Below, in pieces: positions 1 to 64,000 of a stretch of 64,000 nt of DNA (within the stretch, counting starts at the first letter, position 1; the number at the start of each line of letters is the position of its first letter). Both the position numbers and the translations under genes were made by a program. The stretch spans positions 1 to 64,000 of the forward strand of contig NZ_JAVIFT010000007.1 of assembly GCF_031157355.1 (NCBI RefSeq), written 5' to 3'. The DNA is from Hyphomicrobium sp. LHD-15. GTDB lineage: Bacteria; Pseudomonadota; Alphaproteobacteria; Rhizobiales; Hyphomicrobiaceae. Under the pieces are notes generated by a model. It was given only the letters and a program-made list of their open reading frames with translations, was not told where the DNA came from and did no database searches.

Positions 1-354
1 CGGCGGAAGCGGTGCTGCTGCCGGGCCGGGGGCGGCGGGACGGGGGCCGCGTGCCAGCGGCGGGGGGCCGTTGGATGCGGCGCCGAGCGTCGGGGCAGCC
101 CGGCCGTCATCCTTCAGACGGCGGATCTCCTGGTCGCGGCGGTCGAGGATCTTAACGGGCCCGAAATCGATGCGGTGGCCGCGCCAGACAAAGGCATGGA
201 CGGTGAGTAACAGCAGATAGGCCGCCAGCGATGCGGTTGCCGCTACAGGCCCGGGCAGCCCGGCATGATGGTACAAGGCGACCGCGCTGGCCCCCGCCAC
301 AAGGCCCATCGCCACCACCACAACAGTCTGTGAGGCTGTTTGATTTCCCGTCAT
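1..354 (-). CDS. Membrane-anchored protein of unknown function, N-terminal part (cut by window edge)
   Basis: The minus-strand frame stays open from an ATG at 354 to the window edge, giving 118 codons without a stop. A GGGGGAAGAG ribosome site precedes the ATG. The product starts MTGNQTASQ and has two hydrophobic segments (about residues 9-27 and 36-55). A charged stretch follows (DRRDQEIRRLKDD), then a proline/alanine-rich linker that runs off the window. This is the usual shape of a membrane-anchored signalling or envelope protein whose catalytic domain would lie further on. No domain is visible, so no function is assigned. Confidence 0.6.
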   Translation of the reverse strand, partial: MTGNQTASQTVVVVAMGLVAGASAVALYHHAGLPGPVAATASLAAYLLLLTVHAFVWRGHRIDFGPVKILDRRDQEIRRLKDDGRAAPTLGAASNGPPPLARGPRPAAPGPAAAPLPP

Positions 355-701
355 GATCTGCTCTTCCCCCAATACTTTGCAGATATGGCACCGAAAGACT
401 CCGGTGCGAATCGTTGGAAGAGAGTCGGTCTGTTCCCCAACAATGGCAATCTGAGGGGAGGCGGGTATCACCAGCATTTCGTGAGGCGGGTTACCGACTT
501 AGGCCGAGGCGTGGCGCGGATGCATCGGCGTGCGGGGATGGGTGCCACATGTTTGCGCAGGGGAGAGCCGCAATCGCGCCATGAGGCAGCCTAGACGCCA
601 CCCGAATCGAGCTGCCGTTTAGATGTCGTTAGGCGAATCGGAATGGTATGGTCCTGTCCGGGCCGCCTCACTTGTCCGGCGTACGAAGGAGACCTGCCCG
701 C
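355..701. other. Intergenic region between divergent genes; no gene seen
   Basis: This gap lies between two divergently transcribed genes and should hold both promoters. A short inverted repeat (GCACCG at 388-393, CGGTGC at 402-407) is the only structure I noticed. Open frames here have no good start signals and biased composition, so I do not call a gene. Confidence 0.5.
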
Positions 702-1451
702 ATGTTGATGAGCGTAATTTCGCGCCCGTATGAGTTTGTCGCCATGCCCGAGCTGTCGGGTTCACGCGTTCTCATCACCGGGCTGACGTCTACTTCAGGT
801 TTCGATCTTGCACGCGGGTTTGCCGACCATGGCGCCCGTCTCGTTATTCAGTCACCGGAAGATACGCCGGAGATGACAGAGCTTGCCGCGGTGCTCGCGG
901 AAAATTCTTCCGACATCCGTCTTTTCAACGATCCGCTCCAGGGCGACGAAGATGCCCAACGCCTGGTGCAGACGGCGGTCAAGGATTTCGGCGGTCTCGA
1001 TTCCGTTGTCAACCTGGTGACGGTCGATCCTAGCGCGGTGGCGCGGCTCGAAACCGTCGCGGATGTCGAGCGGCTGGTAGCGGACGTGCTTCGCCTGCCA
1101 CTGCGGTTGACTGAGATCACGGCGAATCGCATGCGCTTGGTCTGGATCGAGGGATCGATTCTCAATGTCGTCCGCGTCGCGGGCAGCGGAGACGGTCGCT
1201 CGATGATGTTCGCCGACGTGCTGCGCGCGACGCTCGCCGATCTCACGCGCTCGCTTGCCCAGGATTGGGCAGCCCATGGCGTGCGCATCAATGCGGTTGC
1301 GCCGCCGTCGTCGATCGCGGTCATGGGGCGGCACGGGGATGCGTCCGACGCGGATCTCGCGGCGGTTGCGCTCGAGATGGCGAGCCGCAAGGGCCGCAGC
1401 ATTTCGGGTCATGTGCTCGATGCGGAAGGGGCAGCCCGCCGCTGGTGCTGA
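702..1451 (+). CDS. SDR-fold protein with degenerate catalytic motif
   Basis: This 249-residue protein has the layout of a short-chain dehydrogenase/reductase. It has a Rossmann start (VLITGLTSTSG, residues 23-33), a later LTRSLAQDWAAHGVRINAVAP helix-strand, and a C-terminal GHVLDAEG segment. The usual glycine pattern TGxxxGxG is altered to TGLTSTSG. The YxxxK catalytic pair aligns with A171 and R175 (ADVLR), so ordinary oxidoreductase chemistry is doubtful. The start at 702 is chosen because AAGGAG lies at 686-691; an ATG at 744 would also leave a complete fold. It could be a non-catalytic nucleotide-binding SDR or an enzyme with a different mechanism. Confidence 0.8.
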   Translation: MLMSVISRPYEFVAMPELSGSRVLITGLTSTSGFDLARGFADHGARLVIQSPEDTPEMTELAAVLAENSSDIRLFNDPLQGDEDAQRLVQTAVKDFGGLDSVVNLVTVDPSAVARLETVADVERLVADVLRLPLRLTEITANRMRLVWIEGSILNVVRVAGSGDGRSMMFADVLRATLADLTRSLAQDWAAHGVRINAVAPPSSIAVMGRHGDASDADLAAVALEMASRKGRSISGHVLDAEGAARRWC

Positions 1452-1494
1452 GCCTGCGGCGCAGCTCCGGCGATTGGCTAGCTAGTTAGAAAAG

Positions 1495-4400
1495 TTATTC
1501 GGCGGGCGTTGCGACAGCGCTGCCCGCGGGCTCGCTTTCGCGATGTGACGAGCCGATATAGCTCAGGACCGTCGGCACCACGAACAGCGTCAGGATCGTC
1601 CCTAAGCTCATGCCGCCGACGATGACCCAGCCGATCTGCTGGCGGCTTTCGGCGCCGGCGCCTTCGGCGAGCGCAAGCGGTACCGCGCCGAGCACCATCG
1701 CGCCCGTCGTCATCAGGATTGGACGCAGGCGCAGGCTCGCGGCTTCGACGATGGCTTCGGCACGGCGGCGGCCTTCCGTTCCCAGCTGATTGGCGAACTC
1801 GACGATCAGAATGCCGTGCTTGGTGATGAGGCCCACGAGCGTGATCAGGCCAATCTGCGAATAGACGTTGAGCGAGCCGCCCGCAAAGTGCAACGCGCCG
1901 AGGGCGCCGCACATGGAGAGCGGCACCGTGATCAGGATGATCAGCGGATCGCGGAAGCTTTCGAACTGGGCAGCGAGCACCAGATAGATGAAGGCGAGGG
2001 CCAGCACGAACACGACGGCGAGGCTCTGGCTCGATGCGCGATAGTCGCGGCTCTGGCCGTTGACGTCGGTCTGCACCGTTTGCGGCAGCGTTTCGTCGAC
2101 GACGCGTTCGATGTGGGCCAGCACCTCGCCGAGCGCATAGCCGGGGGCGATGTTCGCCGACAGCGTCACGGAGCGAAGCTGGTTGAAACGCTTGAGCTCC
2201 TTCGGCGCCACACTCTCGACGACGCGGACGATGTTCGAAAGCTGGACCATGTCGCCGGCGGGCGAGCGCAGGAAGATGGTGTCGAGCGTTGAGGGTGTGG
2301 CGCGGTCGCTTTCCTTGAGCTGGACCAGAACGTCATACTGCTCGCCATTCATCTCGAAGCGGGTGACCTGGCGGCCGCCGAGCAGGGTTTCGAGCGTGCG
2401 TCCGACCACATTCACATCGAGGCGCAGGTCCGAGACCTTGGCGCGGTCGATCTCGAGGCGGAATTCCGGCGTGTTGAGCTTGAGATCGGTTTCGAGGCTT
2501 TCGAGACCGCGATACCCTTCGAGCGCTTCCATCACCTTGCCGGAGAGCTGCTCCAGCTCCTCATAGGTGCCGGACGACTGGATCACGAACTCGACGGGTT
2601 TCGAGGAGCCGCGCTGTCCGAACGCGTTCGGGTTCGGTGCGAAGGCCAGCACGCCCGCAATTTTGCGTACCTTCGGCGTGATCTCGCGCGAGATTTCCTG
2701 CTGGGTGCGTTTGCGCTCGTCCCAGTCCTTGAGCGGGGCGAAGATCAGGAAACCCGATACTTCCGGGTTTCCGTTGATGACGAGACGCGATTGAATTTCC
2801 GGCACGTCGGCGAGGATGGCGTCGGCCTCGGCACTGTAGCGGCTGGTGTAAGCAAGCGTTGCGCCTTCCGGGCCGGTGCCGCGCACGCGGATGATGCCGC
2901 GGTCCTCGACGGGAGCCAGCTCGGATTTGAGGTTGGCGAAGAAGTAGGCGCTGAACCCGGCCGTCGCGACGGCGAGGAGCAGCACGACCGGGCGATGGGC
3001 GAGCGCGACGCCGAGCAGGCGGCGGTAGCCGTTTTCCAGGCCGTTCAAGAAGCGCTCGATCAGCAGGAAGAGGCGGCCGGGATTGGGTTCGTGGCGCAGC
3101 ATACGCGAGCACATCATCGGTGTCAGGGTGAGGGCGACGAAGCCCGAGATGATGACGGAGCCGGCGAGCGTGAGCGCAAACTCGAGAAAAAGACGTCCGG
3201 TTTTCCCGGGTGCAAACGCGATCGGCGCGTAAACGGCCGCGAGCGTTAGCGTCATGGCGATAACCGCGAAGCCGATCTCGCGCGTTCCCTTGATGGCGGC
3301 TTCGACCGGCTTCATGCCGCCTTCGATGTGGCGGTAGATGTTCTCGAGCACGACGATGGCGTCATCGACGACGAGGCCGATGGCGAGCACCATGGCGAGC
3401 AGCGTCAGCGTGTTCACGCTGAAGCCGAAGGCGAACATCAGCGTGAAGGTGGCGATCAGCGAGATCGGAATGGTGACGATCGGAATTAAGGACGCGCGGA
3501 ACGATCTCAGGAAGAAGACGATGACGAGCACGACCAGCAGGATCGCTTCGCCGATGGTGTGGTAGACCGCCTGGATCGATTTCTCGATGAAAATGGCGTC
3601 GTCGTTGGCGATGTAAGCCTGAAGACCGTTTGGCATGGTCTCGTTGATCTTGGGCAACAGCGCGCGGGTTTCGCGGGAGACGTCGAGCGGGTTGGAGACG
3701 GCCTGCTTCATCACGCCGATGGCGATCGCGGTTTTGCCTTCGAAGCGGCTTTCGCGGCGTTCGTCTGCGGCGCCCAGCTCGATGCGCGCCACCTCGCCGA
3801 GCTTGACCTGATGGTTGCCGGTGACCTTGATGACGATGTTCTTGAACTCGTCGACCGTGACGAGGCCGGTGCGCGAGAGCACGCTGAATTCGCGGTTGGC
3901 GCTCTCGATGCGGCCGGACGGCAGCTCGACGTTCTGGGCGCGCAACGCGTTCTCGATATCCTGGACCGTCAGCGCGTAGGCAGCCAGGCGCTCGCGGTCG
4001 ATCCAGATCCGCATGGCGTAGCGGCGTTCGCCGTAGATTGAGACGTCGGCGACGCCGTTGAGGTTTTTCAGCTGGTCGACGATGAAGCGGTCGATGTAGT
4101 CGGTGATCTCGAGGGGGCTCAGAACCGGGCTCGTGAACACGAGCAGCATGATCGGCTGCGCGTCGGCTTCCACCTTGGCGATGACCGGCTCGTCGACCTC
4201 GTCGGGGAGGCGCCCGCGGACACGGGACACGCGGTCGCGGATGTCGCTCGCGGCTACGTCCTGGTCGATGTCGGGACGGAAGCGGACGCTGATCCGGCTC
4301 TGCTCGGAGCGGCTCGATGAATCGATCACGTCGATGCCCGAGATGCCCGCGATCGAGCCTTCGAGAATCTGCGTGATCTGGGTTTCGACGATGCGGGCCG

Positions 4401-4563
4401 AAGCGCCCGGGTAGCGCGTGGTCACCGAGACGACTGGCTCATCGACGTTGGGGTATTCGCGAACGGACAGGCGCGAATAGGAGACGACACCCAGCAAAAC
4501 CAGGACGAGGCTCAGAACGGTGGCGAAGACCGGGCGGCGGATGCAGAGCTCGAACAGGCTCAT
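1495..4563 (-). CDS. RND-family efflux permease (AcrB/MexB type)
   Basis: A 1022-residue inner-membrane RND transporter that would export drugs or other small molecules using the proton gradient. It has the usual length and the duplicated layout: a first TM helix at residues 10-30, a large periplasmic loop, and a TM bundle carrying GLVVDDAIVVLENI with the paired aspartates of the proton relay. A second loop and TM bundle ending in VVPTVL follow. It starts directly at the stop of the adaptor gene (TGATG, one base shared), so the two are translationally coupled. No TolC-type outer-membrane gene is adjacent, so the pair probably uses one encoded elsewhere. The substrate cannot be told. Confidence 0.96.
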   Translation of the reverse strand: MSLFELCIRRPVFATVLSLVLVLLGVVSYSRLSVREYPNVDEPVVSVTTRYPGASARIVETQITQILEGSIAGISGIDVIDSSSRSEQSRISVRFRPDIDQDVAASDIRDRVSRVRGRLPDEVDEPVIAKVEADAQPIMLLVFTSPVLSPLEITDYIDRFIVDQLKNLNGVADVSIYGERRYAMRIWIDRERLAAYALTVQDIENALRAQNVELPSGRIESANREFSVLSRTGLVTVDEFKNIVIKVTGNHQVKLGEVARIELGAADERRESRFEGKTAIAIGVMKQAVSNPLDVSRETRALLPKINETMPNGLQAYIANDDAIFIEKSIQAVYHTIGEAILLVVLVIVFFLRSFRASLIPIVTIPISLIATFTLMFAFGFSVNTLTLLAMVLAIGLVVDDAIVVLENIYRHIEGGMKPVEAAIKGTREIGFAVIAMTLTLAAVYAPIAFAPGKTGRLFLEFALTLAGSVIISGFVALTLTPMMCSRMLRHEPNPGRLFLLIERFLNGLENGYRRLLGVALAHRPVVLLLAVATAGFSAYFFANLKSELAPVEDRGIIRVRGTGPEGATLAYTSRYSAEADAILADVPEIQSRLVINGNPEVSGFLIFAPLKDWDERKRTQQEISREITPKVRKIAGVLAFAPNPNAFGQRGSSKPVEFVIQSSGTYEELEQLSGKVMEALEGYRGLESLETDLKLNTPEFRLEIDRAKVSDLRLDVNVVGRTLETLLGGRQVTRFEMNGEQYDVLVQLKESDRATPSTLDTIFLRSPAGDMVQLSNIVRVVESVAPKELKRFNQLRSVTLSANIAPGYALGEVLAHIERVVDETLPQTVQTDVNGQSRDYRASSQSLAVVFVLALAFIYLVLAAQFESFRDPLIILITVPLSMCGALGALHFAGGSLNVYSQIGLITLVGLITKHGILIVEFANQLGTEGRRRAEAIVEAASLRLRPILMTTGAMVLGAVPLALAEGAGAESRQQIGWVIVGGMSLGTILTLFVVPTVLSYIGSSHRESEPAGSAVATPAE

Positions 4564-5708
4564 CAGGTGCCCCGCGCACTGGGCTGGCCGGCAGTCACGA
4601 TCTCGACTGCAATGCCATCCTTGAGCTTCTGCTGTCCGGCGGTCACGACGATCGCATCGGCCGCGATGCCGTCGAGCACCTCGACCACGCCGTCGTGACG
4701 GTTGCCAAGCTTGACCCTGGTTTCGAGGGCCTGCCCGTTCTCGACGCGGTAAACGATCTTCTCTTCGCCGCGCGGAACGACGGCGCTCTCAGGAATGACG
4801 ACGACATGGCGCGACACCTGCCCTTTGACGCGGATGCGTGCGAACAGGCCGGGACGCAGGACGAGATCCGGGTTCGCGAGGCGGGCGCGAATGTTGAGCG
4901 CGCGGCCGTTGATGTCGAGATGCGGGTCGATCGCGTAGATGGTGCCATTGAACGTGCGGCCGGGGAGGGCATCGACGGTGATCTCGACCGATTGCCCGTT
5001 TTTCACCTGGGCGAGGAACAGCTCGGGCAGCTTGAAGTCGATTTTGAGCGTGTCGATCTTTTCGAGGTTCACGATCGGGGCGCCGGCGGCAATGTAGGCG
5101 CCGGGTGACACTTTGCGAATTCCGGCGACGCCGCTGAAGGGCGCGCGAATGGTGTGCTTGTCGAGGCGAACCTTGGAAAGCTCGAGGGCGGCTCGCGTTG
5201 TCTCGGCGTTGGTCGAGGCCTCGTCGCGCGCACGCTCGGTGACGTTGCCGGACTTGGCGAGGGAATTGGCGCGTCCGAGATTGCCTTGGGCGAGATTGAA
5301 ACGTGCCTGTGCGTCATCGACCTCGGCAATGGCGAGCGCGTCGTCGAGGCGGACAAGCACGGCGCCGGCGCTGACCGGGGCGCCTTCCGAGAGCTGAATC
5401 TCGGTGATGCGTCCGGTGATCTCGGAGCTGATCTGAACCGATTCATCGGACTGCAAGGTGCCGATGGCGCGGATGTCTTCCGTAGAGGTCGTCGAAAGTG
5501 CCGTCGCGGTTTCCACCGCCACGCTCTGGGTGCGCTCGCCCTTCGCTGCAGGCTGTTGGGCTGCGGAAGGGGCGCGCGGCGTGGCGAGAAGGGCTTCGGG
5601 ATCGAGGCCGACGCGCTCGGGCAGCCCCCAAAGCTTCCCGTCGGTTGCGTAGAATGCGGCGCCCGCCGAGAGCGCCAGCAGACCAAAAGCAATCCAGACT
5701 TTGACCAT
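4563..5708 (-). CDS. RND efflux periplasmic adaptor (membrane fusion protein)
   Basis: A 381-residue adaptor of the HlyD/AcrA type, which bridges the RND permease to an outer-membrane channel. The N-terminus MVKVWIAFGLLALSAGAAF is a membrane anchor or signal. Then come a lipoyl-like segment (GRITEIQLSEGAPVSAG), a helical hairpin with NLAQGNLGRANSLAKSGNVT, the partner lipoyl half (IRAPFSGVAGIRKVSPGAYI) and a beta-barrel plus membrane-proximal domain. The start at 5708 gives a normal N-terminus. An in-frame GTG at 5717 has a better spaced AAGG and may be used instead. It is first in a two-gene operon with the permease. Confidence 0.93.
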   Translation of the reverse strand: MVKVWIAFGLLALSAGAAFYATDGKLWGLPERVGLDPEALLATPRAPSAAQQPAAKGERTQSVAVETATALSTTSTEDIRAIGTLQSDESVQISSEITGRITEIQLSEGAPVSAGAVLVRLDDALAIAEVDDAQARFNLAQGNLGRANSLAKSGNVTERARDEASTNAETTRAALELSKVRLDKHTIRAPFSGVAGIRKVSPGAYIAAGAPIVNLEKIDTLKIDFKLPELFLAQVKNGQSVEITVDALPGRTFNGTIYAIDPHLDINGRALNIRARLANPDLVLRPGLFARIRVKGQVSRHVVVIPESAVVPRGEEKIVYRVENGQALETRVKLGNRHDGVVEVLDGIAADAIVVTAGQQKLKDGIAVEIVTAGQPSARGT

Positions 5709-6001
5709 GTTGGGCACCAAGACCTTAGCGTGTCGCGTGAATTCGGCTTTTCGATCGGGCCCGGCCCGATTTTCGGGCGTTCCGGCTCGCGGGTCGGAGA
5801 AGCACGCCCTATCCGTTCGACCGGCGCGTTCGCGGCTTCCTGACATCCCTAACGCGACGAGGCTCGGAAAGCCGTCGAAATTTCTCGCAGCACCGGGATG
5901 CCGGCCTTGGCCAGTTTATTGCCGAAATGTGGCAGGAGCTACAGCGCATGCATCCGTGATGCTTACGGGTAAGCGCTGTTTTGCGGCTGACGACAGGGCG
6001 G

Positions 6002-7051
6002 TCAGGTTGCCGGAGCCGTGCGGGCCTGCCGATGGCGGCGGCCGCGCTGGGCTGAGACCGGGGTCGACGCCCGGCGCCTTAGCGGCTGGGCGGCCACACG
6101 TTTATCTTCTGCCGGCGGAACCTCGCTGAGGCGGACTTTGGCTGCCGGTGCCAGCAGAGTGGTCGCGGGATCCTCTCCGGACAGCGTTTTCGGGGGTGGT
6201 ACGGGGCCGTAGAATGGCACCAAGGTTCGCGATGGAGCCTTGGCGAGTATGGGCTGCAACTCAGAGTCGAGCGTGGCGAGCGGCACCACGTTGGCCTTGG
6301 CGCGCAGGTGGACGACCTTGAAGCCCTTGGCCTTGAGGCCGGCCAGGATAGCCGGGAGGGCCTTGGCGGTCGGCTTCTTCAGATCGTGGAACAGGAGAAT
6401 GCCGCCGTGCTGCTGGACTGCCAGCTTCACGGTGCGGTCGGCGATGCGTTGGGGGTTGCCGATGAAGCTGTCGTTGGAGATCACATCGACGGTAAAGCTC
6501 GCGATGTTGCGCGACTGGAGATAGGCGAGCAGTTCGTCGCTGTCGTTCAGGCCAGGGAACCGGAAGAACGGCGCGATGCCGGTCGAGGCTGCCAAGGCTA
6601 CCGCCGCGAAGCCGCGCTCGATCTGATCCTTGGCCTTGTCGAGTGACAGGCGCTTCAAGTTATTTGGATGAGACCAGGTGTGGGTGCCGACGGTATGGCC
6701 GCGGGCAAGAACTTCCTTGGTCATGGCCGGATACGATAAGGCCATCTCGCCGACCGAGAAGAACGTGGCCTTGGTGCAGAAGGCGTCGAGCGTATCGAGG
6801 ATCGGTTCCGTAACCCACGGCACGGGGCCGTCGTCGAAGGTCAGCACGACCTCGTCGGGAGCGAGAAAGCTTTCTTCCTTGTCGCGCTTGGTGGCGGTGC
6901 CGAAGATCGGGCCCGCCGAAGTGTCGATCTCCACCACGCGCGAAACGCCGAGCGCCTTGTCGGGATCCTTGCACTCTGTGGCGAGGGATGGAGACGCGCA
7001 GGCGCAAAAGGCGCTAACGGCCATCCAGACATCTCTGATCCTCAGGCGCAT
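6002..7051 (-). CDS. Exported NodB-type polysaccharide deacetylase (paralogue 1)
   Basis: A 349-residue carbohydrate esterase family 4 protein, expected to remove acetyl groups from an N-acetylated polysaccharide or peptidoglycan in the envelope. It has a signal peptide (MRLRIRDVWMAVSAFCAC region), the metal/catalytic motif VVLTFDDGP and the second metal motif HTVGTHTWSHP. The conserved FFRFPGLNDS and LLFHDLK follow. A GVSRVVEIDTSAGPIFG segment precedes the NodB domain and recurs in the paralogues at 7213 and 34600. The C-terminal 80 residues are a low-complexity basic tail. The start is supported by AGGAG seven bases upstream. It lies directly behind paralogue 2 in the same orientation. Confidence 0.92.
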   Translation of the reverse strand: MRLRIRDVWMAVSAFCACASPSLATECKDPDKALGVSRVVEIDTSAGPIFGTATKRDKEESFLAPDEVVLTFDDGPVPWVTEPILDTLDAFCTKATFFSVGEMALSYPAMTKEVLARGHTVGTHTWSHPNNLKRLSLDKAKDQIERGFAAVALAASTGIAPFFRFPGLNDSDELLAYLQSRNIASFTVDVISNDSFIGNPQRIADRTVKLAVQQHGGILLFHDLKKPTAKALPAILAGLKAKGFKVVHLRAKANVVPLATLDSELQPILAKAPSRTLVPFYGPVPPPKTLSGEDPATTLLAPAAKVRLSEVPPAEDKRVAAQPLRRRASTPVSAQRGRRHRQARTAPAT

Positions 7052-7212
7052 GGAAGGGCTCCTGTCGTTCGGCGATAACGGCGCGAACTGTCGGTGATTT
7101 CCAGGCCAGCAACAAGCTTTCGGCCGCGCCGGGGTGAATTTTACGGTATCGGCGCGGCTTTTGGGACTCGCGTGAGAAGCAACTCTCGGGCTGGCTTCCC
7201 GCCTGCAGCGTC

Positions 7213-8388
7213 TTACTGGCTGCCGAACGGCGTCAGCTGCCAGGGATCATTGCTCGGGTTGGCCCAATCGTATGGCTTGGCGGGGCGGGTGGCCGTTTTG
7301 GGGGCGCCCGATTTGGCAGACGGCGCAGCTTTGGCGGCGGGTTTGCCTTGTTCGGGCGCGGGCTCATCGCCCGAAACGGGCCAGGTTACCGATCGCTTTG
7401 CGATTGGCGAATTGGCGGCTGCGGCTGATTTCGCCCGCAGCGCTTTTTCGGCGATGGCGTCATATTCCGGCAGCGTAGTTGCGCCGTGCTTCGGAACCAT
7501 GTGCACGACCTTGTAGCCACGCGTCTTCAGCTCGGCGAGCAGGCTCGCGAGCGCGCCCGCTGTCGAGGGCTGAATGTCGTGGAACAGCAGGATGCCCTTC
7601 TTCTCGCGATCGAGCTGGCTCATCACGTTACGCAGAACCACGCCGGGGCTCTTGGTGCGGAAATCCGCGGAATCGACATGAATGCCGAAGATGCCCATGC
7701 CGCGGCCCTGAATGTAGGCGAGCGCGCTTTTGCTGTGGGCGAGGTAGGGAAAGCGGAAGAACGGTGCGATCGGTGTTCCCAAGGCGCCGGCGACAGCCGA
7801 GGCTCCAAGCTCAAACTCGCGCTTCATCGCGTCGGCGCCGAGCGCGCTGAGCTTCTTGTGGGACCAAGTATGAACGCCGATGGTATGGCCGCGACGGGCG
7901 ACCTCCTGCAGGGTGGCGGGATCGGAGATGGCCATCCGGCCGACGGAAAAGAACGTCGCGCGCACGCACTGCTCGTCGAGCGCATCGAGGATCGGCAGCG
8001 TGTAGCGGCGCATGGGGCCGTCGTCGAAGGTCAGGACAACTTCGCCGGGTTGGAGAAACTTGACCTCGTCCTTGGAGTACTGGTCGCCGAAGCGCGGGCC
8101 GGCAGTGGTGTCGATTTCGACGACGCGGGAGACGCCCAGAAGATCGGTGCGGTTGACGCAATCGGGGGAGAACAGGCTTCCCGGGGTGACGGTGGCGTTG
8201 AGCTCGGTCTGGGCACCGGGGTTTACCGGCGGCGTCTGCTCGCCGTGGGCCCGCGTGGCGGGGGCTTTGGTGGCGGGTGGCGTATAAGCATCCGGCGTTT
8301 CCGCACGCACGCCATCGAAATGCCCTGCAGCCCCAATTGCCGCCAGTGCAATACCGAAGGCCAGTCCTGTGCACCGACTGGCGCCCAT
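7213..8388 (-). CDS. Exported NodB-type polysaccharide deacetylase (paralogue 2)
   Basis: A 391-residue CE4/NodB deacetylase with a signal peptide (MGASRCTGLAFGIALAAIGA), a short Pro/Thr linker and the shared LGVSRVVEIDTTAGPRFG segment. It then has VVLTFDDGP, HTIGVHTWSHK, FFRFPYLAHS and ILLFHDIQP. All expected metal and catalytic positions look intact. The tail is rich in Lys, Ala and Pro. The start at 8388 has AGGAG seven bases away; an ATG at 8391 is the alternative. It is divergent from mgtE and followed by paralogue 1 after 161 bases, so the two may be co-transcribed. The substrate is not evident. Confidence 0.92.
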   Translation of the reverse strand: MGASRCTGLAFGIALAAIGAAGHFDGVRAETPDAYTPPATKAPATRAHGEQTPPVNPGAQTELNATVTPGSLFSPDCVNRTDLLGVSRVVEIDTTAGPRFGDQYSKDEVKFLQPGEVVLTFDDGPMRRYTLPILDALDEQCVRATFFSVGRMAISDPATLQEVARRGHTIGVHTWSHKKLSALGADAMKREFELGASAVAGALGTPIAPFFRFPYLAHSKSALAYIQGRGMGIFGIHVDSADFRTKSPGVVLRNVMSQLDREKKGILLFHDIQPSTAGALASLLAELKTRGYKVVHMVPKHGATTLPEYDAIAEKALRAKSAAAANSPIAKRSVTWPVSGDEPAPEQGKPAAKAAPSAKSGAPKTATRPAKPYDWANPSNDPWQLTPFGSQ

Positions 8389-8656
8389 CATCCCTCTCCT
8401 TTTCGCCGGCCCATGTCCCAAGGCCGCGACGCGTTCAGCGTATTGAAGCACGGTTCGTAAAAGACTTTGTATCTAAATTGCAACCTTGCTCGGCCACAGC
8501 ATTTTTTTGGCTGTTCGGAGTGTCGCTGGTGTGACGGCTATGCTACGCCGAGGGCCTCTGCACAGGGGCGCCGGGCGCAATTTTGGCCCGGTGTGCGCCG
8601 GAGATGATCGGCGCCGCCGTCTTATGTAACAGAATCCGCGAATTTTCGGAGTTTCG

Positions 8657-10033
8657 ATGTCGGGCTTGGATGAGCAGGCAACTCCTGAGGCCGATGCCAT
8701 CAGCGTGGCTGATCTCGTGCGCGACGTCGCCCTTGCGTTGCACGACGGCGACAATGTGCGGGCTGCACAACTTGTCGTCGATCTGCATCCGCGCGACCTC
8801 GCCGACGTCATCGAGCTTCTCTCGCCGGAGCACCGCATCGCGCTGATCCAGGCGCTGGGCCCGGCCTTCGACTACGAAGTTCTCTCCGAGATCGACGAGA
8901 CGGTTCGCGATCAGCTGTCGGAGGCGCTGCCGAACGAGCTGCTCGCGAAGGCCGTCACCGAACTCGATACCGACGACGCCGCCTACGTTATCGAAAACCT
9001 CGAGCAGGCCGACCGCGACGAAATTCTTGCCCACCTTCCGAAGGGTGATCGCCTCGCCCTCGAGCGGCAGCTCGAGTACCCGGAGGAGAGCGCCGGTCGC
9101 TTGATGCAGAGCGACTTCGTGGCAGTGGCTCCCTACTGGACGATCGAGCAGGTGATCGAGCACGCCCGCGAGACCGACGATCTGCCGGATACGTTCGCCG
9201 AAATCTTCGTCGTCGATCCGGCATTCCGCGTGCTCGGCACCGTCGATCTTTCGCGGCTCCTGCGCACCAAGCGCGAGGTGCTGGTCTCCGACATCATGGA
9301 GACGGACCTGCATGTCGTGCTGGCGACGGCGGATCAGGAAGAGGTTGCGCGCCAGTTCGAGCGGTATGGCTTGATGTCGGCGCCGGTCGTCGATCAGAAC
9401 AACAAGCTCGTCGGCGTGATTACGGTCGACGACGTGGTGGAAGTTCTGCAGGACGAGGCCGACGAGGACATGAGGGCACTCGGCGGCGTCGGCGACGAAA
9501 GCATCGCCGACAGCGTCATCCAGACGGCGAAGAGCCGCGTGCCGTGGCTGATCGTCAATCTCGGCACGGCGGTGCTCGCGTCGTTCGTGATCAAGGCCTT
9601 CGATGCCACCATCGAGCAGATGGTGGCGCTCGCGGTGCTGATGCCGGTCGTGGCGTCGATGGGCGGAAACGCCGGCACGCAGACCATGACGGTGACGGTG
9701 CGTGCGCTTGCGACCAACAAGCTCGGCGCGGCCAACGCGGGGCGCATCATCTCGCGCGAAACGCTCGTCGGGCTGCTCAACGGACTGGTTCTTTCGGTGC
9801 TGATGGCGACCATCGTTTTCCTGTGGTTCGGGTCGAGCAAGCTCGGCGCCGTGATCGGGATGGCGATGGTGGTCAATCTGCTGGCCGCGGCGTTGGCCGG
9901 TATCCTCATTCCGCTTGCGCTCGACCGGCTCAAGCTCGACCCGGCCCCCGCGTCGGGCGTGTTCGTGACGATGATCACCGACTGCGTCGGCTTCTTCGCG
10001 TTTCTCGGGCTGGCGTCCGTGATCCTGCTCTGA
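8657..10033 (+). CDS. mgtE: Magnesium transporter MgtE
   Basis: A 458-residue inner-membrane Mg2+ channel of normal family length. The N-terminal helical domain (about residues 20-135, with LHPRDLADVIELLSPEHR and YVIENLEQADRDEIL) is followed by two CBS domains (about 138-260, ending LVGVITVDDVVEVLQDEADED). After the connecting helix comes the TM domain with the family signature LMPVVASMGGNAGTQTMTV. In known MgtE the cytosolic domains bind Mg2+ and close the pore. It is followed after 124 bases by a CorA-family gene on the same strand, which strengthens the Mg2+ role. Confidence 0.97.
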   Translation: MSGLDEQATPEADAISVADLVRDVALALHDGDNVRAAQLVVDLHPRDLADVIELLSPEHRIALIQALGPAFDYEVLSEIDETVRDQLSEALPNELLAKAVTELDTDDAAYVIENLEQADRDEILAHLPKGDRLALERQLEYPEESAGRLMQSDFVAVAPYWTIEQVIEHARETDDLPDTFAEIFVVDPAFRVLGTVDLSRLLRTKREVLVSDIMETDLHVVLATADQEEVARQFERYGLMSAPVVDQNNKLVGVITVDDVVEVLQDEADEDMRALGGVGDESIADSVIQTAKSRVPWLIVNLGTAVLASFVIKAFDATIEQMVALAVLMPVVASMGGNAGTQTMTVTVRALATNKLGAANAGRIISRETLVGLLNGLVLSVLMATIVFLWFGSSKLGAVIGMAMVVNLLAAALAGILIPLALDRLKLDPAPASGVFVTMITDCVGFFAFLGLASVILL

Positions 10034-10157
10034 CCCGGCTGTCCGCCGCTTCATATGACGATCTGATGACGCTTTACCCGCAGTTTGCAGCTTGCGGGCG
10101 CGTGGCGAGGCGTGGTTATCAGAGGAGTGAGGTCCCGAGAAGAAGCGGAATACGCCG

Positions 10158-11810
10158 ATGGCCACCATCCAAGACAAGCGCGTCACCCATCTGCGTCAAA
10201 TCCTGCTGTGGCCGGTCTATTTGCTTCCTCTCGACGAGGACGCGCAGCTACAGGATCACTGGGAGCATCTCGCGAAGCCGGGGCCGGACAACCCCTGGTT
10301 CGAACTCGATGACGAATTCGGGGATCCGGGCGAGTTCCAGGCTCGGCACTACAACGAATTCGTGACTTTTCTTCCGCCGGTTCAACGGTTTCTCTACGGG
10401 CAAGGTCTCGGCCGCTCGGTGAGCAAGGTCTATGGCGAAAGCCCGATCCGGGTGATGCGGCGCGCGGATATCGCGAAAGCGCGGGTGACGCTCGATCGCG
10501 GCGACGAGCCGATCACGCTCACGGTTGCGCACGTCGATCTCTACTTCTTCTTCGACATCGATATCGCCCTGCTTGCGCTCGAGGTCTACGTCGACGACAT
10601 CGCGTTCGACACGGCCCAGAACCTGATGTTCCGGTTCGGGCGCGCCTATCCGGCCTACTGGGAGGCGGAGAGCGGGCGGGGCGGTCATTGCCCGTGGAAG
10701 GTCGAGTGGCTTTCGCTCGACGACAAGGTGCTGGCGACCTCGGACTACGAATGCCGCGAGAAGTTTCTGTCGTTCGTTGGCCGTCACCGCGCGCCGACGA
10801 CGGCTGCGCATTGGGAATTCCTGATGTCGCCCTTGGTGCTGCACCACGCCGACAAGAAAGGCCTCGTGCGCTACCGCCAGCTCGAATACTACCGCATGCC
10901 CTACATGGCGTATCTGGCGCTTGATCGGGCGGAGACGATCTCGCGCTCGGATTCGATCCGGCTCGCGCTCGGTAACGAGGCAGGCGACGGCACGTCGTTG
11001 CCCTATTCGGAAGCCTATCTCGCCGATTTCGAACAGCGCTTCTGCTACGATCGGAATTTCAGCTCGGGTGGAGCGCAGAAAGCCGCCAGCGTGCGCTTTC
11101 ACGCCTCCGGCGATACGCTGGTCGTGACGGGCGATGCTTCGGACGCCTTCTATTTGAGCCAGGAAGGCGGCGTGCTGTGCCGCTTCCGCCATCAGCATTT
11201 TCTGATGTTCCTCATCGCGCACTTCCAGAAAGCGGCGCTGCATATGTTCTCGGACCGCATGGTGGCGGCGGTCAGCCGGCTCGAGATCCCCAATCCGAAG
11301 GCCAACAGAATTTTCCGCCGCGATATCCGTAATGCGCATGAGAACTTCCTGAGGTTCGCGCATCGCTACTGGTTCCAGAACATCTCGCACCAGGCGCAGG
11401 TGCACGAGCTGTTCGACATGACGCGCCGCCATCTGCAGCTCGACGAGCTCTATCGGGAGATTCGCGAGGAACTGCAGGACATGGGAAGCTTCCTCGACGT
11501 CGAGGCGATGCGAAAGCAGAACGAGACTGTGGTCCGCCTCACGGTCGTGACGACGTTCGGTCTCGTCGGCACCGTGACCACCGGGTTCATCGGCATGAAC
11601 CTGTTCGACTGGACGCAGGAGCCGACGTGGTGGCGCCTCGCCGCGTTTTTCGCGGTGTTCGTACCGACGGCGCTGCTCACGCTCTACACCGTCGTCAAGT
11701 CGCGACGCCTTTCGGATTTCCTGGATTCGCTTTCCGACGAGAGCGTGAGCTGGGGCCGGCGCTGGCGGGCGTTGATGCGCGTTTGGTTCGGCAAATCCGG
11801 TCCAGGTTAG
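10158..11810 (+). CDS. CorA-family magnesium transporter-like protein, long form
   Basis: A 550-residue protein with a long cytosolic N-terminal part and two C-terminal TM helices. The CorA signature GMN sits at residues 479-481 (FIGMNLF), just after the first TM helix. The second TM helix (AAFFAVFVPTALLTLYTVV) and a basic tail follow. The region LDEDAQLQDHWEHL onward and the stretch VAHVDLYFFFDIDIALLALEVYVDDI do not look like classical CorA. The protein is also about 200 residues longer than Escherichia coli CorA (316 residues). It follows mgtE and overlaps the convergent mgtC-like gene by four bases. Divalent cation transport is likely; the specificity is uncertain. Confidence 0.88.
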   Translation: MATIQDKRVTHLRQILLWPVYLLPLDEDAQLQDHWEHLAKPGPDNPWFELDDEFGDPGEFQARHYNEFVTFLPPVQRFLYGQGLGRSVSKVYGESPIRVMRRADIAKARVTLDRGDEPITLTVAHVDLYFFFDIDIALLALEVYVDDIAFDTAQNLMFRFGRAYPAYWEAESGRGGHCPWKVEWLSLDDKVLATSDYECREKFLSFVGRHRAPTTAAHWEFLMSPLVLHHADKKGLVRYRQLEYYRMPYMAYLALDRAETISRSDSIRLALGNEAGDGTSLPYSEAYLADFEQRFCYDRNFSSGGAQKAASVRFHASGDTLVVTGDASDAFYLSQEGGVLCRFRHQHFLMFLIAHFQKAALHMFSDRMVAAVSRLEIPNPKANRIFRRDIRNAHENFLRFAHRYWFQNISHQAQVHELFDMTRRHLQLDELYREIREELQDMGSFLDVEAMRKQNETVVRLTVVTTFGLVGTVTTGFIGMNLFDWTQEPTWWRLAAFFAVFVPTALLTLYTVVKSRRLSDFLDSLSDESVSWGRRWRALMRVWFGKSGPG

Positions 11811-12502
11811 TCGCCACTCGGCGAAATCCGGAATTCGAGCAGGTCGGGCCTTCCGCGCAAGTCGTTCGACAGTGTCTCGATGGCGTGCTTGCTCGCGGTG
11901 CGGACCATCATGCGATATTCGAAGAAGCCGGCTTCGCGATCCAACCGGTAGCTCATGTTGGCGATCGAGAAGCCTTGTTTGGCGATCAGGTCTCGAAGCT
12001 CGCTTTCGGCCAGGATTTTTTCTTCTCTGAAGCGCAGGACCAACTGTCCGAAGTTGTGGTTGGGGATCCAGGCTTCGATGCGACGGAAAACGGCGAGCGT
12101 GCCGAGTGTGGCGATGGTGGCTAGTGTGGCCGGATAGAAGAAGCCCACGCCGTACAGAATGCCGATGGCGGAGGTGATCCAGATCGACGCAGCAGTGGTG
12201 AGGCCGCGTACGGTCAAGCCGTCCTTGAAGATGACGCCGGCTCCAAGAAAGCCGATGCCGGTCATGATGCCTTGGGCAATACGTGTCGGATCGGTGCGAA
12301 CCGTTTCCAAGGGTACGGTCTTGCCGAGCCAATCCCACTGATAGTGAGTGACGACCATCAGCAGCGCCGCGGCGAGGGAGACGAGTGCGTGGGTGCGAAA
12401 TCCGGCGGGGCGGCCGTGGAAACTCCGTTCCAACCCGATCAAGCTTCCGGCGACCCAAGCGGCTCCGAGGTGCGATGCGATGTCGACATAGTGCTGCTGC
12501 AT
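11807..12502 (-). CDS. MgtC/SapB family membrane protein
   Basis: A 231-residue protein with the MgtC/SapB N-terminal membrane domain: GSLIGLERSFHGRPAGFRTHALVSLAAALL, then a G-rich TM segment (GIGFLGAGVIFKDGLTVRGLTTAASIWITSAIG). A C-terminal cytosolic ACT-like region follows. MgtC proteins are linked to growth at low Mg2+ and to F-ATPase control in pathogens; many members act as general membrane proteins. The ATG at 12502 has AGAGGG close by; a TTG at 12529 overlapping the previous stop is less likely. The 3' end overlaps the CorA-like gene by four bases. Confidence 0.92.
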   Translation of the reverse strand: MQQHYVDIASHLGAAWVAGSLIGLERSFHGRPAGFRTHALVSLAAALLMVVTHYQWDWLGKTVPLETVRTDPTRIAQGIMTGIGFLGAGVIFKDGLTVRGLTTAASIWITSAIGILYGVGFFYPATLATIATLGTLAVFRRIEAWIPNHNFGQLVLRFREEKILAESELRDLIAKQGFSIANMSYRLDREAGFFEYRMMVRTASKHAIETLSNDLRGRPDLLEFRISPSGD

Positions 12503-12525
12503 CTGCCCTCTTGTGCCTCGTGCGC

Positions 12526-13356
12526 TCAACCGAGTTCCCGTACCAAGGCGGCGCGCTTTGGAGCGCGTGCCCTGCGTGCGGCTAGGATCGCGTCAGCCAC
12601 CTCGACGAAGCCGCGTCCGCCCGGTCCGTTGGCGATCCAGGTGGGCGGCTTCGGGATCTCGGGCAGGTGATGGACGACGGTGCTGACGCCGACCGATTTC
12701 GGCAGGTGGGCGAACATCGAGGCGTCGTTGGCCGAGTCTCCGACGAACGCGAGCTTGTCGCGGTCGAGATCGATGTCGTGGCCGGTGACTGCGGGCAGGA
12801 ATTTTCGCGCGGCTTTGACCTTGTCGTAACCGCCGAACCAAGCGAGCGCCCAGATCGAGTTCAGCGTCGCGTCTGCGCCGGCCTCAAGCAACTGAGCATG
12901 AACGGCGCGGGCTGTGGCGCTGTCGCGCGGGCGTTCGATGGCGAGGCTCGTCAGGCGGAACGGCTGGTCGTCGGAGAGGCGGAGCGATGCTTCGCTCGCG
13001 AGGATCGTGCGGGCGATGTCGGCGAGCTTTGCTTTGGTGGATTTGCGTTCGGCGTCGTCGAGCCAGAAGCGGCGTTCGATGGCGGACCCGGCGACTCCGG
13101 GCTTGCGGCTGAAGCAGAAACCGCCGTTCTCGCCGATCACGGCCGTGACCGGCCACATACGGGCCATCTGATCGCACCATCCGGCGGGCGCGGCGGTGAT
13201 GGGGATGACGCGCACGCCCGCGGCTTCCAGCCGTTCGAGGGCGTCGTAAGTCTCGGCCGAGAGCCGCCCGTCGAACGTCAGAGTGTCGTCCATGTCGGTC
13301 AGGACGACCTCGACATCGCGAAACTCATAGGGCGTTGCTTTGGCGAGAGGCCTCAT
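12526..13356 (-). CDS. HAD-IIB (Cof-type) phosphatase
   Basis: A 276-residue HAD-superfamily hydrolase. Motif I is VVLTDMDDTLTFDG (residues 17-30), with the nucleophile Asp and the Asp two places on. Motif II is VIPITAAPAGW and motif IV is LAFVGDSANDASMFAHL. The cap domain lies in the middle, as in Cof, trehalose-phosphatase and mannosyl-3-phosphoglycerate phosphatase relatives. Phosphoglycolate- or sugar-phosphate-type substrates are possible but not visible. The stop overlaps the TTG upstream of the mgtC-like gene, so the two are probably co-transcribed. Confidence 0.88.
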   Translation of the reverse strand: MRPLAKATPYEFRDVEVVLTDMDDTLTFDGRLSAETYDALERLEAAGVRVIPITAAPAGWCDQMARMWPVTAVIGENGGFCFSRKPGVAGSAIERRFWLDDAERKSTKAKLADIARTILASEASLRLSDDQPFRLTSLAIERPRDSATARAVHAQLLEAGADATLNSIWALAWFGGYDKVKAARKFLPAVTGHDIDLDRDKLAFVGDSANDASMFAHLPKSVGVSTVVHHLPEIPKPPTWIANGPGGRGFVEVADAILAARRARAPKRAALVRELG

Positions 13357-13564
13357 CGGCTTTCCTTGGGGTTGGGTGCGCGCTGCCGAAGCGAAGCCGG
13401 CGCGTTGGCAGGAGCCGTGCGTGTCCGGCTCCGTAAAAGTGCGAAGGTAATGTGTCGATCCGGCAAGGCGAACGATGAATAGGTGATAAGCTCATCGCTT
13501 AAGGTGCGAAGCACCGGCTATCTCGGTGATGCCCGTCCACTGAGGGATTAGCGCTTGCCTGAAC

Positions 13565-14899
13565 TCAGCTCGTGGGCGCGTCGAGCTTGCGGGTGAGGTT
13601 CTCGAACTCGCGCCGCAGTTCCTCGTTCTTGAAGATCTGCTCGAAGGTCGGGGCTTCGAGCTTCTGGATCGCCTCGAACGAGGTGGAGCTGTCGCGCATC
13701 AGATTGCGAAGTTCGAGGCTCGCTTCGACGGTGTCGAAGGTGTTGTCGGCGATGCGAAGATCGTGCGTCGCGCGGGTGCGGGCGGCGGCGATCTGCTCGC
13801 GCTGCTGGGCGAGATAGCGGCGGTAGCCTTTGGCGGCTTCCTCGGCGATTTTCTGGCTCTCGCGGTTGGCTTCGAGCGCGCGCTTCTGGTCGGGACGGTT
13901 TTCGGCGCGCATCAGCTCCTGGGTTTTCCGCTTCGCCTCCGTAAGGTCCTTCAGGATGGCATCGAGCTTCGGCATGAACTGCGTGTCGATTTTCTTGATC
14001 GTCGAATCCTGCGCGTGCACGAGCAGCGCGAACAGCGCCGCGTGCATCGCAAAATATTTGCGGGCCGCGCCGGGATTTTCGGCGGTCGCGGTCATCAGCT
14101 TGGCGAGCTGGCCGTCGATGATCTTGGCGGCGTGGAAGGTCGCGACGAGACGCACGAGGTCGCCCGACAGCACGCCGTCGAGCAGGAGATCGAGCTGGTC
14201 GGGAGCGAGATCGACGCCGGATTTCGTCAGTGCGTCCTTGATCTCGTTCTTTGCCGCGACGATCGAGGCCTGATTTTCGGCAATGCGGGTTTTGTGCTCG
14301 GTGATCTTGGTGGCGAGGCTTTCGACCGTGTCGGTCAGCACGCCGGGAAGCAGCGCGTCCTTCGGTGCAGTGAGCTGCTTCTCCTTGAGAGACACGATGC
14401 CCGCTTCGAGATCGCGGATGTTGCGCCGATAGCCTTCGATCTTCTTCTGTACGTCGACGACGGGCGCATCGGTGACGATGCCGAGCGTCGCGTCGAGCAG
14501 CTTGCGGACGCGATCCTCGCGGTCCTCGCGGGTTTCGGTCCAGAGCGGCGTGACCAGGAACTCGTCTTTGCCGGGCAGCTTCTTGGCTTCGGCGCGCTGC
14601 TCGGCGACATCGTTCAGGATGCCGTCGATGGCGTTCATCAGGAGGCGAGCCTGCTCGTAGCCCGCATCGCCCTCGCGCGGGTCTGCGGGTGCGGCTTCCG
14701 CCGTTGCGGTCGCTTCGCCGCTGGTGGTGGGCGCGGTTTGCCCCGTACGCAGGAAATCGGCGATGCCATCCTTGATGCGCGGCGGCTCGGCGGCGGCCGG
14801 GCTCGCGAGATGTGCCACGGCCAGCAGCGAGACCGCCGCACCGACGAGCGCGTGGGTGCGAAGTTTCAGGCGTGCATCGGGGTGGGCAAATGTCGTCAA
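13565..14899 (-). CDS. Exported long alpha-helical protein of unknown function
   Basis: A 444-residue protein that begins at a TTG with a strong AGGAGG six bases upstream; no ATG fits as well. A signal peptide (LVGAAVSLLAVAHLASPAAA) is followed by a short linker. From about residue 85 to the end it is nearly all helix with heptad-like charged stretches (EGYRRNIRDLEAGIVSLKEK, TEHKTRIAENQASIVAAKNE). I do not recognise a family. The layout suggests a periplasmic coiled-coil scaffold or adaptor. It is not obviously in an operon with the HAD gene 208 bases downstream. Confidence 0.75.
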   Translation of the reverse strand: MTTFAHPDARLKLRTHALVGAAVSLLAVAHLASPAAAEPPRIKDGIADFLRTGQTAPTTSGEATATAEAAPADPREGDAGYEQARLLMNAIDGILNDVAEQRAEAKKLPGKDEFLVTPLWTETREDREDRVRKLLDATLGIVTDAPVVDVQKKIEGYRRNIRDLEAGIVSLKEKQLTAPKDALLPGVLTDTVESLATKITEHKTRIAENQASIVAAKNEIKDALTKSGVDLAPDQLDLLLDGVLSGDLVRLVATFHAAKIIDGQLAKLMTATAENPGAARKYFAMHAALFALLVHAQDSTIKKIDTQFMPKLDAILKDLTEAKRKTQELMRAENRPDQKRALEANRESQKIAEEAAKGYRRYLAQQREQIAAARTRATHDLRIADNTFDTVEASLELRNLMRDSSTSFEAIQKLEAPTFEQIFKNEELRREFENLTRKLDAPTS

Positions 14900-14985
14900 T
14901 CGAGCCTCCTCAAGGGACCGCTATGCAGCACCTGGATTCAGGCAAATCGATGATTTGGCGGGAAGGTTCCGGTGGGCGTGGCCGG

Positions 14986-15798
14986 TCAGACGCCGTCTGC
15001 TGCCTGCGCGACGGCAGCCAGCAGGGAGGGCGTGATCTGGCGGGCATCGTTCAGCACAGCCATGTGGCTCATGGGCGGTGCGCCACGCAAAGCGGGCAGT
15101 TTTGCCGGTTCCAGCGCGGCCTCTGGAGGCTTCTCCTTCAAGGCGAGGCCGAGCCGCAATTCCTTGGCGCTGATGGCGATGACGGCGAAGGTTCTGCCGG
15201 TGCTTTGCAACCCAACCCAACCCTCGTGCGCGGTTACAGTCACGTCCGGGACGGCCTTGCGGATCTCGGCGATCAAATAGGCGGCGAGGGGGCGAAACGC
15301 CTTGGCGCGCGCGAGCAGGGCGTCGAGCGCGGCAGGATCGGATTGGCCGGAGCTGGGGGCTGCAACCTGCGCGGCAACGGGCGGAGCGGGAGGAGGCGTT
15401 GGAACGAGCCGGAGAACCGGTGCGGACGGCTTCAGTGGGACAACCGCTGCGGGCTGGGGTGTGGGCGCAGGCGGGGGTGGAGCGGTCGCAGACTGAGGCT
15501 CAGGCGCTGGTGGCAGCGGGGGGTGAAGGCGCTGCCCGGCCGGATTGCGCGGACGCGCTTGGGGCCGCGGACCTCCGGTGCCGGCGTAGATCGGCTTTCC
15601 CCCGTTATTGTGAATGCGCTCAAGCCACGAGGCCTTCGAGAACATGAAGTTCTGACGTCGAAGCCAGTCGATGATGTCGTTGCGCTGAGTGAGCCCTTGG
15701 GACGTGATGGCGGCCATCCACTCTTCGAGCGTGCGCCCGGTGTCGGCTTTCAGCGCTTCGAGAAATTGGCGCTCCCTCTCGCCGTAGTCGATGCTCAC
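14986..15798 (-). CDS. DUF4287/DUF5655 two-domain protein
   Basis: A 270-residue protein with a GTG start. Residues 1-75 match the DUF4287 pattern (FLEALKADTGRTLEEWMAAI and WLERIHNNGGKPIYA). A Pro/Ala-rich linker of about 80 residues follows, then a C-terminal DUF5655-like domain (about residues 160-260) with AYLIAEIRKAVPDVTVTAHEGWVGLQSTG. Both domains are of unknown function and are often found together in soil bacteria. The N-terminal domain may bind a partner or DNA, but nothing here shows it. The linker length is unusual for this family. Confidence 0.8.
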   Translation of the reverse strand: MSIDYGERERQFLEALKADTGRTLEEWMAAITSQGLTQRNDIIDWLRRQNFMFSKASWLERIHNNGGKPIYAGTGGPRPQARPRNPAGQRLHPPLPPAPEPQSATAPPPPAPTPQPAAVVPLKPSAPVLRLVPTPPPAPPVAAQVAAPSSGQSDPAALDALLARAKAFRPLAAYLIAEIRKAVPDVTVTAHEGWVGLQSTGRTFAVIAISAKELRLGLALKEKPPEAALEPAKLPALRGAPPMSHMAVLNDARQITPSLLAAVAQAADGV

Positions 15799-15832
15799 AG
15801 GGCCTCTCTCGCTATGGCTCGCGTCATGCGTT

Positions 15833-16321
15833 TCAAATCCAGCGCCGGGTGGCGGCTTTGTAGCTGCGATAGGCGTCTCCGAAGCGTTCCTCCAGGTGGC
15901 GCTCCTCGGGCAGAATGGCGAGCCACGTGACCAACAGCGCGAACGGGAACACGAGGATCACCAGCCAGATGTTCTGGGTCAATTCCGCCAAGCCGAGCAG
16001 GATCAGGATGTCGGCGACGTAGATCGGGTTGCGGCGAAAGCGGAACGGGCCATCGGTGACGAGGACATCGGTGGCTTTGTCGGGCAGAACGGTCGTGCCG
16101 TGGCGGCGAAGCGTGACGACGGCCCAGATCAGCAGCACGATACCGGCTACGCCGAGGCTGCGCCCGGCGATGCGGGCGGCGAAATCGCTTTCGCCCGGCC
16201 AGGACAGCGGGACCAGAGAGCCGAGCGCGATTGCGCCGGCGATGGTGGCCACGATCAGGATCGGCGGCCACGGGATGGTCGAGGGCGGCACAGCTGCGGT
16301 TGCGGGGGAGGGGTTCGTCAT
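15833..16321 (-). CDS. Isoprenylcysteine carboxyl methyltransferase-family membrane protein
   Basis: A 162-residue protein with four to five TM helices. It carries the ICMT/PEMT-type signature: LVTDGPFRFRRNPIYVADILILLG, then a late EERHLEERFGDAYRSYKAATRRW segment that binds the methyl donor in this fold. Bacterial members methylate lipids or small molecules at the membrane, and the substrate cannot be read from sequence. It sits 34 bases upstream of, and in the same direction as, the DUF4287 gene, so the two are probably co-transcribed. Confidence 0.85.
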   Translation of the reverse strand: MTNPSPATAAVPPSTIPWPPILIVATIAGAIALGSLVPLSWPGESDFAARIAGRSLGVAGIVLLIWAVVTLRRHGTTVLPDKATDVLVTDGPFRFRRNPIYVADILILLGLAELTQNIWLVILVFPFALLVTWLAILPEERHLEERFGDAYRSYKAATRRWI

Positions 16322-16695
16322 CGGTCTCTTGCGTCGTTCTCTCGTGTGGTCTCTTGGACTGTCCGTTCGGTGTTTTAGGGTTAATTGTCCCTCGCTTCCC
16401 TGGCAATTCCGCGAGAGGGGCGATAGGCCTCACTTTTATCCGTAATCGCTCTTACGAGGTGCTGTCACGAGGCCGCGCTAGATATCAATCATCGGTTTGC
16501 GGCGGCTTCGTCACGCACGTCTCACAAAATCAAGTCGCTGATTCCCGTGTCCCTTATTAGCCCGAAGCTCGCTTCTCACTTCGCCCGGTTGCGTGACGCG
16601 CATGCCGCACAAGCGGGCTTCGGTTCAAATCCGGTTCATCAAGGCCGGTGTATTGGCGCCAATAGCGTCACGCGCATCCAAGGAAGGAAACATCC
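16322..16695. other. Intergenic region between divergent genes; no gene seen
   Basis: This 374-base gap separates the methyltransferase-like gene (minus) from the SH3-domain gene (plus). AAGGAAGGAAAC just before 16696 is the ribosome site of the latter. A GGTTCAAATCC sequence near 16620-16633 resembles a tRNA T-loop, but no cloverleaf can be built around it. I see no gene. Confidence 0.5.
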
Positions 16696-16992
16696 ATGAC
16701 CCTCAAAGCTCCTCTTGCTCTCGCCCTTGCCGGGCTGGTTTCGCTCAGCGGTTTTTCGGCCGAAGCGCAGGCGGCGCCGAAGTACGGCTGCTTCAAAGTC
16801 ACGGTTCCTAGCCTCAATATTCGCGCGCGTCCCTATAGCAGCGCGGATGTGATCGGCGTTGCGAAAAAGGGCGACATCCTCGAGAAGCGGAAGCTCTTCT
16901 GCACGCCGCGCGGCTTCTGGTGCGCCGTCCGCAAGGGCTCGCTCGAGGGGTATGCAGACAAATCGAACCTGGCGAAGCTTCCGTGCCCGTAA
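16696..16992 (+). CDS. Small exported SH3-like (SH3b) protein
   Basis: A 98-residue protein with a signal peptide ending AEAQAA. The mature part is one bacterial SH3 domain: VTVPSLNIRARPYSSADVIGVAKKGDIL and a final GYADKSNLAKL. Four cysteines (GCFKV, LFCTP, WCAVR, LPCP) could form two disulfides in the periplasm. SH3b domains in exported proteins usually bind cell-wall peptides or act as spacers. The start is well supported by AAGGAAGG upstream. The YdcF gene follows 47 bases later and may be co-transcribed. Confidence 0.85.
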   Translation: MTLKAPLALALAGLVSLSGFSAEAQAAPKYGCFKVTVPSLNIRARPYSSADVIGVAKKGDILEKRKLFCTPRGFWCAVRKGSLEGYADKSNLAKLPCP

Positions 16993-17039
16993 GCGCGGCA
17001 TTTCACAGCGACGGGCGGGGCTGAGGCAAACGAGGCGCT

Positions 17040-17843
17040 ATGCCGTTTACGCTTTCGAAAATGCTGGCGCTTCTCGCTCAGCCTTCGTCGCTGGCCGTGC
17101 TTGCCGTCGTCGTTGGGCTTTGGCTCACGCGCCGGGGCAGGGAAAGCGTTGCCGGGCGCCGGCTCGCCTGGGGTGGCGTGCTCGCGCTGATTGCGGGTGG
17201 CCTCATACCGGTCGGCAATCTCCTCGTCCTGCCGCTCGAACAGCAATTCGCGTCGGTGCCGGCCCCCGGCCCCGATGATCGCGTCGATGGGATCATCCTG
17301 CTCGGCGGGTTCGAGGACGGGTGGGTGTCGAGCGGACGCGGCGGGCTCGGCGTCAACGAGGCGGCGGAACGCATCACCGAAGGTTTGCGGCTTGCGCTTC
17401 GTCACCCCGAAGCGAAGGTCGTGTTCACCGGCGGGGTTGGCGGGTTGCTCGCGCGCAACGTGGAAGCGTCCGAGCCTGTCGGGCGCTTCCTGATCGATGC
17501 GGGGATCGCCAAGGAGCGGCTGATCCTCGAAAACAAGTCGCGCAATACCTACGAAAATGCGCTCTTCACGCGCGAACTCGTGGCGCCCAAGCCCGGTGAG
17601 CGCTGGTATCTCGTCACCAGTGCCTTTCACATGCCGCGCTCGGTGGGACTGTTCCGTAAAGTCGGGTTCGACGTCATCGCCTATCCGGTCGACTACCGCA
17701 CGCGCGGGCCGGAAGACCTGCTCCGCTTCTTCGAGCGCATTCCGCAAGGGCTGATGCGGCTCGATCTCGGCGCGAACGAATGGCTGGGGCTTTTCGCGTA
17801 TCGCGTGCTTGGCCGGATCGACGACCTGTTTCCCGCGCCCTGA
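17040..17843 (+). CDS. YdcF/ElyC-family (DUF218) membrane protein
   Basis: A 267-residue protein with two N-terminal TM helices (LAQPSSLAVLAVVVGLWL and LAWGGVLALIAGGLIPVGNLL), then a DUF218 domain. The domain shows DGIILLGGFEDG, VVFTGGVGG, the conserved SRNTYENALFTREL and YLVTSAFHMPRSVGLFRKVG. In Escherichia coli, family members (ElyC, SanA, YdcF) affect envelope integrity and lipid-carrier use. Its stop touches the stop of the convergent lipoprotein gene with no base between them. Confidence 0.9.
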   Translation: MPFTLSKMLALLAQPSSLAVLAVVVGLWLTRRGRESVAGRRLAWGGVLALIAGGLIPVGNLLVLPLEQQFASVPAPGPDDRVDGIILLGGFEDGWVSSGRGGLGVNEAAERITEGLRLALRHPEAKVVFTGGVGGLLARNVEASEPVGRFLIDAGIAKERLILENKSRNTYENALFTRELVAPKPGERWYLVTSAFHMPRSVGLFRKVGFDVIAYPVDYRTRGPEDLLRFFERIPQGLMRLDLGANEWLGLFAYRVLGRIDDLFPAP

Positions 17844-18371
17844 TCAGGACTTGTGGGCCTGGCGCGTGCGCGGTGGGTCTTTTGCGCCGGGCGCAAGCTC
17901 TGTGTCGAGGTCGAAGTTCGGGCAATTTTTTTCTTCGAGCCGGCGGTTGTATGCTTCCAGCATGCCGCGGTCACGGGCATAGCGGCCATCGGGATCCATG
18001 CCCTCCGTCGAGCCGCCGAACACGGGCTTGGTGGCGGACTGGAACCCGCGCGCCAGCGCCGTGGTCTGGCTCCGGGTCTGGAAGTCGCGAACCTGGACGA
18101 TGCGAACCGCCATGCGGCCGGTGAGCTTGCGGCAGTCGAGCTCAAGCTCGTTGGCCGAGAGCTGGTAGCCGGCGGCGGACGGAAGCCTGGAGACGGTCTC
18201 GGCGGCTACGACCGTGTTCTGGGACGGTACGATGGAGCCTGTCGTCGGGTTCAACCCCTCGGTTTGCGATGCGCAGCCGCCCAGCAGCAGCCCCGCGAAT
18301 GCCGCGAGAGCAACCTGTTTGCCGCACATCTTGCCGCACGTCGTTTTCATGTTGGGCTGGAAGCCGTTCAT
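17844..18371 (-). CDS. Lipoprotein of unknown function
   Basis: The signal sequence ends in a clear lipobox, AGLLLGGC, so the mature protein should be a lipid-anchored periplasmic protein of about 145 residues. The mature part has LELDCRKLTGRMAVRIVQVRDF and ends in a charged tail; a second Cys (KNCPNF) is near the C-terminus. The start is uncertain: ATG at 18371 or ATG at 18350 (MKTTCGKMCGK), neither with a good ribosome site. No family was recognised. The 3' end abuts YdcF. Confidence 0.75.
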   Translation of the reverse strand: MNGFQPNMKTTCGKMCGKQVALAAFAGLLLGGCASQTEGLNPTTGSIVPSQNTVVAAETVSRLPSAAGYQLSANELELDCRKLTGRMAVRIVQVRDFQTRSQTTALARGFQSATKPVFGGSTEGMDPDGRYARDRGMLEAYNRRLEEKNCPNFDLDTELAPGAKDPPRTRQAHKS

Positions 18372-18548
18372 GCGCCGATCGAAATACCGTGTGTGAAGTC
18401 CCCGTCGATTCGACCATTTTCGCTCTTAAAAAGCGGCATGACAAAGGCTTTCGCTGCGTCCGGTTGACCCCGATCCTCCTGCCGGGCTAACCCTCTCGCT
18501 CCAGTCGGAGTTTGGGGTGGCCTAGGGGGCTCCCGGGAAGGGATCAGC

Positions 18549-19010
18549 ATGAAGCGCGGTTCGAAATTCGGAGTTTGGGGTGTCTTTACGGCCCGGGGCT
18601 TGGGGGCGCTTGTCGGATTGGGCCTGATGGCGGGCGCGGCCGGTGCCGAGGACATTCCGAAAAACCTCGAATGCTCGTTCACCGGGGGTACGTCGTGGAG
18701 CTACGATGCCGGTGTCTACAATTCGAAGGCTCCGAGCCCGCTGTCGTTCAGCATCGAGGAGATCGACCTCGAACAGCAGAAAGCGACGCTCAAGACCGGG
18801 ACGGACGCCAAGGGCGGCAAGCTCAGCGTCGTGCGCGCGATCAACGCGAACCATTTCCTGGAGGCGGTCAACGAAGGCTTCCTGAACCTCACGACCGTCT
18901 ATGACAAGGATCCGCACCTCGGCAAGTATCCGGCCGTGCATTCGCGCCACTTCGGTCTTCTGGGGCAGCCGGTGTTCGGTCAATACACGGGCTTCTGCAC
19001 GGACAAGTAA
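18549..19010 (+). CDS. Exported protein of unknown function
   Basis: A 153-residue protein with a signal peptide (GALVGLGLMAGAAGAED). The mature domain is predicted mainly beta (CSFTGGTSWSYDAGVYNSK, LSFSIEEIDLEQQKATLKTG) and ends in two cysteine-bearing strands, which suggests a small beta-barrel or lipocalin-like fold. GGGAAGGGATC precedes the ATG. It lies 46 bases before the DUF1489 gene on the same strand. No function is assigned. Confidence 0.75.
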   Translation: MKRGSKFGVWGVFTARGLGALVGLGLMAGAAGAEDIPKNLECSFTGGTSWSYDAGVYNSKAPSPLSFSIEEIDLEQQKATLKTGTDAKGGKLSVVRAINANHFLEAVNEGFLNLTTVYDKDPHLGKYPAVHSRHFGLLGQPVFGQYTGFCTDK

Positions 19011-19056
19011 TCGCGTATCGCGCGCTCAGCGGCTGCTCTTTCGAGGGGAGCGAGGC

Positions 19057-19494
19057 ATGGCACTCCATATCGTCAAGCTCTGCGTTGGCGTCTCGTCGAT
19101 CGAGGATCTTGCCGCTTGGCAGAAAGAGCATTTTCGGGAGCAGAAGGCGCAGGGCGAGAAACCCCGGATCTTCCATGCCACGCTGCAGACGCCGAAGCGG
19201 CAGGCGGAGCTCATTCCGGGCGGCTCGCTCTACTGGGTGATCAAGGGCGTCATTCAGGTGCGCCAGGCGCTGATCGGTTTCGAAGACGGCGCGAAGGACG
19301 ACGGGACGCCGTGCTGCCATATCCTGCTCGATAAAAAGCTGGTGCCGGTGCGGCCGGTGCCGCGGCGGGCGTTCCAGGGCTGGCGCTATCTCACGGACGA
19401 CGATGCGCCGGGGGATCTGGCGCCTGGCAGTGGCGATCTCTCGGCGCTTCCCGCCGATATGCGGCGCGCGCTGCTCGATCTCGGTTTGATTTGA
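19057..19494 (+). CDS. DUF1489 family protein
   Basis: A 145-residue protein matching the alphaproteobacterial DUF1489 pattern: HIVKLCVGVSSIEDLAAWQ, PGGSLYWVIKGVIQVRQALIG, PCCHILLDKKLVPVRPVPRR and AFQGWRYL. It is normally a single-copy conserved gene of unknown function in Hyphomicrobiales and related orders. The start at 19057 has GAGGGGAGCGAGG upstream. Ten bases separate its stop from the aminotransferase start, so the two genes are probably one operon. Confidence 0.88.
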   Translation: MALHIVKLCVGVSSIEDLAAWQKEHFREQKAQGEKPRIFHATLQTPKRQAELIPGGSLYWVIKGVIQVRQALIGFEDGAKDDGTPCCHILLDKKLVPVRPVPRRAFQGWRYLTDDDAPGDLAPGSGDLSALPADMRRALLDLGLI

Positions 19495-19504
19495 AGAGGG
19501 ACGG

Positions 19505-20644
19505 ATGGGACGGCCACCGATTACGCGCATCGTTCGGGAGCTGCCGAAGCTCGTTCCGTTCGTTGGTCCGGAGGCGCAGGAGCGGGCGCGGGGGCGGCCG
19601 TTCGCGGCGCGTCTCGGTGCCAACGAAAGCCTGTTCGGCCCTAGCCCGGCCGCGGTTGCGGCCATGGCGGCTGCTGGCGCGGAGAACTGGAAATACTCCG
19701 ATCCCGAGAACCACGATCTTCGTCATGCGATTGCGCGTCATCACGGCGTGGCGGCTGAGAACGTCGTGATCGGCGAGGGCATCGATGGGCTGCTCGGCCT
19801 CGCGATCAAGATCGCGTCCGAGCCGGGCTCCGTCGTCGTCACATCGGACGGCGCTTATCCGACCTTCAATTTCCACGTGGCGGCTCAGGGCGCGCGCCTG
19901 GTCAAGGTTCCGTATCGCGACGATCGGGAAGACCTCGACGCGCTGCTCAGTGCTACGCTGCAACACGAAGCCGGTGTGCTCTACGTTTCCAACCCGGACA
20001 ATCCGATGGGATCGTGGTGGGACAAGGACGCGCTGGCGGCGCTGATCGAGGCGTTGCCGGACGGCGTGCTGCTGCTGCTCGACGAAGCCTATTGCGATAC
20101 CGCGCCGCCGGATGCGATTCCGCCGATCGATGTCGCCAACCCGCAAGTGCTGCGGTTGCGCACTTTTTCCAAGGCGTACGGTCTTGCGGGGGCGCGGATC
20201 GGCTATGCGATCGGGGACGCGGAGTTGATCGCGCACTTCGAAAAAGTGCGAAATCACTACGGGATCAACCGTGTGGGACAGATCGGCGCGCTGGCGGCGC
20301 TGCTCGACCAGCCCTATCTCGCAGTTGCCGTCGGCAAGATTGCGCGCGCGCGCGGCATCATCTCCGACATCGCTTCAAGCCACGGACTGGTGCCATTGCC
20401 ATCGGGCGCGAACTTCGTCACGATCGATTGTGGCGCAGACGGAGAATTTGCGCGCGCGGTGCTGGAAGAGCTGATCTCGCGCGACATTTTCGTTCGCAAG
20501 CCGGCGGTGGCGCCGCTCGATCGCTGCATTCGGGTTTCGTGCGGGAGAGACGAGGATCTTGCACGTTTCGAGGATGCGCTGGGTGACGCGTTAGGTGCGG
20601 CGCGGGAACGATCAAAGATAAAATTGAACGAAACTTCGTCATAA
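19505..20644 (+). CDS. HisC-like PLP-dependent aminotransferase
   Basis: A 379-residue fold-type I aminotransferase close to histidinol-phosphate aminotransferase. Visible motifs are LGANESLFGPSP, SDGAYPTFNFH, VLYVSNPDNPMGSW (the Asn near PLP), LLLLDEAYCDTAP (Asp to the pyridine N), and RTFSKAYGLAGARIGY with the Schiff-base Lys. It ends with CIRVSCGRDEDLARF. It is not beside other his genes, so it may be a second aromatic or phenylalanine/tyrosine-type aminotransferase rather than the pathway HisC. It is probably co-transcribed with DUF1489. Confidence 0.88.
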   Translation: MGRPPITRIVRELPKLVPFVGPEAQERARGRPFAARLGANESLFGPSPAAVAAMAAAGAENWKYSDPENHDLRHAIARHHGVAAENVVIGEGIDGLLGLAIKIASEPGSVVVTSDGAYPTFNFHVAAQGARLVKVPYRDDREDLDALLSATLQHEAGVLYVSNPDNPMGSWWDKDALAALIEALPDGVLLLLDEAYCDTAPPDAIPPIDVANPQVLRLRTFSKAYGLAGARIGYAIGDAELIAHFEKVRNHYGINRVGQIGALAALLDQPYLAVAVGKIARARGIISDIASSHGLVPLPSGANFVTIDCGADGEFARAVLEELISRDIFVRKPAVAPLDRCIRVSCGRDEDLARFEDALGDALGAARERSKIKLNETSS

Positions 20645-20819
20645 GGACTCAGTTTCCCGCGCTATAATGCGACAAAAAAGCCGGGACGGCTGGGAGGCCG
20701 AATTCGGCGGGAGGGACGCGAATACAAGATGGTGCGGCCCTTGATTGATGCGTTGCGGCACCCAAGATCATCGCTTGTCGTGCTTCCCTGTGTGGAAGCA
20801 CCCTTGGAAGGGGAGACTG

Positions 20820-21221
20820 ATGCAGAACTTCAAACGGAGCATGTTGCTCTCTCTCGGGCTGGGGGCGCTGTGGCTCTCCGCCTCCGCTCCGGCTTTTGCG
20901 GATTCGCCCGGTCTTTCAGGATCGTGGAAGGGCGGCGGAACCTTTACTTACTCTTCCGGCGCAAAAGAAAGTGCCCGCTGCCGGGCCACTTTCAAGCCGA
21001 GTGGCAAATCTGCCTATGACGTAAGCGCCACGTGCGCGACGCAGTCCGGTACTGTTTCGCAGACGGGCTTCGTGCGCGGATCGGGCAGCAGCTATCGCGG
21101 GACATTCTACAATCCCGAGTTCGATACCTCGGGCAAAATCGCGATCTCTGTCAGCGGCGGCAGCCAAGTCGTACGCTTGTCCAGTTCGAAGGGGTCGGGC
21201 GTGATTCGGCTTTCACGGTAA
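20820..21221 (+). CDS. Exported beta-rich protein, alphaproteobacterial family
   Basis: A 133-residue protein with a signal peptide (MLLSLGLGALWLSASAPAFA). The mature part starts LSGSWKGGGTFTYSSGAKE and has the SARCRATF segment typical of a family of exported proteins common in Bradyrhizobium and relatives. The rest is short strands ending in VIRLSR. Function unknown; the fold is probably a small beta-barrel. The start at 20820 has GGAAGGGGA upstream. A strong terminator follows 23 bases after the stop. Confidence 0.78.
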   Translation: MQNFKRSMLLSLGLGALWLSASAPAFADSPGLSGSWKGGGTFTYSSGAKESARCRATFKPSGKSAYDVSATCATQSGTVSQTGFVRGSGSSYRGTFYNPEFDTSGKIAISVSGGSQVVRLSSSKGSGVIRLSR

Positions 21222-21243
21222 GAGTTTTGGCAGGCTGAAATTC

Positions 21244-21280
21244 AAAGCGCGCCGGACGAGGTTCGTCCGGCGCGCTTTTT
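21244..21280. terminator. Rho-independent terminator, possibly bidirectional
   Basis: A perfect 16-bp stem (21244-21259 with 21263-21278) with a three-base loop and flanking A and T runs. It lies between the plus-strand exported-protein gene and the 3' end of the convergent DUF4846 gene, so it can serve both. Confidence 0.9.
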
Positions 21281-21311
21281 AGTTCTGCATCCCGATTGTG
21301 ACCGTGTTCGA

Positions 21312-22184
21312 TCAGGGCCAGCGCTTCAATGCCGTGCGCGGGAACGTCCATTCCGGCGTCACGAGTTCGTTGCCGATAGGCGTCGTGTACCAGGGCGTGC
21401 CGTCAACGCTGTTGGGGTTTTTCAGGATGTGCATGTCCTGGGCCGGCATGTAGCTCTGCAGCAGCAAGAAGCGCTTTTCGCCAGTCGCTTTGTTCTCGAC
21501 CATGTCGGCGACGAGCACGGCGTGGCCCGGAAAACCTCCCTTGATGAAAACATCGCCGATGGCGATTGAGTCCGGCGCGACCGCCTTCAGCTCCCGCTCG
21601 AGCGAATAGGTGCCGGCGTAGGCGAACACGAGGTCCATGTATTTGCGAAGGCCGGGGTGGTCGCTGCGCTTCGTCGCCGAGAAGCGGCGGCGTTTGCCGT
21701 CGGTGTCGTTGAAAGCGATCTCCTTGTCGCGGTTCTGGCTGAACAGCCATTCGGCGCGCAACCGCATGATGGCATCGGCGCACTGCTGGAGGTCGCGCTT
21801 GCCGATGTCGATATCGACGACGGCTGCGTGCACGTCCTGCCGCCATTTGCGTGCGCCGGTGTAGGTGAGAACGGGGGCGCCCTCGGGCCGCATGGGGAGG
21901 CCGCGCAGCCAGGCTGCGAAGCTGTCAACGGGAGCAGATACGCGCTCGAAGCCCGGCGGCGGCGCGACGCGCGCGGCGAGCGTCGCTGACGCGACGGATG
22001 CGGTTTCGGCCGGTAGCCAGCCGTAGGGCGCACGGGCGTGGGCGATCGGTGCGGCGGCAAGCGTCGCCAGAAGGAAACCCAACGCTATGCGCCCGCAACG
22101 CCAGAAAAGGCGTGTTTGCGGGTGCCCGCGGTCGTTCTGGGTTGCCTGAGTTCGCGACGGGAGGGGGACGGAGATCAGCTTCAT
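21312..22184 (-). CDS. DUF4846 family exported protein
   Basis: About 290 residues. After a signal or anchor (CGRIALGFLLATLAAAPIAHA) comes a DUF4846-type domain: GFERVSAPVDSFAAWLRGLPM, QQCADAIMRLRAEWLFSQ, GDVFIKGGFPGHAVLVADM and FLLLQSYMPAQDMHILKNP. The GGFPGHAV-type motif is diagnostic of the family, whose function is not known. The start at ATG 22184 gives a normal N-terminus, but no good ribosome site is seen; 22304 is the longer choice. The promoter may lie far upstream, because about 650 bases without a clear gene precede it. Confidence 0.8.
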   Translation of the reverse strand: MKLISVPLPSRTQATQNDRGHPQTRLFWRCGRIALGFLLATLAAAPIAHARAPYGWLPAETASVASATLAARVAPPPGFERVSAPVDSFAAWLRGLPMRPEGAPVLTYTGARKWRQDVHAAVVDIDIGKRDLQQCADAIMRLRAEWLFSQNRDKEIAFNDTDGKRRRFSATKRSDHPGLRKYMDLVFAYAGTYSLERELKAVAPDSIAIGDVFIKGGFPGHAVLVADMVENKATGEKRFLLLQSYMPAQDMHILKNPNSVDGTPWYTTPIGNELVTPEWTFPRTALKRWP

Positions 22185-22838
22185 GCGGATTGGCTCGCAC
22201 GCAATCGTGGCAAGGCCGCGACGTGGCGTGCGTCTCTCCCTGCTCGCGGTGTGCTGAGCTACAAAGACATGAGCCCGCCGGAGGAGGTGTCCGGGCGGGC
22301 TCACGCGATCGCGGTCGAGGACATCTGCAATGACTGCGGCAACGGCGCATGGTCCGGCTTCAGGTCGTCAGGGGCGGTTTCGCCCACGCCGATGGCCGAA
22401 TGGCCGCTCCGCTTTGCGTCCTAGCCTGCTGATCTCCCTTTCGCGGACCTTCAGCTTTCTGCGCCGTCTCCCAATCTGGGCCATGCCGGCAGCCTCGGTT
22501 TCGAGGCGCTTGCTTGCGCTAGGCTGGGCTTGCTCTGGGCTGGCCAGCACTAGCCTCGCTGCTATCGGCCCGTACGGTGCTCTGGTCCTGTGTGCGCAGC
22601 CGGGGTCCCTTTCGCTCCCAACGGCTCGCTCGATCCATCTGGCCGACTGGGCTGGCTCCCGATCACTGGTCTTGCCAGGTGGGATCTACCAACGGTTGCC
22701 GATCCAGGATCTGACGATCGAATGCACAGGCTCTCACCGCGATGCCGGAGCGCTCGCAGATGATCTGAAGTATCCACGTGTCACGTTCGAAATTGTTTTT
22801 TGATGCCGTCCGACAATTGCTGGGCTGAAGCCCGGCAA
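22185..22838. other. 650-base stretch with no convincing gene
   Basis: Open frames exist on both strands (for example plus 22330-22803), but their codon use is relaxed compared with neighbours, they lack ribosome sites, and I recognise no protein. On the minus strand this stretch lies downstream of the 13-codon ORF and its hairpin and upstream of DUF4846. It could be a long leader, a non-coding RNA or a decayed gene. Confidence 0.4.
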
Positions 22839-22857
22839 TCAGAATGCTTCGGACGGC
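22802..22857 (-). ncRNA. Nested hairpin overlapping the end of the 13-codon ORF
   Basis: Outer arms GCCGTCCGA (22805-22813) and TCGGACGGC (22849-22857) pair perfectly. Inside them TTGCTGGGCT (22817-22826) pairs with AGCCCGGCAA (22829-22838), with one G-T pair and a two-base loop. On the minus strand the 5' outer arm lies in codons 8-11 of the small ORF, so a ribosome reading the ORF would open the outer stem. There is no U-run, so it is not a classic terminator. Confidence 0.5.
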
Positions 22858-22880
22858 TCATACTGATCCGGTGGCCACAT
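22839..22880 (-). CDS. 13-codon small ORF (leader peptide or small protein candidate)
   Basis: The product would be MWPPDQYEPSEAF. It is supported by three signals rather than by homology: a perfect Shine-Dalgarno AAAGGAGG at 22890-22897, nine bases from the ATG; a TTGACA-N17-CACAAT promoter just upstream; and a hairpin that shares sequence with its 3' end. I recognise no known leader peptide. It could be a regulatory uORF controlling the downstream RNA, or a real small protein. Confidence 0.5.
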   Translation of the reverse strand: MWPPDQYEPSEAF

Positions 22881-22911
22881 TTTCTTAGACCTCCTTTCAG
22901 TTAATACGAGA

Positions 22912-22940
22912 ATTGTGCGCCTGCTCACTCGCGCTGTCAA
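22912..22940 (-). promoter_or_regulatory. Sigma-70 type promoter for the 13-codon ORF
   Basis: On the minus strand TTGACA (22935-22940) and CACAAT (22912-22917) are separated by exactly 17 bases. Transcription would start near 22905, about 25 bases before the small ORF ATG. The -35 box is perfect and the -10 box matches four of six positions. Confidence 0.6.
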
Positions 22941-23143
22941 TTCACGAAGTATGTGCAAGCTGTGGGTGTTCGTAGTTAAGGGATCGTTGAGGTCGCGGGC
23001 GTAGATTGGACCATCCGATTTCCCGGCGTCTCTGGGAGTCCTGCTCGGCGCTTTGCCAGCTTTCATTTTCAAAGCCTGATCCCATGGCTACGGGCCGGTT
23101 CTTTGCTCGGCCTTCGATCAGGCCCAAGCCTCACGAGGCTCGC

Positions 23144-23455
23144 ATGAGATCGACGATCGGCTTCTTCTCGTTTCTGGCTTTCGGCGTTTTGGCCGCCGGT
23201 GTGCTGACGGTGATGGGCGCAGGCCCCAGCGTGGAGTTTTCGTTCGACGATGCGGTCGCGAGCCTCGATCGCTCGGGACTGCATGTGGGTTCGCTGTTGA
23301 TCGGTCTCGTGCTCGGGTTCGTGCTCTCGGCGCTCGCACGCGTTTCGTGGGCGGAGCTGCCGCGTCGGTTCGTCTCTTGGCTCCTGCAGTACGAGCGCAG
23401 TTTTTACCGGCTGGCGCTGGTTGCGATCTTCATCGGCATCGTCGCGTTTTACTAA
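23144..23455 (+). CDS. Small membrane protein of unknown function
   Basis: About 103 residues from the ATG at 23144. Three hydrophobic segments are visible: FFSFLAFGVLAAGVLTVMGA, LLIGLVLGFVLSALARV, and LALVAIFIGIVAFY at the very end. A short polar loop (SFDDAVASLDRSG) lies between the first two. No family was recognised. Longer upstream starts would add a region of poor codon use and overlap the divergent promoter, so I do not use them. A shared terminator lies 34 bases past the stop. Confidence 0.68.
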   Translation: MRSTIGFFSFLAFGVLAAGVLTVMGAGPSVEFSFDDAVASLDRSGLHVGSLLIGLVLGFVLSALARVSWAELPRRFVSWLLQYERSFYRLALVAIFIGIVAFY

Positions 23456-23488
23456 GTGAGGCGCCGCGCTTTCGCAGTGTGCCCAACA

Positions 23489-23518
23489 AAAAGGCCCGGC
23501 AAAACTGCCGGGCCTTTT
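23489..23518. terminator. Bidirectional Rho-independent terminator
   Basis: A 13-bp stem (AAAAGGCCCGGCA with TGCCGGGCCTTTT) around a four-base loop, with A and T runs on both sides. It lies between the plus-strand membrane gene and the 3' end of glnA, so it ends both transcripts. Confidence 0.92.
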
Positions 23519-23573
23519 CTCTTCCCCCGTCGCGAATTGGGAGCCGTAGCTCTTCGGTCGGACCTATGACGGT

Positions 23574-24986
23574 TTAGACCGAGTAGTACATGTCGAACTC
23601 GACCGGATGCGGCGTCATCTCGTAGCGCATGTTTTCGGCCATGCGCAGCTCGATGTAGGCGTCGATCATGTCGTCGTTCATGACGCCACCGGCCTTCAAG
23701 AAGGCGCGGTCCTTGTCGAGGGCGGCGAGGGCTTCGCGCAAGCTGCCCGCAACGGTCGGGATCTTGGCGAGCTCTGCCGGCGGCAGGTCGTAAAGGTTCT
23801 TGTCCATCGGATCGCCCGGATGGATCTTGTTCTGGATGCCATCGAGACCGGCCATCAGCATCGCGGTGAATGCGAGGTACGGATTGGCGCCCGGATCGGG
23901 GAAGCGGATCTCGATGCGCTTCGCCTTCGGGCTGGTCACGACCGGGATACGGCACGATGCCGAGCGGTTGCGAGCCGAGTAGGCGAGGAGCACGGGGGCT
24001 TCGTAGCCCGGCACGAGACGCTTGTAGGAGTTCGTCAGCGGGTTCGCGAAGGCGTTGATGGCCTTGGCGTGCTTCAGGATGCCGCCGATGTAGTAGAGGC
24101 AGATATCCGACAGGTCGGCGTACTTGTTGCCGGCGAACATCGGCTCGCCGCCCTTCCAGATCGACTGGTGCACGTGCATGCCCGAGCCGTTGTCGCCGAA
24201 GATCGGCTTCGGCATGAAGGTCGCCGTCTTGCCATAGGCCTGCGAAACCTGGTGGACCACGTACTTATAGATCTGCAGGTGGTCGGCCATGGTGATCATC
24301 GGGCCGAACTTGATGCCGAGTTCGTGCTGAGCAGCGGCGACCTCGTGATGGTGCTTCTCGACGGTGACGCCCATCTCGGTCAGGACCGAAAGCATCTCGG
24401 AGCGGATGTCCTGGCAGCTGTCGATCGGGGGAACCGGGAAGTAGCCGCCCTTGACGCGCGGACGATGGCCGAGGTTGCCCATCTCGTACTCGGTCGAGGT
24501 GTTGGTCGGCAGCTCCGAGCTGTCGACCTTGTAGCCGACGTTGTACATGTCGGTAGAGAACTTCACGTCGTCGAAGATGAAGAACTCGGCTTCGGGGCCG
24601 AAGAATACCTTATCGCCGATGCCGAGCGAGAGCATGTAAGCCTCGGCCTTCTTGGCGATGGAGCGCGGATCGCGCTCATAGGGCTGGCCAGTCAGCGGCT
24701 CGATGACGTCGCAGAAAATGGCAACCGTCGTCTGCGCGAAAAACGGGTCGACGTGAGCCGAAGCCGGATCGGGCTTCAGGAACATGTCGGAGCTTTCGAT
24801 GCCCTTCCAGCCGGCAATCGACGAGCCGTCGAACGCGTAGCCCTCGAACATGGCTTCGTCGACCGTGCTCACGTCGGCGGTGACGTGCTGCATCTTGCCC
24901 TTCGTGTCCGTGAAGCGAAGGTCGACGAACTTAACGTCCTTGTCCTTGATCAGCTTCAGGACATCATTGACCGTTTTCATAAACAC
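23574..24986 (-). CDS. glnA: Glutamine synthetase type I
   Basis: A 470-residue GSI-beta glutamine synthetase making glutamine from glutamate, ammonia and ATP. Normal length, with the N-terminal beta-grasp ([19 protein letters not shown]), the [17 protein letters not shown] segment and metal-site motifs [16 protein letters not shown] and [38 protein letters not shown] is covered by [11 protein letters not shown] onward. The adenylylation site [12 protein letters not shown] indicates GlnE control. AAGGGGAGTG precedes the ATG. It lies 53 bases behind glnB and shares its promoter region. Confidence 0.98.
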
Positions 24987-25039
24987 TCCCCTTATTGGAA
25001 TCTCTTGTTCTCACAGCCAAAGACAGGCTGGCGCAGATT

Positions 25040-25384
<345 letters not shown>

Positions 25385-25437
25385 TTATCCTCCAGCAGTC
25401 CCGTTCGCTAACCAGTCGCGTCGGACCGGCCATCGGG

Positions 25438-25455
25438 TAGCACGGGATATGCCAA
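25438..25455 (-). promoter_or_regulatory. Sigma-54 promoter of glnB
   Basis: On the minus strand the sequence TTGGCATATCCCGTGCTA has GG and GC separated by ten bases, the exact -24/-12 spacing of RpoN promoters. It lies about 60 bases upstream of the glnB start. Confidence 0.8.
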
Positions 25456-25550
25456 TTCGGTTGCTTCTGATTAATTCCCTATCTTTCAGGCGCTTGGATC
25501 GTTTGTGCCTTTTGGATGGGCAGTCCGGCCGCTCTTGATAGCTCAAAATT

Positions 25551-25576
25551 CGTGCATGTTGCGCACATTTTGTGCG
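25551..25576 (-). promoter_or_regulatory. NtrC-like dyad upstream of glnB
   Basis: The minus strand reads CGCACAAAATGTGCG followed by CAACATGCACG, giving GCAC/GTGC half-sites in overlapping dyads (one with a five-base and one with a seven-base spacer). It is about 100 bases upstream of the sigma-54 promoter, a usual place for the NtrC activator. The spacer of the best palindrome differs from the classic seven, so this is a suggestion. Confidence 0.5.
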
Positions 25577-25687
25577 ACCGTTTTGCTCAGTAGGCGTGCC
25601 GAGCGCTTTCATCCGCTTGGACAATGGCCAACGCCGCGGCACACCATTACGCTCGATATTCGGCATCTGCGCAGGGAGAGGCAAGGC

Positions 25688-27199
25688 GTGGCAGGCGAGA
25701 CGGTTTGGGCGGACGGTGGTGCGGAACTCTTGACCCCCGAGGAGATGGGGCACGCGGACCGGCTGGCGATGGCCAGAGGGGTGGCTGGCCTGGCGCTCAT
25801 GGAAGCGGCCGGGCGGGCGGTTGCGGACGCGGCGCGGCGCCTCGTTCCGCCCGGATCGCGGGTCGCGGTGCTATGCGGCCCCGGCAACAACGGAGGCGAC
25901 GGGTTCGTCGCTGCGCGGCTGCTAAAACGGGCGAGCTACGATGTTCGGCTGTTCCTGCTCGGGGAGAAGTCGGCGCTCAGGGGCGACGCGGCGGAAATGG
26001 CGCGGCGTTTCGACGGGCCGGTGCGGGCGCTCGATCCGTTCAAGCTCGAAAGCCTTCATCTGGTGATCGATGGCTTGTTCGGGGCAGGCCTCACCCGTCC
26101 GATCGATGGAATTGCGGCGGAGACGATCGAAACCGTCAACACGCTCAAAATCCCCGTGATCGCCATCGACGTGCCGAGCGGTCTCGATGGGGGCACGGGG
26201 GAAGCACACGGACCGGTCGTGAAGGCCACCGAAACGGTGACGTTCTTCCGTCGCAAGCCCGGGCACGTTCTCTATCCGGGGCGGGCGCTCTGCGGCACGG
26301 TGCGTGTCGCCGACATCGGCATTCCCTCCGACGTGCTGCCCGAACTCGAGATCAAGCACTGGACCAATGGGTTCCTGCGCTGGCGGGAGACCTTTCCCTG
26401 GCCTTCGCACGAGGGCCACAAGTATGGGCGTGGGCATGCGCTGGTGGTTTCGGGGCCGGCACATGCAACGGGTGCGGCGCGGCTCGGGGCGCGTGGGGCT
26501 CTCCGCGCTGGCGCCGGGCTGGTCACGGTCGCGAGCCCGCTCGACGCCATCTCCGTCAACGCCATGCATCTCACCGCCATCATGCTGCGTCCGTTCGAGG
26601 GGCCCGAAGGTTTGACGGACCTGCTGGTCGACCGGCGGCGGAACGCGGTGCTGCTCGGCCCTGGCGGCGGCGTCGGGGAAGCCATGTGCCGGCTCGTCGA
26701 GGCCGCGCTCCGTTCGCCGGCCTCGGCGGTGCTGGATGCCGATGCGCTAACCTCGTTCGCCGGGGCTCTGCCTCGGCTGGTGACGGCGATCCGCGGTCAT
26801 TCCGGCTCAGTGGTGCTGACGCCGCACGACGGCGAGTTCGAACGGCTGTTCGGTGCCAAGGGTGGTTCCCGGCTCGTGTGTGCGCAGCGCGGCGCTGCGG
26901 AAAGCGGCGCGGTGGTTCTGCTCAAGGGGCCGGATACGGTGATCGCGGAGCCGGGCGGGCGAGCGATCATCAACACCAATGCCCCGCCCTGGCTTGCGAC
27001 GGCGGGTTCGGGAGACGTACTGGGCGGCTTCATCACCGGGCTTCTTGCGCAGGGCATGCCGGCGTTCGAAGCCGCGGCGGCGGCCGTTTGGCTGCATGGC
27101 GCGGCGGCATCCGATTTCGGCCCTGGGCTCATCGCCGAGGATTTGCCGGAGCGCTTGCCGGCGGTGCTGGCGAGGTTGGCAGCAGGAAGCGGGCAGTAG
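25688..27199 (+). CDS. nnr: Bifunctional NAD(P)H-hydrate epimerase / ADP-dependent NAD(P)H-hydrate dehydratase
   Basis: A 503-residue metabolite-repair enzyme that restores NAD(P)H from its hydrated damage products. The N-terminal YjeF_N epimerase (about 1-210) has VAVLCGPGNNGGDGFVAARLL, DGLFGAGLTRPI and IAIDVPSGLDGGTG. The C-terminal ribokinase-like dehydratase (about 230-500) has KYGRGHALVVSG, VLDADALTSFAG, VVLTPHDGEFERLFG and WLATAGSGDVLGGFITGLLAQG. The GTG at 25688 is chosen because GGGAGAGG precedes it; longer forms would run through the glnB control region. Confidence 0.95.
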   Translation: MAGETVWADGGAELLTPEEMGHADRLAMARGVAGLALMEAAGRAVADAARRLVPPGSRVAVLCGPGNNGGDGFVAARLLKRASYDVRLFLLGEKSALRGDAAEMARRFDGPVRALDPFKLESLHLVIDGLFGAGLTRPIDGIAAETIETVNTLKIPVIAIDVPSGLDGGTGEAHGPVVKATETVTFFRRKPGHVLYPGRALCGTVRVADIGIPSDVLPELEIKHWTNGFLRWRETFPWPSHEGHKYGRGHALVVSGPAHATGAARLGARGALRAGAGLVTVASPLDAISVNAMHLTAIMLRPFEGPEGLTDLLVDRRRNAVLLGPGGGVGEAMCRLVEAALRSPASAVLDADALTSFAGALPRLVTAIRGHSGSVVLTPHDGEFERLFGAKGGSRLVCAQRGAAESGAVVLLKGPDTVIAEPGGRAIINTNAPPWLATAGSGDVLGGFITGLLAQGMPAFEAAAAAVWLHGAAASDFGPGLIAEDLPERLPAVLARLAAGSGQ

Positions 27200-27239
27200 G
27201 CCGGAAACCCATGCCTGCCCGTTAGCTGTTGCGCGCCGT

Positions 27240-27797
27240 CTACCTCTCGCGGTCCGTGTCGCGCATCGCTCGATCGGCGGCGAGAAAGGCTTCGAGCTCA
27301 GACGTCGGCGGTGGGCTCTCTGCGCTCGCGCCGAGGGTTTCCATCAGTTGGGCGACGGGGACGTAGCATTTCGCTTTGCGGTCGTAGAGAGCGCCTTTGA
27401 ACAGCGCCCGCGCCGCAACCTGGCCTTCCCGGTCGCCTTGATCGAAGACGAAAACCTGTTCCATCAGAACGGCCTCCTCTAGCCATCCGACGACGCGCGT
27501 TTCCAGCCGGTAGCGATCGAAGGCCCGCAGTTCGCGGCGGAAACGCATGACGACGGCGTTGGCAACCGGGGTCCAGCTGTGCTGCCAGACGGCGCGGCCG
27601 AGACCGCTGCGGATCAGGAGATCGATCCGCCCGAGATCCATGATCGCAAGATAGCGGCCGTTGTTCATGTGCAGGCTGAGATCGAGGTCGTTGGGAAGCA
27701 CCCGCAAAACGAGCGTCGATGTCTCGGCCGGGACGGCGAGTTTTGGGCGTCGCGGAGCGGTCAGAAACAGCCAGATCAGGCGGAGCCAGAGGTTCAT
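27240..27797 (-). CDS. Hotdog-fold thioesterase-like protein (THEM6/4HBT type)
   Basis: A 185-residue protein with an N-terminal hydrophobic helix (MNLWLRLIWLFLTAP), then a hotdog domain: RVLPNDLDLSLHMNNGRYLAIMDLGRIDLL, the pattern of THEM6 and acyl-CoA thioesterases. The Asp-Leu-His-Met-Asn-Asn-Gly segment includes the usual active-site region. It probably hydrolyses an acyl thioester near the membrane. It is convergent with nnr; no terminator is seen between them. Confidence 0.85.
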   Translation of the reverse strand: MNLWLRLIWLFLTAPRRPKLAVPAETSTLVLRVLPNDLDLSLHMNNGRYLAIMDLGRIDLLIRSGLGRAVWQHSWTPVANAVVMRFRRELRAFDRYRLETRVVGWLEEAVLMEQVFVFDQGDREGQVAARALFKGALYDRKAKCYVPVAQLMETLGASAESPPPTSELEAFLAADRAMRDTDRER

Positions 27798-27915
27798 GCG
27801 CGTGCCATCGGGAGGTTGCCGTCGGGCAATTGTCTATCGTTCGGGGGCCACAATCGGGCTTTATTGACCGAAGTGCCAGATTCGGAGGAAGGTTCGGGTC
27901 TGCCGCCAGTGTATC

Positions 27916-29682
27916 ATGGCGACCGTACGCAATAGCCTCGAGGTTCACGTGACGCGCTCGCTCATCGTTCGCGCCGTTCTTGCGCTCGCTTTCGCGGCGG
28001 GCGGCGGGCACGTGTCTGTGCGCGCGGCGCCGGGTGAGCCTCAGCTCGCGGAAGAGGCGGCCGGAGCGCTGGTGCGCGGCGAGGTGCAGCAGGCGGTCTT
28101 CAACTATACCGAGGCGCTCAAGGATACGGCGTTGCCGAACGACCGGCGTGCGGCGATTCTGAACGATCGCGGCGTCGCCAATATTAAGCTCGGGCAGACG
28201 CGACAGGCGTTCGAGGATTTCAATCTCGCGGCGCAGCTGTTTCCCGAATTCGCAGCCGTCTACAATAATCGCGGCAACCTGCTTCTGTCGCTCGGGCTCG
28301 CCAAGGAAGCGGTCAAGGATTTTGATCGCTCGATCGTGCTCGCACCGGGGTATGCAGCGGCGTACAACAACCGGGCGGGTGCCTACGTGCGCCTCGGCAA
28401 GATCGACGACGCGATCGTCGACTATACGAAGGCCGTGCAGCTGCTGCCGTCCAATCCGGCGCCGCTCAGCGGGCGCGGGCTTGCGCACCTCTCCCTCATG
28501 CGCCCGCACGCGGCGATCCGTGATTTTACGCGGTCGGTGAAGGCGGATGCGCGCTTTGCCGCCGGCTATCGCAATCGGGCGGAAGCGAAGCTCGAGGTCG
28601 AGCACTACGACGAGGCGATCGAGGATCTTTCCCGCGCGATTGCGTTCGACGTCAATCAGGCTGACAGCTACGTGCTGCGCGGAAAGGCCTATCTCGCGGT
28701 ACGCAACACCGCATCGGCCATCAAGGATTTCACGAAGGCCATCGAACTCGATCCGAAGGGGGCGATCGCCTATGCCGAGCGCGGGTTCGCGTATGGTCTC
28801 GCGGAAGCCCACGACGAATCGTTCAGCGACCTCAACCGGGCCATCGAACTCGATCCGCGGTCGGGGCTTGCTTTCGCCTACCGTGCCTACGCCTACAAGC
28901 AGAGCGAGCAGATCGACGTGGCGCTACGCGACATCGATGTGGCGCAGAAGCTCAATCCCAACATGCCCGAAGTGTTTTGGGTGAAGGCCGTGATCGAAGA
29001 AGCGCAAGGCCAGACCGATCAGGCCATCGCCGACAACAAGAAGGCGCTTTCGTTGCGGCCGGGCTATCGCGACGCCAACGAGGCGTTGCAGCGGCTCGGG
29101 AGCCTGCCTTCGACAGCCGAGGAAACGATGCTCGGCGATGCGGGCATCGATACCTGGCGCGTGGTTTCGCGCGGGCAGCGTTTCGTTGCGGTCAACGATC
29201 AGTATCCGCGTCTTGCCATTCCCTTGGAGATGATGGGAAGCGGCCAGCCGAAGCTGCTCGCATGGGAACTCAAGGAGCCGCCCTTCAAGGGGATCGGCCT
29301 GCTTCGCTTCTTCGGCGGCTCGGTGGCCGGCAAGACGGGCGCGGAGGACATGGAGCTGATCGCCGTCGTCAACGTAGATGCGAGCGTCGTGGTTGCGATC
29401 GAGCCGCATCGGCAGGGCGACAAGCTTTCGACGTGGACGTGGGAGAATGGCAAGATCACGGTCGCGAGCGTGGATGGCGTGACCGATGAATTCATGGTGG
29501 GCGCAGCGCGGAACCAGATCGCTGGCGGCGGCGAACGGCGCTACATGAGCGCGACTGAGCCGGGTGCGGCTTGGGCGCCGTGGGATACTCCGTTCGGCGG
29601 CGGCTTCGGGCAGTCCGCGCCGACCAAGAAGGTAACCGTCAAGAAGAAGCCGAAGACGATCTTCGATCTCCTGTTCAACTGA
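27916..29682 (+). CDS. Exported TPR-repeat protein with novel C-terminal domain
   Basis: A 588-residue protein. After a signal peptide come about ten tetratricopeptide repeats (residues 40-390), for example AAVYNNRGNLLLSLGLAKEA, AAAYNNRAGAYVRLGKIDDA and AIAYAERGFAYGLAEAHDE. From about residue 400 a beta-rich domain follows (WRVVSRGQRFVAVNDQYPRL, TWTWENGKITVASVDGVTDE) that I do not recognise. The C-terminus is Lys-rich (KKVTVKKKPKTIFDLLFN). The start may instead be GTG 27949, which has GAGG close by. TPRs usually mediate protein contacts; a periplasmic scaffold role is inferred. Confidence 0.85.
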   Translation: MATVRNSLEVHVTRSLIVRAVLALAFAAGGGHVSVRAAPGEPQLAEEAAGALVRGEVQQAVFNYTEALKDTALPNDRRAAILNDRGVANIKLGQTRQAFEDFNLAAQLFPEFAAVYNNRGNLLLSLGLAKEAVKDFDRSIVLAPGYAAAYNNRAGAYVRLGKIDDAIVDYTKAVQLLPSNPAPLSGRGLAHLSLMRPHAAIRDFTRSVKADARFAAGYRNRAEAKLEVEHYDEAIEDLSRAIAFDVNQADSYVLRGKAYLAVRNTASAIKDFTKAIELDPKGAIAYAERGFAYGLAEAHDESFSDLNRAIELDPRSGLAFAYRAYAYKQSEQIDVALRDIDVAQKLNPNMPEVFWVKAVIEEAQGQTDQAIADNKKALSLRPGYRDANEALQRLGSLPSTAEETMLGDAGIDTWRVVSRGQRFVAVNDQYPRLAIPLEMMGSGQPKLLAWELKEPPFKGIGLLRFFGGSVAGKTGAEDMELIAVVNVDASVVVAIEPHRQGDKLSTWTWENGKITVASVDGVTDEFMVGAARNQIAGGGERRYMSATEPGAAWAPWDTPFGGGFGQSAPTKKVTVKKKPKTIFDLLFN

Positions 29683-29703
29683 GCCTAGTGTTCAACTGAG
29701 CCT
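29672..29703. repeat. 15-bp direct duplication over the TPR gene stop codon
   Basis: TGTTCAACTGAGCCT occurs at 29672-29686 and again at 29689-29703, two bases apart. The first copy includes the TGA stop of the TPR gene. It looks like a slippage duplication. Confidence 0.7.
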
Positions 29704-29802
29704 GGGCCGGTTCCTGCTTTTTTGTCCGCGCTGGCTGATCCGAGACGCGCTTCTCTCCGTTTCTGAAGCTATCTGCACTCTCGCGGCGCTCGGGGCTTCT
29801 GC

Positions 29803-31251
29803 GTGACGGAAAAGCCAATCATCGTCTGGTTTCGGCGCGATCTCCGGCTCGCGGATCATGCGGCATTGTCGGCTGCGGTCGAGACGGGGGCGCCGGTATT
29901 ACCGATTTTCGTTCTCGATGACGGAGCCGCCGGGAAGTGGCGTGCGGGTGCGGCCTCGCGCTGGTGGCTGCATCACAGCCTTGCTGCACTAATGAGTTCC
30001 ATCGAAGCGCTGGGTGGCAAGCTTGTCCTGCGCCGCGGAGATGCGGCGGACGTGCTGGCGGCGCTCGCTCACGAAACAGGTGCCGCGGCCGTCTACTGCT
30101 CGCGCGGCCACGAGCCTTTCGCGCAGCAGGTGGAACGCGACGCGCGCGCCAAGCTCGGTGCCTCGGATGTTGAGCTCAAGCGGTTCGCCGGAACGCTGCT
30201 GCACGAGCCCGATCACCTCAAGACGCAGGCGGGAGGTCCGTTCAAGGTCTACACGCCGTTCTGGCGGGCGCTCCGGTCCGGGATCAAAGTTGCGCGCGCG
30301 CTGCCTGTGCCCGCCCGCATTCCACCTCCGCGCAAAGTGCCCAAGAGCGAGCGTCTCGAGGCCTGGGAGCTGTTACCGGAGAAGCCGGATTGGGCAGGTG
30401 GATTGCGCGAGGCGTGGACAGCCGGGGAAGCCGGTGCGCAGGAACGGCTCTCGGATTTTCTTTCGGATGGGCTCGCGAATTATGCAGACGAGCGCAATCG
30501 GCCGGATCGAGAAGGGACTTCGCGGCTTTCGCCTCATCTTGCGTTCGGCGAGATCAGTCCGCGTCAATGCTGGTTGCAGGCCGGTCATTTCGCGTCCCGT
30601 CACCCGCACGCCGACAATGGGCACGAGACCTTTCTCAAGGAACTCGCCTGGCGCGAGTTCTCGGCGCACTTGCTGTTTCATTGGCCGAGCTTGCCGGATG
30701 AACCGTTTCGTCCCGAGTTTGCGGATTTCCCATGGCGCAAGAGCACGCGCCATCTCAAAGCGTGGCAGCGCGGCTTGACCGGCTATCCGATCGTCGACGC
30801 CGGCATGCGCGAATTGTGGACCACCGGCTGGATGCACAATCGCGTGCGAATGATCGTGGCGTCGTTCCTGATCAAGGATCTCATGCTGCCGTGGCAGGAA
30901 GGCGAGGCGTGGTTCTGGGATACGCTCGTCGATGCCGATCTCGCCAACAACGCCGCGAGCTGGCAGTGGGTGGCCGGCTCGGGGGCCGATGCGGCGCCCT
31001 ATTTCCGGATCTTCAACCCGGTGACGCAAGGCGAGAAGTTCGATCCCGACGGAGACTATGTGCGCCACTGGGTGCCTGAGCTTGCGAAGCTTCCGGCCAA
31101 GGCGATCCATGCGCCGTGGCTTGCAGCCGCCGAGGTTCTAGCTGCCGCCGGCGTGCGGATCGGGTCCACCTATCCGGCACCGATCGTCGATCACGCGGAG
31201 GCGCGGGCGGTAGCGCTCGCTGCGTTCAAGGGGCTCAAGGATAAACCGTAG
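29803..31251 (+). CDS. phrB: Deoxyribodipyrimidine photolyase (class I CPD photolyase/cryptochrome family)
   Basis: A 482-residue flavoprotein that repairs UV dimers with blue light. GTG start. The N-terminal alpha/beta antenna domain begins IIVWFRRDLRLADHAALSAA. The C-terminal FAD domain has TSRLSPHLAFGEISPRQ, ELAWREFSAHLLFHWP, GYPIVDAGMRELWTTGWMHN and NNAASWQWVAGSGADAAPYF. The aromatic residues for electron transfer appear to be present. No regulator is adjacent. Confidence 0.96.
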   Translation: MTEKPIIVWFRRDLRLADHAALSAAVETGAPVLPIFVLDDGAAGKWRAGAASRWWLHHSLAALMSSIEALGGKLVLRRGDAADVLAALAHETGAAAVYCSRGHEPFAQQVERDARAKLGASDVELKRFAGTLLHEPDHLKTQAGGPFKVYTPFWRALRSGIKVARALPVPARIPPPRKVPKSERLEAWELLPEKPDWAGGLREAWTAGEAGAQERLSDFLSDGLANYADERNRPDREGTSRLSPHLAFGEISPRQCWLQAGHFASRHPHADNGHETFLKELAWREFSAHLLFHWPSLPDEPFRPEFADFPWRKSTRHLKAWQRGLTGYPIVDAGMRELWTTGWMHNRVRMIVASFLIKDLMLPWQEGEAWFWDTLVDADLANNAASWQWVAGSGADAAPYFRIFNPVTQGEKFDPDGDYVRHWVPELAKLPAKAIHAPWLAAAEVLAAAGVRIGSTYPAPIVDHAEARAVALAAFKGLKDKP

Positions 31252-31417
31252 GGGAATGCGGGTCGATGCAACCCGTAAACGGCGTGCTAACTTGATCTCG
31301 GGAATTTGCGCCCGCGAATTATTGCTCCGGGCAACGATATCCTAACCGAAATGCGGTTTCCTTTGAGTTTGAGTGTCGCGTATGCGGCCGCTTCTTGTGT
31401 TTGTTCGGAGTAATAAG

Positions 31418-31843
31418 ATGCGCCCCTTTGTCCTCGCGATCGCGCTTGCGGTCGCGTCGGCCGTTCTGCCCACCGCGGCGTCCGCCAACGTCCATGCCCG
31501 CATCAGCAAGAGCACGCAGACCATGCACGTCTATGTGCACGGTACGCTCTACTACAGCTGGCCTGTTTCGACGGGACGTGGGCGCTATGCGACGCCGTCG
31601 GGCACGTTTCGCGCGAAGCGTCTCGAGCGGCGCTGGTATTCAACCAAATACAGCAACGCCCCGATGCACAATGCCGTGTTCTACAACGGCGGCTATGCCA
31701 TCCATTCGACGGCGGAAGTGAGCAAGCTCGGGCGCCCGGCCTCGCATGGCTGCATTCGCCTCGCGCCCGGCAACGCCGCGCAGTTCTTTTCGCTCGTCAG
31801 CTCGCATGGGCTCGGCCGGACAAAAATCACCATTGCGCAGTAG
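31418..31843 (+). CDS. L,D-transpeptidase (YkuD domain), short form
   Basis: A 141-residue exported enzyme. Signal peptide MRPFVLAIALAVASAVLPTAASA, then a minimal YkuD domain: VHARISKSTQTMHVYVHG, GRYATPSGTFRAKRLE and the catalytic motif ASHGCIRLAP with Cys112. Such enzymes make 3-3 peptidoglycan cross-links or attach proteins to peptidoglycan. CGGAG precedes the ATG at 31418. It is followed 127 bases later by a second, longer L,D-transpeptidase on the same strand. Confidence 0.93.
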   Translation: MRPFVLAIALAVASAVLPTAASANVHARISKSTQTMHVYVHGTLYYSWPVSTGRGRYATPSGTFRAKRLERRWYSTKYSNAPMHNAVFYNGGYAIHSTAEVSKLGRPASHGCIRLAPGNAAQFFSLVSSHGLGRTKITIAQ

Positions 31844-31970
31844 GTGCAGCCTTCAGAGGAGGCTTGCGGCCTGACCTGCAAATGTCTGATTTCCGTGCCA
31901 GATGCATAAGTTAGTTCGCCTTTCTCGCCATGTTTATTGCTCCGGTCCGTAGTGCGTTGGAGAGCCCGTG

Positions 31971-32981
31971 ATGAGAGTTAAGGTTTTGTTCGGCGCGTTG
32001 GCGGCCCTGATGGTGGCCGGCGTGTCCGCGCGTGCTCAGTCCACCGCAGAAGCTGCGGGTGCACCCGCCAATGTCCCGACCGTCACCATCCTCAACAAGG
32101 GCGCAGCTCCGGCCGAGCCGGCTCCGCCGACATTGACGGTTTCGCCGGCCGCGCCGCAGAAGCCGTCCGAGCCAACCACACCTGCGCGTGTGTCCGAGCC
32201 GCCGGCTGCGTCAGCGGCTTCGGAGGCGCGCCCTGCTGCTGCCCCTGCTCAGGCGGCAACGCGAGATCAAGCCCGTTCAACCGAACCGACGGCAGTTGCG
32301 CAGCCAGCGCCGTCTCCCGTTGCTCCTGCTGCTCCGGAAGCCGATCCCGCAAAGGTCGAGGAGCCGGCTCCGCCGCCGGTGTCCACACTGGCCATCAACA
32401 TCGACCTCACCCGACAGGTGATGACCGTCTCGGAACACGGGGCGCTGATGTACACGTGGAAGGTATCGTCGGCGCGCTACGGCTATCGCACGCCGACGGG
32501 CACGTTCCAGCCGACCTGGATGTCGAAGATGTGGTACTCGCGCCAGTACGACTACGCGCCGATGCCGCACGCGATCTTCTTCCACAAGGGCGTCGCGATC
32601 CACGCGACCTATGCCACCGGCATGCTCGGCACCCCTGCGTCGCACGGCTGCGTGCGCCTCGCGCCGAAGAATGCGGCGGCGCTCTACAAGCTCGTCAACG
32701 ACCACGGCAAGGCGCGCACCGAGATCGTCGTTCATGGCACGCCGGATCACTCAACGGCTCAGGTGGCTTCGGACGATTATGACACGGTGCCGATGCGGCG
32801 GGGGCAGTATCGCTATCTGCCGCCCAACTATGATTCACGCGGGGTCTACTCGTCTTATGAGAGCCCGCCTCGGGGTTACTATTACGTCAAGCCGCGCAAG
32901 CCCCGCTATTACGCGGCGCCGCGGCGCTATTATCAGCCGCGCGGCTTGTACAATAGCTATTCGTACGGCTACGGGTTCTGA
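31971..32981 (+). CDS. L,D-transpeptidase (YkuD domain) with Pro/Ala linker and Tyr/Arg-rich tail
   Basis: A 336-residue exported enzyme. After the signal peptide (VLFGALAALMVAGVSARA) comes a Pro/Ala-rich linker of about 100 residues, then a YkuD domain with RYGYRTPTGTFQPTWMSKMW and the catalytic ASHGCVRLAPKN (Cys227). The last 60 residues are an unusual Tyr/Arg/Pro tail (RRYYQPRGLYNSYSYGYGF). The linker probably spans the periplasm, and the tail may contact the wall or outer membrane. The GTG at 31968 just before is an alternative start. A terminator follows. Confidence 0.93.
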   Translation: MRVKVLFGALAALMVAGVSARAQSTAEAAGAPANVPTVTILNKGAAPAEPAPPTLTVSPAAPQKPSEPTTPARVSEPPAASAASEARPAAAPAQAATRDQARSTEPTAVAQPAPSPVAPAAPEADPAKVEEPAPPPVSTLAINIDLTRQVMTVSEHGALMYTWKVSSARYGYRTPTGTFQPTWMSKMWYSRQYDYAPMPHAIFFHKGVAIHATYATGMLGTPASHGCVRLAPKNAAALYKLVNDHGKARTEIVVHGTPDHSTAQVASDDYDTVPMRRGQYRYLPPNYDSRGVYSSYESPPRGYYYVKPRKPRYYAAPRRYYQPRGLYNSYSYGYGF

Positions 32982-33004
32982 TCTCGGATCACCAAACGTC
33001 ATTC

Positions 33005-33045
33005 AAAACCGCATCGGATCATTCGGTCCGGTGCGGTTTTGTTTT
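33005..33045. terminator. Bidirectional Rho-independent terminator
   Basis: AAAACCGCATCGGA (33005-33018) pairs with TCCGGTGCGGTTTT (33027-33040), with one mismatch, followed by a T-rich run. It lies between the second L,D-transpeptidase and the 3' end of the convergent eipA gene. Confidence 0.88.
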
Positions 33046-33062
33046 GTGGTGGGTCGATGGGA

Positions 33063-34463
33063 TCAGAACGGATTCCAGGTGGGACGCGAGGTGAAGCGCA
33101 CGTAGCCGATGCTGGCGCCGATGCGCAATCCAAGCCCCGAGCGGATCGGAGCCATCAGCACGGGGCCGCCTTTCAGCAGCGTCATGCCGACGCCGCCGAC
33201 AAGATAGGCCGAGCCGTCGACGCCCGTGAAGCGGCGATACAGGCTGTCCTTGTCTTCGAGATTGTAAATGAGGAACAGCGTGCGCGAACCCTCGGCGCCG
33301 ACGTCGTAGCCGATCGACGGGCCGTGCCAATAGACCTTTTCCGTGCCGCCCGTCCGCAGATAGAGCGTGCCTTCGCCGTAACGCAGGCCGGCCAGGAACG
33401 CGCCGCCGCCCTCCTTGCCGAGTACATAGCCAGTCGGGCGTCCCGCTTTTTTGAATGCGTGCTCGATGACGCTTGCGAGCGAGGTCGAGATGGTACCGAA
33501 GAAGCCGCGCGTTGCTTCCTGGATTTCGTCGATCGAGTAGCCCGCGGCGCCGGCGGCGGGATTGTAGCTGTCGTCCACGCTGCCATCGGCGGGCGGCAGA
33601 GCGTAGGGCTGGCCCGGTAAGTCTCCCGACGGAGGCGGATTGAAAGCGGGCGGCAGATCGTGCGCTGGCGGCGCTGTGCGGAAGGGCGGCGGCGGAATAA
33701 CCGCCTGCGCCGTGGTGGTGCTCCAGCTCGACGATTTTTCGGTTTCCGTCTTGTCGGGCGAGGGATGCGGCGCTGGCTGCGGCGGCTGAGGTGTCGGCTG
33801 TGCAGCGGGGGCTTCGGCTTTGTTGGAAGCCTCGGGTCTGCGGATCGGCGACAAGGCGTCGTTGGTGCTTTCCGCCTGGCCTGCCTTCGCTACAGCTTCG
33901 GCTGACGGCTGCTGGATTGCGGACGGTGCTGCGGGCGCCGGCGAGGGAGCTTTCGGGGCTTCGACGGCCGCGACGTTGGTCGAGGTAGCCGGTGCGGGCG
34001 ATCCGATCTCGCGGTCGATACGGGCGATGAGATACCCGGATTTGGCGCGCATCACAGCCATTAGCTCGCTGGAGGCGGCTTTGAGATCGCTCAGGTTGGC
34101 GCAATCGGTGTTGGCGGCCTCGGAGGTTTCGGGACTTCCGAGGGTATCGATCTTGCCCAATAGGTCGCTTGCCTGCGCGTCGAACTCGTCGAGCTTCTGA
34201 TCGTGGACCAGCGCTAGTCCTTTGCTCTCGTAGTCGGCGTCAGACCACTTCTTGTGCTCTTTGAGGGCGAGAAGCTTCTGCTTCAGCTTGGGTTGTGTCT
34301 CTGCGCTGAACGCACGCAGCTCGGCGGCCGACTGATCGACGGCGTCGCCGAAACTGTCGGCCGTACAGGTTTCCGCCGCAGATTTGTGCGAAGGCGCGAC
34401 AAGTGCGAGCACCAGCGCGAGGCCCAGCACGGCCGGGCGCAGCAAGCTTCTTCTCATGGTCAT
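33063..34463 (-). CDS. eipA: Envelope integrity protein EipA (DUF1134) with long N-terminal extension
   Basis: A 466-residue exported protein. The C-terminal 155 residues are the DUF1134/EipA domain: SIDEIQEATRGFFGTISTSL, GYVLGKEGGGAFLAGLRYG, GPSIGYDVGAEGSRTLFLIY, and ending YVRFTSRPTWNPF. In Brucella, EipA is a periplasmic protein needed for envelope integrity and is linked to lipopolysaccharide. Here a helical region (about 30-150) and a long Pro/Ala linker precede the domain, so the protein is more than twice as long as the domain itself. It sits next to two L,D-transpeptidases and a deacetylase. Confidence 0.9.
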   Translation of the reverse strand: MTMRRSLLRPAVLGLALVLALVAPSHKSAAETCTADSFGDAVDQSAAELRAFSAETQPKLKQKLLALKEHKKWSDADYESKGLALVHDQKLDEFDAQASDLLGKIDTLGSPETSEAANTDCANLSDLKAASSELMAVMRAKSGYLIARIDREIGSPAPATSTNVAAVEAPKAPSPAPAAPSAIQQPSAEAVAKAGQAESTNDALSPIRRPEASNKAEAPAAQPTPQPPQPAPHPSPDKTETEKSSSWSTTTAQAVIPPPPFRTAPPAHDLPPAFNPPPSGDLPGQPYALPPADGSVDDSYNPAAGAAGYSIDEIQEATRGFFGTISTSLASVIEHAFKKAGRPTGYVLGKEGGGAFLAGLRYGEGTLYLRTGGTEKVYWHGPSIGYDVGAEGSRTLFLIYNLEDKDSLYRRFTGVDGSAYLVGGVGMTLLKGGPVLMAPIRSGLGLRIGASIGYVRFTSRPTWNPF

Positions 34464-34599
34464 TAGAACTCTCTGTCGCCAACTTGGGGCGTTTTTAGGG
34501 ATTTTAGCGGCGAGAGTTGGGAGGCGTGACTACTTTTTCGTGGCGAAGCGTATCCACTTGTTTCCTGGTTAAGTTAACGGCAGCAGTGTTTTACTGCCA

Positions 34600-35529
34600 T
34601 CAGGGGGCCGTCGGCAGGGTTTTGACGACACTCGACAAAGGTCGCTCGGTGCCGGCCGCTGGAAGGCCCTTCACATCTTTCTCGATCAGGGCGTCGTATT
34701 CGGCGAGCGTTTTGAGCTCGTCCTTTGCCTTCATCTGCACGACCTTGTAGCCGCCCTCTTTCAGAGCCGCGAGCAAGCCCGGCATGGCCTTCGCCGTATG
34801 AGGCTGGATGTCGTGCATCAAGAGGATGCCTTTGCCCTTCTTTTCGAGGCGCTTCATGATGTTCTTGACGAGTTCCTCGGCCGTTTGGCGCTTGAAATCG
34901 AAGCTGTCGACGTCGGTCGAGAAGACCGCGATGTTACGGCTCGCGAGATGGGCGAGGGTGGAGGAGGAATCGCGCAGATACGGGAAGCGGAAGAACGGCG
35001 CGACCGGACCGCCGACCGCGCGGCGCACGCCGCTGATGCCTTTCTCGATCTCGTCCTTAGCTTCCTGATCGGACTTCTTCCTCATGTCCTGGTGAGACCA
35101 GGTGTGGGTGCCGACCGTGTGGCCGCGATGGGCGACGTCGCGGATGATGTCCGGCAAGCCGATCGCCATCTTGCCCAGGCTGAAGAAGATCGCCTTCGTG
35201 CACTGCTCATCGAGCGCATCGAGAATGGCGCGGGTGGTCTTGACCTGCGGGCCATCGTCGAAGGTCAGAACGACCTCCTTGTCTTGGAGGAAATCGTAAG
35301 CCTTGTAGTGGTCCATGCCGAAGCCGGGGCCGCCGGTGGTGTCGATCTCGACTGTGCGGGTGACGCCGAGCGCATTCGGATTGGAACAACCTTTTTTGGC
35401 TGTCGCGGGAAGAGCCGACGTTTCGGTCGCCGCGGCGGCGGGCGCCGCCTGGGGTGGCGTCTTCTGCCCTTCCCCGGCCATCGCAGTGGTCGCGAACAAA
35501 ACAAGCAGTGTCGAAAGCGTGAAGCGCAT
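34600..35529 (-). CDS. Exported NodB-type polysaccharide deacetylase (paralogue 3)
   Basis: A 309-residue CE4 deacetylase. Signal peptide MRFTLSTLLVLFATTAMA; then an Ala/Pro linker, the family segment LGVTRTVEIDTTGGPGFG, VVLTFDDGP, HTVGTHTWSHQ, FFRFPYLRDS and ILLMHDIQPHTAK. It has no long tail, unlike the paralogues at 6002 and 7213. The ATG at 35529 has GGAGG seven bases upstream; longer starts would add 93 basic residues with no signal character. It lies within a block of envelope genes. Confidence 0.93.
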   Translation of the reverse strand: MRFTLSTLLVLFATTAMAGEGQKTPPQAAPAAAATETSALPATAKKGCSNPNALGVTRTVEIDTTGGPGFGMDHYKAYDFLQDKEVVLTFDDGPQVKTTRAILDALDEQCTKAIFFSLGKMAIGLPDIIRDVAHRGHTVGTHTWSHQDMRKKSDQEAKDEIEKGISGVRRAVGGPVAPFFRFPYLRDSSSTLAHLASRNIAVFSTDVDSFDFKRQTAEELVKNIMKRLEKKGKGILLMHDIQPHTAKAMPGLLAALKEGGYKVVQMKAKDELKTLAEYDALIEKDVKGLPAAGTERPLSSVVKTLPTAP

Positions 35530-35626
35530 CTTTCTTCCTCCCGGCTTTGGCAGCGTTTCTAGCAACAAATCGTGTCGTCGGGGAGACCTTTGGCACGACA
35601 ACGGACGGAGTGTGGGGATAAGAGGA

Positions 35627-35638
35627 GGCAGCGGGCAG
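35627..35638. repeat. GGCAGCGGGCAG intergenic repeat, copy 1
   Basis: Exact GGCAGCGGGCAG in a purine-rich stretch (35621-35653) between two minus-strand genes. The same core occurs at 49839, 56495 (one change) and 62304. Confidence 0.6.
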
Positions 35639-35677
35639 CAGGATGCAGGCAGGAAGAACAGGCGGGTGACCGAGAGG

Positions 35678-36094
35678 CTAAAGCGACTTGCTCGCGACTT
35701 TAGCTTCGAAGCGCTTGGTGTCGACGATGATTCGCGTGTGGCGTGCGGTGCCGATTTTCTCATAGGGATCGCGCGCTTCGATCTCGAAGCTGAGCTTGCG
35801 CCCATCAACCGCCACGAGCGTCGCCTTGGCGGTGACCGACAATCCGGGCGGGGTCGCGGCGGTGTGGCTCACGTCGAGATGCACGCCGAGGGTCGCCTGG
35901 CCAGGGGCGAGATGGCGTTCGACGCAATCGACGGCGGCGGCTTCCATGAGCGCAATCATGCTCGGGCTCGCATAGACGCCGACGCTGCCGCTGCCCACGA
36001 CGGGCGCGGTCAATGCATCGGTGACGAGGGTTGTCGCCTGGCCTTCGATGCCGGGTGCAAGAGGGGCGTGGGGCGGGCGTGAAGGCGTGTCCAT
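35678..36094 (-). CDS. FlK-like hotdog thioesterase
   Basis: A 138-residue hotdog protein. The pattern GVYASPSMIALMEAAAVDCVERHL followed by TLGVHLDVSHTAATPPG resembles fluoroacetyl-CoA thioesterase FlK and its many housekeeping relatives, with the Ser/Thr, Glu and His positions of that active site. The natural substrate in such relatives is usually unknown. It is the upstream neighbour of the third deacetylase, separated by about 150 bases holding a repeat. Confidence 0.85.
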   Translation of the reverse strand: MDTPSRPPHAPLAPGIEGQATTLVTDALTAPVVGSGSVGVYASPSMIALMEAAAVDCVERHLAPGQATLGVHLDVSHTAATPPGLSVTAKATLVAVDGRKLSFEIEARDPYEKIGTARHTRIIVDTKRFEAKVASKSL

Positions 36095-36244
36095 GGGGGT
36101 CTCGCTCTCGGTTTCGCCGAAGACTTTTCATGAAAAGTGCAGCCTGTCACTGCCGGAACAGCGATGCGCGGGGAGGGCGTCTAGGTTGCCTCCATCAGGT
36201 CCACATAACCCGGCCTTGCTCATGGGCCGCAGATGGAGGCATCA

Positions 36245-36496
36245 ATGACGTTTCTTCGCACCGCCGCAGTCGCTGCCGTCACCGCCGCCGTTGCTCTTTC
36301 GCCGCTTGTTGCGGGCGGCGCCTACGCCAAGGGTGGCAAGGAATACTTCGCCGAGACCTATCAGTTCGATCGGCCGATGAACGGCTATCAGGGCTTTTCG
36401 GGCGCCTACCACTGTTCGTACGTCAAAACGCCGAAGACCGTTTGCCTTGCCGGCAAATGCAAGCGGGTTTGGGAGCTTCTCCAGACCTGCCAGTAG
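36245..36496 (+). CDS. Small exported Cys-containing protein
   Basis: An 83-residue protein with a signal peptide (AAVTAAVALSPLVAGGAYA). The mature 55 residues hold four cysteines (YHCSY, TVCLAG, GKCKRV, QTCQ), which could form two disulfides. No family was recognised. GGAGG lies six bases before the ATG at 36245. A clear terminator follows at 36554-36582. Confidence 0.75.
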   Translation: MTFLRTAAVAAVTAAVALSPLVAGGAYAKGGKEYFAETYQFDRPMNGYQGFSGAYHCSYVKTPKTVCLAGKCKRVWELLQTCQ

Positions 36497-36553
36497 ACGC
36501 GCTCCTTCGATACCCCCACTTCCTCCCAGTCCCCTCACGTCAGCACGCTTTCT

Positions 36554-36582
36554 GACCCCGGTCCGTACCGGGGTCTTTTTTT
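36554..36582 (+). terminator. Rho-independent terminator
   Basis: GACCCCGGT (36554-36562) pairs perfectly with ACCGGGGTC (36567-36575) around a four-base loop, followed by seven T. It ends the small exported-protein transcript. Confidence 0.92.
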
Positions 36583-36623
36583 GTGGCGTGCGGTGAGGTG
36601 GGGGCCTGTGACCGGCGGAGGCG

Positions 36624-37745
36624 TCACTGCGTGACGCGAAGCTCCACGCGCCGGTCGAGCTGATAAAGCGCCTCGCCTTTGTAGGCTGTGCGGTTGACGC
36701 CCTCATACGGCTCGGTCTTGCCTTTGGGGGTCAGCTTCAATTCGCCGGCATATCCGCCCTGCCGCAGGATCTGCGAGACGGTGTCGAGGCGCTCACGCGA
36801 GAGATCGAAATTATACTGGTTGGTTCCGCGCTCGTCGGCATGGCCGGTCAGCTCGACGGCGCCGAGACGCTTGAGCGTCAGATACTCGAGCAGGAGATCG
36901 GCGGCGTGCTTGCCTTCCGAGGTAAGGGTCGCTTCGTTGTAGACGAACATGATCGGAACCGGGATCACGGTCGTCTTGCCGGTGCCGGTTGCGTTGCTTT
37001 CTGTGGCCGAAAGACCGGACGCCGTGTTTGCCGTCGTCGCGTTTGACGCAGAACTCACGTCAGCTGTTGCGGGCGCTGCGGGCGGAGACGTCTCGGTTTG
37101 CGCCTGCTTCTCCTGCGCGCGCTCGTTCTTTTGGGCTTCTTCGCGGGCCTCCGAGACGATGGTCTCGAATTTCTTCAGCGCCTCGCCCGCAACCGCGGCA
37201 GCAGAGCGTGCGGCTGCGCCGGCCTGCGGGTCGACGGCGGCGACTTGAGACTTCGGTGCGGCAGCCGGTTCGGCCGGCGGCGTGGCGCTCGCTTCGAAGC
37301 TCAGCTTGGGATCGGTGCCAGCGAACTTGTGCTCGGTGACGATGCTCCATTCGCCGTAGGAGTCGGCTTTCGCGGTGCCTGCCGGCTTTCCGTTCTCGAG
37401 GATGGTGACGTAGCTGTCCGGCGCGGCGCGGCCGGCGAATACGGACGATCCATCCGGCGAGATGCGGGAGATGTCGAGTTCGACGCCGCCTGCGGCCGGT
37501 TTCGCCGCATCGGGCGTGCCGGCGCCGAGTGCTGCCGCGGTTTCGTTGATGACCGCTTCGGGCGTGTCCTTGCGGGGTTGGTCGGCTGCTTGATCACGTT
37601 TATTTGAGGTCGAGGCCGGCTCCTCTTGCTGCGTCCGCTCGGCGATCAGCCAGGGCAGCGGCACGCCAAAATGGGCCGCGGCGAAAATCGCCGCCACCCC
37701 GGAAATGATCAGCAAAAGCAAACCTAGCGCCGCGCGCTGCAGCAT
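36624..37745 (-). CDS. OmpA-family peptidoglycan-binding membrane protein
   Basis: A 373-residue protein with one N-terminal TM helix (ALGLLLLIISGVAAIFAAAHF). A beta-rich middle domain (GGVELDISRISPDGSSVFAG, WSIVTEHKFAG) resembles an Ig-like/LysM-associated domain. A low-complexity linker follows, then a C-terminal OmpA domain (about 265-373) with ELTGHADERGTNQYNFDLSRERLDTV. The Asp and Arg of that segment normally bind diaminopimelate in peptidoglycan. The ATG at 37745 has GAGG upstream. It probably ties the inner membrane to the wall. Confidence 0.9.
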   Translation of the reverse strand: MLQRAALGLLLLIISGVAAIFAAAHFGVPLPWLIAERTQQEEPASTSNKRDQAADQPRKDTPEAVINETAAALGAGTPDAAKPAAGGVELDISRISPDGSSVFAGRAAPDSYVTILENGKPAGTAKADSYGEWSIVTEHKFAGTDPKLSFEASATPPAEPAAAPKSQVAAVDPQAGAAARSAAAVAGEALKKFETIVSEAREEAQKNERAQEKQAQTETSPPAAPATADVSSASNATTANTASGLSATESNATGTGKTTVIPVPIMFVYNEATLTSEGKHAADLLLEYLTLKRLGAVELTGHADERGTNQYNFDLSRERLDTVSQILRQGGYAGELKLTPKGKTEPYEGVNRTAYKGEALYQLDRRVELRVTQ

Positions 37746-37906
37746 TGCCACCTCAGTCTGGATCATGAAGTCGAGGGCGTACGATGATCCAGGTTTGGGG
37801 ACTTATCAAGGCTGCAAAGCGGGTTTCTCCGCAGGCGCGAAGCGAAATGAGGCGCGAAGGTAAAATCCTCAGGATTGTTCCTTCGCGCCCCCTTCAGGTT
37901 GCCAGA

Positions 37907-38512
37907 TCAGCCCTTGTTGTCGGGGGCCGGTGCGTCCTTCTCGTTGTCGGGGCCGCGATCGTGCTTGTCGCCGTGATCCCGGTGGCGCTTCCAGTCCCCC
38001 TTGCCGCGGCGCGGGGCGAGCTTGGCTTTCTGCTCATCGGAGAGCGCGGCGTAGAACTTCTCGGCCGCTGGGCGATAGGTTTTCAGCGCATCGAGAGACG
38101 CCTCTAGGCCGACCTGGGTCTGGGCGAGACGCTCGATCGGCGAGCGGTTCGGGCGGTCTCCTTCAGCCGAAGGCTCCGGCTTCTTGGGGCAAGCTTCGCT
38201 CAGCTTGGTGGCGGCCGCGCGCGTTGCGGTCTTGAACTCCTCGAACGCGCCCTTCTGATCGTCGGTCGGCTTCACGCGGTGCTCGAGGCGTACCAGCATG
38301 ATGTCTGCGAACTCGGTTCCGTCACCACGGCAGATACGTCCGTGCGGGCCGCCGAAGCCAAGACCCAGGATGCCCGCGCCGCCGCCGTGCGAGAAGTGAT
38401 GGCGTCCCTTATGTCCGTCCCAATGGCCGCGCTGGGCGACGGCGCCGGCCGCAGCAAGGCCGACGGTGGCGGCTGCGACGCCGGCCAGAATGTACTTACC
38501 TTTACGTGTCAT
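37907..38512 (-). CDS. Exported LTXXQ-motif (Spy/CpxP-like) protein
   Basis: A 201-residue protein with a signal peptide (YILAGVAAATVGLAAAGAVA) and a His/Gly-rich segment (HKGRHHFSHGGG) that might bind metal. A helical Spy/CpxP-type core follows, with two LTxxQ-like motifs, VKPTDDQKGAFEEF and YAALSDEQKAKL. The tail is charged and low in complexity. Family members act as periplasmic chaperones or stress sensors. AAGGAG lies ten bases before the ATG at 38512. No two-component system is adjacent. Confidence 0.85.
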   Translation of the reverse strand: MTRKGKYILAGVAAATVGLAAAGAVAQRGHWDGHKGRHHFSHGGGAGILGLGFGGPHGRICRGDGTEFADIMLVRLEHRVKPTDDQKGAFEEFKTATRAAATKLSEACPKKPEPSAEGDRPNRSPIERLAQTQVGLEASLDALKTYRPAAEKFYAALSDEQKAKLAPRRGKGDWKRHRDHGDKHDRGPDNEKDAPAPDNKG

Positions 38513-38689
38513 ATGCTCGTTCTCCTTGCTCGATCGGCGCGCGGCCCGAGGGCCGATCTCCGGCGGGGGTCCGGTAGCGCCGTCTTGCAAGAAAGAACGG
38601 GGGAGGCGCGCATTTCCGTCGCGGCTCCGTTCGTGCTGATCACAAGGTTATTGTTACACACAGTGACAAACGCAGCGCTCGTCGCTTGT

Positions 38690-38725
38690 AAGAAATGCGG
38701 CGCCGAAGTGGCTTCGGCGCCGCAT
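38690..38725 (-). terminator. Hairpin terminator downstream of 38792-39157
   Basis: ATGCGGCGCCGAAG (38695-38708) pairs perfectly with CTTCGGCGCCGCAT (38712-38725), a 14-bp stem with a three-base loop. On the minus strand it is followed by TTTCTT, so it most likely ends the minus-strand gene. Confidence 0.75.
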
Positions 38726-38791
38726 GATCGCGCGTAATGAGCGAAAACCCCGGATGATGGATCGCTTTCATGCTGCCCGGTCCGGCACTTC

Positions 38792-39157
38792 TCACTTGCA
38801 GGCGAGAAGATCCCGAGAGCCTGCCTCGTCGGTTACGGTGAGCGTGTCGCCGGAGACGGTGAGCGTGAAGTCGTAGGGCTCGGCGTTGCCTTCGACGGTG
38901 CAATCCGACTTCACCTTCCATTCGCCGTCGGCGCCGTCCACCGATTTGAATTTGCAGTGCGTCTCATGTTGATCGTAGCCGTCCTTCGAAAGCACGAGCG
39001 GGGCTTCCTGCCTCTCTTGTGCCACCTTGCATTGGCCAAGATCAGACGCCCAGGTGCCGACATAGGCGGGATCGGCCGCGTGCGCGGAAGCGGACGCAAG
39101 GAGGGCGGCAGCCAAGGTGGCCAAGCCGACCGAGCGTTTGATTGTTGTCGTGCGCAT
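38792..39157 (-). CDS. Small exported protein of unknown function
   Basis: A 121-residue protein. Signal peptide SVGLATLAAALLASASAHA; mature part AYVGTWASDLGQCKVAQERQ, a central DGYDQHETHCKFKSV and a last strand ending LLACK. Four cysteines and alternating strands suggest a small disulfide-bonded beta-barrel. GGGAGA precedes the ATG at 39157. It is divergent from the SRPBCC gene. No function is assigned. Confidence 0.75.
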   Translation of the reverse strand: MRTTTIKRSVGLATLAAALLASASAHAADPAYVGTWASDLGQCKVAQERQEAPLVLSKDGYDQHETHCKFKSVDGADGEWKVKSDCTVEGNAEPYDFTLTVSGDTLTVTDEAGSRDLLACK

Positions 39158-39312
39158 GCGTTGGTCTCCCGATGTCAATGTTCGCCCGCGGGCGTATGTG
39201 CCGCTTAGGCAAGCGTCTCGGACGCGATTGTGTCAAGAGGTAGGCCGGGTGGCGTGGGCCGACGCAGGATGCTATGTGGTCGCAAAACCCAGTGGAGCGG
39301 TAGGAATATTCG

Positions 39313-39849
39313 ATGCTTAAACGGATCTTGCTTGTGATTGTCGCGGTCGTGCTCGCGTTCGTCGGGTACGTCGCGCTTCAACCTTCGACGTTTAGCATCG
39401 AGCGCGCCGCGATCGTCGTTGCGCCGGTCGAACGGGTATTCGCGGAAGTGAATGATTTCCACAATTGGCAGCAGTGGTCGCCTTGGGCGAAGCTCGATCC
39501 CGACGCGAAGGCGACGTTCGAAGGGCCTGCTTCCGGCGAAGGCGCGATCTTTCGCTGGGCGGGCAACGACAAGGTGGGCGAGGGGAGCATGACGCTGCTC
39601 GAAAGCCGACCCAACGAGCACATCAAGATCCGGCTCGATTTCGTGAAGCCATGGGCCGGCACGAATGCGACCAACTTCACCTTCAAGCCCGATGGTCCGC
39701 GTACGATCGTGACGTGGACGATGTCGGGCGAGCAGGGCTTTCTGCAGAAAGCGATCTGCGTGTTCATGAACCCCGACAAGATGGTCGGCGGGCAGTTCGA
39801 AAAGGGTCTCGCCAATCTGAAGCAATTGGCCGAGGGCAAGAGCGGCTGA
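39313..39849 (+). CDS. SRPBCC (START/polyketide cyclase-like) family protein
   Basis: A 178-residue protein with one N-terminal membrane helix (ILLVIVAVVLAFVGYVAL). An SRPBCC domain follows: ERAAIVVAPVERVFAEVNDFHNWQQWSPWAKLD, GSMTLLESRPNEHIKIRL and TIVTWTMSGEQGFLQKAICVF. These helix-grip folds bind hydrophobic ligands. TAGGA precedes the ATG. It is convergent with the DUF72 gene. Confidence 0.88.
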   Translation: MLKRILLVIVAVVLAFVGYVALQPSTFSIERAAIVVAPVERVFAEVNDFHNWQQWSPWAKLDPDAKATFEGPASGEGAIFRWAGNDKVGEGSMTLLESRPNEHIKIRLDFVKPWAGTNATNFTFKPDGPRTIVTWTMSGEQGFLQKAICVFMNPDKMVGGQFEKGLANLKQLAEGKSG

Positions 39850-39862
39850 TCGCGGCTGGCTT

Positions 39863-40759
39863 TCAGGTTTTCTTTTTGGTCTTCTTGATTGCTGTTTTTG
39901 CAGCCGGCAGCTTTTCGGGTGGCGGGGTCGCATCAGGCGTTCCAATTGCGCCGTCGATCGATTGCATGAAGGCCTGAGCGGCGGTCGGCGCGCGGATCTT
40001 TCCGCCGTGAATGAAATAAACGAAGACGTCGCGCGGGCGACGCTCGTTCGTCTGCGCCGGCGCGGCGCAGTCCTTGGCGACGCGTTCGGGCAGGCCGCCC
40101 TCGGCCCAGGTTTGTGCGGCGTCGACCCAGCTTGCGAGGTCTCTCTTCGGATAGCAGGTCGGATTGTCGTCTTCGCCTTTCTGGAGGCGTGCATAGACGA
40201 AGTCCCCGACGAGATCGGAGATCGCGGGATAGGTAGGATGATCGGCGTAGACGACGGGTATATTGAAACTGCGAACGAGCGTGACGAAGGCCTCATCCTT
40301 GAACGACGGATGGCGAACCTCGACGGTGTGACGCAGCTTGGTTCCGTCGAACTTTTCCGGCAGCAATTCGAGGAAGGCGCCAAAGTCGGCGGCGTCGAAT
40401 TTCTTGGTGGGTGCGAACTGCCAGAGAATGGGGCCTAGCTTCTCGGCGAGCATGGTGGGTCCGGAGTCGAGAAAGCGTTTGATCGAGTCGCCGGCCTCGG
40501 CGAGTACGCGCCGGTTGGTCGCGAAGCGCGGTCCCTTGAGCGAAAACACGAAGCTTTCTGGCACGTCCTTGGCCCATTTGGCGAAGGTGGCGGGTGTCTG
40601 AGAGCGATAGTATGTGCCGTTGACCTCGATGGTGGACAGCGCGCGGCTCGCGAACTGCAGCTCCTTGGCTTGGGGAAGCTTTTCCGGATAGAACACGCCG
40701 CGCCAGGGCTCGAAGGTCCAGCCTCCGATGCCGGCTCTGATGGTTCCGCGCTTGCTCAT
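39863..40759 (-). CDS. DUF72 (YecE-like) protein
   Basis: A 298-residue TIM-barrel-type protein of the DUF72/YecE family: IRAGIGGWTFEPWRGVFYPEKLPQ, IEVNGTYYRSQTPATFAKWA, FSLKGPRFATNRRVL and LLPEKFDGTKLRHTVEVRHPSF. Motifs and length are normal for the family; the biochemical role is unknown. The C-terminus ends in a Lys-rich tail. GGAGGTCGCTC lies right before the ATG. Confidence 0.92.
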   Translation of the reverse strand: MSKRGTIRAGIGGWTFEPWRGVFYPEKLPQAKELQFASRALSTIEVNGTYYRSQTPATFAKWAKDVPESFVFSLKGPRFATNRRVLAEAGDSIKRFLDSGPTMLAEKLGPILWQFAPTKKFDAADFGAFLELLPEKFDGTKLRHTVEVRHPSFKDEAFVTLVRSFNIPVVYADHPTYPAISDLVGDFVYARLQKGEDDNPTCYPKRDLASWVDAAQTWAEGGLPERVAKDCAAPAQTNERRPRDVFVYFIHGGKIRAPTAAQAFMQSIDGAIGTPDATPPPEKLPAAKTAIKKTKKKT

Positions 40760-40933
40760 GAGCGACCTCCGCTGGCGCTCTTATACGACGTCCAGCCTTC
40801 GCCTTGGAAATGCTATCGGAGGCCGTTTAGTTCATGTGGACGCGACAACCTGCCGGTTGTCCGCAATCCCGGGTGGCGCCATCTGATGTGATAAGGTGCT
40901 TCGGCCAGGCGGCTGATTGGTGCGGATGAGCTT

Positions 40934-41914
40934 ATGCAAACGGCCGATGAAACCTTTGCGCTGAGCGAGAGGCTGGTTCCGCCCACGGAGCGCGGGCAAC
41001 GCGCTTTCTGGATTGCGCTCGGTGTGGCCTTCCTTTGCCATGCGGCTCTTTTCGTAGAACTTGCGCGCAACGTTTCGCAACGAACGCTCGGCGATCGCTC
41101 GGGCGTCGATAATGCGATCTCGGTTGAGCTTGTCACCTCGGCCGATCTCAAGAGCCTCGAATCCGTTGCGTCCCCGCCTCCGGGTGCACCGGCGCCTCCG
41201 CCCGCAGCCGCGCCGAAACCTGCGGAGCCTGCCCCCGAGCCGCCGAAGCCCGAAGCCTCGCGGCAGGAAGCTCCGCCCGAGCCCGCTCCCAAGGCGGCAG
41301 AGCCACCTCCGCTCGCTCCTTCCGAACCCAAGCCGCAAGAGCCTCCGGCCGAGGCGAAGTCGGCGCTACGGGATTTCGAGACCACGTTGCCGGATCTCGC
41401 GACGGTGCCGCAGCCGACCGAGCAACCCGAGAAGGCTGAGCCCCAGAAAAAGGCCGAGCCTACACCTACGCCGCCAGAGAAAGCAGCGGAGCCTGCCAAG
41501 CCCGCCGAGGCGGCCGCGAAGCCTTCGCCGCCAGCCAAGAAGAAGCCGCAGCAGGAGGCGCGTCTGCAGCCAACGCCGCGCGATCTCATGAGTGCGCCGC
41601 CCGGACGTTCCGCGGCCGCGACGCGCCCGCCGGGGATCACACGCTCGGGCGAAAACGACGAGTTCGGACGTGCCGTTCTGCGGGCCCTCCGGCAGACGAT
41701 GCCGCCGCCCCAGGGACAGTTGGGTCGGGTGACGGTGCGTCTTCTCCTGACCGAGAACGGCGATCTCGCGCAGGTGCAAGTGCTCGAGCCATCGGGGATC
41801 GGCGGGCTCGACCAGAGCGTGGTGTTTGCAACGCGGCAGACCTATTTTCCGCTGCCGCCCTACAAGTCGACGGCCGTCGACCGGACGTTCGTGATCACTT
41901 ACGTCTACCGCTGA
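40934..41914 (+). CDS. TonB-family energy transducer
   Basis: A 326-residue protein. One TM helix (about 24-42), a Pro/Glu/Lys/Ala-rich periplasmic spacer of about 200 residues typical of TonB, and a C-terminal TonB domain (about 245-326) with QLGRVTVRLLLTENGDLAQV, SGIGGLDQSVVFATRQTYFPLPPY and a final FVITYVYR. It would pass proton-motive force from an ExbBD complex to outer-membrane receptors. No exbB/exbD is adjacent, but a TonB-dependent receptor lies 2 kb downstream. Confidence 0.9.
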   Translation: MQTADETFALSERLVPPTERGQRAFWIALGVAFLCHAALFVELARNVSQRTLGDRSGVDNAISVELVTSADLKSLESVASPPPGAPAPPPAAAPKPAEPAPEPPKPEASRQEAPPEPAPKAAEPPPLAPSEPKPQEPPAEAKSALRDFETTLPDLATVPQPTEQPEKAEPQKKAEPTPTPPEKAAEPAKPAEAAAKPSPPAKKKPQQEARLQPTPRDLMSAPPGRSAAATRPPGITRSGENDEFGRAVLRALRQTMPPPQGQLGRVTVRLLLTENGDLAQVQVLEPSGIGGLDQSVVFATRQTYFPLPPYKSTAVDRTFVITYVYR

Positions 41915-42071
41915 GCGCTGGCACATTAGCCCCCACGCATTGTCGCTCCACCGACGGTACCTTTGCCTGAGAAAATGGCCCGCGAATTCCGCGAATAATC
42001 AGCGCAAACAAATAATTAAGCATCTTCTCTAAGCAATGCTTCATGCAATTCGTACACTTTGATTGCTTTGA

Positions 42072-43769
42072 ATGTTTCTAAGCGCTCTTAGGCCGTCGGC
42101 GCGGCCCGAGTTTCTGATTCAACCCGGTTCTCCCTCGGCGAAATTTATGACACGCACGTTGCGCTTTCCAACCGTTTCGAGAGAGCTGGTGGGGCTCACC
42201 GCTCAAATCGCCTTCACCGTTTTCGTGGTTCATCTGACCGTGCTGGCGTTGTTGCCTGCCGATCCCGATACGATTGCTTTGCCGGCCGGGCGTACGATAG
42301 ATGCCGCGCTGATCGCGATGTTCGGCGCGCCGCTCATCTGTTTCTGGATCGTAAGGCCGTTCGTGCTTGCCGCACTCACGGCAAACCAGGAGCTCAAGCG
42401 CGTCGCAACCACACTCGACGATGCGCTCCGCTCCAAGAATGCGCAGGCCGAACAACTTGCGTCAGCGGTCGCGCGCCTCAAGCTGCAGCGGATGATCCTC
42501 GATCGACTGGCGATCCTGTCCGAGACCGATCAGCGTGGCCTCATCACCGACGTCAACGACAACTTTTGCGAGATCAGCGGTTATGCCCGCGAGGAGCTGA
42601 TCGGGCGCACGCACGGGATCGTCAACTCCGGCCATCACCCCAAGGAGTTCTGGAAAGACATGTTCGCGACGATGGTGCGCGGGGATGTATGGCAGGGCGA
42701 GGTTTGCAATCGCGCGAAGGACGGCAAAACCTATTGGGTTCATTGCATCAACATGGCGGTGCGAACCGCCGACGGAGCGCTCAAGGGCTATATGAGCCTG
42801 CGCATGGACATCTCGGAGAACAAGGCGATCCAATCGCAGCTCAAAGAGCAGAACGTAAAGCTCGATGCGGCGCTCAAGCACATGTCACAGGGGCTTGTGA
42901 TGTTCGATGGCGAGCAGCGCCTCGTCATGTGCAACGAGCGATATGCGGCGATGTACGGGATACCCGCCCATCTGCGCGTACCCGGCACGCCACTGACTGC
43001 CGTCATCGACAATCATGTGGCGACCAATATCTACAAGGATGGGATGCCGGCCGACTATCTTCCGGACCGCATCCAGGACGTTTCGCTTGTGAAAGAGAGC
43101 CTGCATGCGCTCTCCGATGGCAACTCGATCGCTGTGGTGCGCAGCCCGATGGAGGGTGGTGGCTGGGTGTCGACGCACGAGGACATCACGCACAGGATTC
43201 GTCTCGAGGATCGCATCAAGCATCTCGCGCTTCACGATGGCCTGACCGATCTTCCTAACCGGATACTGTTGCGTGAGCGGCTCGAGCAAGCGCTCGCCGC
43301 GGCCCAACCCGATGAGAGCGTGTCGGTGCTGTACCTGGATCTCGATCGGTTCAAGCAGGTGAACGATACGCTTGGCCATGCGGCCGGCGATGCGCTGCTG
43401 ATCGCGGTTGCTGCGAGAATCCGGAGTTGTGTCAGGAAGACGGATACGGTGGCGCGCATCGGCGGCGACGAGTTCGTTGTCGTACAGGCTTCGAACGATC
43501 CTTTGAACGAGGCCGCGCTTTTGGCAGAACGTTTCGTCGAGAAAATTTCGGCGCCCTACGAGATCCTAGGCCATCAAGTGCATGTGGGCGTGTCGATTGG
43601 TATCGCGGTTGCGCCTCGCGATGGGACCAGCAAGGAGCAGCTGCTTCATCACGCGGACCTCGCCCTCTATCGCTCGAAGGAAACGGGGCGGCGTACCTAC
43701 AATTTCTTCGATCCCAAGTTGACCGGATTGCGGCAGCCGGTGCAATCCGCTGTCAACACGGCTGCGTAG
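42072..43769 (+). CDS. Membrane diguanylate cyclase: two PAS-type sensors and a GGDEF domain
   Basis: A 565-residue signalling protein. Two N-terminal TM helices (AQIAFTVFVVHLTVLALLP and AALIAMFGAPLICFWIV) are followed by a PAS domain (DQRGLITDVNDNFCEISGYAREEL) with PAC-like end, then a PAS-7-like domain (HMSQGLVMFDGEQRLVMCNER). A GGDEF domain ends the protein. The active motif GGDEF is at residues 464-468 and the inhibitory RxxD site is present (RKTD, five residues before). It should make cyclic di-GMP with product inhibition. The start is uncertain; ATG 42147 is an alternative. Confidence 0.93.
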   Translation: MFLSALRPSARPEFLIQPGSPSAKFMTRTLRFPTVSRELVGLTAQIAFTVFVVHLTVLALLPADPDTIALPAGRTIDAALIAMFGAPLICFWIVRPFVLAALTANQELKRVATTLDDALRSKNAQAEQLASAVARLKLQRMILDRLAILSETDQRGLITDVNDNFCEISGYAREELIGRTHGIVNSGHHPKEFWKDMFATMVRGDVWQGEVCNRAKDGKTYWVHCINMAVRTADGALKGYMSLRMDISENKAIQSQLKEQNVKLDAALKHMSQGLVMFDGEQRLVMCNERYAAMYGIPAHLRVPGTPLTAVIDNHVATNIYKDGMPADYLPDRIQDVSLVKESLHALSDGNSIAVVRSPMEGGGWVSTHEDITHRIRLEDRIKHLALHDGLTDLPNRILLRERLEQALAAAQPDESVSVLYLDLDRFKQVNDTLGHAAGDALLIAVAARIRSCVRKTDTVARIGGDEFVVVQASNDPLNEAALLAERFVEKISAPYEILGHQVHVGVSIGIAVAPRDGTSKEQLLHHADLALYRSKETGRRTYNFFDPKLTGLRQPVQSAVNTAA

Positions 43770-43791
43770 ATCGCGGTGTGTGGGCTGGAAC

Positions 43792-43826
43792 AAAAAAGAG
43801 CGCCGCAAACGCCGCGGCGCTCTTTC
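43792..43826. terminator. Bidirectional Rho-independent terminator
   Basis: AAAGAGCGCCGC (43795-43806) pairs perfectly with GCGGCGCTCTTT (43813-43824), with A and T runs at both ends. It lies between the diguanylate cyclase and the convergent TonB-dependent receptor gene. Confidence 0.9.
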
Positions 43827-43845
43827 TTCATTCGGACGTGGGAAA

Positions 43846-45960
43846 TCAGAACTTCGCGGTCGTGCTCAAGAGGAACGAGCGGCCGGGTTCGTAGAGCGGC
43901 GTGACCTCGCCGACGAACTCGTGGCCATAGGATGCGCGTTCCGCGTATGTCTCGTCGAAAATATTGCGAACATCGAGCCTGAAGGTCAGGTCATAGCCCC
44001 GCAAATCCGGCTGGTATTCGACGAATGCGTTGAATACCGTATAGCTCGGATATGGCGGATAGCCGGCGGCCACGCGATCGTATTCCGGCGCGAACAGTGC
44101 GTCGGCGCGAATGGTCACGCCTGTTCCTTCGAAAGTGTGTGCGCCGGTGACGGTGATCATCTCTCCGAAGGGCGTCACAAGATAGTTGCCCAAATAAGAG
44201 TCGGCCGGCTTGCCATCGATCGTCGCGTCGATGTTGGCATACTTGACGCGCAAGAACCCGTTACGCCATTCGTATCCCGCGCCGATCTCGAAGCCTTCCG
44301 TCTCCACATCGAAGGCCTGAACCGAACCATATACGCCGGACCTGTTCGGTTCGCCCCACAGGGCGACGCGTGCGTTGTCTATCTCCGTGCGGAACACGCT
44401 GCCTTCGAACGTCCAGCCCTTGTAGCGGGCGACGAGGCCGGCGGTGTAGTTGTCGGCAACTACGGCGTCTGGGCCGCCCGGATAGGTCCAAACTGGGTTC
44501 ATCACGAAGTTTTCGGCCAGAGGAATGCCGCCCCAGACATGCGAATAGCCGGCCTTGGCCGTCAGAAAGCGTCCGAGCAGATCCTGCTCACCGGAAATGT
44601 TTCCGCTTAGACCGCCTTCTTCCCATTCACGTCCGTTGACGCCGGTAAACCACTGTTGATCAGCGCGTCCGCCGAAGGAAAGCCGCGTCCCGGTCACAGG
44701 TTCGATACGAGCCTGTGAATAGGCGCCGACAACCGTGCTCTGCTCGTCGGCGTTGCCGTATCTCACGTCAAAGAGCTTCGCATTTCGCTTGCTGAAATCG
44801 ACACCGGCAACGACGTTGCCGATGCCAATGTTGAATTTGTTCTCGGCTTTACCGCTCCAGGCATCGGACTCGCCGGATACGTCGTAGAAGTCGGTAGCGC
44901 TCTCATAGAGAGGCACCGTTACGTCCGACTTGCTGTATGCGACGACGATCTTTGGGTCCCACCAACCTTGTGGTGTCGCGTCGCTGTAGTTGAACACGGT
45001 GGACTGGCGGTTGAGTTCGTAGGGACGCGTAGCCGGCTCATATGGCCTGCCGATGATATGGGCGTTGGCGCGATAGGGCCGGATTGCGTCGTCGTTGAAA
45101 CGCTCATGGCTGATTTCGAAGCGATCGCCGGTGGGGGCTTGATAGGCGAGCTTGCCGAGGCCACTGAGGAAGTTTGTCTCGGTGCCCTTGACTGTCTCGC
45201 CGTTGCCGGCCTCGAATTCATCACCGTCACCGAAGCTGAAAGAGCCCAGGATCTCGAAGCCGTTGGACATGCCATAGCTGGCGAGGTTGTTGGTGAAGAC
45301 ATTGCCGTTGGTGTTGAACTGGGTTTTGGCGAAGCCGCCAAAGCCATCGCGATCGAGCAGGTCGCCGACATCCTTGGTCTCGTAGGCGATGGAGCCTGCG
45401 AGCGCGCCGAAGCCTGCATCGGCGGGTGCCACGCCCGCATCAACGCGGACGGCCTTGAGCAGGCTCGGATCGATCAGGTTCGTGCCGTTATGGTGGAAGA
45501 CCTTGTTGTTCTGAGCAGCACCGTCAACGGTGACGGCAAGGTTCGTCTCCTCGACGCCATTGACGTAGACTTTCTGCGACATCGGGATCGAGCTGCCGAC
45601 GAGGATGCCGGGCTGGCCGGAAAAGACGTCCTTGATGTCGGTGGGGTTGATGCGCTCCAGGTCTTGCGACGTGATCTCGGTCGTGTTGGTGCCGATGCTC
45701 GGCTCTCCGGAGACCGTTATGGGAGCCGTCTTGGTTGCAGGAGCGGCTTCGATAGGTGCGCTCACGGGCGCGGGTTGCGCGGCCTTCGCAGGCGCTGCCT
45801 TCTTCTTTTTTGTAGACTGCTTTGCCGTCACCTCCAAAGGCGGCAGCTCGGCGGGCTTCTCTTGCGCCATCGCTTTCGGGCCAAGCCCCAAGCCACATGA
45901 TACTGCTGCACTTACAATGATCGCCGCGGACCGAGGTCCGTTGCTTCTGATGTGACGCAT
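43846..45960 (-). CDS. TonB-dependent outer-membrane receptor
   Basis: A 704-residue receptor of usual length. Signal peptide (AAIIVSAAVSCGLGLG), a Lys/Ala/Pro-rich stretch, then the plug domain (ITSQDLERINPTDIKDVFSGQPGILVG, HHNGTNLIDPSLLKAVRVDA). A 22-strand barrel follows, ending in the insertion signal FLLSTTAKF. The late LDVRNIFDETYAERASYGHEF segment is typical of heme/siderophore-type receptors, so an iron compound is likely but not proven. A 5' leader of over 100 bases holds a strong hairpin, and an RpiR-type operator half-site lies upstream. The regulator gene is next upstream. Confidence 0.93.
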   Translation of the reverse strand: MRHIRSNGPRSAAIIVSAAVSCGLGLGPKAMAQEKPAELPPLEVTAKQSTKKKKAAPAKAAQPAPVSAPIEAAPATKTAPITVSGEPSIGTNTTEITSQDLERINPTDIKDVFSGQPGILVGSSIPMSQKVYVNGVEETNLAVTVDGAAQNNKVFHHNGTNLIDPSLLKAVRVDAGVAPADAGFGALAGSIAYETKDVGDLLDRDGFGGFAKTQFNTNGNVFTNNLASYGMSNGFEILGSFSFGDGDEFEAGNGETVKGTETNFLSGLGKLAYQAPTGDRFEISHERFNDDAIRPYRANAHIIGRPYEPATRPYELNRQSTVFNYSDATPQGWWDPKIVVAYSKSDVTVPLYESATDFYDVSGESDAWSGKAENKFNIGIGNVVAGVDFSKRNAKLFDVRYGNADEQSTVVGAYSQARIEPVTGTRLSFGGRADQQWFTGVNGREWEEGGLSGNISGEQDLLGRFLTAKAGYSHVWGGIPLAENFVMNPVWTYPGGPDAVVADNYTAGLVARYKGWTFEGSVFRTEIDNARVALWGEPNRSGVYGSVQAFDVETEGFEIGAGYEWRNGFLRVKYANIDATIDGKPADSYLGNYLVTPFGEMITVTGAHTFEGTGVTIRADALFAPEYDRVAAGYPPYPSYTVFNAFVEYQPDLRGYDLTFRLDVRNIFDETYAERASYGHEFVGEVTPLYEPGRSFLLSTTAKF

Positions 45961-45990
45961 AGATCGTCCCCCAAACTTTAACGGAGAGAG

Positions 45991-46022
45991 GGAGCCGCCA
46001 CAGATGCAGCTCTGGCGGCTCC
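45991..46022 (-). promoter_or_regulatory. Leader hairpin in front of the TonB-dependent receptor
   Basis: GGAGCCGCCA (45991-46000) and TGGCGGCTCC (46013-46022) form a perfect 10-bp stem around a 12-base loop, ending 31 bases upstream of the receptor ATG. It may control translation or mRNA stability. I could not match it to a cobalamin or other known riboswitch. Confidence 0.55.
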
Positions 46023-46039
46023 AACTTCAAATGTTGATT

Positions 46040-46086
46040 GGCTGGCTGGCTAAGGCGCCGTGGGCGCGGTGGCTGGCTGGCTGGTG
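46040..46086. repeat. GGCT tetranucleotide repeats in the receptor leader
   Basis: GGCTGGCTGGC (46040-46050) and GGTGGCTGGCTGGCTGG (46069-46085) flank GGCGCCGTGGGCGC. Two runs of GGCT lie between the presumed operator and the leader hairpin. Repeat-length changes here could shift promoter or leader spacing. Confidence 0.7.
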
Positions 46087-46110
46087 TGAGGGCCAGATTT
46101 TAATTGCTGA

Positions 46111-46120
46111 CTGTAGTAGT
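46111..46120 (-). promoter_or_regulatory. RpiR operator-like half-site upstream of the receptor
   Basis: CTGTAGTAGT on the plus strand (ACTACTACAG on the minus strand) matches nine of ten bases of the arm of the palindrome in front of rpiR. It lies about 150 bases upstream of the receptor start. Confidence 0.5.
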
Positions 46121-46180
46121 AAATAATTTGACGCGGGCGATCCGAGAAATGCGGTCGCTGATGCAAAATGGACACGCCGG

Positions 46181-47047
46181 CTATTTGTAAATGGCGCTGC
46201 GCAGCTCGCTCAGTCTCTCGATCGTGGATATCGCCTCCTGCGGATTTTCGGCCGTCAGCGCGAAGCTGATCGCCTCGAGGCAGACCAAGGTGGCGCCGTG
46301 CATGGCAATGCGTCCGGCGTGGCCTCTGAGTACCGGGACGATCACCTCGGCGTGGCGTGTGATGGCCTGCTCCTTGGTGTCGGTGAGCAGGACGATCGGC
46401 ACCTTGCGGCGACGGGCCTCGGCGACTGTCGAGGCGGCCTCCCTGAATGGCTTTCCGTAGGCGAGCATCAACAGGGCATCGACGTTGCGGATCTCGAGAA
46501 GTTGTTCGGGAATGGGGGCCATGGACCCATCTATGACGATCGTTGAGCGGCCGATCCGATTGAGAGAAAGTGCGAAATAACGGGCTAAAAACGCCGTCGA
46601 GCTGATCCCGAACACGGCGATCTTCTTTGCCGGCGCAAGTTGTCGAACTGCTGCGAAAATGCTGGCACGCGTCTCCTCCGATGCCAAAGCGCCGAACGCT
46701 TCTTGATGATCGGAAAAGACCTGATCGACAGCCGTCAGCGAGCGCTGCTTGAGGGATGCGAAGGTTCGGGTGATCGTATCGACCGGCGTCTGTCCCGTGC
46801 CGAATGATGTGGCCAGATCCTGCTTGAGCTCTCGTAGCCCATGAAATCCGACAGCTTGCACGGCGCGGATCACAGTCGCGTCCGAAGTTCCGATCGCCAT
46901 GGCAAGCTCCATGGCCGACATGCTCATGACGTCTTGCCGGTGGGTGTCGATAAAGGCGATCACGCGTGCAAGGGAAGGCGACAGTTTGCGCGCGCGAACA
47001 CGTATCCGATCGCTCAGTTTGTCATGCTTTTTAGTTGCTGGCGGCAT
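46181..47047 (-). CDS. RpiR/MurR-family transcriptional regulator
   Basis: A 288-residue regulator with an N-terminal HTH_6 domain (KLSPSLARVIAFIDTHRQDVMSMSAMELAMAIGTSDATVIRAVQAVGF) — shown here as the region 22-70 — and a C-terminal SIS domain (about 130-260) with KIAVFGISSTAFLARYFALS and DALLMLAYGKPFREAASTV. SIS domains usually bind a phosphosugar. A perfect 12-bp palindrome precedes the gene and a half-site precedes the receptor, so it probably controls itself, the receptor and perhaps the divergent MFS gene. Confidence 0.93.
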   Translation of the reverse strand: MPPATKKHDKLSDRIRVRARKLSPSLARVIAFIDTHRQDVMSMSAMELAMAIGTSDATVIRAVQAVGFHGLRELKQDLATSFGTGQTPVDTITRTFASLKQRSLTAVDQVFSDHQEAFGALASEETRASIFAAVRQLAPAKKIAVFGISSTAFLARYFALSLNRIGRSTIVIDGSMAPIPEQLLEIRNVDALLMLAYGKPFREAASTVAEARRRKVPIVLLTDTKEQAITRHAEVIVPVLRGHAGRIAMHGATLVCLEAISFALTAENPQEAISTIERLSELRSAIYK

Positions 47048-47067
47048 TCCCTACACTCGGCTCAAAG

Positions 47068-47108
47068 CACTACTACATCGCTAAATACGCATGTAGTAGT
47101 GCACTACA
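47068..47108. promoter_or_regulatory. Palindromic operator between rpiR and the MFS gene
   Basis: GCACTACTACAT (47068-47079) and ATGTAGTAGTGC (47091-47102) are perfect inverted repeats with an 11-base spacer. A further GCACTACA half-site follows (47101-47108). It lies just upstream of rpiR in the divergent interval, as expected for an autoregulatory site. Confidence 0.65.
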
Positions 47109-47313
47109 GCGATCATGCAAGGCAACACTGGATGATCCGTGGGGCGCTTAATTCGAACGGATGCCGAGCGCGGTTGGGAGGATCGAAAACGCTTCCCTCT
47201 TTTCTGGAAGCGATCTAAAGAGCGGCTGTTCTCCTCGCGCGGATCTTTGTTCTGATCGTGCGTGTTGCTTACGAGCTTCCAGAGGGGGCAGTCGCTTGGA
47301 GGCGCGCTCGATC

Positions 47314-48837
47314 ATGGCTAAGGACACCGATATCAACGGTGCGAAGGCGTCGCGGCGCGATTGGATCGGATTGGCGGTCATTGCGCTGCCGTGCATCCTC
47401 TATTCGATGGACCTTACGGTCCTGCATCTCGCGGTTCCGCAAATTGCCGAAACGTTGAAGCCCGGCTCTTCCGCGCTGCTGTGGATCGTCGACATATACG
47501 GATTCATGGTGGCCGGTGCGCTGATCACCATGGGGACACTCGGCGATCGCATCGGCCGGCGCCGGTTGCTGCTGATCGGTGCGGCTCTGTTCGGCGCGAC
47601 ATCGGTGCTCGCTGCGTTCTCGACGAGCTCGGAGATGCTGATCTTCGCGCGTGCGCTGCAAGGATTAGCTGCGGGCTCGATGTCGCCGTCGACGCTCTCC
47701 TTGATCCGCAACATGTTCCGCGACGACGCCGAGCGCAGCTTTGCCATCGGCGTGTGGGTCGCCTGTTTCTCCGCAGGCGCTGCCATCGGTCCGCTGGTCG
47801 GCGGCGTCATTCTCAACCACTACTGGTGGGGTGCGGTGTTCCTCATCAACGTTCCGATCATGCTGCTTCTGCTGGCGCTGGGGCCCGCGTTGCTTCCCGA
47901 GTTCAAAGACGAGAACGCCGGGCGGCTCGATATCCTGAGCGCGGCGCAATCGCTGGTCGCGGTGCTGGCGATCATTTTCGGCATCAAGCGCATCGCAGAG
48001 CACGGCTGGGGGCTTCTGCCTGCGGTCGCGATCGGGATGGGTCTGCTCGTCGGCGTGCTGTTCTTCCGGCGGCAAGCTGTGCTGGCCGATCCGTTGATCG
48101 ACGTGCGGCTGTTCCGGATGCCTGGGTTCACGGCGGCGTTGTCAATCAACGTGGTCGCAATCTTCGTCGTTTTCGGCATGTTCCTGTTCATCGCCCAGTA
48201 TCTGCAGCTCGTGCTCGGGATGGGACCGCTCGAGGCCGGGATCTGGACCTCGCCGTCCGGAGTGGCGTTCGCGCTCGGATCAATGGCGGCGCCGTTCCTG
48301 GTGCGCCATTTCCATCCGCGAATCGTCATTACGTGCGGTTTTTTAATCTCGGCGGTCGGCTTCGCGATGCTGACCCAGCTCGGTTCTACCGAGACGCCGT
48401 GGTTGCTGTTCACCGGGATGATGGTGTTTTGCCTTGGCCTCGCGCCGATTGGGGCGATCACGACCGACGTCGTGATGACGGAGGCGCCGCCGGAGCGGGC
48501 GGGTGCGGCGTCCGGCATTTCCGAGACGAGCTTCGAATTCGGCGGAGCGCTCGGCATGGCCGTGCTCGGGAGCATTCTCACCGCGATTTACCGGGACGTG
48601 ATGGCCGGCGAGGTGCTGGCGGGGCTGCCGGCAGAGTCGGCCGATGCGGCGAAGGATACGCTTGGCGGTGCCGTCGCCATGGCCCGGGAGCTAGGCGGCG
48701 CGGATGGCGATGCGTTGCTTGCAACGGCGCGCGCGGCCTTCGTTCATGCGTTCGAGGTCACCGCCGGCCTATCGGCCCTTGGGGCGATCTCGGCGGCTCT
48801 CGTAGCAGCGGTGCTGTTGCGCAAAATTGCGCGGTGA
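47314..48837 (+). CDS. MFS transporter, DHA2-type drug/proton antiporter (14 TM)
   Basis: A 507-residue transporter. The first TM helix holds the DHA2 pattern LPCILYSMDLTVLHLAVPQI. Motif A is GTLGDRIGRRRLLLIG and motif C-like AIGPLVGGVIL follows. About 14 TM segments fit the QacA/SmvA class, which exports cationic or hydrophobic compounds. The start at 47314 has GGAGG upstream. It is divergent from rpiR and shares the palindrome region. Confidence 0.93.
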   Translation: MAKDTDINGAKASRRDWIGLAVIALPCILYSMDLTVLHLAVPQIAETLKPGSSALLWIVDIYGFMVAGALITMGTLGDRIGRRRLLLIGAALFGATSVLAAFSTSSEMLIFARALQGLAAGSMSPSTLSLIRNMFRDDAERSFAIGVWVACFSAGAAIGPLVGGVILNHYWWGAVFLINVPIMLLLLALGPALLPEFKDENAGRLDILSAAQSLVAVLAIIFGIKRIAEHGWGLLPAVAIGMGLLVGVLFFRRQAVLADPLIDVRLFRMPGFTAALSINVVAIFVVFGMFLFIAQYLQLVLGMGPLEAGIWTSPSGVAFALGSMAAPFLVRHFHPRIVITCGFLISAVGFAMLTQLGSTETPWLLFTGMMVFCLGLAPIGAITTDVVMTEAPPERAGAASGISETSFEFGGALGMAVLGSILTAIYRDVMAGEVLAGLPAESADAAKDTLGGAVAMARELGGADGDALLATARAAFVHAFEVTAGLSALGAISAALVAAVLLRKIAR

Positions 48838-48912
48838 CAATGCGAGGGGGACCTCCCGCATCGTCACCGCGTCGCGTCGGCTCAAGCGTGTGTTCAGAGC
48901 ACGCTCGTCGGA

Positions 48913-49719
48913 TCAGTCTCGGCAAGGCACCGAAATGACACGGCCGACGTAAGGGATCGTGAACTTGCAGTCGCGCTTCGGCGCGGAGTCGAAGCTTTCC
49001 TCCTCGGTTGCGGCAATGGGTTCCGGCGTGGTTTTCGATGCCGGCTTCTCTGCCGGTGCCGGAGCTGGAGCCGCTTCCTTGGTGGCCGCGGGTGCGGGCG
49101 CCGGAGAGGGTGTTTCGGTCGTTGCGGCGACAGGGGCCACTTCGGCCTTCGGTGTCTTAGGTGTGCCCATCAAGGCGAGGGATGCGCTGTTGGCGCCGCC
49201 GAGCGAACGCGTCGTGGCGGGTTCGCGAGATGCCTGTTTGGCCGGGGCCGCGTCGGTCTTCGCAATCGGCGCATCAGCCTTGGCCTCGACGATTTTTGCG
49301 GGTGCGGCGGCGGTGGTTTCTCCGCAGCGCGCGATGTCGTCCGGGGCGCGGTTCCAGGTGAAAGTCTTGCTGAAGAACGATCCGGCATTGCCGACGACGC
49401 GCAGAGTGTCGTCGCCGGTTCGCGTCAGCTCGACGCTGTATTTCTTGCCGCGGTCGGGGCTGTAGATCCACCCGCCTCCTCCCGGTGTGACGTTGCCCAG
49501 GATCTGCATGCCGCAGCGCTTTGTGTTCTTCTCGTCCTTGATGTGGACGACGTAGCCGCAGAGGCCCTTGCCACCGGCGCAGGGCGCGATTTCTACCGCG
49601 CCGCGGCCGTTGTGATCGAACCAGAGACCTGTGGGGTCAGAAGCGGCGTGGGCCGAGGCCGACCAGAGAGCGGCGCTTGCCGCGGCAGCGATCTTTAAGG
49701 TGCGCGTGTCGAGCAGCAT
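48913..49719 (-). CDS. Exported DUF2147 protein with C-terminal CK...VPC module
   Basis: A 268-residue protein. Signal peptide (LKIAAAASAALWSASAHA), then a DUF2147 domain (about 25-125): DPTGLWFDHNGRGAVEIAPC, GLCGYVVHIKDEKN and WNRAPDDIARCGE. A long Ala/Pro/Lys linker follows. The C-terminus RDCKFTIPYVGRVISVPCRD resembles the ends of the two ACISCNY proteins at 55649 and 57592. DUF2147 is an exported domain of unknown function. The ATG at 49719 is the best start. Confidence 0.85.
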   Translation of the reverse strand: MLLDTRTLKIAAAASAALWSASAHAASDPTGLWFDHNGRGAVEIAPCAGGKGLCGYVVHIKDEKNTKRCGMQILGNVTPGGGGWIYSPDRGKKYSVELTRTGDDTLRVVGNAGSFFSKTFTWNRAPDDIARCGETTAAAPAKIVEAKADAPIAKTDAAPAKQASREPATTRSLGGANSASLALMGTPKTPKAEVAPVAATTETPSPAPAPAATKEAAPAPAPAEKPASKTTPEPIAATEEESFDSAPKRDCKFTIPYVGRVISVPCRD

Positions 49720-49838
49720 GGCGGGGCATCCCCTGTTCAAAAGTTGCGTCTGGCAAACTTGTGAGGGGAGTTGTGCCGGGCCAGGAGGCCGGGTGCTATT
49801 CCGTGGGGAACAGGGTAGAGAAGAGGCAACAGGCAGGA

Positions 49839-49850
49839 GGCAGCGGGCAG
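49839..49850. repeat. GGCAGCGGGCAG intergenic repeat, copy 2
   Basis: Exact core in AACAGGCAGGAGGCAGCGGG context, between the divergent DUF2147 and 49928 genes. Confidence 0.6.
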
Positions 49851-49927
49851 GACGGGATGCCGGGCTTGACGTTGCGCGCCTGATGATTACCTCGTGGCTA
49901 GGCAACCTGGTTCTGGATGAGGCCAAC

Positions 49928-50203
49928 ATGCGGCGCTCGATACTGGCAATAGCGGGCTTCGGCGCCCTGATGGCGGTGGCCCCAACGATCGCGAGCGCCC
50001 AATCCTATTGGGATCTCGAACATGCCCGTGCCAATGCCCGCGCGGGTGGGCCGATCAGCGAGCAGGATGCGGAGCTTCTTGAGCGCTACGGCTGCTTGAG
50101 CGGCACCAACAGTGCATTCTGCAAAAAGCTCAGCGGCGAAAATCGATACGTAAATAAAAAAGCCCGGCAAAAGGCCGAGCGGCGGGTGCGGCGCAACGAT
50201 TGA
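49928..50203 (+). CDS. Small exported protein of unknown function
   Basis: A 91-residue protein with a signal peptide (MRRSILAIAGFGALMAVAPTIASA). The mature 65 residues include SYWDLEHARANARAGGPISE, two cysteines (YGCLSGTN, AFCKKL) and a basic end (KKARQKAERRVRRND). GAGG lies before the ATG at 49928. A hairpin between this gene and the convergent FKBP gene probably ends both. No family was recognised. Confidence 0.72.
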   Translation: MRRSILAIAGFGALMAVAPTIASAQSYWDLEHARANARAGGPISEQDAELLERYGCLSGTNSAFCKKLSGENRYVNKKARQKAERRVRRND

Positions 50204-50211
50204 GCGCCAGA

Positions 50212-50245
50212 CCTCCCGGAGCGACGCAGAGCGCCGTCCGGGAGG
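50212..50245. terminator. Hairpin between convergent genes
   Basis: CCTCCCGGA (50212-50220) pairs perfectly with TCCGGGAGG (50237-50245) around 16 bases. It lacks a T-run but lies exactly between two convergent 3' ends. Confidence 0.55.
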
Positions 50246-50267
50246 AAGGTTGAGCTTCGTGCGTGCC

Positions 50268-50732
50268 TCACTTCAGGCCGAGCAACTCCACATCGAAGAT
50301 CAGCGTCGCGTTGGGCGGGATCACGCCGCCGGCACCACGTGCGCCGTAACCAAGCTCGGCCGGAATGATCAGTGTGCGCTTGCCGCCGACCTTCATGGTG
50401 GCGACGCCTTCGTCCCATCCCTTGATCACGCGGCCGGTGCCGATCGGGAACTCGAAGGGTTCGCCGCGATCGACTGAGCTGTCGAACTTCTGGCCCTTGG
50501 CGCCGTCGACGTACAGCCATCCGGTGTAGTGCATAACGCAGGTCTGGCCGGTCTTTGGCGTCGCGCCGGTGCCGACCTGCGTGTCCGTGATCTTCAATCC
50601 TGATGCAGTTGTCACTTCTGTTCCTGTCTCCTGAGCTATTGCGATGGCGGGTGCGCCGACGGCGTATGCGCCCGCGAGCGCGATCATGAGGGTAAGTGCC
50701 TTGAGGGTGTTGGTGCGTTTCGTCGATCGCAT
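50268..50732 (-). CDS. Exported FKBP-type peptidyl-prolyl isomerase
   Basis: A 154-residue protein with a signal peptide (LKALTLMIALAGAYAVGAPA). One FKBP domain follows: CVMHYTGWLYVDGAKGQKFDSS, PFEFPIGTGRVIKGWDEGVATM, LIIPAELGYGARGAGGVIPPNATLIFDVELLGL. All the aromatic ligand-site residues typical of active FKBPs (Y, F, D, W, Y) are visible. It should speed proline isomerisation in the periplasm. GGGAGCAAGG precedes the ATG at 50732; longer forms add non-signal sequence. Confidence 0.95.
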   Translation of the reverse strand: MRSTKRTNTLKALTLMIALAGAYAVGAPAIAIAQETGTEVTTASGLKITDTQVGTGATPKTGQTCVMHYTGWLYVDGAKGQKFDSSVDRGEPFEFPIGTGRVIKGWDEGVATMKVGGKRTLIIPAELGYGARGAGGVIPPNATLIFDVELLGLK

Positions 50733-50941
50733 TTTTTTGCCTTGCTCCCTGTGTATGGCGGCGGGGACCCTATCACGTTCCCCCGACGGGGAGACGCAGA
50801 TAACCTGAAACAGAATGCCGCGTCGCCGGCCTCTCGCGTGACAGCAAATTTCGGCATTGGGATGGACAAACGGCCGAGCGCATGCAAGTCCGGCGCGAGA
50901 CTTCCGAAAAAGCCGGGCCAACGCGAAATCGAGACTTCTGA

Positions 50942-52582
50942 ATGGAAATGGTCACAACGGCACTGCTTCTGCTGCTGGCGGTGGTCGTCAGCGGCTCGCT
51001 CTCGCGCGCTTCGCGGGTGCCCATCCCGTTGCCGCTGGTGCAGATTGCGCTAGGAGCTGTCATTGCTTCGGTTGCCGATCTCGGCGTCGTGCTGAAGCCC
51101 GATATTTTCTTTCTGTTGTTTCTGCCGCCACTTCTATTTCTGGACGGATGGCGTATTCCGAAAGAGGGTCTTTTCCGGGACAAGGGCACGATCCTGGAAC
51201 TCGCGTTCGGGCTGGTGCTGTTGACCGTTATCGGGGTCGGCTTTTTCATCAACTGGCTGATTCCGGCCATGCCGCTCGCCGTGGCGTTCGCGCTCGCTGC
51301 GATCGTTTCGCCGACCGATCCGATCGCGGTGTCGGCCATCGCGGCCCGCGTGCCGATCCCGAAACGCCTCATGCATATCCTGGAAGGTGAATCGCTGCTC
51401 AACGATGCCTCGGGCCTCGTCTGCATGCGCTTCGCGGTCGTCGCGGCACTGACCGGCACGTTCTCGCTGGTCGAGGCGTTCGGGAGTTTCCTCTGGCTCG
51501 CGATCGGCGGGATCGCGATCGGTATCGCCGTCACATGGGGCGTGACCTGGTCGAAGAACTGGGTGTCGCGGCGGCTTGGGGAAGAAACCGGCTCGCAAAT
51601 CCTGATCAGCCTTCTCATTCCATTCGGTGCGTATCTGATCGCGGAGCATCTGCATTGCTCGGGCATCCTCGCGGCCGTCGCGGCCGGGATCAGCATGAGC
51701 TACGCGGAACAATCCGGCCAGGCGCTGCCGATCACGCGCGTCCGGCGCAACGCGGTCTGGGAAACCGTGCAATTCGCGGCCAACGGCACCATCTTCGTCC
51801 TGCTCGGGGAGCAGCTGCCGAACATCATCGCCGGGGCCGCGCAAGTGGTCCGCGATACCGGGCATCACGAACCCGCATGGCTATTGCTCTATGTCGTCGC
51901 CATAAACTTCGCGCTCGCGGCCCTGCGCTTCCTTTGGGTGTGGGTGTCGCTGCGTTTCACAATGTTCCGAGCGGCGCGCAAGGGAGAAGAGTTCAAGAGG
52001 CCGGGCTGGCGCCTGATCGCCGCGACGACATTGGCGGGCGTTCGTGGTGCGATCACGCTGGCGGGCATCCTGACGCTTCCGCTCGTGATGAACGACGGCA
52101 GCCCGTTCCCGGCGCGCGATCTTGCGATCTTCCTGGCGGCGGGCGTCATCATCCTCTCGCTCATCGCGGCCAGCGTGGGCTTGCCTTTGCTGCTCCGGGG
52201 GCTGGAGCTGCCGCCCGAGCCTTCGCACCAGGAAGAGGAAGACAAGGCGCGGAACGCCGCGTCGGAGGCGGCTATTCATGCCATCGAGCTGCTACAACAC
52301 GATCTCGGCGCCGGGCGTCCCGACGCCGATATTTATGCGGATGTCGGAGCCCGCATCATGGAGCTTTACCGCGATCGTATCGACGGGCGCTCGAAGACGG
52401 GTGACGAAGCGCAGCGCCTTCGCAAGCTGGAAGGGATCGATCGCGAGCTGCGCCTCGCGGGATTGCGCGCCGAGCGTGACGAGATCTATCGCCTCGGGCG
52501 TTCGCGCAGGCTTTCGGACGACCTGGTGCGGAAGCTCGTGCGCGAGGTTGATTTGACGGAAGCGCGACTGTTGGTGGTTTGA
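50942..52582 (+). CDS. Na+/H+ antiporter, CPA1 (NhaP-like) family
   Basis: A 546-residue transporter. About 12 TM helices fill residues 5-415, with VIASVADLGVVLKPDIFFLLFLPPLLF, IVSPTDPIAVSAIAARV (the ND/PTD-type site) and LEGESLLNDASGLVCMRFAVV with the conserved Asp. A cytosolic C-terminal domain of about 120 residues is charged and helical. Exchange of Na+ (or K+) for H+ is expected from the family. The ATG lacks a strong ribosome site; ATG 50948 is an alternative. Confidence 0.94.
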   Translation: MEMVTTALLLLLAVVVSGSLSRASRVPIPLPLVQIALGAVIASVADLGVVLKPDIFFLLFLPPLLFLDGWRIPKEGLFRDKGTILELAFGLVLLTVIGVGFFINWLIPAMPLAVAFALAAIVSPTDPIAVSAIAARVPIPKRLMHILEGESLLNDASGLVCMRFAVVAALTGTFSLVEAFGSFLWLAIGGIAIGIAVTWGVTWSKNWVSRRLGEETGSQILISLLIPFGAYLIAEHLHCSGILAAVAAGISMSYAEQSGQALPITRVRRNAVWETVQFAANGTIFVLLGEQLPNIIAGAAQVVRDTGHHEPAWLLLYVVAINFALAALRFLWVWVSLRFTMFRAARKGEEFKRPGWRLIAATTLAGVRGAITLAGILTLPLVMNDGSPFPARDLAIFLAAGVIILSLIAASVGLPLLLRGLELPPEPSHQEEEDKARNAASEAAIHAIELLQHDLGAGRPDADIYADVGARIMELYRDRIDGRSKTGDEAQRLRKLEGIDRELRLAGLRAERDEIYRLGRSRRLSDDLVRKLVREVDLTEARLLVV

Positions 52583-52636
52583 GACCGCACGATCCATATG
52601 ATCGCGCGGCCTCACTGCTCTGCATCAGAGGCTGAT

Positions 52637-52805
52637 GAGACCGATGATTCACGCTTCAGACTTTTTCTGCGCTGCCGATTCACGCCGCGTCCGATAGGGG
52701 ACGCGACGATCGGAGCGCGTGGGCCTGAAGCGATCATGGTGGTTTTTAGTGAGACCGATGATTCATGCTTCAGGCTGGTAAGGCCTGAAGCGATCATGGT
52801 TTAGT
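52637..52805. repeat. Partial tandem duplication between convergent 3' ends
   Basis: Two units share ends: each begins GAGACCGATGATTCA(C/T)GCTTCAG and finishes GCCTGAAGCGATCATGGT...TTAGT. Unit one is 52637-52750 and unit two 52751-52805. The second unit overlaps the stop of the yqhA-like gene. GCTTCAGGC and GCCTGAAGC in unit two form a 9-bp stem and may act as a terminator. Confidence 0.65.
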
Positions 52806-53361
52806 GAGACGCAGCGCCCTTCGACGGGATGTCGCGCCCGAGCTTGTCAACGTAGGCGATGCCCACGGCGGACAGGATGAACACGATGTGGATAATGGTC
52901 TGCCACATCACGCCCGCTTCGGTGAACTTCGCGCCTTGGGTGCCGAGGTTTCCGGCTTCGATGAACGTCTTCAGGAGATGGATCGACGAGATGCCGATGA
53001 TGGCCATCGCGAGCTTGATCTTGAGCACGCTGGCGTTGACGTGATCGAGCCATTCCGGCTGGTCGGGGTGGCCTTCGAGCTTCAAGCGCGAAACGAATGT
53101 CTCGTAGCCGCCGACGATCACCATGACGAGCAGGTTTGAAATCATCACCACGTCGATCAGACCGAGAACGATCAGCATGATTTCCTGCTCGCCGAATGAG
53201 CTGGCGTGGGAGATGAGGTGGGCCAGCTCTTTCATGAACAGGAAGACGTAGACGCACTGGGCGGCAATCAGACCCAGATACAACGGCACCTGCAGCCAGC
53301 GCGATCCGAAGATCAGGGAGGCGAGTATGCGAAGGGGCGAACGATCGAAATGTCCGGGCAT
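52801..53361 (-). CDS. YqhA/UPF0114 family membrane protein
   Basis: A 186-residue inner-membrane protein matching UPF0114 (YqhA, TIGR00645): LIFGSRWLQVPLYLGLIAAQCVYVFLF, then IMLIVLGLIDVVMISNLLVMVIVGGYETFVSRL and LDHVNASVLKIKLAMAIIGISSIHLLKTF. Three to four TM helices are clear. The function of the family is unknown. Part of the 3' end sequence is repeated just downstream. Confidence 0.92.
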   Translation of the reverse strand: MPGHFDRSPLRILASLIFGSRWLQVPLYLGLIAAQCVYVFLFMKELAHLISHASSFGEQEIMLIVLGLIDVVMISNLLVMVIVGGYETFVSRLKLEGHPDQPEWLDHVNASVLKIKLAMAIIGISSIHLLKTFIEAGNLGTQGAKFTEAGVMWQTIIHIVFILSAVGIAYVDKLGRDIPSKGAASH

Positions 53362-53592
53362 GTGTGGGGACCTGTGAGGGTGAATTGCTGTGGAACGAAG
53401 CCTTACGGCTTTGCAATCAAGATGAGCCCTTGCACGGGCTTGCCATCAACGGACGGCATCCAATGCGGGCGCGACATCACTTTGAAATTCCGGATGCGTT
53501 CGCAAGGGGTATGCGGCAATCGGCATGCGGCACATGGAAGCTCGCGTGTGCGGAGGGTGAATTCCCGAGGGGTTTGGCGGTTCTGAACGCAC

Positions 53593-54291
53593 TCACGCTT
53601 TCATGAGGCCCGGCCCATAGATAAGCGCGAAGTTCGCGCCAACCAGGATCGCGACCAGAGCGACCAGGCGATAAAGACGCAGATGAAAAGCTCGGTGGCC
53701 GATGAAATCTCCGGCGAAGTATCCCGCGGTGACGATGATCGCGAACGCGTATTTGCCGATCTCCGGGCTGCCCCAAATGGTCAGGACGTTGTCCGGGTTG
53801 GCGCCGTGGCCGATCAGGAAGGTCATACATAAGGCCGCAAACACCAAAAGGCTCGGCCATGTCTGATCATCGAAAAAGCGGTCAAAGGCGATCGGCGCCA
53901 AGGGTGGGGTGGAGAAGCTTGCAGAGACACGCGCGCCCGCTCCCAGCAGCGCCATGAACGCCGCGACGTTGAGTGCGGCGACGAGGTCGGGATGAAGCGT
54001 CACTCCGGCGAGTTCGAGCGGCGGCCGCCAGATCGCACGTGTCATGTCCTGCCACTTCGTGAGCAGGTCCGATATCTGCGGCGCGAGGGGAATTGTCTTT
54101 CCCAGTTCGGCGAGGACTGTAAGTGCCGCGCCGCTGAGAGCCAGAAGGGCTAGGCTCTCACGCTTGATCCAGGTGAAGAGCGCGCTGGGCCGGTGCGCCC
54201 GCTGCGTGTGAGACGGGCGCGGCTTTATCATCGTGCTGCGCTTGCGGACGGACACGGTTGCCCGGCGCGCTGAAGGATCTTGTAGGTTCAT
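53593..54291 (-). CDS. Membrane protein of unknown function
   Basis: A 232-residue protein with about five TM helices, for example LALLALSGAALTVLAELG, LNVAAFMALLGAGARVSA, LLVFAALCMTFLIGHG and LVALVAILVGANFALIYG. An N-terminal basic stretch (MNLQDPSARRATVSVRKRS) is probably cytosolic. No family was recognised. The ATG at 54291 has AAGG close by. 230 bases separate it from the yqhA-like gene. Confidence 0.75.
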   Translation of the reverse strand: MNLQDPSARRATVSVRKRSTMIKPRPSHTQRAHRPSALFTWIKRESLALLALSGAALTVLAELGKTIPLAPQISDLLTKWQDMTRAIWRPPLELAGVTLHPDLVAALNVAAFMALLGAGARVSASFSTPPLAPIAFDRFFDDQTWPSLLVFAALCMTFLIGHGANPDNVLTIWGSPEIGKYAFAIIVTAGYFAGDFIGHRAFHLRLYRLVALVAILVGANFALIYGPGLMKA

Positions 54292-54445
54292 GTCCTTCAG
54301 CTCTTCCGGCCCGGTTTCCAAATTCTATTTCCGCTACCATCCTTTCACGACGCAATCGCAGTCTCAAGCCGGCAGTCTCAGGCAGGCGACGGCGGAGCAT
54401 AAGCGGCCTCATGCCTCCGCCGACTGTTCATGCTCGAGCTTCGTG

Positions 54446-54736
54446 TCAGCTTTTGGTGGCGCTCGGCATGGGCTTGTGAGCTTTGAGCGCTGTCTTGCAC
54501 GCCGAGCGGAATTTCGCGCGTTCTTTTCCGTGCAATCCTTTCGCATCCGCCTCCTGCGAGCATTGGATCGACTCCGGCGTTCTCACCTTTGTCGTCTTCA
54601 TCGTGGAGGGTGATTTGCTGGAGGCGGCTGGCGGGCCCGTTTGTGGTGCGGTGCCGTAGTTCGCCGCCATGGCGCCGCTGCTCGCAATGAGAAGTGCGGA
54701 TGCCGTCAAGGCCGGCAGATATCTGAGAGCACGCAT
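54446..54736 (-). CDS. psiF: PsiF-family exported protein
   Basis: A 96-residue protein with signal peptide YLPALTASALLIASSGAMAA. The C-terminal half is a PsiF repeat: CSQEADAKGLHGKERAKFRSACK, matching the phosphate-starvation-inducible PsiF family (two Cys in a helical hairpin). The biochemical role is unknown. The ATG at 54736 is chosen because the signal peptide starts there; longer starts add a basic stretch. No Pho box could be identified by eye. Confidence 0.85.
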   Translation of the reverse strand: MRALRYLPALTASALLIASSGAMAANYGTAPQTGPPAASSKSPSTMKTTKVRTPESIQCSQEADAKGLHGKERAKFRSACKTALKAHKPMPSATKS

Positions 54737-55140
54737 GGGATTATACCTTTGTTGTGGTTTATCGAGAATTGGCGCGCGCTGCTTGCACGCCCCTCTACAC
54801 TGATGGGGAGGCTGCCGCCCTGCTGCCAGCGGTGCGGCGGATACAAATCGGTAAAGTCCCGCGCATCTGATCCTTCCGAAACAGACTGACGCGCCGGGTA
54901 TCATCGATTGTGGAACACGTGCGCCGTTTGCGGTTTACGAGGGCGGTATTCTGGAAGTCATAACGTGCGGGCCTGCCTTCGCGCTGCCGCCTTCTTGCGT
55001 GCCTCATCACCTCTGTAGGATAAGGGCCATGCGCTGAGATCTCAGAACAGTAACGAAGAGCCCGTTAACCGAAGCTAGATGCGAGAGTGCCGGACGCACG
55101 GACGTCGGGTATTTCGGGTGGCGCCGCGCAGGGGATTGCC
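54737..55140. other. Intergenic region between divergent genes; no gene seen
   Basis: This 404-base gap lies between psiF (minus) and the 55141 gene (plus), so both promoters should be here. CCCC/GGGG arms near 54790-54810 make a weak hairpin. I found no open frame with a good start. Confidence 0.45.
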
Positions 55141-55410
55141 ATGATCAACTGGAAAGAGATTGCCGAGTACGTCGAGCCCGATTGGGCGCAGGACGGCACG
55201 GCGTTGCCGCCAAGCCTCTTCTGGCGCACGAAAAAAGGCGCGGTGCTCGGCTATCTGCGCGATGACGAGCTGTTCGATTGGAAGTGGGTCTATGTCTGCG
55301 ACGGCAACAAGGTGACGCATTTCTCGGACGTTACCGGGCCAGTGAGCAACGTGGTGGATTTGAACGCGTTTCGGGCCGGGCAGGGGCAGGCAGCCGAACC
55401 GGAGGCGTAA
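55141..55410 (+). CDS. Small cytosolic protein of unknown function
   Basis: An 89-residue protein starting MINWKEIAEYVEPDWAQDG, with no signal peptide. It has an aromatic-rich middle (DDELFDWKWVYVCDGNKVTH). AGGGGATTG precedes the ATG at 55141. No family was recognised. It stands alone between two gaps of over 200 bases. Confidence 0.68.
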   Translation: MINWKEIAEYVEPDWAQDGTALPPSLFWRTKKGAVLGYLRDDELFDWKWVYVCDGNKVTHFSDVTGPVSNVVDLNAFRAGQGQAAEPEA

Positions 55411-55648
55411 AGAGGGGTGACGGGGGGCGGGCAACCGGCAGGTTCTGGGCCTGGGGAACTAGGTATGGGTTTGCTTTCCGCTCTGCTCGAGATTGAATGT
55501 AAGATGCTGGTGAGGAAAGGTTTTCTCTGCGTTCCGACCTTAGCTGAATGGGTGTGTTCCTGTCGGAACAGCGGCCGTGCTGCCTTCGTCACATGATCGG
55601 CCTCGGGGTTAAACATCGAGCCGAGCGGCTCATCTTCGGGAGGCACGC

Positions 55649-56080
55649 ATGAACCGCACCATTCTCGCCAGCGCCCTGGCTCTCATTTCCGCCACTACGT
55701 TTTTCGCCTCCGCCGCCGAGGCCTGCATCTCCTGCAACTACGTTCCGGAAGTCGTGAATACGCCGTCGCCGCACGACGCGAAGCGCTTCCAGAAAAAGCG
55801 CGTCATAGTTGCTCAGCCGCAGCGCGCGGCGCCTTCCAAGCAGCGTATTGCCAAGAGCGCACCGGCCGCCAAGAAGGTCGAAACCGCCAAAGCCGCCGAG
55901 CCCAAGAGCATCGAGACCGCGAAGGCCGATATCCCTTCGGAGAGCAAGACGATTTCGACCGCCGCGCTGCTCGAGGACGGCGACAGGCCGGCGCAAGAGA
56001 CCCAGGAGGTCGCGCAGGACGTCGGCTGCAAGAAGTTCTTTCCAACGATCGGCCAGACGCTGACGGTTCCCTGCCAGTAG
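55649..56080 (+). CDS. Exported ACISCNY-motif protein, paralogue A
   Basis: A 143-residue protein. Signal peptide MNRTILASALALISATTFFA, then the mature start EACISCNYVPEVVNTP, a long Lys/Ala/Pro-rich stretch and a C-terminal GCKKFFPTIGQTLTVPCQ. Paralogue B at 57592 has the same layout with EACISCNYTPEVVNTP and GCKKFSATAGTTVEVPCE. Two Cys at each end could form disulfides. GGAGG lies six bases before the ATG. Function unknown; a periplasmic or surface protein is inferred. Confidence 0.8.
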   Translation: MNRTILASALALISATTFFASAAEACISCNYVPEVVNTPSPHDAKRFQKKRVIVAQPQRAAPSKQRIAKSAPAAKKVETAKAAEPKSIETAKADIPSESKTISTAALLEDGDRPAQETQEVAQDVGCKKFFPTIGQTLTVPCQ

Positions 56081-56200
56081 GTCGCAACAGGTATGCGGTT
56101 GTCGGCAACCGGAATGTAGAGATCTTGAGGCGTTGTGCTTGCGCGGCGGCCAACCTGGGGTTAGCTAGCGGCGAGGAACGCGATAACGGAGATTTCGACC

Positions 56201-56494
56201 ATGACGGATTTGAACGACGCTAACGAGACCATTGCTCAGCTCAAGAAGGAGGTTGCGGAGCTTTCCGGCCTCGCGCTCGCCACCGGCGTCATTCTTACCC
56301 AGCTGCTGCAATCGGACCTCAAGCGCGAGATGAATCCGTGGAAGTCCGCCACCAAGATGCTGGACGAGGCGCGAAGCGCAATCGAGGGCTTCAAGCCTGA
56401 TACGGCCGGCGAGCGCGAGCCGGCGATGAAGACGCGCGCGCTCGAAGCGCTGAAGCAATATGAAGAACAGATCAAATCCGTGCTGCCGACGTAA
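56201..56494 (+). CDS. Small cytosolic helical protein of unknown function
   Basis: A 97-residue protein without a signal peptide. Sequence TIAQLKKEVAELSGLALATG and KMLDEARSAIEGFKPDTAGE point to two or three helices with coiled-coil character. GGAG lies nine bases before the ATG. No family was recognised. A 9-bp hairpin and a copy of the GGCAGCGGGCAG-like repeat follow the stop. Confidence 0.65.
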   Translation: MTDLNDANETIAQLKKEVAELSGLALATGVILTQLLQSDLKREMNPWKSATKMLDEARSAIEGFKPDTAGEREPAMKTRALEALKQYEEQIKSVLPT

Positions 56495-56506
56495 AGCAGC
56501 GGGCAG
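56495..56506. repeat. GGCAGCGGGCAG-like repeat, copy 3
   Basis: AGCAGCGGGCAG (one base different) right after the TAA of the 56201 gene; GCAGGCAATGGGG follows. Confidence 0.5.
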
Positions 56507-56515
56507 CAGGCAATG

Positions 56516-56540
56516 GGGCGCGGTTGCGCAGACCGCGCCC
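56516..56540. terminator. Hairpin between convergent genes
   Basis: GGGCGCGGT (56516-56524) pairs perfectly with ACCGCGCCC (56532-56540) around seven bases. It sits between the 56201 gene and the 3' end of the minus-strand oxidase subunit gene. Confidence 0.55.
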
Positions 56541-56597
56541 TCCCACTGCGCGGGGCGGTGCTGCGCCGCGTTTAGAAAGGGTCTGTTCTCGCCTGCG

Positions 56598-56735
56598 CTA
56601 GATCAGGACGTACGCGAGCACGGCGAGCAAAACCGCAATCGCAGTGACGGCTAAGCGGATGCCGAGCAGGAAATTCCGATAGGTCTCGACGTGAGCCGGG
56701 TAATCGGCAGCGGCGACGGGATCAGCGGTCACCAT
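56598..56735 (-). CDS. aa3-type cytochrome c oxidase subunit IV (45 residues)
   Basis: A 45-residue protein beginning MVTADPVAAADYPAHVETYR. The pattern DYPAHVETYRNFLLG followed by one TM helix (VTAIAVLLAVLAYVLI) is that of the small subunit IV of alphaproteobacterial aa3 oxidases, which packs beside subunits I and III. GGAGGTAAGCC directly before the ATG is a strong ribosome site. No other oxidase genes are adjacent in this window, so it is an orphan copy. Confidence 0.82.
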   Translation of the reverse strand: MVTADPVAAADYPAHVETYRNFLLGIRLAVTAIAVLLAVLAYVLI

Positions 56736-57049
56736 GGCTTACCTCCATAGTCCCGGCCGGCCTTCCTACTGGCTCGGGCCTTTTGCAGTTTCCCCGTGAT
56801 CAGGAGGTGGATCGGCTCGTCGCCTTTGCAAGGGCCGGCCCGCCAGGGAATGGGTGAAGATGGGATTTGCGCTGATTTTTTTGCAGCGCTTTCGGCCTAT
56901 CGGCGCGACCCATCAGAGCGAAAGCGCTGGGAGCCGGACAAGTCCCCATCCCGGTTACGCAAGCGCATCCGGGATGGTCGACAGCGCGCTACCGTCGTGC
57001 GCGGCCCGAAGACTCGCGACACCGGTGACTTCCGTGCTCGTTCGTCCAA
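56736..57049. other. Intergenic region with two inverted repeats; no gene seen
   Basis: AGCGCTTTCG (56885-56894) with CGAAAGCGCT (56919-56928), and CATCCCGG (56947-56954) with CCGGGATG (56969-56976), are two perfect stems within 92 bases. Both lie between the minus-strand 57050 gene and the oxidase subunit gene. Neither has a T-run. They could shape the transcript or bind a regulator. Confidence 0.5.
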
Positions 57050-57298
57050 TCAAATCAGTCGCAGAAACCAGCCGCAGAAGTAGGCCGCTCCGGCAGCGAC
57101 CAGGCCGTTGCCGAAACTGCGTAGCACGGTGCCGCGAAGGGTCTCGGAAAGGCCGATTTCCTGGCCGCGACGATAGAGAGCGTGGTGCTCTGCGTACGAT
57201 GCCGACGCGAGCGCAATCGCACATGCGGCGATGGCCCAAAGGCCGACATCCGCGTAACCCGCGAGGCTTGCTACGAAGACCGAGATCAATCCCAGCAT
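57050..57298 (-). CDS. Small membrane protein of unknown function
   Basis: An 82-residue protein with two hydrophobic segments: LGLISVFVASLAGYADVGLWA and GLVAAGAAYFCGWFLRLI, separated by a charged, His-containing loop (ASYAEHHALYRRGQEIGL). AAGGA lies seven bases before the ATG at 57298. A longer start would add a basic stretch without TM character. No family was recognised. Confidence 0.65.
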   Translation of the reverse strand: MLGLISVFVASLAGYADVGLWAIAACAIALASASYAEHHALYRRGQEIGLSETLRGTVLRSFGNGLVAAGAAYFCGWFLRLI

Positions 57299-57591
57299 GT
57301 CCGCATCCTTCTCGGCTGCGACGCGCACGGGCAAGGCAGCCCATTTCCCAATGCCAGATTCTGTGGGGATGCGGCCGACGGGTCTGTGATCGAGCTGGGG
57401 AAAACGGGTTGGCCTCTGTCGAGGCTTTGGGAAACCGACCAATGCTTCCGACCATCTGGGTTTGTGCTGAGATTCCCGCTCTCTATTGGTCGCGGCCGTT
57501 GTGCAGACGTCCAACAAATGAGAGAGTGCCGGATGTGGATAGACAGGGTTCGAACGGATCGAGGCCCGCTGTTCAACGGTAGGAGGCTTCC

Positions 57592-58035
57592 GTGACCAGG
57601 ACGAAATTGGCCGTCGCCACCGCTTTTCTTGCCGTCGCAGGGCTTTTCGGCTCGCCCGCCGAGGCTTGCATCTCCTGCAATTACACGCCGGAAGTGGTCA
57701 ACACGCCCGTCGGCAAGCCTCCTAAGGCCAAGAAAGTTGCCAAGCCGGAGCGGACCACGCCGCCCGCCAAGAAGCACATAGCCAAGAAGCCGCCGCCCAC
57801 TGCCCCGGCCCAAACTGCCAAGGGCGACGACGCCCCCAAGGACGTCACGACCGATAGTGCGAAAGCCAATGAGCCTGCCGCGGCTGGGGTGGCAACTGCC
57901 GCTGCCCCGCCCTCCGGGTCCGCTACTGCTGCATTGGCTGCGCAGGGTGCCAGGGAGCCGAAGCCTGAGGCTCCGGTCGGCTGCAAGAAGTTCTCGGCGA
58001 CGGCCGGGACGACCGTCGAGGTGCCTTGCGAGTAG
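57592..58035 (+). CDS. Exported ACISCNY-motif protein, paralogue B
   Basis: A 147-residue protein with a GTG start and AGGAGG upstream. Signal peptide LAVATAFLAVAGLFGSPA, mature start EACISCNYTPEVVNTPVG, an Ala/Lys/Pro-rich stretch and C-terminal GCKKFSATAGTTVEVPCE. It is the same architecture as paralogue A at 55649, with a different linker. The gene pair looks like a duplication with fast change in the linker. Function unknown. Confidence 0.8.
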   Translation: MTRTKLAVATAFLAVAGLFGSPAEACISCNYTPEVVNTPVGKPPKAKKVAKPERTTPPAKKHIAKKPPPTAPAQTAKGDDAPKDVTTDSAKANEPAAAGVATAAAPPSGSATAALAAQGAREPKPEAPVGCKKFSATAGTTVEVPCE

Positions 58036-58176
58036 GGCGCGCTCGGGCAACTGGCAGCGAGCAGGGAAAGCCATGGATCTTTGCCCTCCGGCGTTTGTCC
58101 AGGCGCGAGAGCCTAACCAAAGGAACGAGAACGAGGGCAAATTTACGCGCATAGGGTGCCGGATGTCCTTGCAAGC

Positions 58177-59319
58177 TTATTCCGCGGCGCCTTGCTTGAT
58201 GGCGTTGAAGCTAGCCTGTGCCTTTTCGAATTTCGGCGTGAACAGCCACATCGCATCCAGGATCTCGCGGTAGGTGGCTGAGGTCTTTGCCCGGTTGGCC
58301 TTGCCGAACGTGAAGATGCTGTTGTTGCGCAGAAAGCCCATCACGCGCGCGTCGGAAATCCGGTAGGTCTCGACATTGCCGGATTTCAACGCGGCCCGCG
58401 TCGGCGTCGGTACGATCTGGATGAGCTGAAACAGCTTCATCTGATCAACCTCGTCGGGAAGCATTTTCGCGATCTCCGGAAGATCGGAGAAGAGATCGGC
58501 GTGGGCGTTCATGAGGCCGTTGCGCACGGCCGTCCAATGATTGTAGCGCTGGTCGATCTTCGCGGCGCGCGCCGTCTCCGCGTCGTCGCGCGCGGCAAGT
58601 TTCGGATCGAGTGCCGCGACCTTCTTCTTGATCGCTGCCCATTTCCTGTGGCCATTCCGATCCTCGGACTTCCCGGTCTGCAGGCTTCCCTTGTAGGTAT
58701 CCGAGCGTGCATTGCCTATGTTCTGGCGCGCATTGGTTTCGGCGAAAAAGATGCCGAGCGCGATGCGGCCGGCCATATCGGCAGCGGCTTTGTCCGCGCC
58801 TTTGGCGCGCGCGATGGCGGTGCCAAGCTCGACGACATCGCGGCGCGGCGTCTCGGATGCTTGAGCGAACGCGGGTGGCGCCTGCATGACTTGGAAGAGG
58901 GCAGCGTATTCGTCGATCAGAGGCTCGATGTCGGCGTCGAAGTGATCCGGTGGAACTCCGAATTTGTTGGCTCGGCCGATCCGCTCGGGCCAAGCCTCGG
59001 TCAGGTCTTTGTAGGTGCTCATTACCTTGAGGCGGGCAAGGTAGACGGCTTGTCCTGGGAGGCGCGGTAGCTTTTTCGAAGATGCCTTTTTGCCGTCGAT
59101 CTGCGCGCGCCGCTCCGCCAGGATTTTCCTAAAGTCGGCGAGGGCTTTGTCATAGGCCGCGGCGGCGGCCGCCTGTTCCTTGGAGAGCTTTGTCTGCTCG
59201 GCGTGCGCCGGTTTGATGACGCCGAGTTGCCCGACGCAGGTTAAGAGGGCCTGCAGTGCAATTGCGAAAGTGGCCACGCAGTGCCAGCGGATCGGTTTGG
59301 ATGTTGCGAGAGAAGCCAT
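58177..59319 (-). CDS. Exported helical protein with SLT-like active-site region
   Basis: A 380-residue protein with signal peptide ATFAIALQALLTCVGQLG. The mature part is almost all helical. Residues around 190-215 read IFFAETNARQNIGNARSDTY, followed by KGSLQTG; an early Glu and a late Gly-Ser-Leu-Gln resemble the E...G..Q layout of lytic transglycosylases. The homology is weak and I do not claim the activity. The rest (KKVAALDPKLAARDDAETAR) is coiled. No ribosome site is clear for the ATG. Confidence 0.7.
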   Translation of the reverse strand: MASLATSKPIRWHCVATFAIALQALLTCVGQLGVIKPAHAEQTKLSKEQAAAAAAYDKALADFRKILAERRAQIDGKKASSKKLPRLPGQAVYLARLKVMSTYKDLTEAWPERIGRANKFGVPPDHFDADIEPLIDEYAALFQVMQAPPAFAQASETPRRDVVELGTAIARAKGADKAAADMAGRIALGIFFAETNARQNIGNARSDTYKGSLQTGKSEDRNGHRKWAAIKKKVAALDPKLAARDDAETARAAKIDQRYNHWTAVRNGLMNAHADLFSDLPEIAKMLPDEVDQMKLFQLIQIVPTPTRAALKSGNVETYRISDARVMGFLRNNSIFTFGKANRAKTSATYREILDAMWLFTPKFEKAQASFNAIKQGAAE

Positions 59320-59449
59320 ACGCGACGATAGCGGGAACGTGCTGGGCCGTCACGTCGATAGAGGCTGCAGATTAGCTTAGCCGCGATGCTGGGGAACTTC
59401 TTTCGCGGCCATCGCGATTGCTGTGTTGTCTGTATGTCGGAGGCGGGTC

Positions 59450-60376
59450 TCAAAACTGATTTCTGCGCCAGAATGCGTCCCACTCCTCATTGCGCTTGCG
59501 GCTTTCTTCGGCGGAGCGGCGGTCGTCCTCTTCCCATTTCCGGATCTGGGCCTGCCATTCGTCTTTTTCTTTGCGGTCTTTCTCCTGGCTCGAGGTTTGC
59601 CAGAGGCCGGCGATGTTGGTGAGCAACGCGAGGATGCCAACGAGCAGCACCGCGATCTTCGTCGTGCGCCAGGTTGAGCGCAATGTCCCGCCTTCGCTTG
59701 AGGGTCCGTGCGCAGGTGAAGACGGCGAGCGCGTTGCTTCCTGAGCAAGCGCTGTCGACGCAGGTGGGCCGAACGCGCGCCAGCGGGTTTCTACCCCGTG
59801 GCGTAGTTCCTCTGCCGGAACGCCAACGGCCTCGTGGTGAAGCGCGACCTTGGCGCTCTTGTCGTCGACGATGAAGGTGTTGCCCCAACCAGGTCCCCGC
59901 ATGAACGCCGAGTTGATGTGGATGTTGCGGTCGTAGAAGGCGCGCGAGACACGGATTGCGGTGACGTTGCGAAATTTGAGAAAGCGCGGCCGGACGAGGC
60001 TCGGGAAGAACGCGGAGGTGTCGATGACCTCGACAGCGGTGATCTCGCGCCAGGGAATGCGGATGTCCTTCACCATAGGAATGCGGAACAGGAGGTGGGA
60101 TGGCGTCAGCGTGATCAGCGCCTTGCCGGGATGTGCGCGCCGGTAGAGGGCGTAGGCGATCCAGGTGATGCCGGCTGCGATCAGGATGCCGGCGGCAAGC
60201 AGATGCTCGAATTTGTTGCCGGCTGGGAAGGCGAGGACAGTGAGCCCTAGGAGCACGAGGAACAGCGCCAGCGGGAGCTGCTGGTACAGCGCGGTGTCGA
60301 CGCGGTAGGCGACGGTTTCGTGAACTTTGATCGCGGTGGGTTCACGAGATGTGGGCTCAGGGTCGCTGGTCGTCAC
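59450..60376 (-). CDS. Membrane protein with PH-like domain
   Basis: A 308-residue protein with a GTG start (GGGAGG upstream). Two TM helices near the N-terminus (QLPLALFLVLLGLTVLAFP and LLAAGILIAAGITWIAYAL) are followed by a beta-rich domain (ALITLTPSHLLFRIPMVKDIRI, TAIRVSRAFYDRNIHINSAF). This resembles bacterial PH-like domains that follow such helix pairs. A third TM helix (IAVLLVGILALLTNIAGLW) is followed by a charged coiled tail. Function unknown. Confidence 0.75.
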   Translation of the reverse strand: MTTSDPEPTSREPTAIKVHETVAYRVDTALYQQLPLALFLVLLGLTVLAFPAGNKFEHLLAAGILIAAGITWIAYALYRRAHPGKALITLTPSHLLFRIPMVKDIRIPWREITAVEVIDTSAFFPSLVRPRFLKFRNVTAIRVSRAFYDRNIHINSAFMRGPGWGNTFIVDDKSAKVALHHEAVGVPAEELRHGVETRWRAFGPPASTALAQEATRSPSSPAHGPSSEGGTLRSTWRTTKIAVLLVGILALLTNIAGLWQTSSQEKDRKEKDEWQAQIRKWEEDDRRSAEESRKRNEEWDAFWRRNQF

Positions 60377-60479
60377 GGGGGAAGCCTCCCGGGCGGCGCG
60401 TGTTTTTCAGACCGTCATGATACCGCCTGACGCGTGCCCGGGATGATCCACGCGGAACAGTGCCGCGTGCCAGCGCAAC

Positions 60480-60788
60480 TCAATGGTCGCCGTCTTCGCC
60501 ACGCTGAAACCAGTATCGATCCGGACGCATCAGGCGAACGAAATCCGTGCCTGGGTGATACAGCTCCCGGGCGGCGAACTCGATCGCGCGGCGGCTTGGC
60601 TTCAACTGCTCGGCGACTGCATCGGTCCTGATGCTCGTGACCTCGACCTGGACGTGAACCACTTCTTTGGTTTTGCTGTCGCGCGCCGGCCAGATGAAAA
60701 ACGTTCTGCCGTCGTGGTGGAACCAGTGGTCGCTGTTGTGGGGAAGGGCCGGAAATTCCTCGAGATCGAGCGTCGGTTGGTTGGGCAT
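60480..60788 (-). CDS. Small cytosolic protein of unknown function
   Basis: A 102-residue protein without signal or TM. Pattern DHWFHHDGRTFFIWPARDSK then VVHVQVEVTSIRTDAVAEQL and a late RAIEFAARELYHPG. No family was recognised. AAGAGG lies before the ATG. It precedes the convergent-sided PH-like gene by about 100 bases on the same strand. Confidence 0.65.
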   Translation of the reverse strand: MPNQPTLDLEEFPALPHNSDHWFHHDGRTFFIWPARDSKTKEVVHVQVEVTSIRTDAVAEQLKPSRRAIEFAARELYHPGTDFVRLMRPDRYWFQRGEDGDH

Positions 60789-60965
60789 TACGGGTACCTC
60801 TTGGGCTGATCCTAGCGCTCACCAATGCTGCTGATGATAGAAAAATCTTCGCGATAAAAAGCAATTCTCACGCTTTCGCGCAGCGCTGGCAAGACGTGTT
60901 CAGCAAAATCAAGAGGCAGTATGGGGCTCACGACGGTTACGCCGGCGTCAGCCCCTTTCGTGAAG

Positions 60966-61220
60966 CTAGAATTCGATCCAGATGCCGTTGCGCCAGTAGC
61001 CGCGGCCGCGGCTTTCACGCCAGCGATATCTTTCTCTTTCGGCCTCGGGCCATCTCCAGTCGTCCTCGTAGACGCGGAGGCGGAACTCGGGCTTGTACTC
61101 GTAGCGCTCCTTGACGCGCCAGCAGTCGCCTTCATCGTTGCAAACGACGGCGGCAGAAGCACTTGTCGCCGTGAGGGTGAGGGCGCCAGCGAGAACCAGA
61201 GCAGCTTTCGTCATGGTCAT
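60966..61220 (-). CDS. Small exported Trp/Arg-rich protein
   Basis: An 84-residue protein with signal peptide ALVLAGALTLTATSASA. The mature part CNDEGDCWRVKERYEYKPEF then DDWRWPEAERERYRWRESRG is rich in Trp, Arg and Tyr. This composition recurs in small exported proteins of Hyphomicrobium and Bradyrhizobium. AGAAGGAG lies six bases from the ATG at 61220. Function unknown. Confidence 0.78.
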   Translation of the reverse strand: MTMTKAALVLAGALTLTATSASAAVVCNDEGDCWRVKERYEYKPEFRLRVYEDDWRWPEAERERYRWRESRGRGYWRNGIWIEF

Positions 61221-61390
61221 GGCCTTCTCCTTCTGGTTGGCTTCTTGTGTCGGTGGCGTGCTTGAAACGCTCAGTTGACCGAAATGTTTCTCCTGTTGCG
61301 CGTGGACGGTGGAGCGCGGCAATCCAGATTGTTCCTGGCTGCTTCAGAGCGCTGCGATGGGCGCGATGCTTTTGCGGCGCGGAAAGCGTT

Positions 61391-61720
61391 TCAGGGCTCT
61401 TCGGGGAAGTACTTGAGCGTGCGCTTGCAGGATTTCTCGTACTCGGCCTTGGTCATACCGGTGTCGGCATCCCAGGTCTTCATGCATTCGGCGATGTCGG
61501 CGGCGGTGACGGGTTGGTTGGTATTGGGCTTGGTCAGGGCCTGATCGTCCGGCGGTGGGGCGCGCTGGGGCTCGGTGCTTTCGGGCGCAGTGTCCTGGGC
61601 CTGCGCGATCATCGGCAGATGCGTCGCGGTTGGCGGGGCTGCCAAAGCGGCGTGGTGGGTGGCGAAGCCGAGCGCGATGGCGGCGGCTGCGAAAACGAGA
61701 GAGGTTGAATGCGTGCGCAC
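61391..61720 (-). CDS. Small exported protein of unknown function
   Basis: A 109-residue protein with a GTG start and GGAG eight bases upstream. Signal peptide SLVFAAAAIALGFATHHAALA, a Pro/Thr linker, and a short domain AADIAECMKTWDADTGMTKAEYEKSCKRTLKYFP with two cysteines is covered by residues 74-106. The domain layout could be a helical hairpin held by a disulfide. No family was recognised. Confidence 0.7.
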   Translation of the reverse strand: MRTHSTSLVFAAAAIALGFATHHAALAAPPTATHLPMIAQAQDTAPESTEPQRAPPPDDQALTKPNTNQPVTAADIAECMKTWDADTGMTKAEYEKSCKRTLKYFPEEP

Positions 61721-61996
61721 GGCGGGGGCTCCGATGGGCTGGTGTGAACGCAGAACCGAGAACGCAACGGTTCGGTCCCCACCAAACGCCGGCCGTGACG
61801 CCTCACTTGAAACGCCTGCCAGAACATCAAAGTCTTGCCGCGCGGGATTTCAAGGGCCGCGATGGGACATGGTAACCATCGGGCTCATAAACAGGGGGCG
61901 GCCAGGCGTGTGGCCTTTGTCCCGGTCCCTTTGCTTTGGGATGTCGAGACCGACGCGAGGACGCCTGGGGCCGCCCCGCGCCGGTGCTGCATTGGG

Positions 61997-62188
61997 TTAC
62001 TTCTTCGGCGGCGTGAAGACCTTGACGATCTCCTTGTCGATGGCCTTCAGGTCGGCCTCGATGTAGTCGAAGATGGTTTTGGGCGCGGCTTCCTTCTTGG
62101 CGCCGGCAAGCGCCGGAGCCGAACCCATGGCGCCGACCAGAAGGCCAACGGCGGCGAGAGCGGACAGAGCCTGTGCTGCGAACTTCAT
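61997..62188 (-). CDS. Small exported protein, 63 residues
   Basis: The product starts MKFAAQALSALAAVGLLVGA and ends IFDYIEADLKAIDKEIVKVF. The signal peptide is clear and the mature part is about 35 residues with one helix. GGGGAGG lies five bases before the ATG at 62188. No family was recognised. Confidence 0.65.
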   Translation of the reverse strand: MKFAAQALSALAAVGLLVGAMGSAPALAGAKKEAAPKTIFDYIEADLKAIDKEIVKVFTPPKK

Positions 62189-62303
62189 GAACACCTCCCC
62201 TTCAAAAGCGGCTCCCCCCTCGGGAGCGTCGCGGCCCATAGGCTAGCAAGCCAGTGGGACAGGCGTGCAACGATTTTTTATTCCTAAGCTGTGCAGGGGG
62301 GGA

Positions 62304-62315
62304 GGCAGCGGGCAG
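62304..62315. repeat. GGCAGCGGGCAG intergenic repeat, copy 4
   Basis: Exact core followed by CCGGCAGGGGGCAGG in the gap between the divergent 61997 and 62462 genes. Confidence 0.6.
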
Positions 62316-62461
62316 CCGGCAGGGGGCAGGTAAGGGCGGCACGCAGCATTGGGCACCCGGCACTCGATTGAAGGGATGGGCCATCGAAGGTTTTGATGCC
62401 GATTGCCGTTGGGTTTGAAAGTGAGCACACTCGCTTGGTCTCGAAGCGAGAGGTGATCCTC

Positions 62462-62746
62462 ATGAAGCTGCTCGTGCCGCTGGCCGCGCTTGCGATTCTC
62501 GTGTCGGGTGGGACTGCGCTGGCCGCGCCGCTCGATCAGAAGAGCTTGGCGCCGGCGTGGATCTCGGCGAGCCAGGCTGAGAAGGATGCCTGGATCGCGG
62601 CGTTCAAGTTTGAGAACGCGAATGCGGATCGCGCGGGAATCGCGCAGTGCCTGGACAAGATGGCGAAGTGGGAGGCGCTGGCGACGAATAAGCTGTCTGG
62701 CATCACGTCCATGTGCGAGACGGTTGTTGCGAAGGGCGGGACGTAA
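62462..62746 (+). CDS. Small exported protein of unknown function
   Basis: A 94-residue protein. Signal peptide LLVPLAALAILVSGGTALAA; mature part PAWISASQAEKDAWIAAFKF and ANADRAGIAQCLDKMAKWEA, mostly helical with two cysteines. GAGAGGTG precedes the ATG at 62462. No family was recognised. Confidence 0.68.
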   Translation: MKLLVPLAALAILVSGGTALAAPLDQKSLAPAWISASQAEKDAWIAAFKFENANADRAGIAQCLDKMAKWEALATNKLSGITSMCETVVAKGGT

Positions 62747-62878
62747 GGGCGCGGGCGATCGCGACGCTGCTGCGGGTAGAGCCCGGCCATGACGTTTTTT
62801 TGGGGATGGCGAGCGTTGCGACCCGGTCTTTCTTTACCTGTCCGCCCCCGTCGCCGCCTCGCGTCGGGTTTCCAAATT

Positions 62879-63451
62879 TCAGGTTTGGTCGCTCGGGGTT
62901 TCCGGGAGGGGCCGCGCGATTTGGGGCTCGATAAATTTGCCGTAGAAAAAGTAGCAGGCGCTTGCGATCAGGCACGCGAATATCACCGCGGCGACATAGG
63001 CGCTCGCCGTATCCCTTTGCAGGATGGCGTATGCGAACACCAATACGACAATGATAAATGCCGTAGCGCCGACGATGTGCTTGAGATCTTGAGTGCGGTT
63101 TCCGTGTTGTTGCGCGGCCATCTTTTGCGCCCGCTCCCATTCAGCCTCCTCGCGACGTGAAATCGCGGCATGATGGGTTTTGTTGATGCGGACGCAGAGG
63201 GCTTGGAAGCTTTCGTAGACCGAATATTTTCCGTCCTCGTAGACCTCGACAAAGCGGGTGGCCCAACGCTCGTCCTCATCGACGACCCATGCTTCCCAGA
63301 AGACGACGTCTCCGGTCTGCGTCGGGCCGTAGACTTCCTGAACCTTGTCATCGGTGCCGCGGCCCTCGATGATTTGGGTGACTTCGGCCTCGGTGAGATT
63401 GTTCTTGATCTCGCGGTTTGCCAACTCGGCAGGGATAGGCTTCTTGGCCAT
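62879..63451 (-). CDS. Membrane protein of unknown function, soluble N-terminal domain
   Basis: A 190-residue protein. Residues 1-90 are soluble and charged (NNLTEAEVTQIIEGRG, WEAWVVDEDERWATRFVEV). Two TM helices follow (HIVGATAFIIVVLVFAYAIL and AYVAAVIFACLIASACYFFYG). No family was recognised. The promoter probably lies in the AT-rich stretch near 63480-63500, where TATATT is seen on the minus strand. Confidence 0.72.
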   Translation of the reverse strand: MAKKPIPAELANREIKNNLTEAEVTQIIEGRGTDDKVQEVYGPTQTGDVVFWEAWVVDEDERWATRFVEVYEDGKYSVYESFQALCVRINKTHHAAISRREEAEWERAQKMAAQQHGNRTQDLKHIVGATAFIIVVLVFAYAILQRDTASAYVAAVIFACLIASACYFFYGKFIEPQIARPLPETPSDQT

Positions 63452-63782
63452 GGTCGGGCGCGCCCCTGAAAACCGAAACGCATAAAATATACAGCATTTT
63501 TATCCGTTGGCGGAGCGAGGTGGCGCTTTAGATGTGGATTACGTCTCGGGACTGCCTGCTCCACATCGGGTTCGCCTGCGGCACTCCATTGCTATCCGTC
63601 TCCGGTGGAATGCGGCCAGGGCGATGTCGTTCGATGGGGTGCGGCTCCGGCACGACGGCGCTCCGGTCGGCGCGTGCGAATGTTCGGCAAGGGGAGGCGT
63701 CGCGTGGTAGGGTGAGTCGACGGCGTATTGCGCCGTACAAGACGGCGCTGGTGCCGTCCCTCCATCGAGAAGGATACGCGCT
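63452..63782. other. Intergenic region between divergent genes; no gene seen
   Basis: The gap between the minus-strand membrane gene and the plus-strand 63783 gene is 331 bases. An AT-rich block (63480-63505) marks the likely minus-strand promoter. Open frames here have no ribosome site. Confidence 0.45.
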
Positions 63783-63908
63783 TTGGCCAAAGGTCAGCAG
63801 AAGAGCAACAAGGAAAAGCGCAAGCCGAAGCAGGACAAGGTCAAGCCCGCGGCGCAGACTTCGACGTTCGGGTCGGGCGTGAACGTCGGCGGCGGCAAGA
63901 AGCGCTAG
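63783..63908 (+). CDS. Small basic protein, 41 residues, TTG start
   Basis: The product begins MAKGQQKSNKEKRKPKQDK and ends GVNVGGGKKR. It uses a TTG start with AAGGA six bases upstream. Similar very short Lys-rich proteins beginning MAKGQ.RSN occur across Hyphomicrobiales and are annotated as hypothetical. Nearly a third of its residues are Lys or Arg, which suggests contact with nucleic acid or acidic partners. Confidence 0.65.
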   Translation: MAKGQQKSNKEKRKPKQDKVKPAAQTSTFGSGVNVGGGKKR

Positions 63909-64000
63909 GCTTCGCAGATCCACACACTGTCAACGGACCCGTCGTCCGCGGGCTTTCGAACGCGTGCCCTCGTCAAACCGCCGAGCCCGGCGCACGGGCG

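Follow-up and report, generated by a model that had tools for sequence, protein, structure and literature searches.

Two small RNAs offer points of comparison for the element described here: rnTrpL, whose leader ORF has Trp codons, and GlnZ, as the sRNA derived from the glnA 3′UTR of Enterobacteriaceae is named. rnTrpL/peTrpL of Sinorhizobium meliloti is an alphaproteobacterial dual-function sRNA with a 14-codon leader ORF (PMC10117765, PMC7298713), and the enterobacterial 3′UTR-derived sRNA lies downstream of glnA (PMC9731577). Short ORFs also head Mg2+ transporter operons of Salmonella: mgtQ is a very short ORF with a strong Shine-Dalgarno sequence, on which the ribosome is reported to be destabilised or stalled near the start, and with an overlapping stem-loop (PMC8092293), and mgtL is likewise a mini-ORF of such an operon (PMC5021804). 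The Downstream-peptide motif/yfr6 of cyanobacteria is a short RNA of ~250 nt with a small ORF (PMC2864571), and screens of intergenic regions have yielded the ilvB, fthC, odc1 and cysS uORF motifs, in which a mini-ORF is combined with conserved stems (PMC11109978, PMC8632094). The window that we analysed, a 64,000-nucleotide stretch of Hyphomicrobium sp. LHD-15 (contig NZ_JAVIFT010000007.1, positions 1 to 64,000), carries on its minus strand a member of what is apparently an undescribed structured RNA family, present once per matching genome of the Hyphomicrobium family, often near glnA, and in many families.

The locus begins with a sigma-70 type promoter (22912..22940), recognised in the sequence, by a promoter scan and by comparison of loci, and consisting of the -35 box TTGACA (22940-22935), a 17 nt spacer and CACAAT (22917-22912). 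It is the sole promoter-like site in a scan of 22000-23600, where 0.3 were expected; TTGAC is present in 69 of 70 loci (the exception is L076), followed exactly 17 nt later by CAnnnT in 55 of the 70. The Shine-Dalgarno sequence AAAGGAGG (22890..22897), with a core GGAGGTCTAAGAAAATG that is conserved in relatives, lies 9 nt before the ATG at 22880, and this opens a 13-codon ORF, MWPPDQYEPSEAF plus stop (22839..22880), of which the conserved portion is M-x-P-P. A stem, P1, overlaps the ORF: its 5′ arm GCCGTCCGA (22849..22857) starts at ATG+23 (0-based) and runs from base 3 of codon 8 to base 2 of codon 11, and pairs perfectly over 9 bp with the 3′ arm TCGGACGGC (22805..22813), enclosing an inner hairpin (22817..22838) that is not conserved in sequence. 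The motif AACAATTTCGA (22787..22797; consensus GACAATTTGAA) stands 5-11 nt past P1 in most relatives. This local RNA of 116 nt folds with z = -5.3 relative to shuffles. Direct reading thus confirms the minus-strand promoter, Shine-Dalgarno sequence, 13-codon ORF and 9-bp stem overlapping its 3′ end of the original prediction, which had also made its case depend on conservation of ORF, ribosome site and stem in close relatives; the block is conserved there, and the comparative data rule out chance. That prediction lacked the further ~500 nt of conserved unit that extend to a terminator, and Met-x-Pro-Pro as the strongest peptide signal.

Abutting the -35 box, CTTGCACATACTTCGTGAA (22959-22941) is largely kept in Hyphomicrobium relatives and is possibly a regulator site. 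The mini-ORF is also in frame with an open stretch of 77 codons from 23072, and we considered and rejected a longer gene: the stretch crosses the conserved promoter, and a relative (L009) has a single-base indel between promoter and Shine-Dalgarno sequence.

From promoter and terminator positions and from conservation profiles we predict a structured transcript of ~640 nt (22265..22905); the predicted 644-nt RNA folds with z = -5.1. It would end at an intrinsic terminator, GAGCCCGCC...GGCGGGCTC-ATGTCTTT (~22265..22306), whose T-run is weak: a stricter scan demanding more T rejected it and a looser rule (a hairpin of <= -16 kcal/mol with a T-run) accepted it, and its hairpin is conserved in the four aligned Hyphomicrobium relatives. 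By the looser rule 48 of 69 loci have a terminator, whose end lies 255-627 nt away from the Shine-Dalgarno sequence, compared with 0, 3 and 3 of 69 in three sets of shuffles; the other 21 loci have none by this rule. In alignments of relatives, conservation extends from about -80 into the RNA body and falls after the terminator in four of the six groups compared (Methylopila, 0.87 to 0.31; g25, 0.86 to 0.47; g22, 0.89 to 0.48; g23, 0.70 to 0.34), with no clear drop in Hyphomicrobium (0.66, 0.38, then 0.53) and none in the close pair L071/L072. Because conservation mostly ends at the intrinsic terminator we regard the RNA as free-standing; an independent promoter and terminator, the mark of a dual-function small RNA, are present in sequence at the loci counted above. 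That the block is the head of an independent structured RNA gene with its own promoter and terminator, with a predicted length of ~640 nt here, is well supported by these comparisons.

The body of this RNA is conserved mainly within groups. A candidate hairpin, P2 (22652..22678), with GATCGG in its loop, occurs in all five of five Hyphomicrobium loci and in the Methylopila group, where 11 sequences show, in most single folds, a body hairpin with a conserved GATCGGA loop on a changing stem, and where compensatory pairs are found at 4 of the 19 pairs of the body domain (10 sequences). A search for GATCGG-loop hairpins gave good stems in 18 of 89 loci, against 2-8 in shuffles; 13 of the 18 belong to Hyphomicrobium or the Methylopila group and the other five are within chance. 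Between families, k-mers of the body are hardly more shared than in shuffles, the exceptions being the ACAATTTGAA motif and the sequence of the terminator, and a model (R2) gave no significant match in 65 sources. Indels of one or two bases, with no codon phase, occur in the body of three g25 sequences. A long-range pairing of GGUCU with the AGAC motif was inspected by eye, proved inconsistent and was dropped, and a mobile element was rejected, plasmid and phage matches being short and weak (E about 6-7).

By blastn against 60 related genomes, clear matches come from G001, G004, G006 and G007, which share the window's genus, and from many genera across the family. The pattern GAGGTCTAVGAMAATGNNNCCNCC matched 33 of 103 family genomes, once each, while its reversed control matched none; presence is patchy, with no pattern match in the other 70, nor in three of the eight genomes of the window genus, one of which (G003) carries part of the promoter where a contig ends. 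Allowing up to one mismatch, the GGAGG-type pattern matched 53 of 347 genomes of the order and, in a phylum-wide draw, three of 398, all three from Hyphomicrobiales. A search with the exact pattern through a collection of 84,980 named species genomes yielded 48 stretches, 40 of which repeat loci already in our set; many are labelled Hyphomicrobium, Filomicrobium, Methylopila, Rhodomicrobium, Tepidamorphus, Afifellaceae or related taxa, and among the MAGs some labels are generic or doubtful.

A covariance model (R1), built from 20 sequences with 7 pairs and running from the promoter to the motif, matched 62 of 347 order genomes at E<=2e-4, and recovered genus g35, which the pattern had missed and which reads MTPP. 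Eight more genomes reached E<=0.1, and of the two whose sequences we read, L224 is a genuine member and L223 is not. Two chance matches (L100, without a promoter, and L159) and the unrelated L223 were dropped before counting. Genus g11 has no member by pattern in 22 genomes, nor by R1 in those of its genomes searched; other genera of the family keep the RNA, and a clade-wide loss is likely. In 376 genomes of the class, R1 matched seven at E<=0.01, of which one is the window genome and the remaining six belong to other orders. All six have the Shine-Dalgarno sequence and M-x-P-P, and in the stretches fetched five have glnA upstream and two have parE downstream; L252 is a seventh member from outside Hyphomicrobiales, and three of 19 relatives of G980 matched. 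In the other-order members L246-L249, L251 and L252 the body is compact and includes a GCCCG...CGGGC-like hairpin, in several also a GGTG...CACC hairpin, and a stem resembling a terminator.

We surveyed the neighbourhood of 89 loci with seven query proteins, mostly within 1.5 kb of flank. glnA lies upstream on the same strand in 34, often with another gene between it and the RNA; where longer flanks were available, glnB precedes glnA and an nnrD-type gene faces away. Downstream there is DUF4846 in 19 of 89, parE in 13 and an AhpC/TSA-type gene facing the other way in two, and none of these three within the fetched stretch at the remaining loci. At least one of glnA, DUF4846 and parE is found at 48 of the 89 loci, none of the seven queries at 28. 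Pfam names among the neighbours are P-II, glutamine synthetase, YjeF_N/Carb_kinase, DUF4846, DNA gyrase B/HATPase and AhpC-TSA. No Pfam family matched the reverse gene at 23006-23455. We infer a single ancestral site, flanked by glnA and parE, around which the neighbours have changed and from which the RNA has sometimes moved or been lost. In the window, the longest DUF4846 reading frame (22304-21312) overlaps the RNA terminator at its 5′ end, and therefore the real gene start is probably further in.

Very probably such an RNA gene exists and its mini-ORF is translated, a joint judgement drawn from comparison. Since R1 includes both the promoter and the Pro codons, MxPP in its matches is partly built in, and the unbiased test is a search that omits those codons. 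GGAGGTCTAVGAMAATG alone matched 30 of 347 order genomes, and 29 matches continue NNN-CCN-CC (MxPP); the thirtieth, L159, is a chance match inside a longer ORF, so MxPP is present in 29 of 29 genuine loci. Further counts come from 87 sequences, most of them retrieved by patterns or a model containing the Pro codons (CCNCC). Pro-Pro is conserved as amino acids, as expected of an EF-P-dependent Pro-Pro pause element; the third base of codon 3 is A in 40, G in 28, T in 12 and C in 7, while codon 2 (T43 S16 L9 W6 and others) and codon 5 (G27 D18 K18 E7 T7 A5 and others) vary. A stop within 15 codons of Pro4 is found in frame in 80 of the 87, versus 31 and 30 in the other two frames. MxPP is kept where the start is not AUG (TTG in L213, L246 and L248; CTG in L252, then A-P-P). 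The mini-ORF varies from 6 to 40 codons; only MxPP is conserved, later codons being dictated by the stem. It holds only two Pro codons, and there is no proline gene among the Pfam-named neighbours.

P1 was aligned by hand on its stem positions because MAFFT alone left the 3′ arm unaligned. The alignment covers 49 of 70 loci; the 21 omitted, Methylopila among them, have no clear stem at +23/+24, and the pair counts are therefore biased to stem-bearing loci. In the 46 loci counted (L045-L047 left out, four long-loop loci kept), 164 of 184 cells show a formed pair at pairs 5-8, where shuffling of partners leaves 102 +/- 4.9; for 33 distinct arms the figures are 116 of 132 and 69 +/- 4.6. Across all loci with enough sequence, mean best-stem weight peaks at ATG+23 (17.4, baseline ~10.4), and the best stem lies at +22 to +24 in 55 of the 77 loci having a good stem. 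In L010, L019, L062 and L064 P1 spans 130-177 nt, as if hairpins had been inserted, with the arms still paired.

The register of P1 is set by the start codon rather than the Shine-Dalgarno sequence, because loci in which the two are 8 nt apart instead of 9 (9 of 89) keep the stem near ATG+23: it is at most 2 nt away in seven of the nine (the exceptions are L212 and L224). MxPP also stays at ATG+6 in these loci, a distance that the searches favoured. As the frame is selected and the overlapping stem is real and covarying, ribosome and P1 are mutually constrained. P1 at +23 was not seen in five folded orthologues from other orders, and the sequences of the Methylopila group place it a few nt further downstream; for these reasons the SD-MxPP core would be older and the gate proposed below would have been added to it later.

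Comparison of loci thus supports the RNA unit, translation of the mini-ORF, Pro-Pro, P1 and the register that P1 keeps with the start codon; that the unit is transcribed, that ribosomes pause on it, that P1 acts as a gate and that there is any action in trans we infer. Our best model, held at a little short of even confidence, is a ribosome-gated, independently acting structured RNA in which P1 gates the RNA body. The transcript would start from its own promoter ~8 nt before a near-perfect Shine-Dalgarno sequence, and a ribosome would start the mini-ORF, whose sole conserved content is Met-x-Pro-Pro and an early stop. Slow Pro-Pro bond formation, for which EF-P is the factor, would halt this ribosome with its leading edge at the base of P1, and P1 would form ahead of it; a ribosome passing the prolines would have to open P1 and would end inside or just before it. 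The state of P1 would then set the folding or survival of the remaining RNA, which comprises the ACAAUUU motif and a structured body ending at the terminator, and the RNA would report translation or EF-P status, acting elsewhere in trans.

A pause at Pro-Pro seems likely to us from the sequences. Pro-Pro slows peptide bond formation and EF-P relieves this (PMC4176338, PMC5021804), and EF-P is encoded in the window genome. The mRNA protected by a ribosome is reported to extend to +17 from the P site (PMC6238534), which for a P site occupied by Pro4 predicts an edge near nt 26; the first nucleotide of P1 is nt 24. Gly and Asp are among the residues reported to favour pauses after PP (PMC4176338), and one or the other directly follows Pro-Pro in 45 of the 87 sequences. 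Against a pause, the residue before Pro-Pro is Thr in 43 of 87, Ser in 16 and Leu in nine, reported as weak PPP-pause contexts in E. coli (PMC4176338), and Lys follows in 18 of 87. A broader reading, that this is a class-old alphaproteobacterial free-standing regulatory RNA that senses EF-P or translation speed, its activity depending on the rate at which a ribosome crosses an obligatory N-terminal Pro-Pro, and is no gene's leader, we think somewhat unlikely.

It is unlikely, in our estimate, that the strong Shine-Dalgarno sequence and slow mini-ORF merely park a ribosome that shields a regulatory RNA from 5′-end-dependent decay, with no switching, P1 doing no more than border the ribosome footprint and the RNA body. 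Such a stabiliser would suit the near-perfect Shine-Dalgarno sequence near the predicted 5′ end, the weak peptide constraint beyond MxPP and the SD-MxPP core without visible P1 in other orders; yet alone it would leave unexplained the precise start of P1 at ATG+23 and its covariation, as well as the selected early stop codon. CCNCC can also pair with GGAGG, which gives an RNA-level reason for part of the Pro-Pro conservation. Carried further, CCNCC would be kept in order to hide the Shine-Dalgarno sequence and the peptide would be irrelevant, which we consider decidedly unlikely: the pairing is possible at nearly every locus (22894-22870 in the window), with a mean segment energy of -5.9 kcal/mol, but opposite the middle A only 12 of 87 sequences have a U and 68 have a non-pairing A or G, early stops are frame-specific, and the distance from ATG to CCNCC is fixed at 6 (a distance favoured by the searches) while that from the Shine-Dalgarno sequence to ATG varies.

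The original prediction had read the layout as an attenuator or ribosome-gated switch. The comparative evidence bears out what such a leader-peptide arrangement shares with a switch, a short translated ORF in a selected frame, a strong Shine-Dalgarno sequence and a covarying stem overlapping the 3′ end of the ORF, and in the window a terminator does lie between the RNA and DUF4846. A classical attenuator, in which leader translation would control read-through into the next gene, is nevertheless highly unlikely: that gene varies across the 89 loci, DUF4846 and parE accounting for the 19 and 13 given above, no constant, matching structural gene is found in the transcript, and the RNA has its own terminator in 48 of 69 loci, which where found ends 255-627 nt from the ribosome site and past which conservation falls in four of six groups. 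Selection on the frame would also fit a small mRNA whose product is the peptide, a reading that we find barely credible given that MxPP alone is conserved over a length of 6-40 codons, that later codons are set by the stem and that the body indels lack codon phase in the one group tested.

The design of the ribosome-gated RNA that we prefer would be rare: a non-coding RNA headed by a Pro-Pro mini-ORF that recruits a ribosome and keeps a constant spacing to a covarying stem. If the pause is real, it would offer a natural, testable read-out of how fast bacteria translate Pro-Pro, and would clearly exemplify a non-coding RNA that needs a ribosome to work. No Rfam family matches the window or any of 10 loci at the gathering cut-off, and L252 matches none at E <= 1; sub-threshold matches near the terminator (sodF_sRNA on the other strand, Rhizobiales-2, ar14, CC3664, mir-86) were taken as chance. 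A literature search by titles and abstract openings, which included few subscription papers, found no description of this RNA.

We regard rnTrpL, mgtQ and yfr6 as functional analogues and claim no kinship between them and the present RNA. The main texts of the two screen reports (PMC11109978, PMC8632094) contain no word beginning hyphomicrobi or rhizobi, and the uORFs described there are tied to a downstream gene. The cyanobacterial yfr6 belongs to another phylum, and its conserved part is reported to be a 5′ UTR (PMC2864571). The sRNA derived from the glnA 3′UTR differs from the present RNA, which has its own promoter and often another gene before glnA. mgtQ and mgtL are cis elements of mgtB and mgtA, whereas the present RNA is free-standing and has a conserved Pro3-Pro4. 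Finally, rnTrpL is leaderless and a trp attenuator (PMC10117765), in contrast to an RNA with a strong Shine-Dalgarno sequence, Pro-Pro, P1 and no fixed downstream gene.
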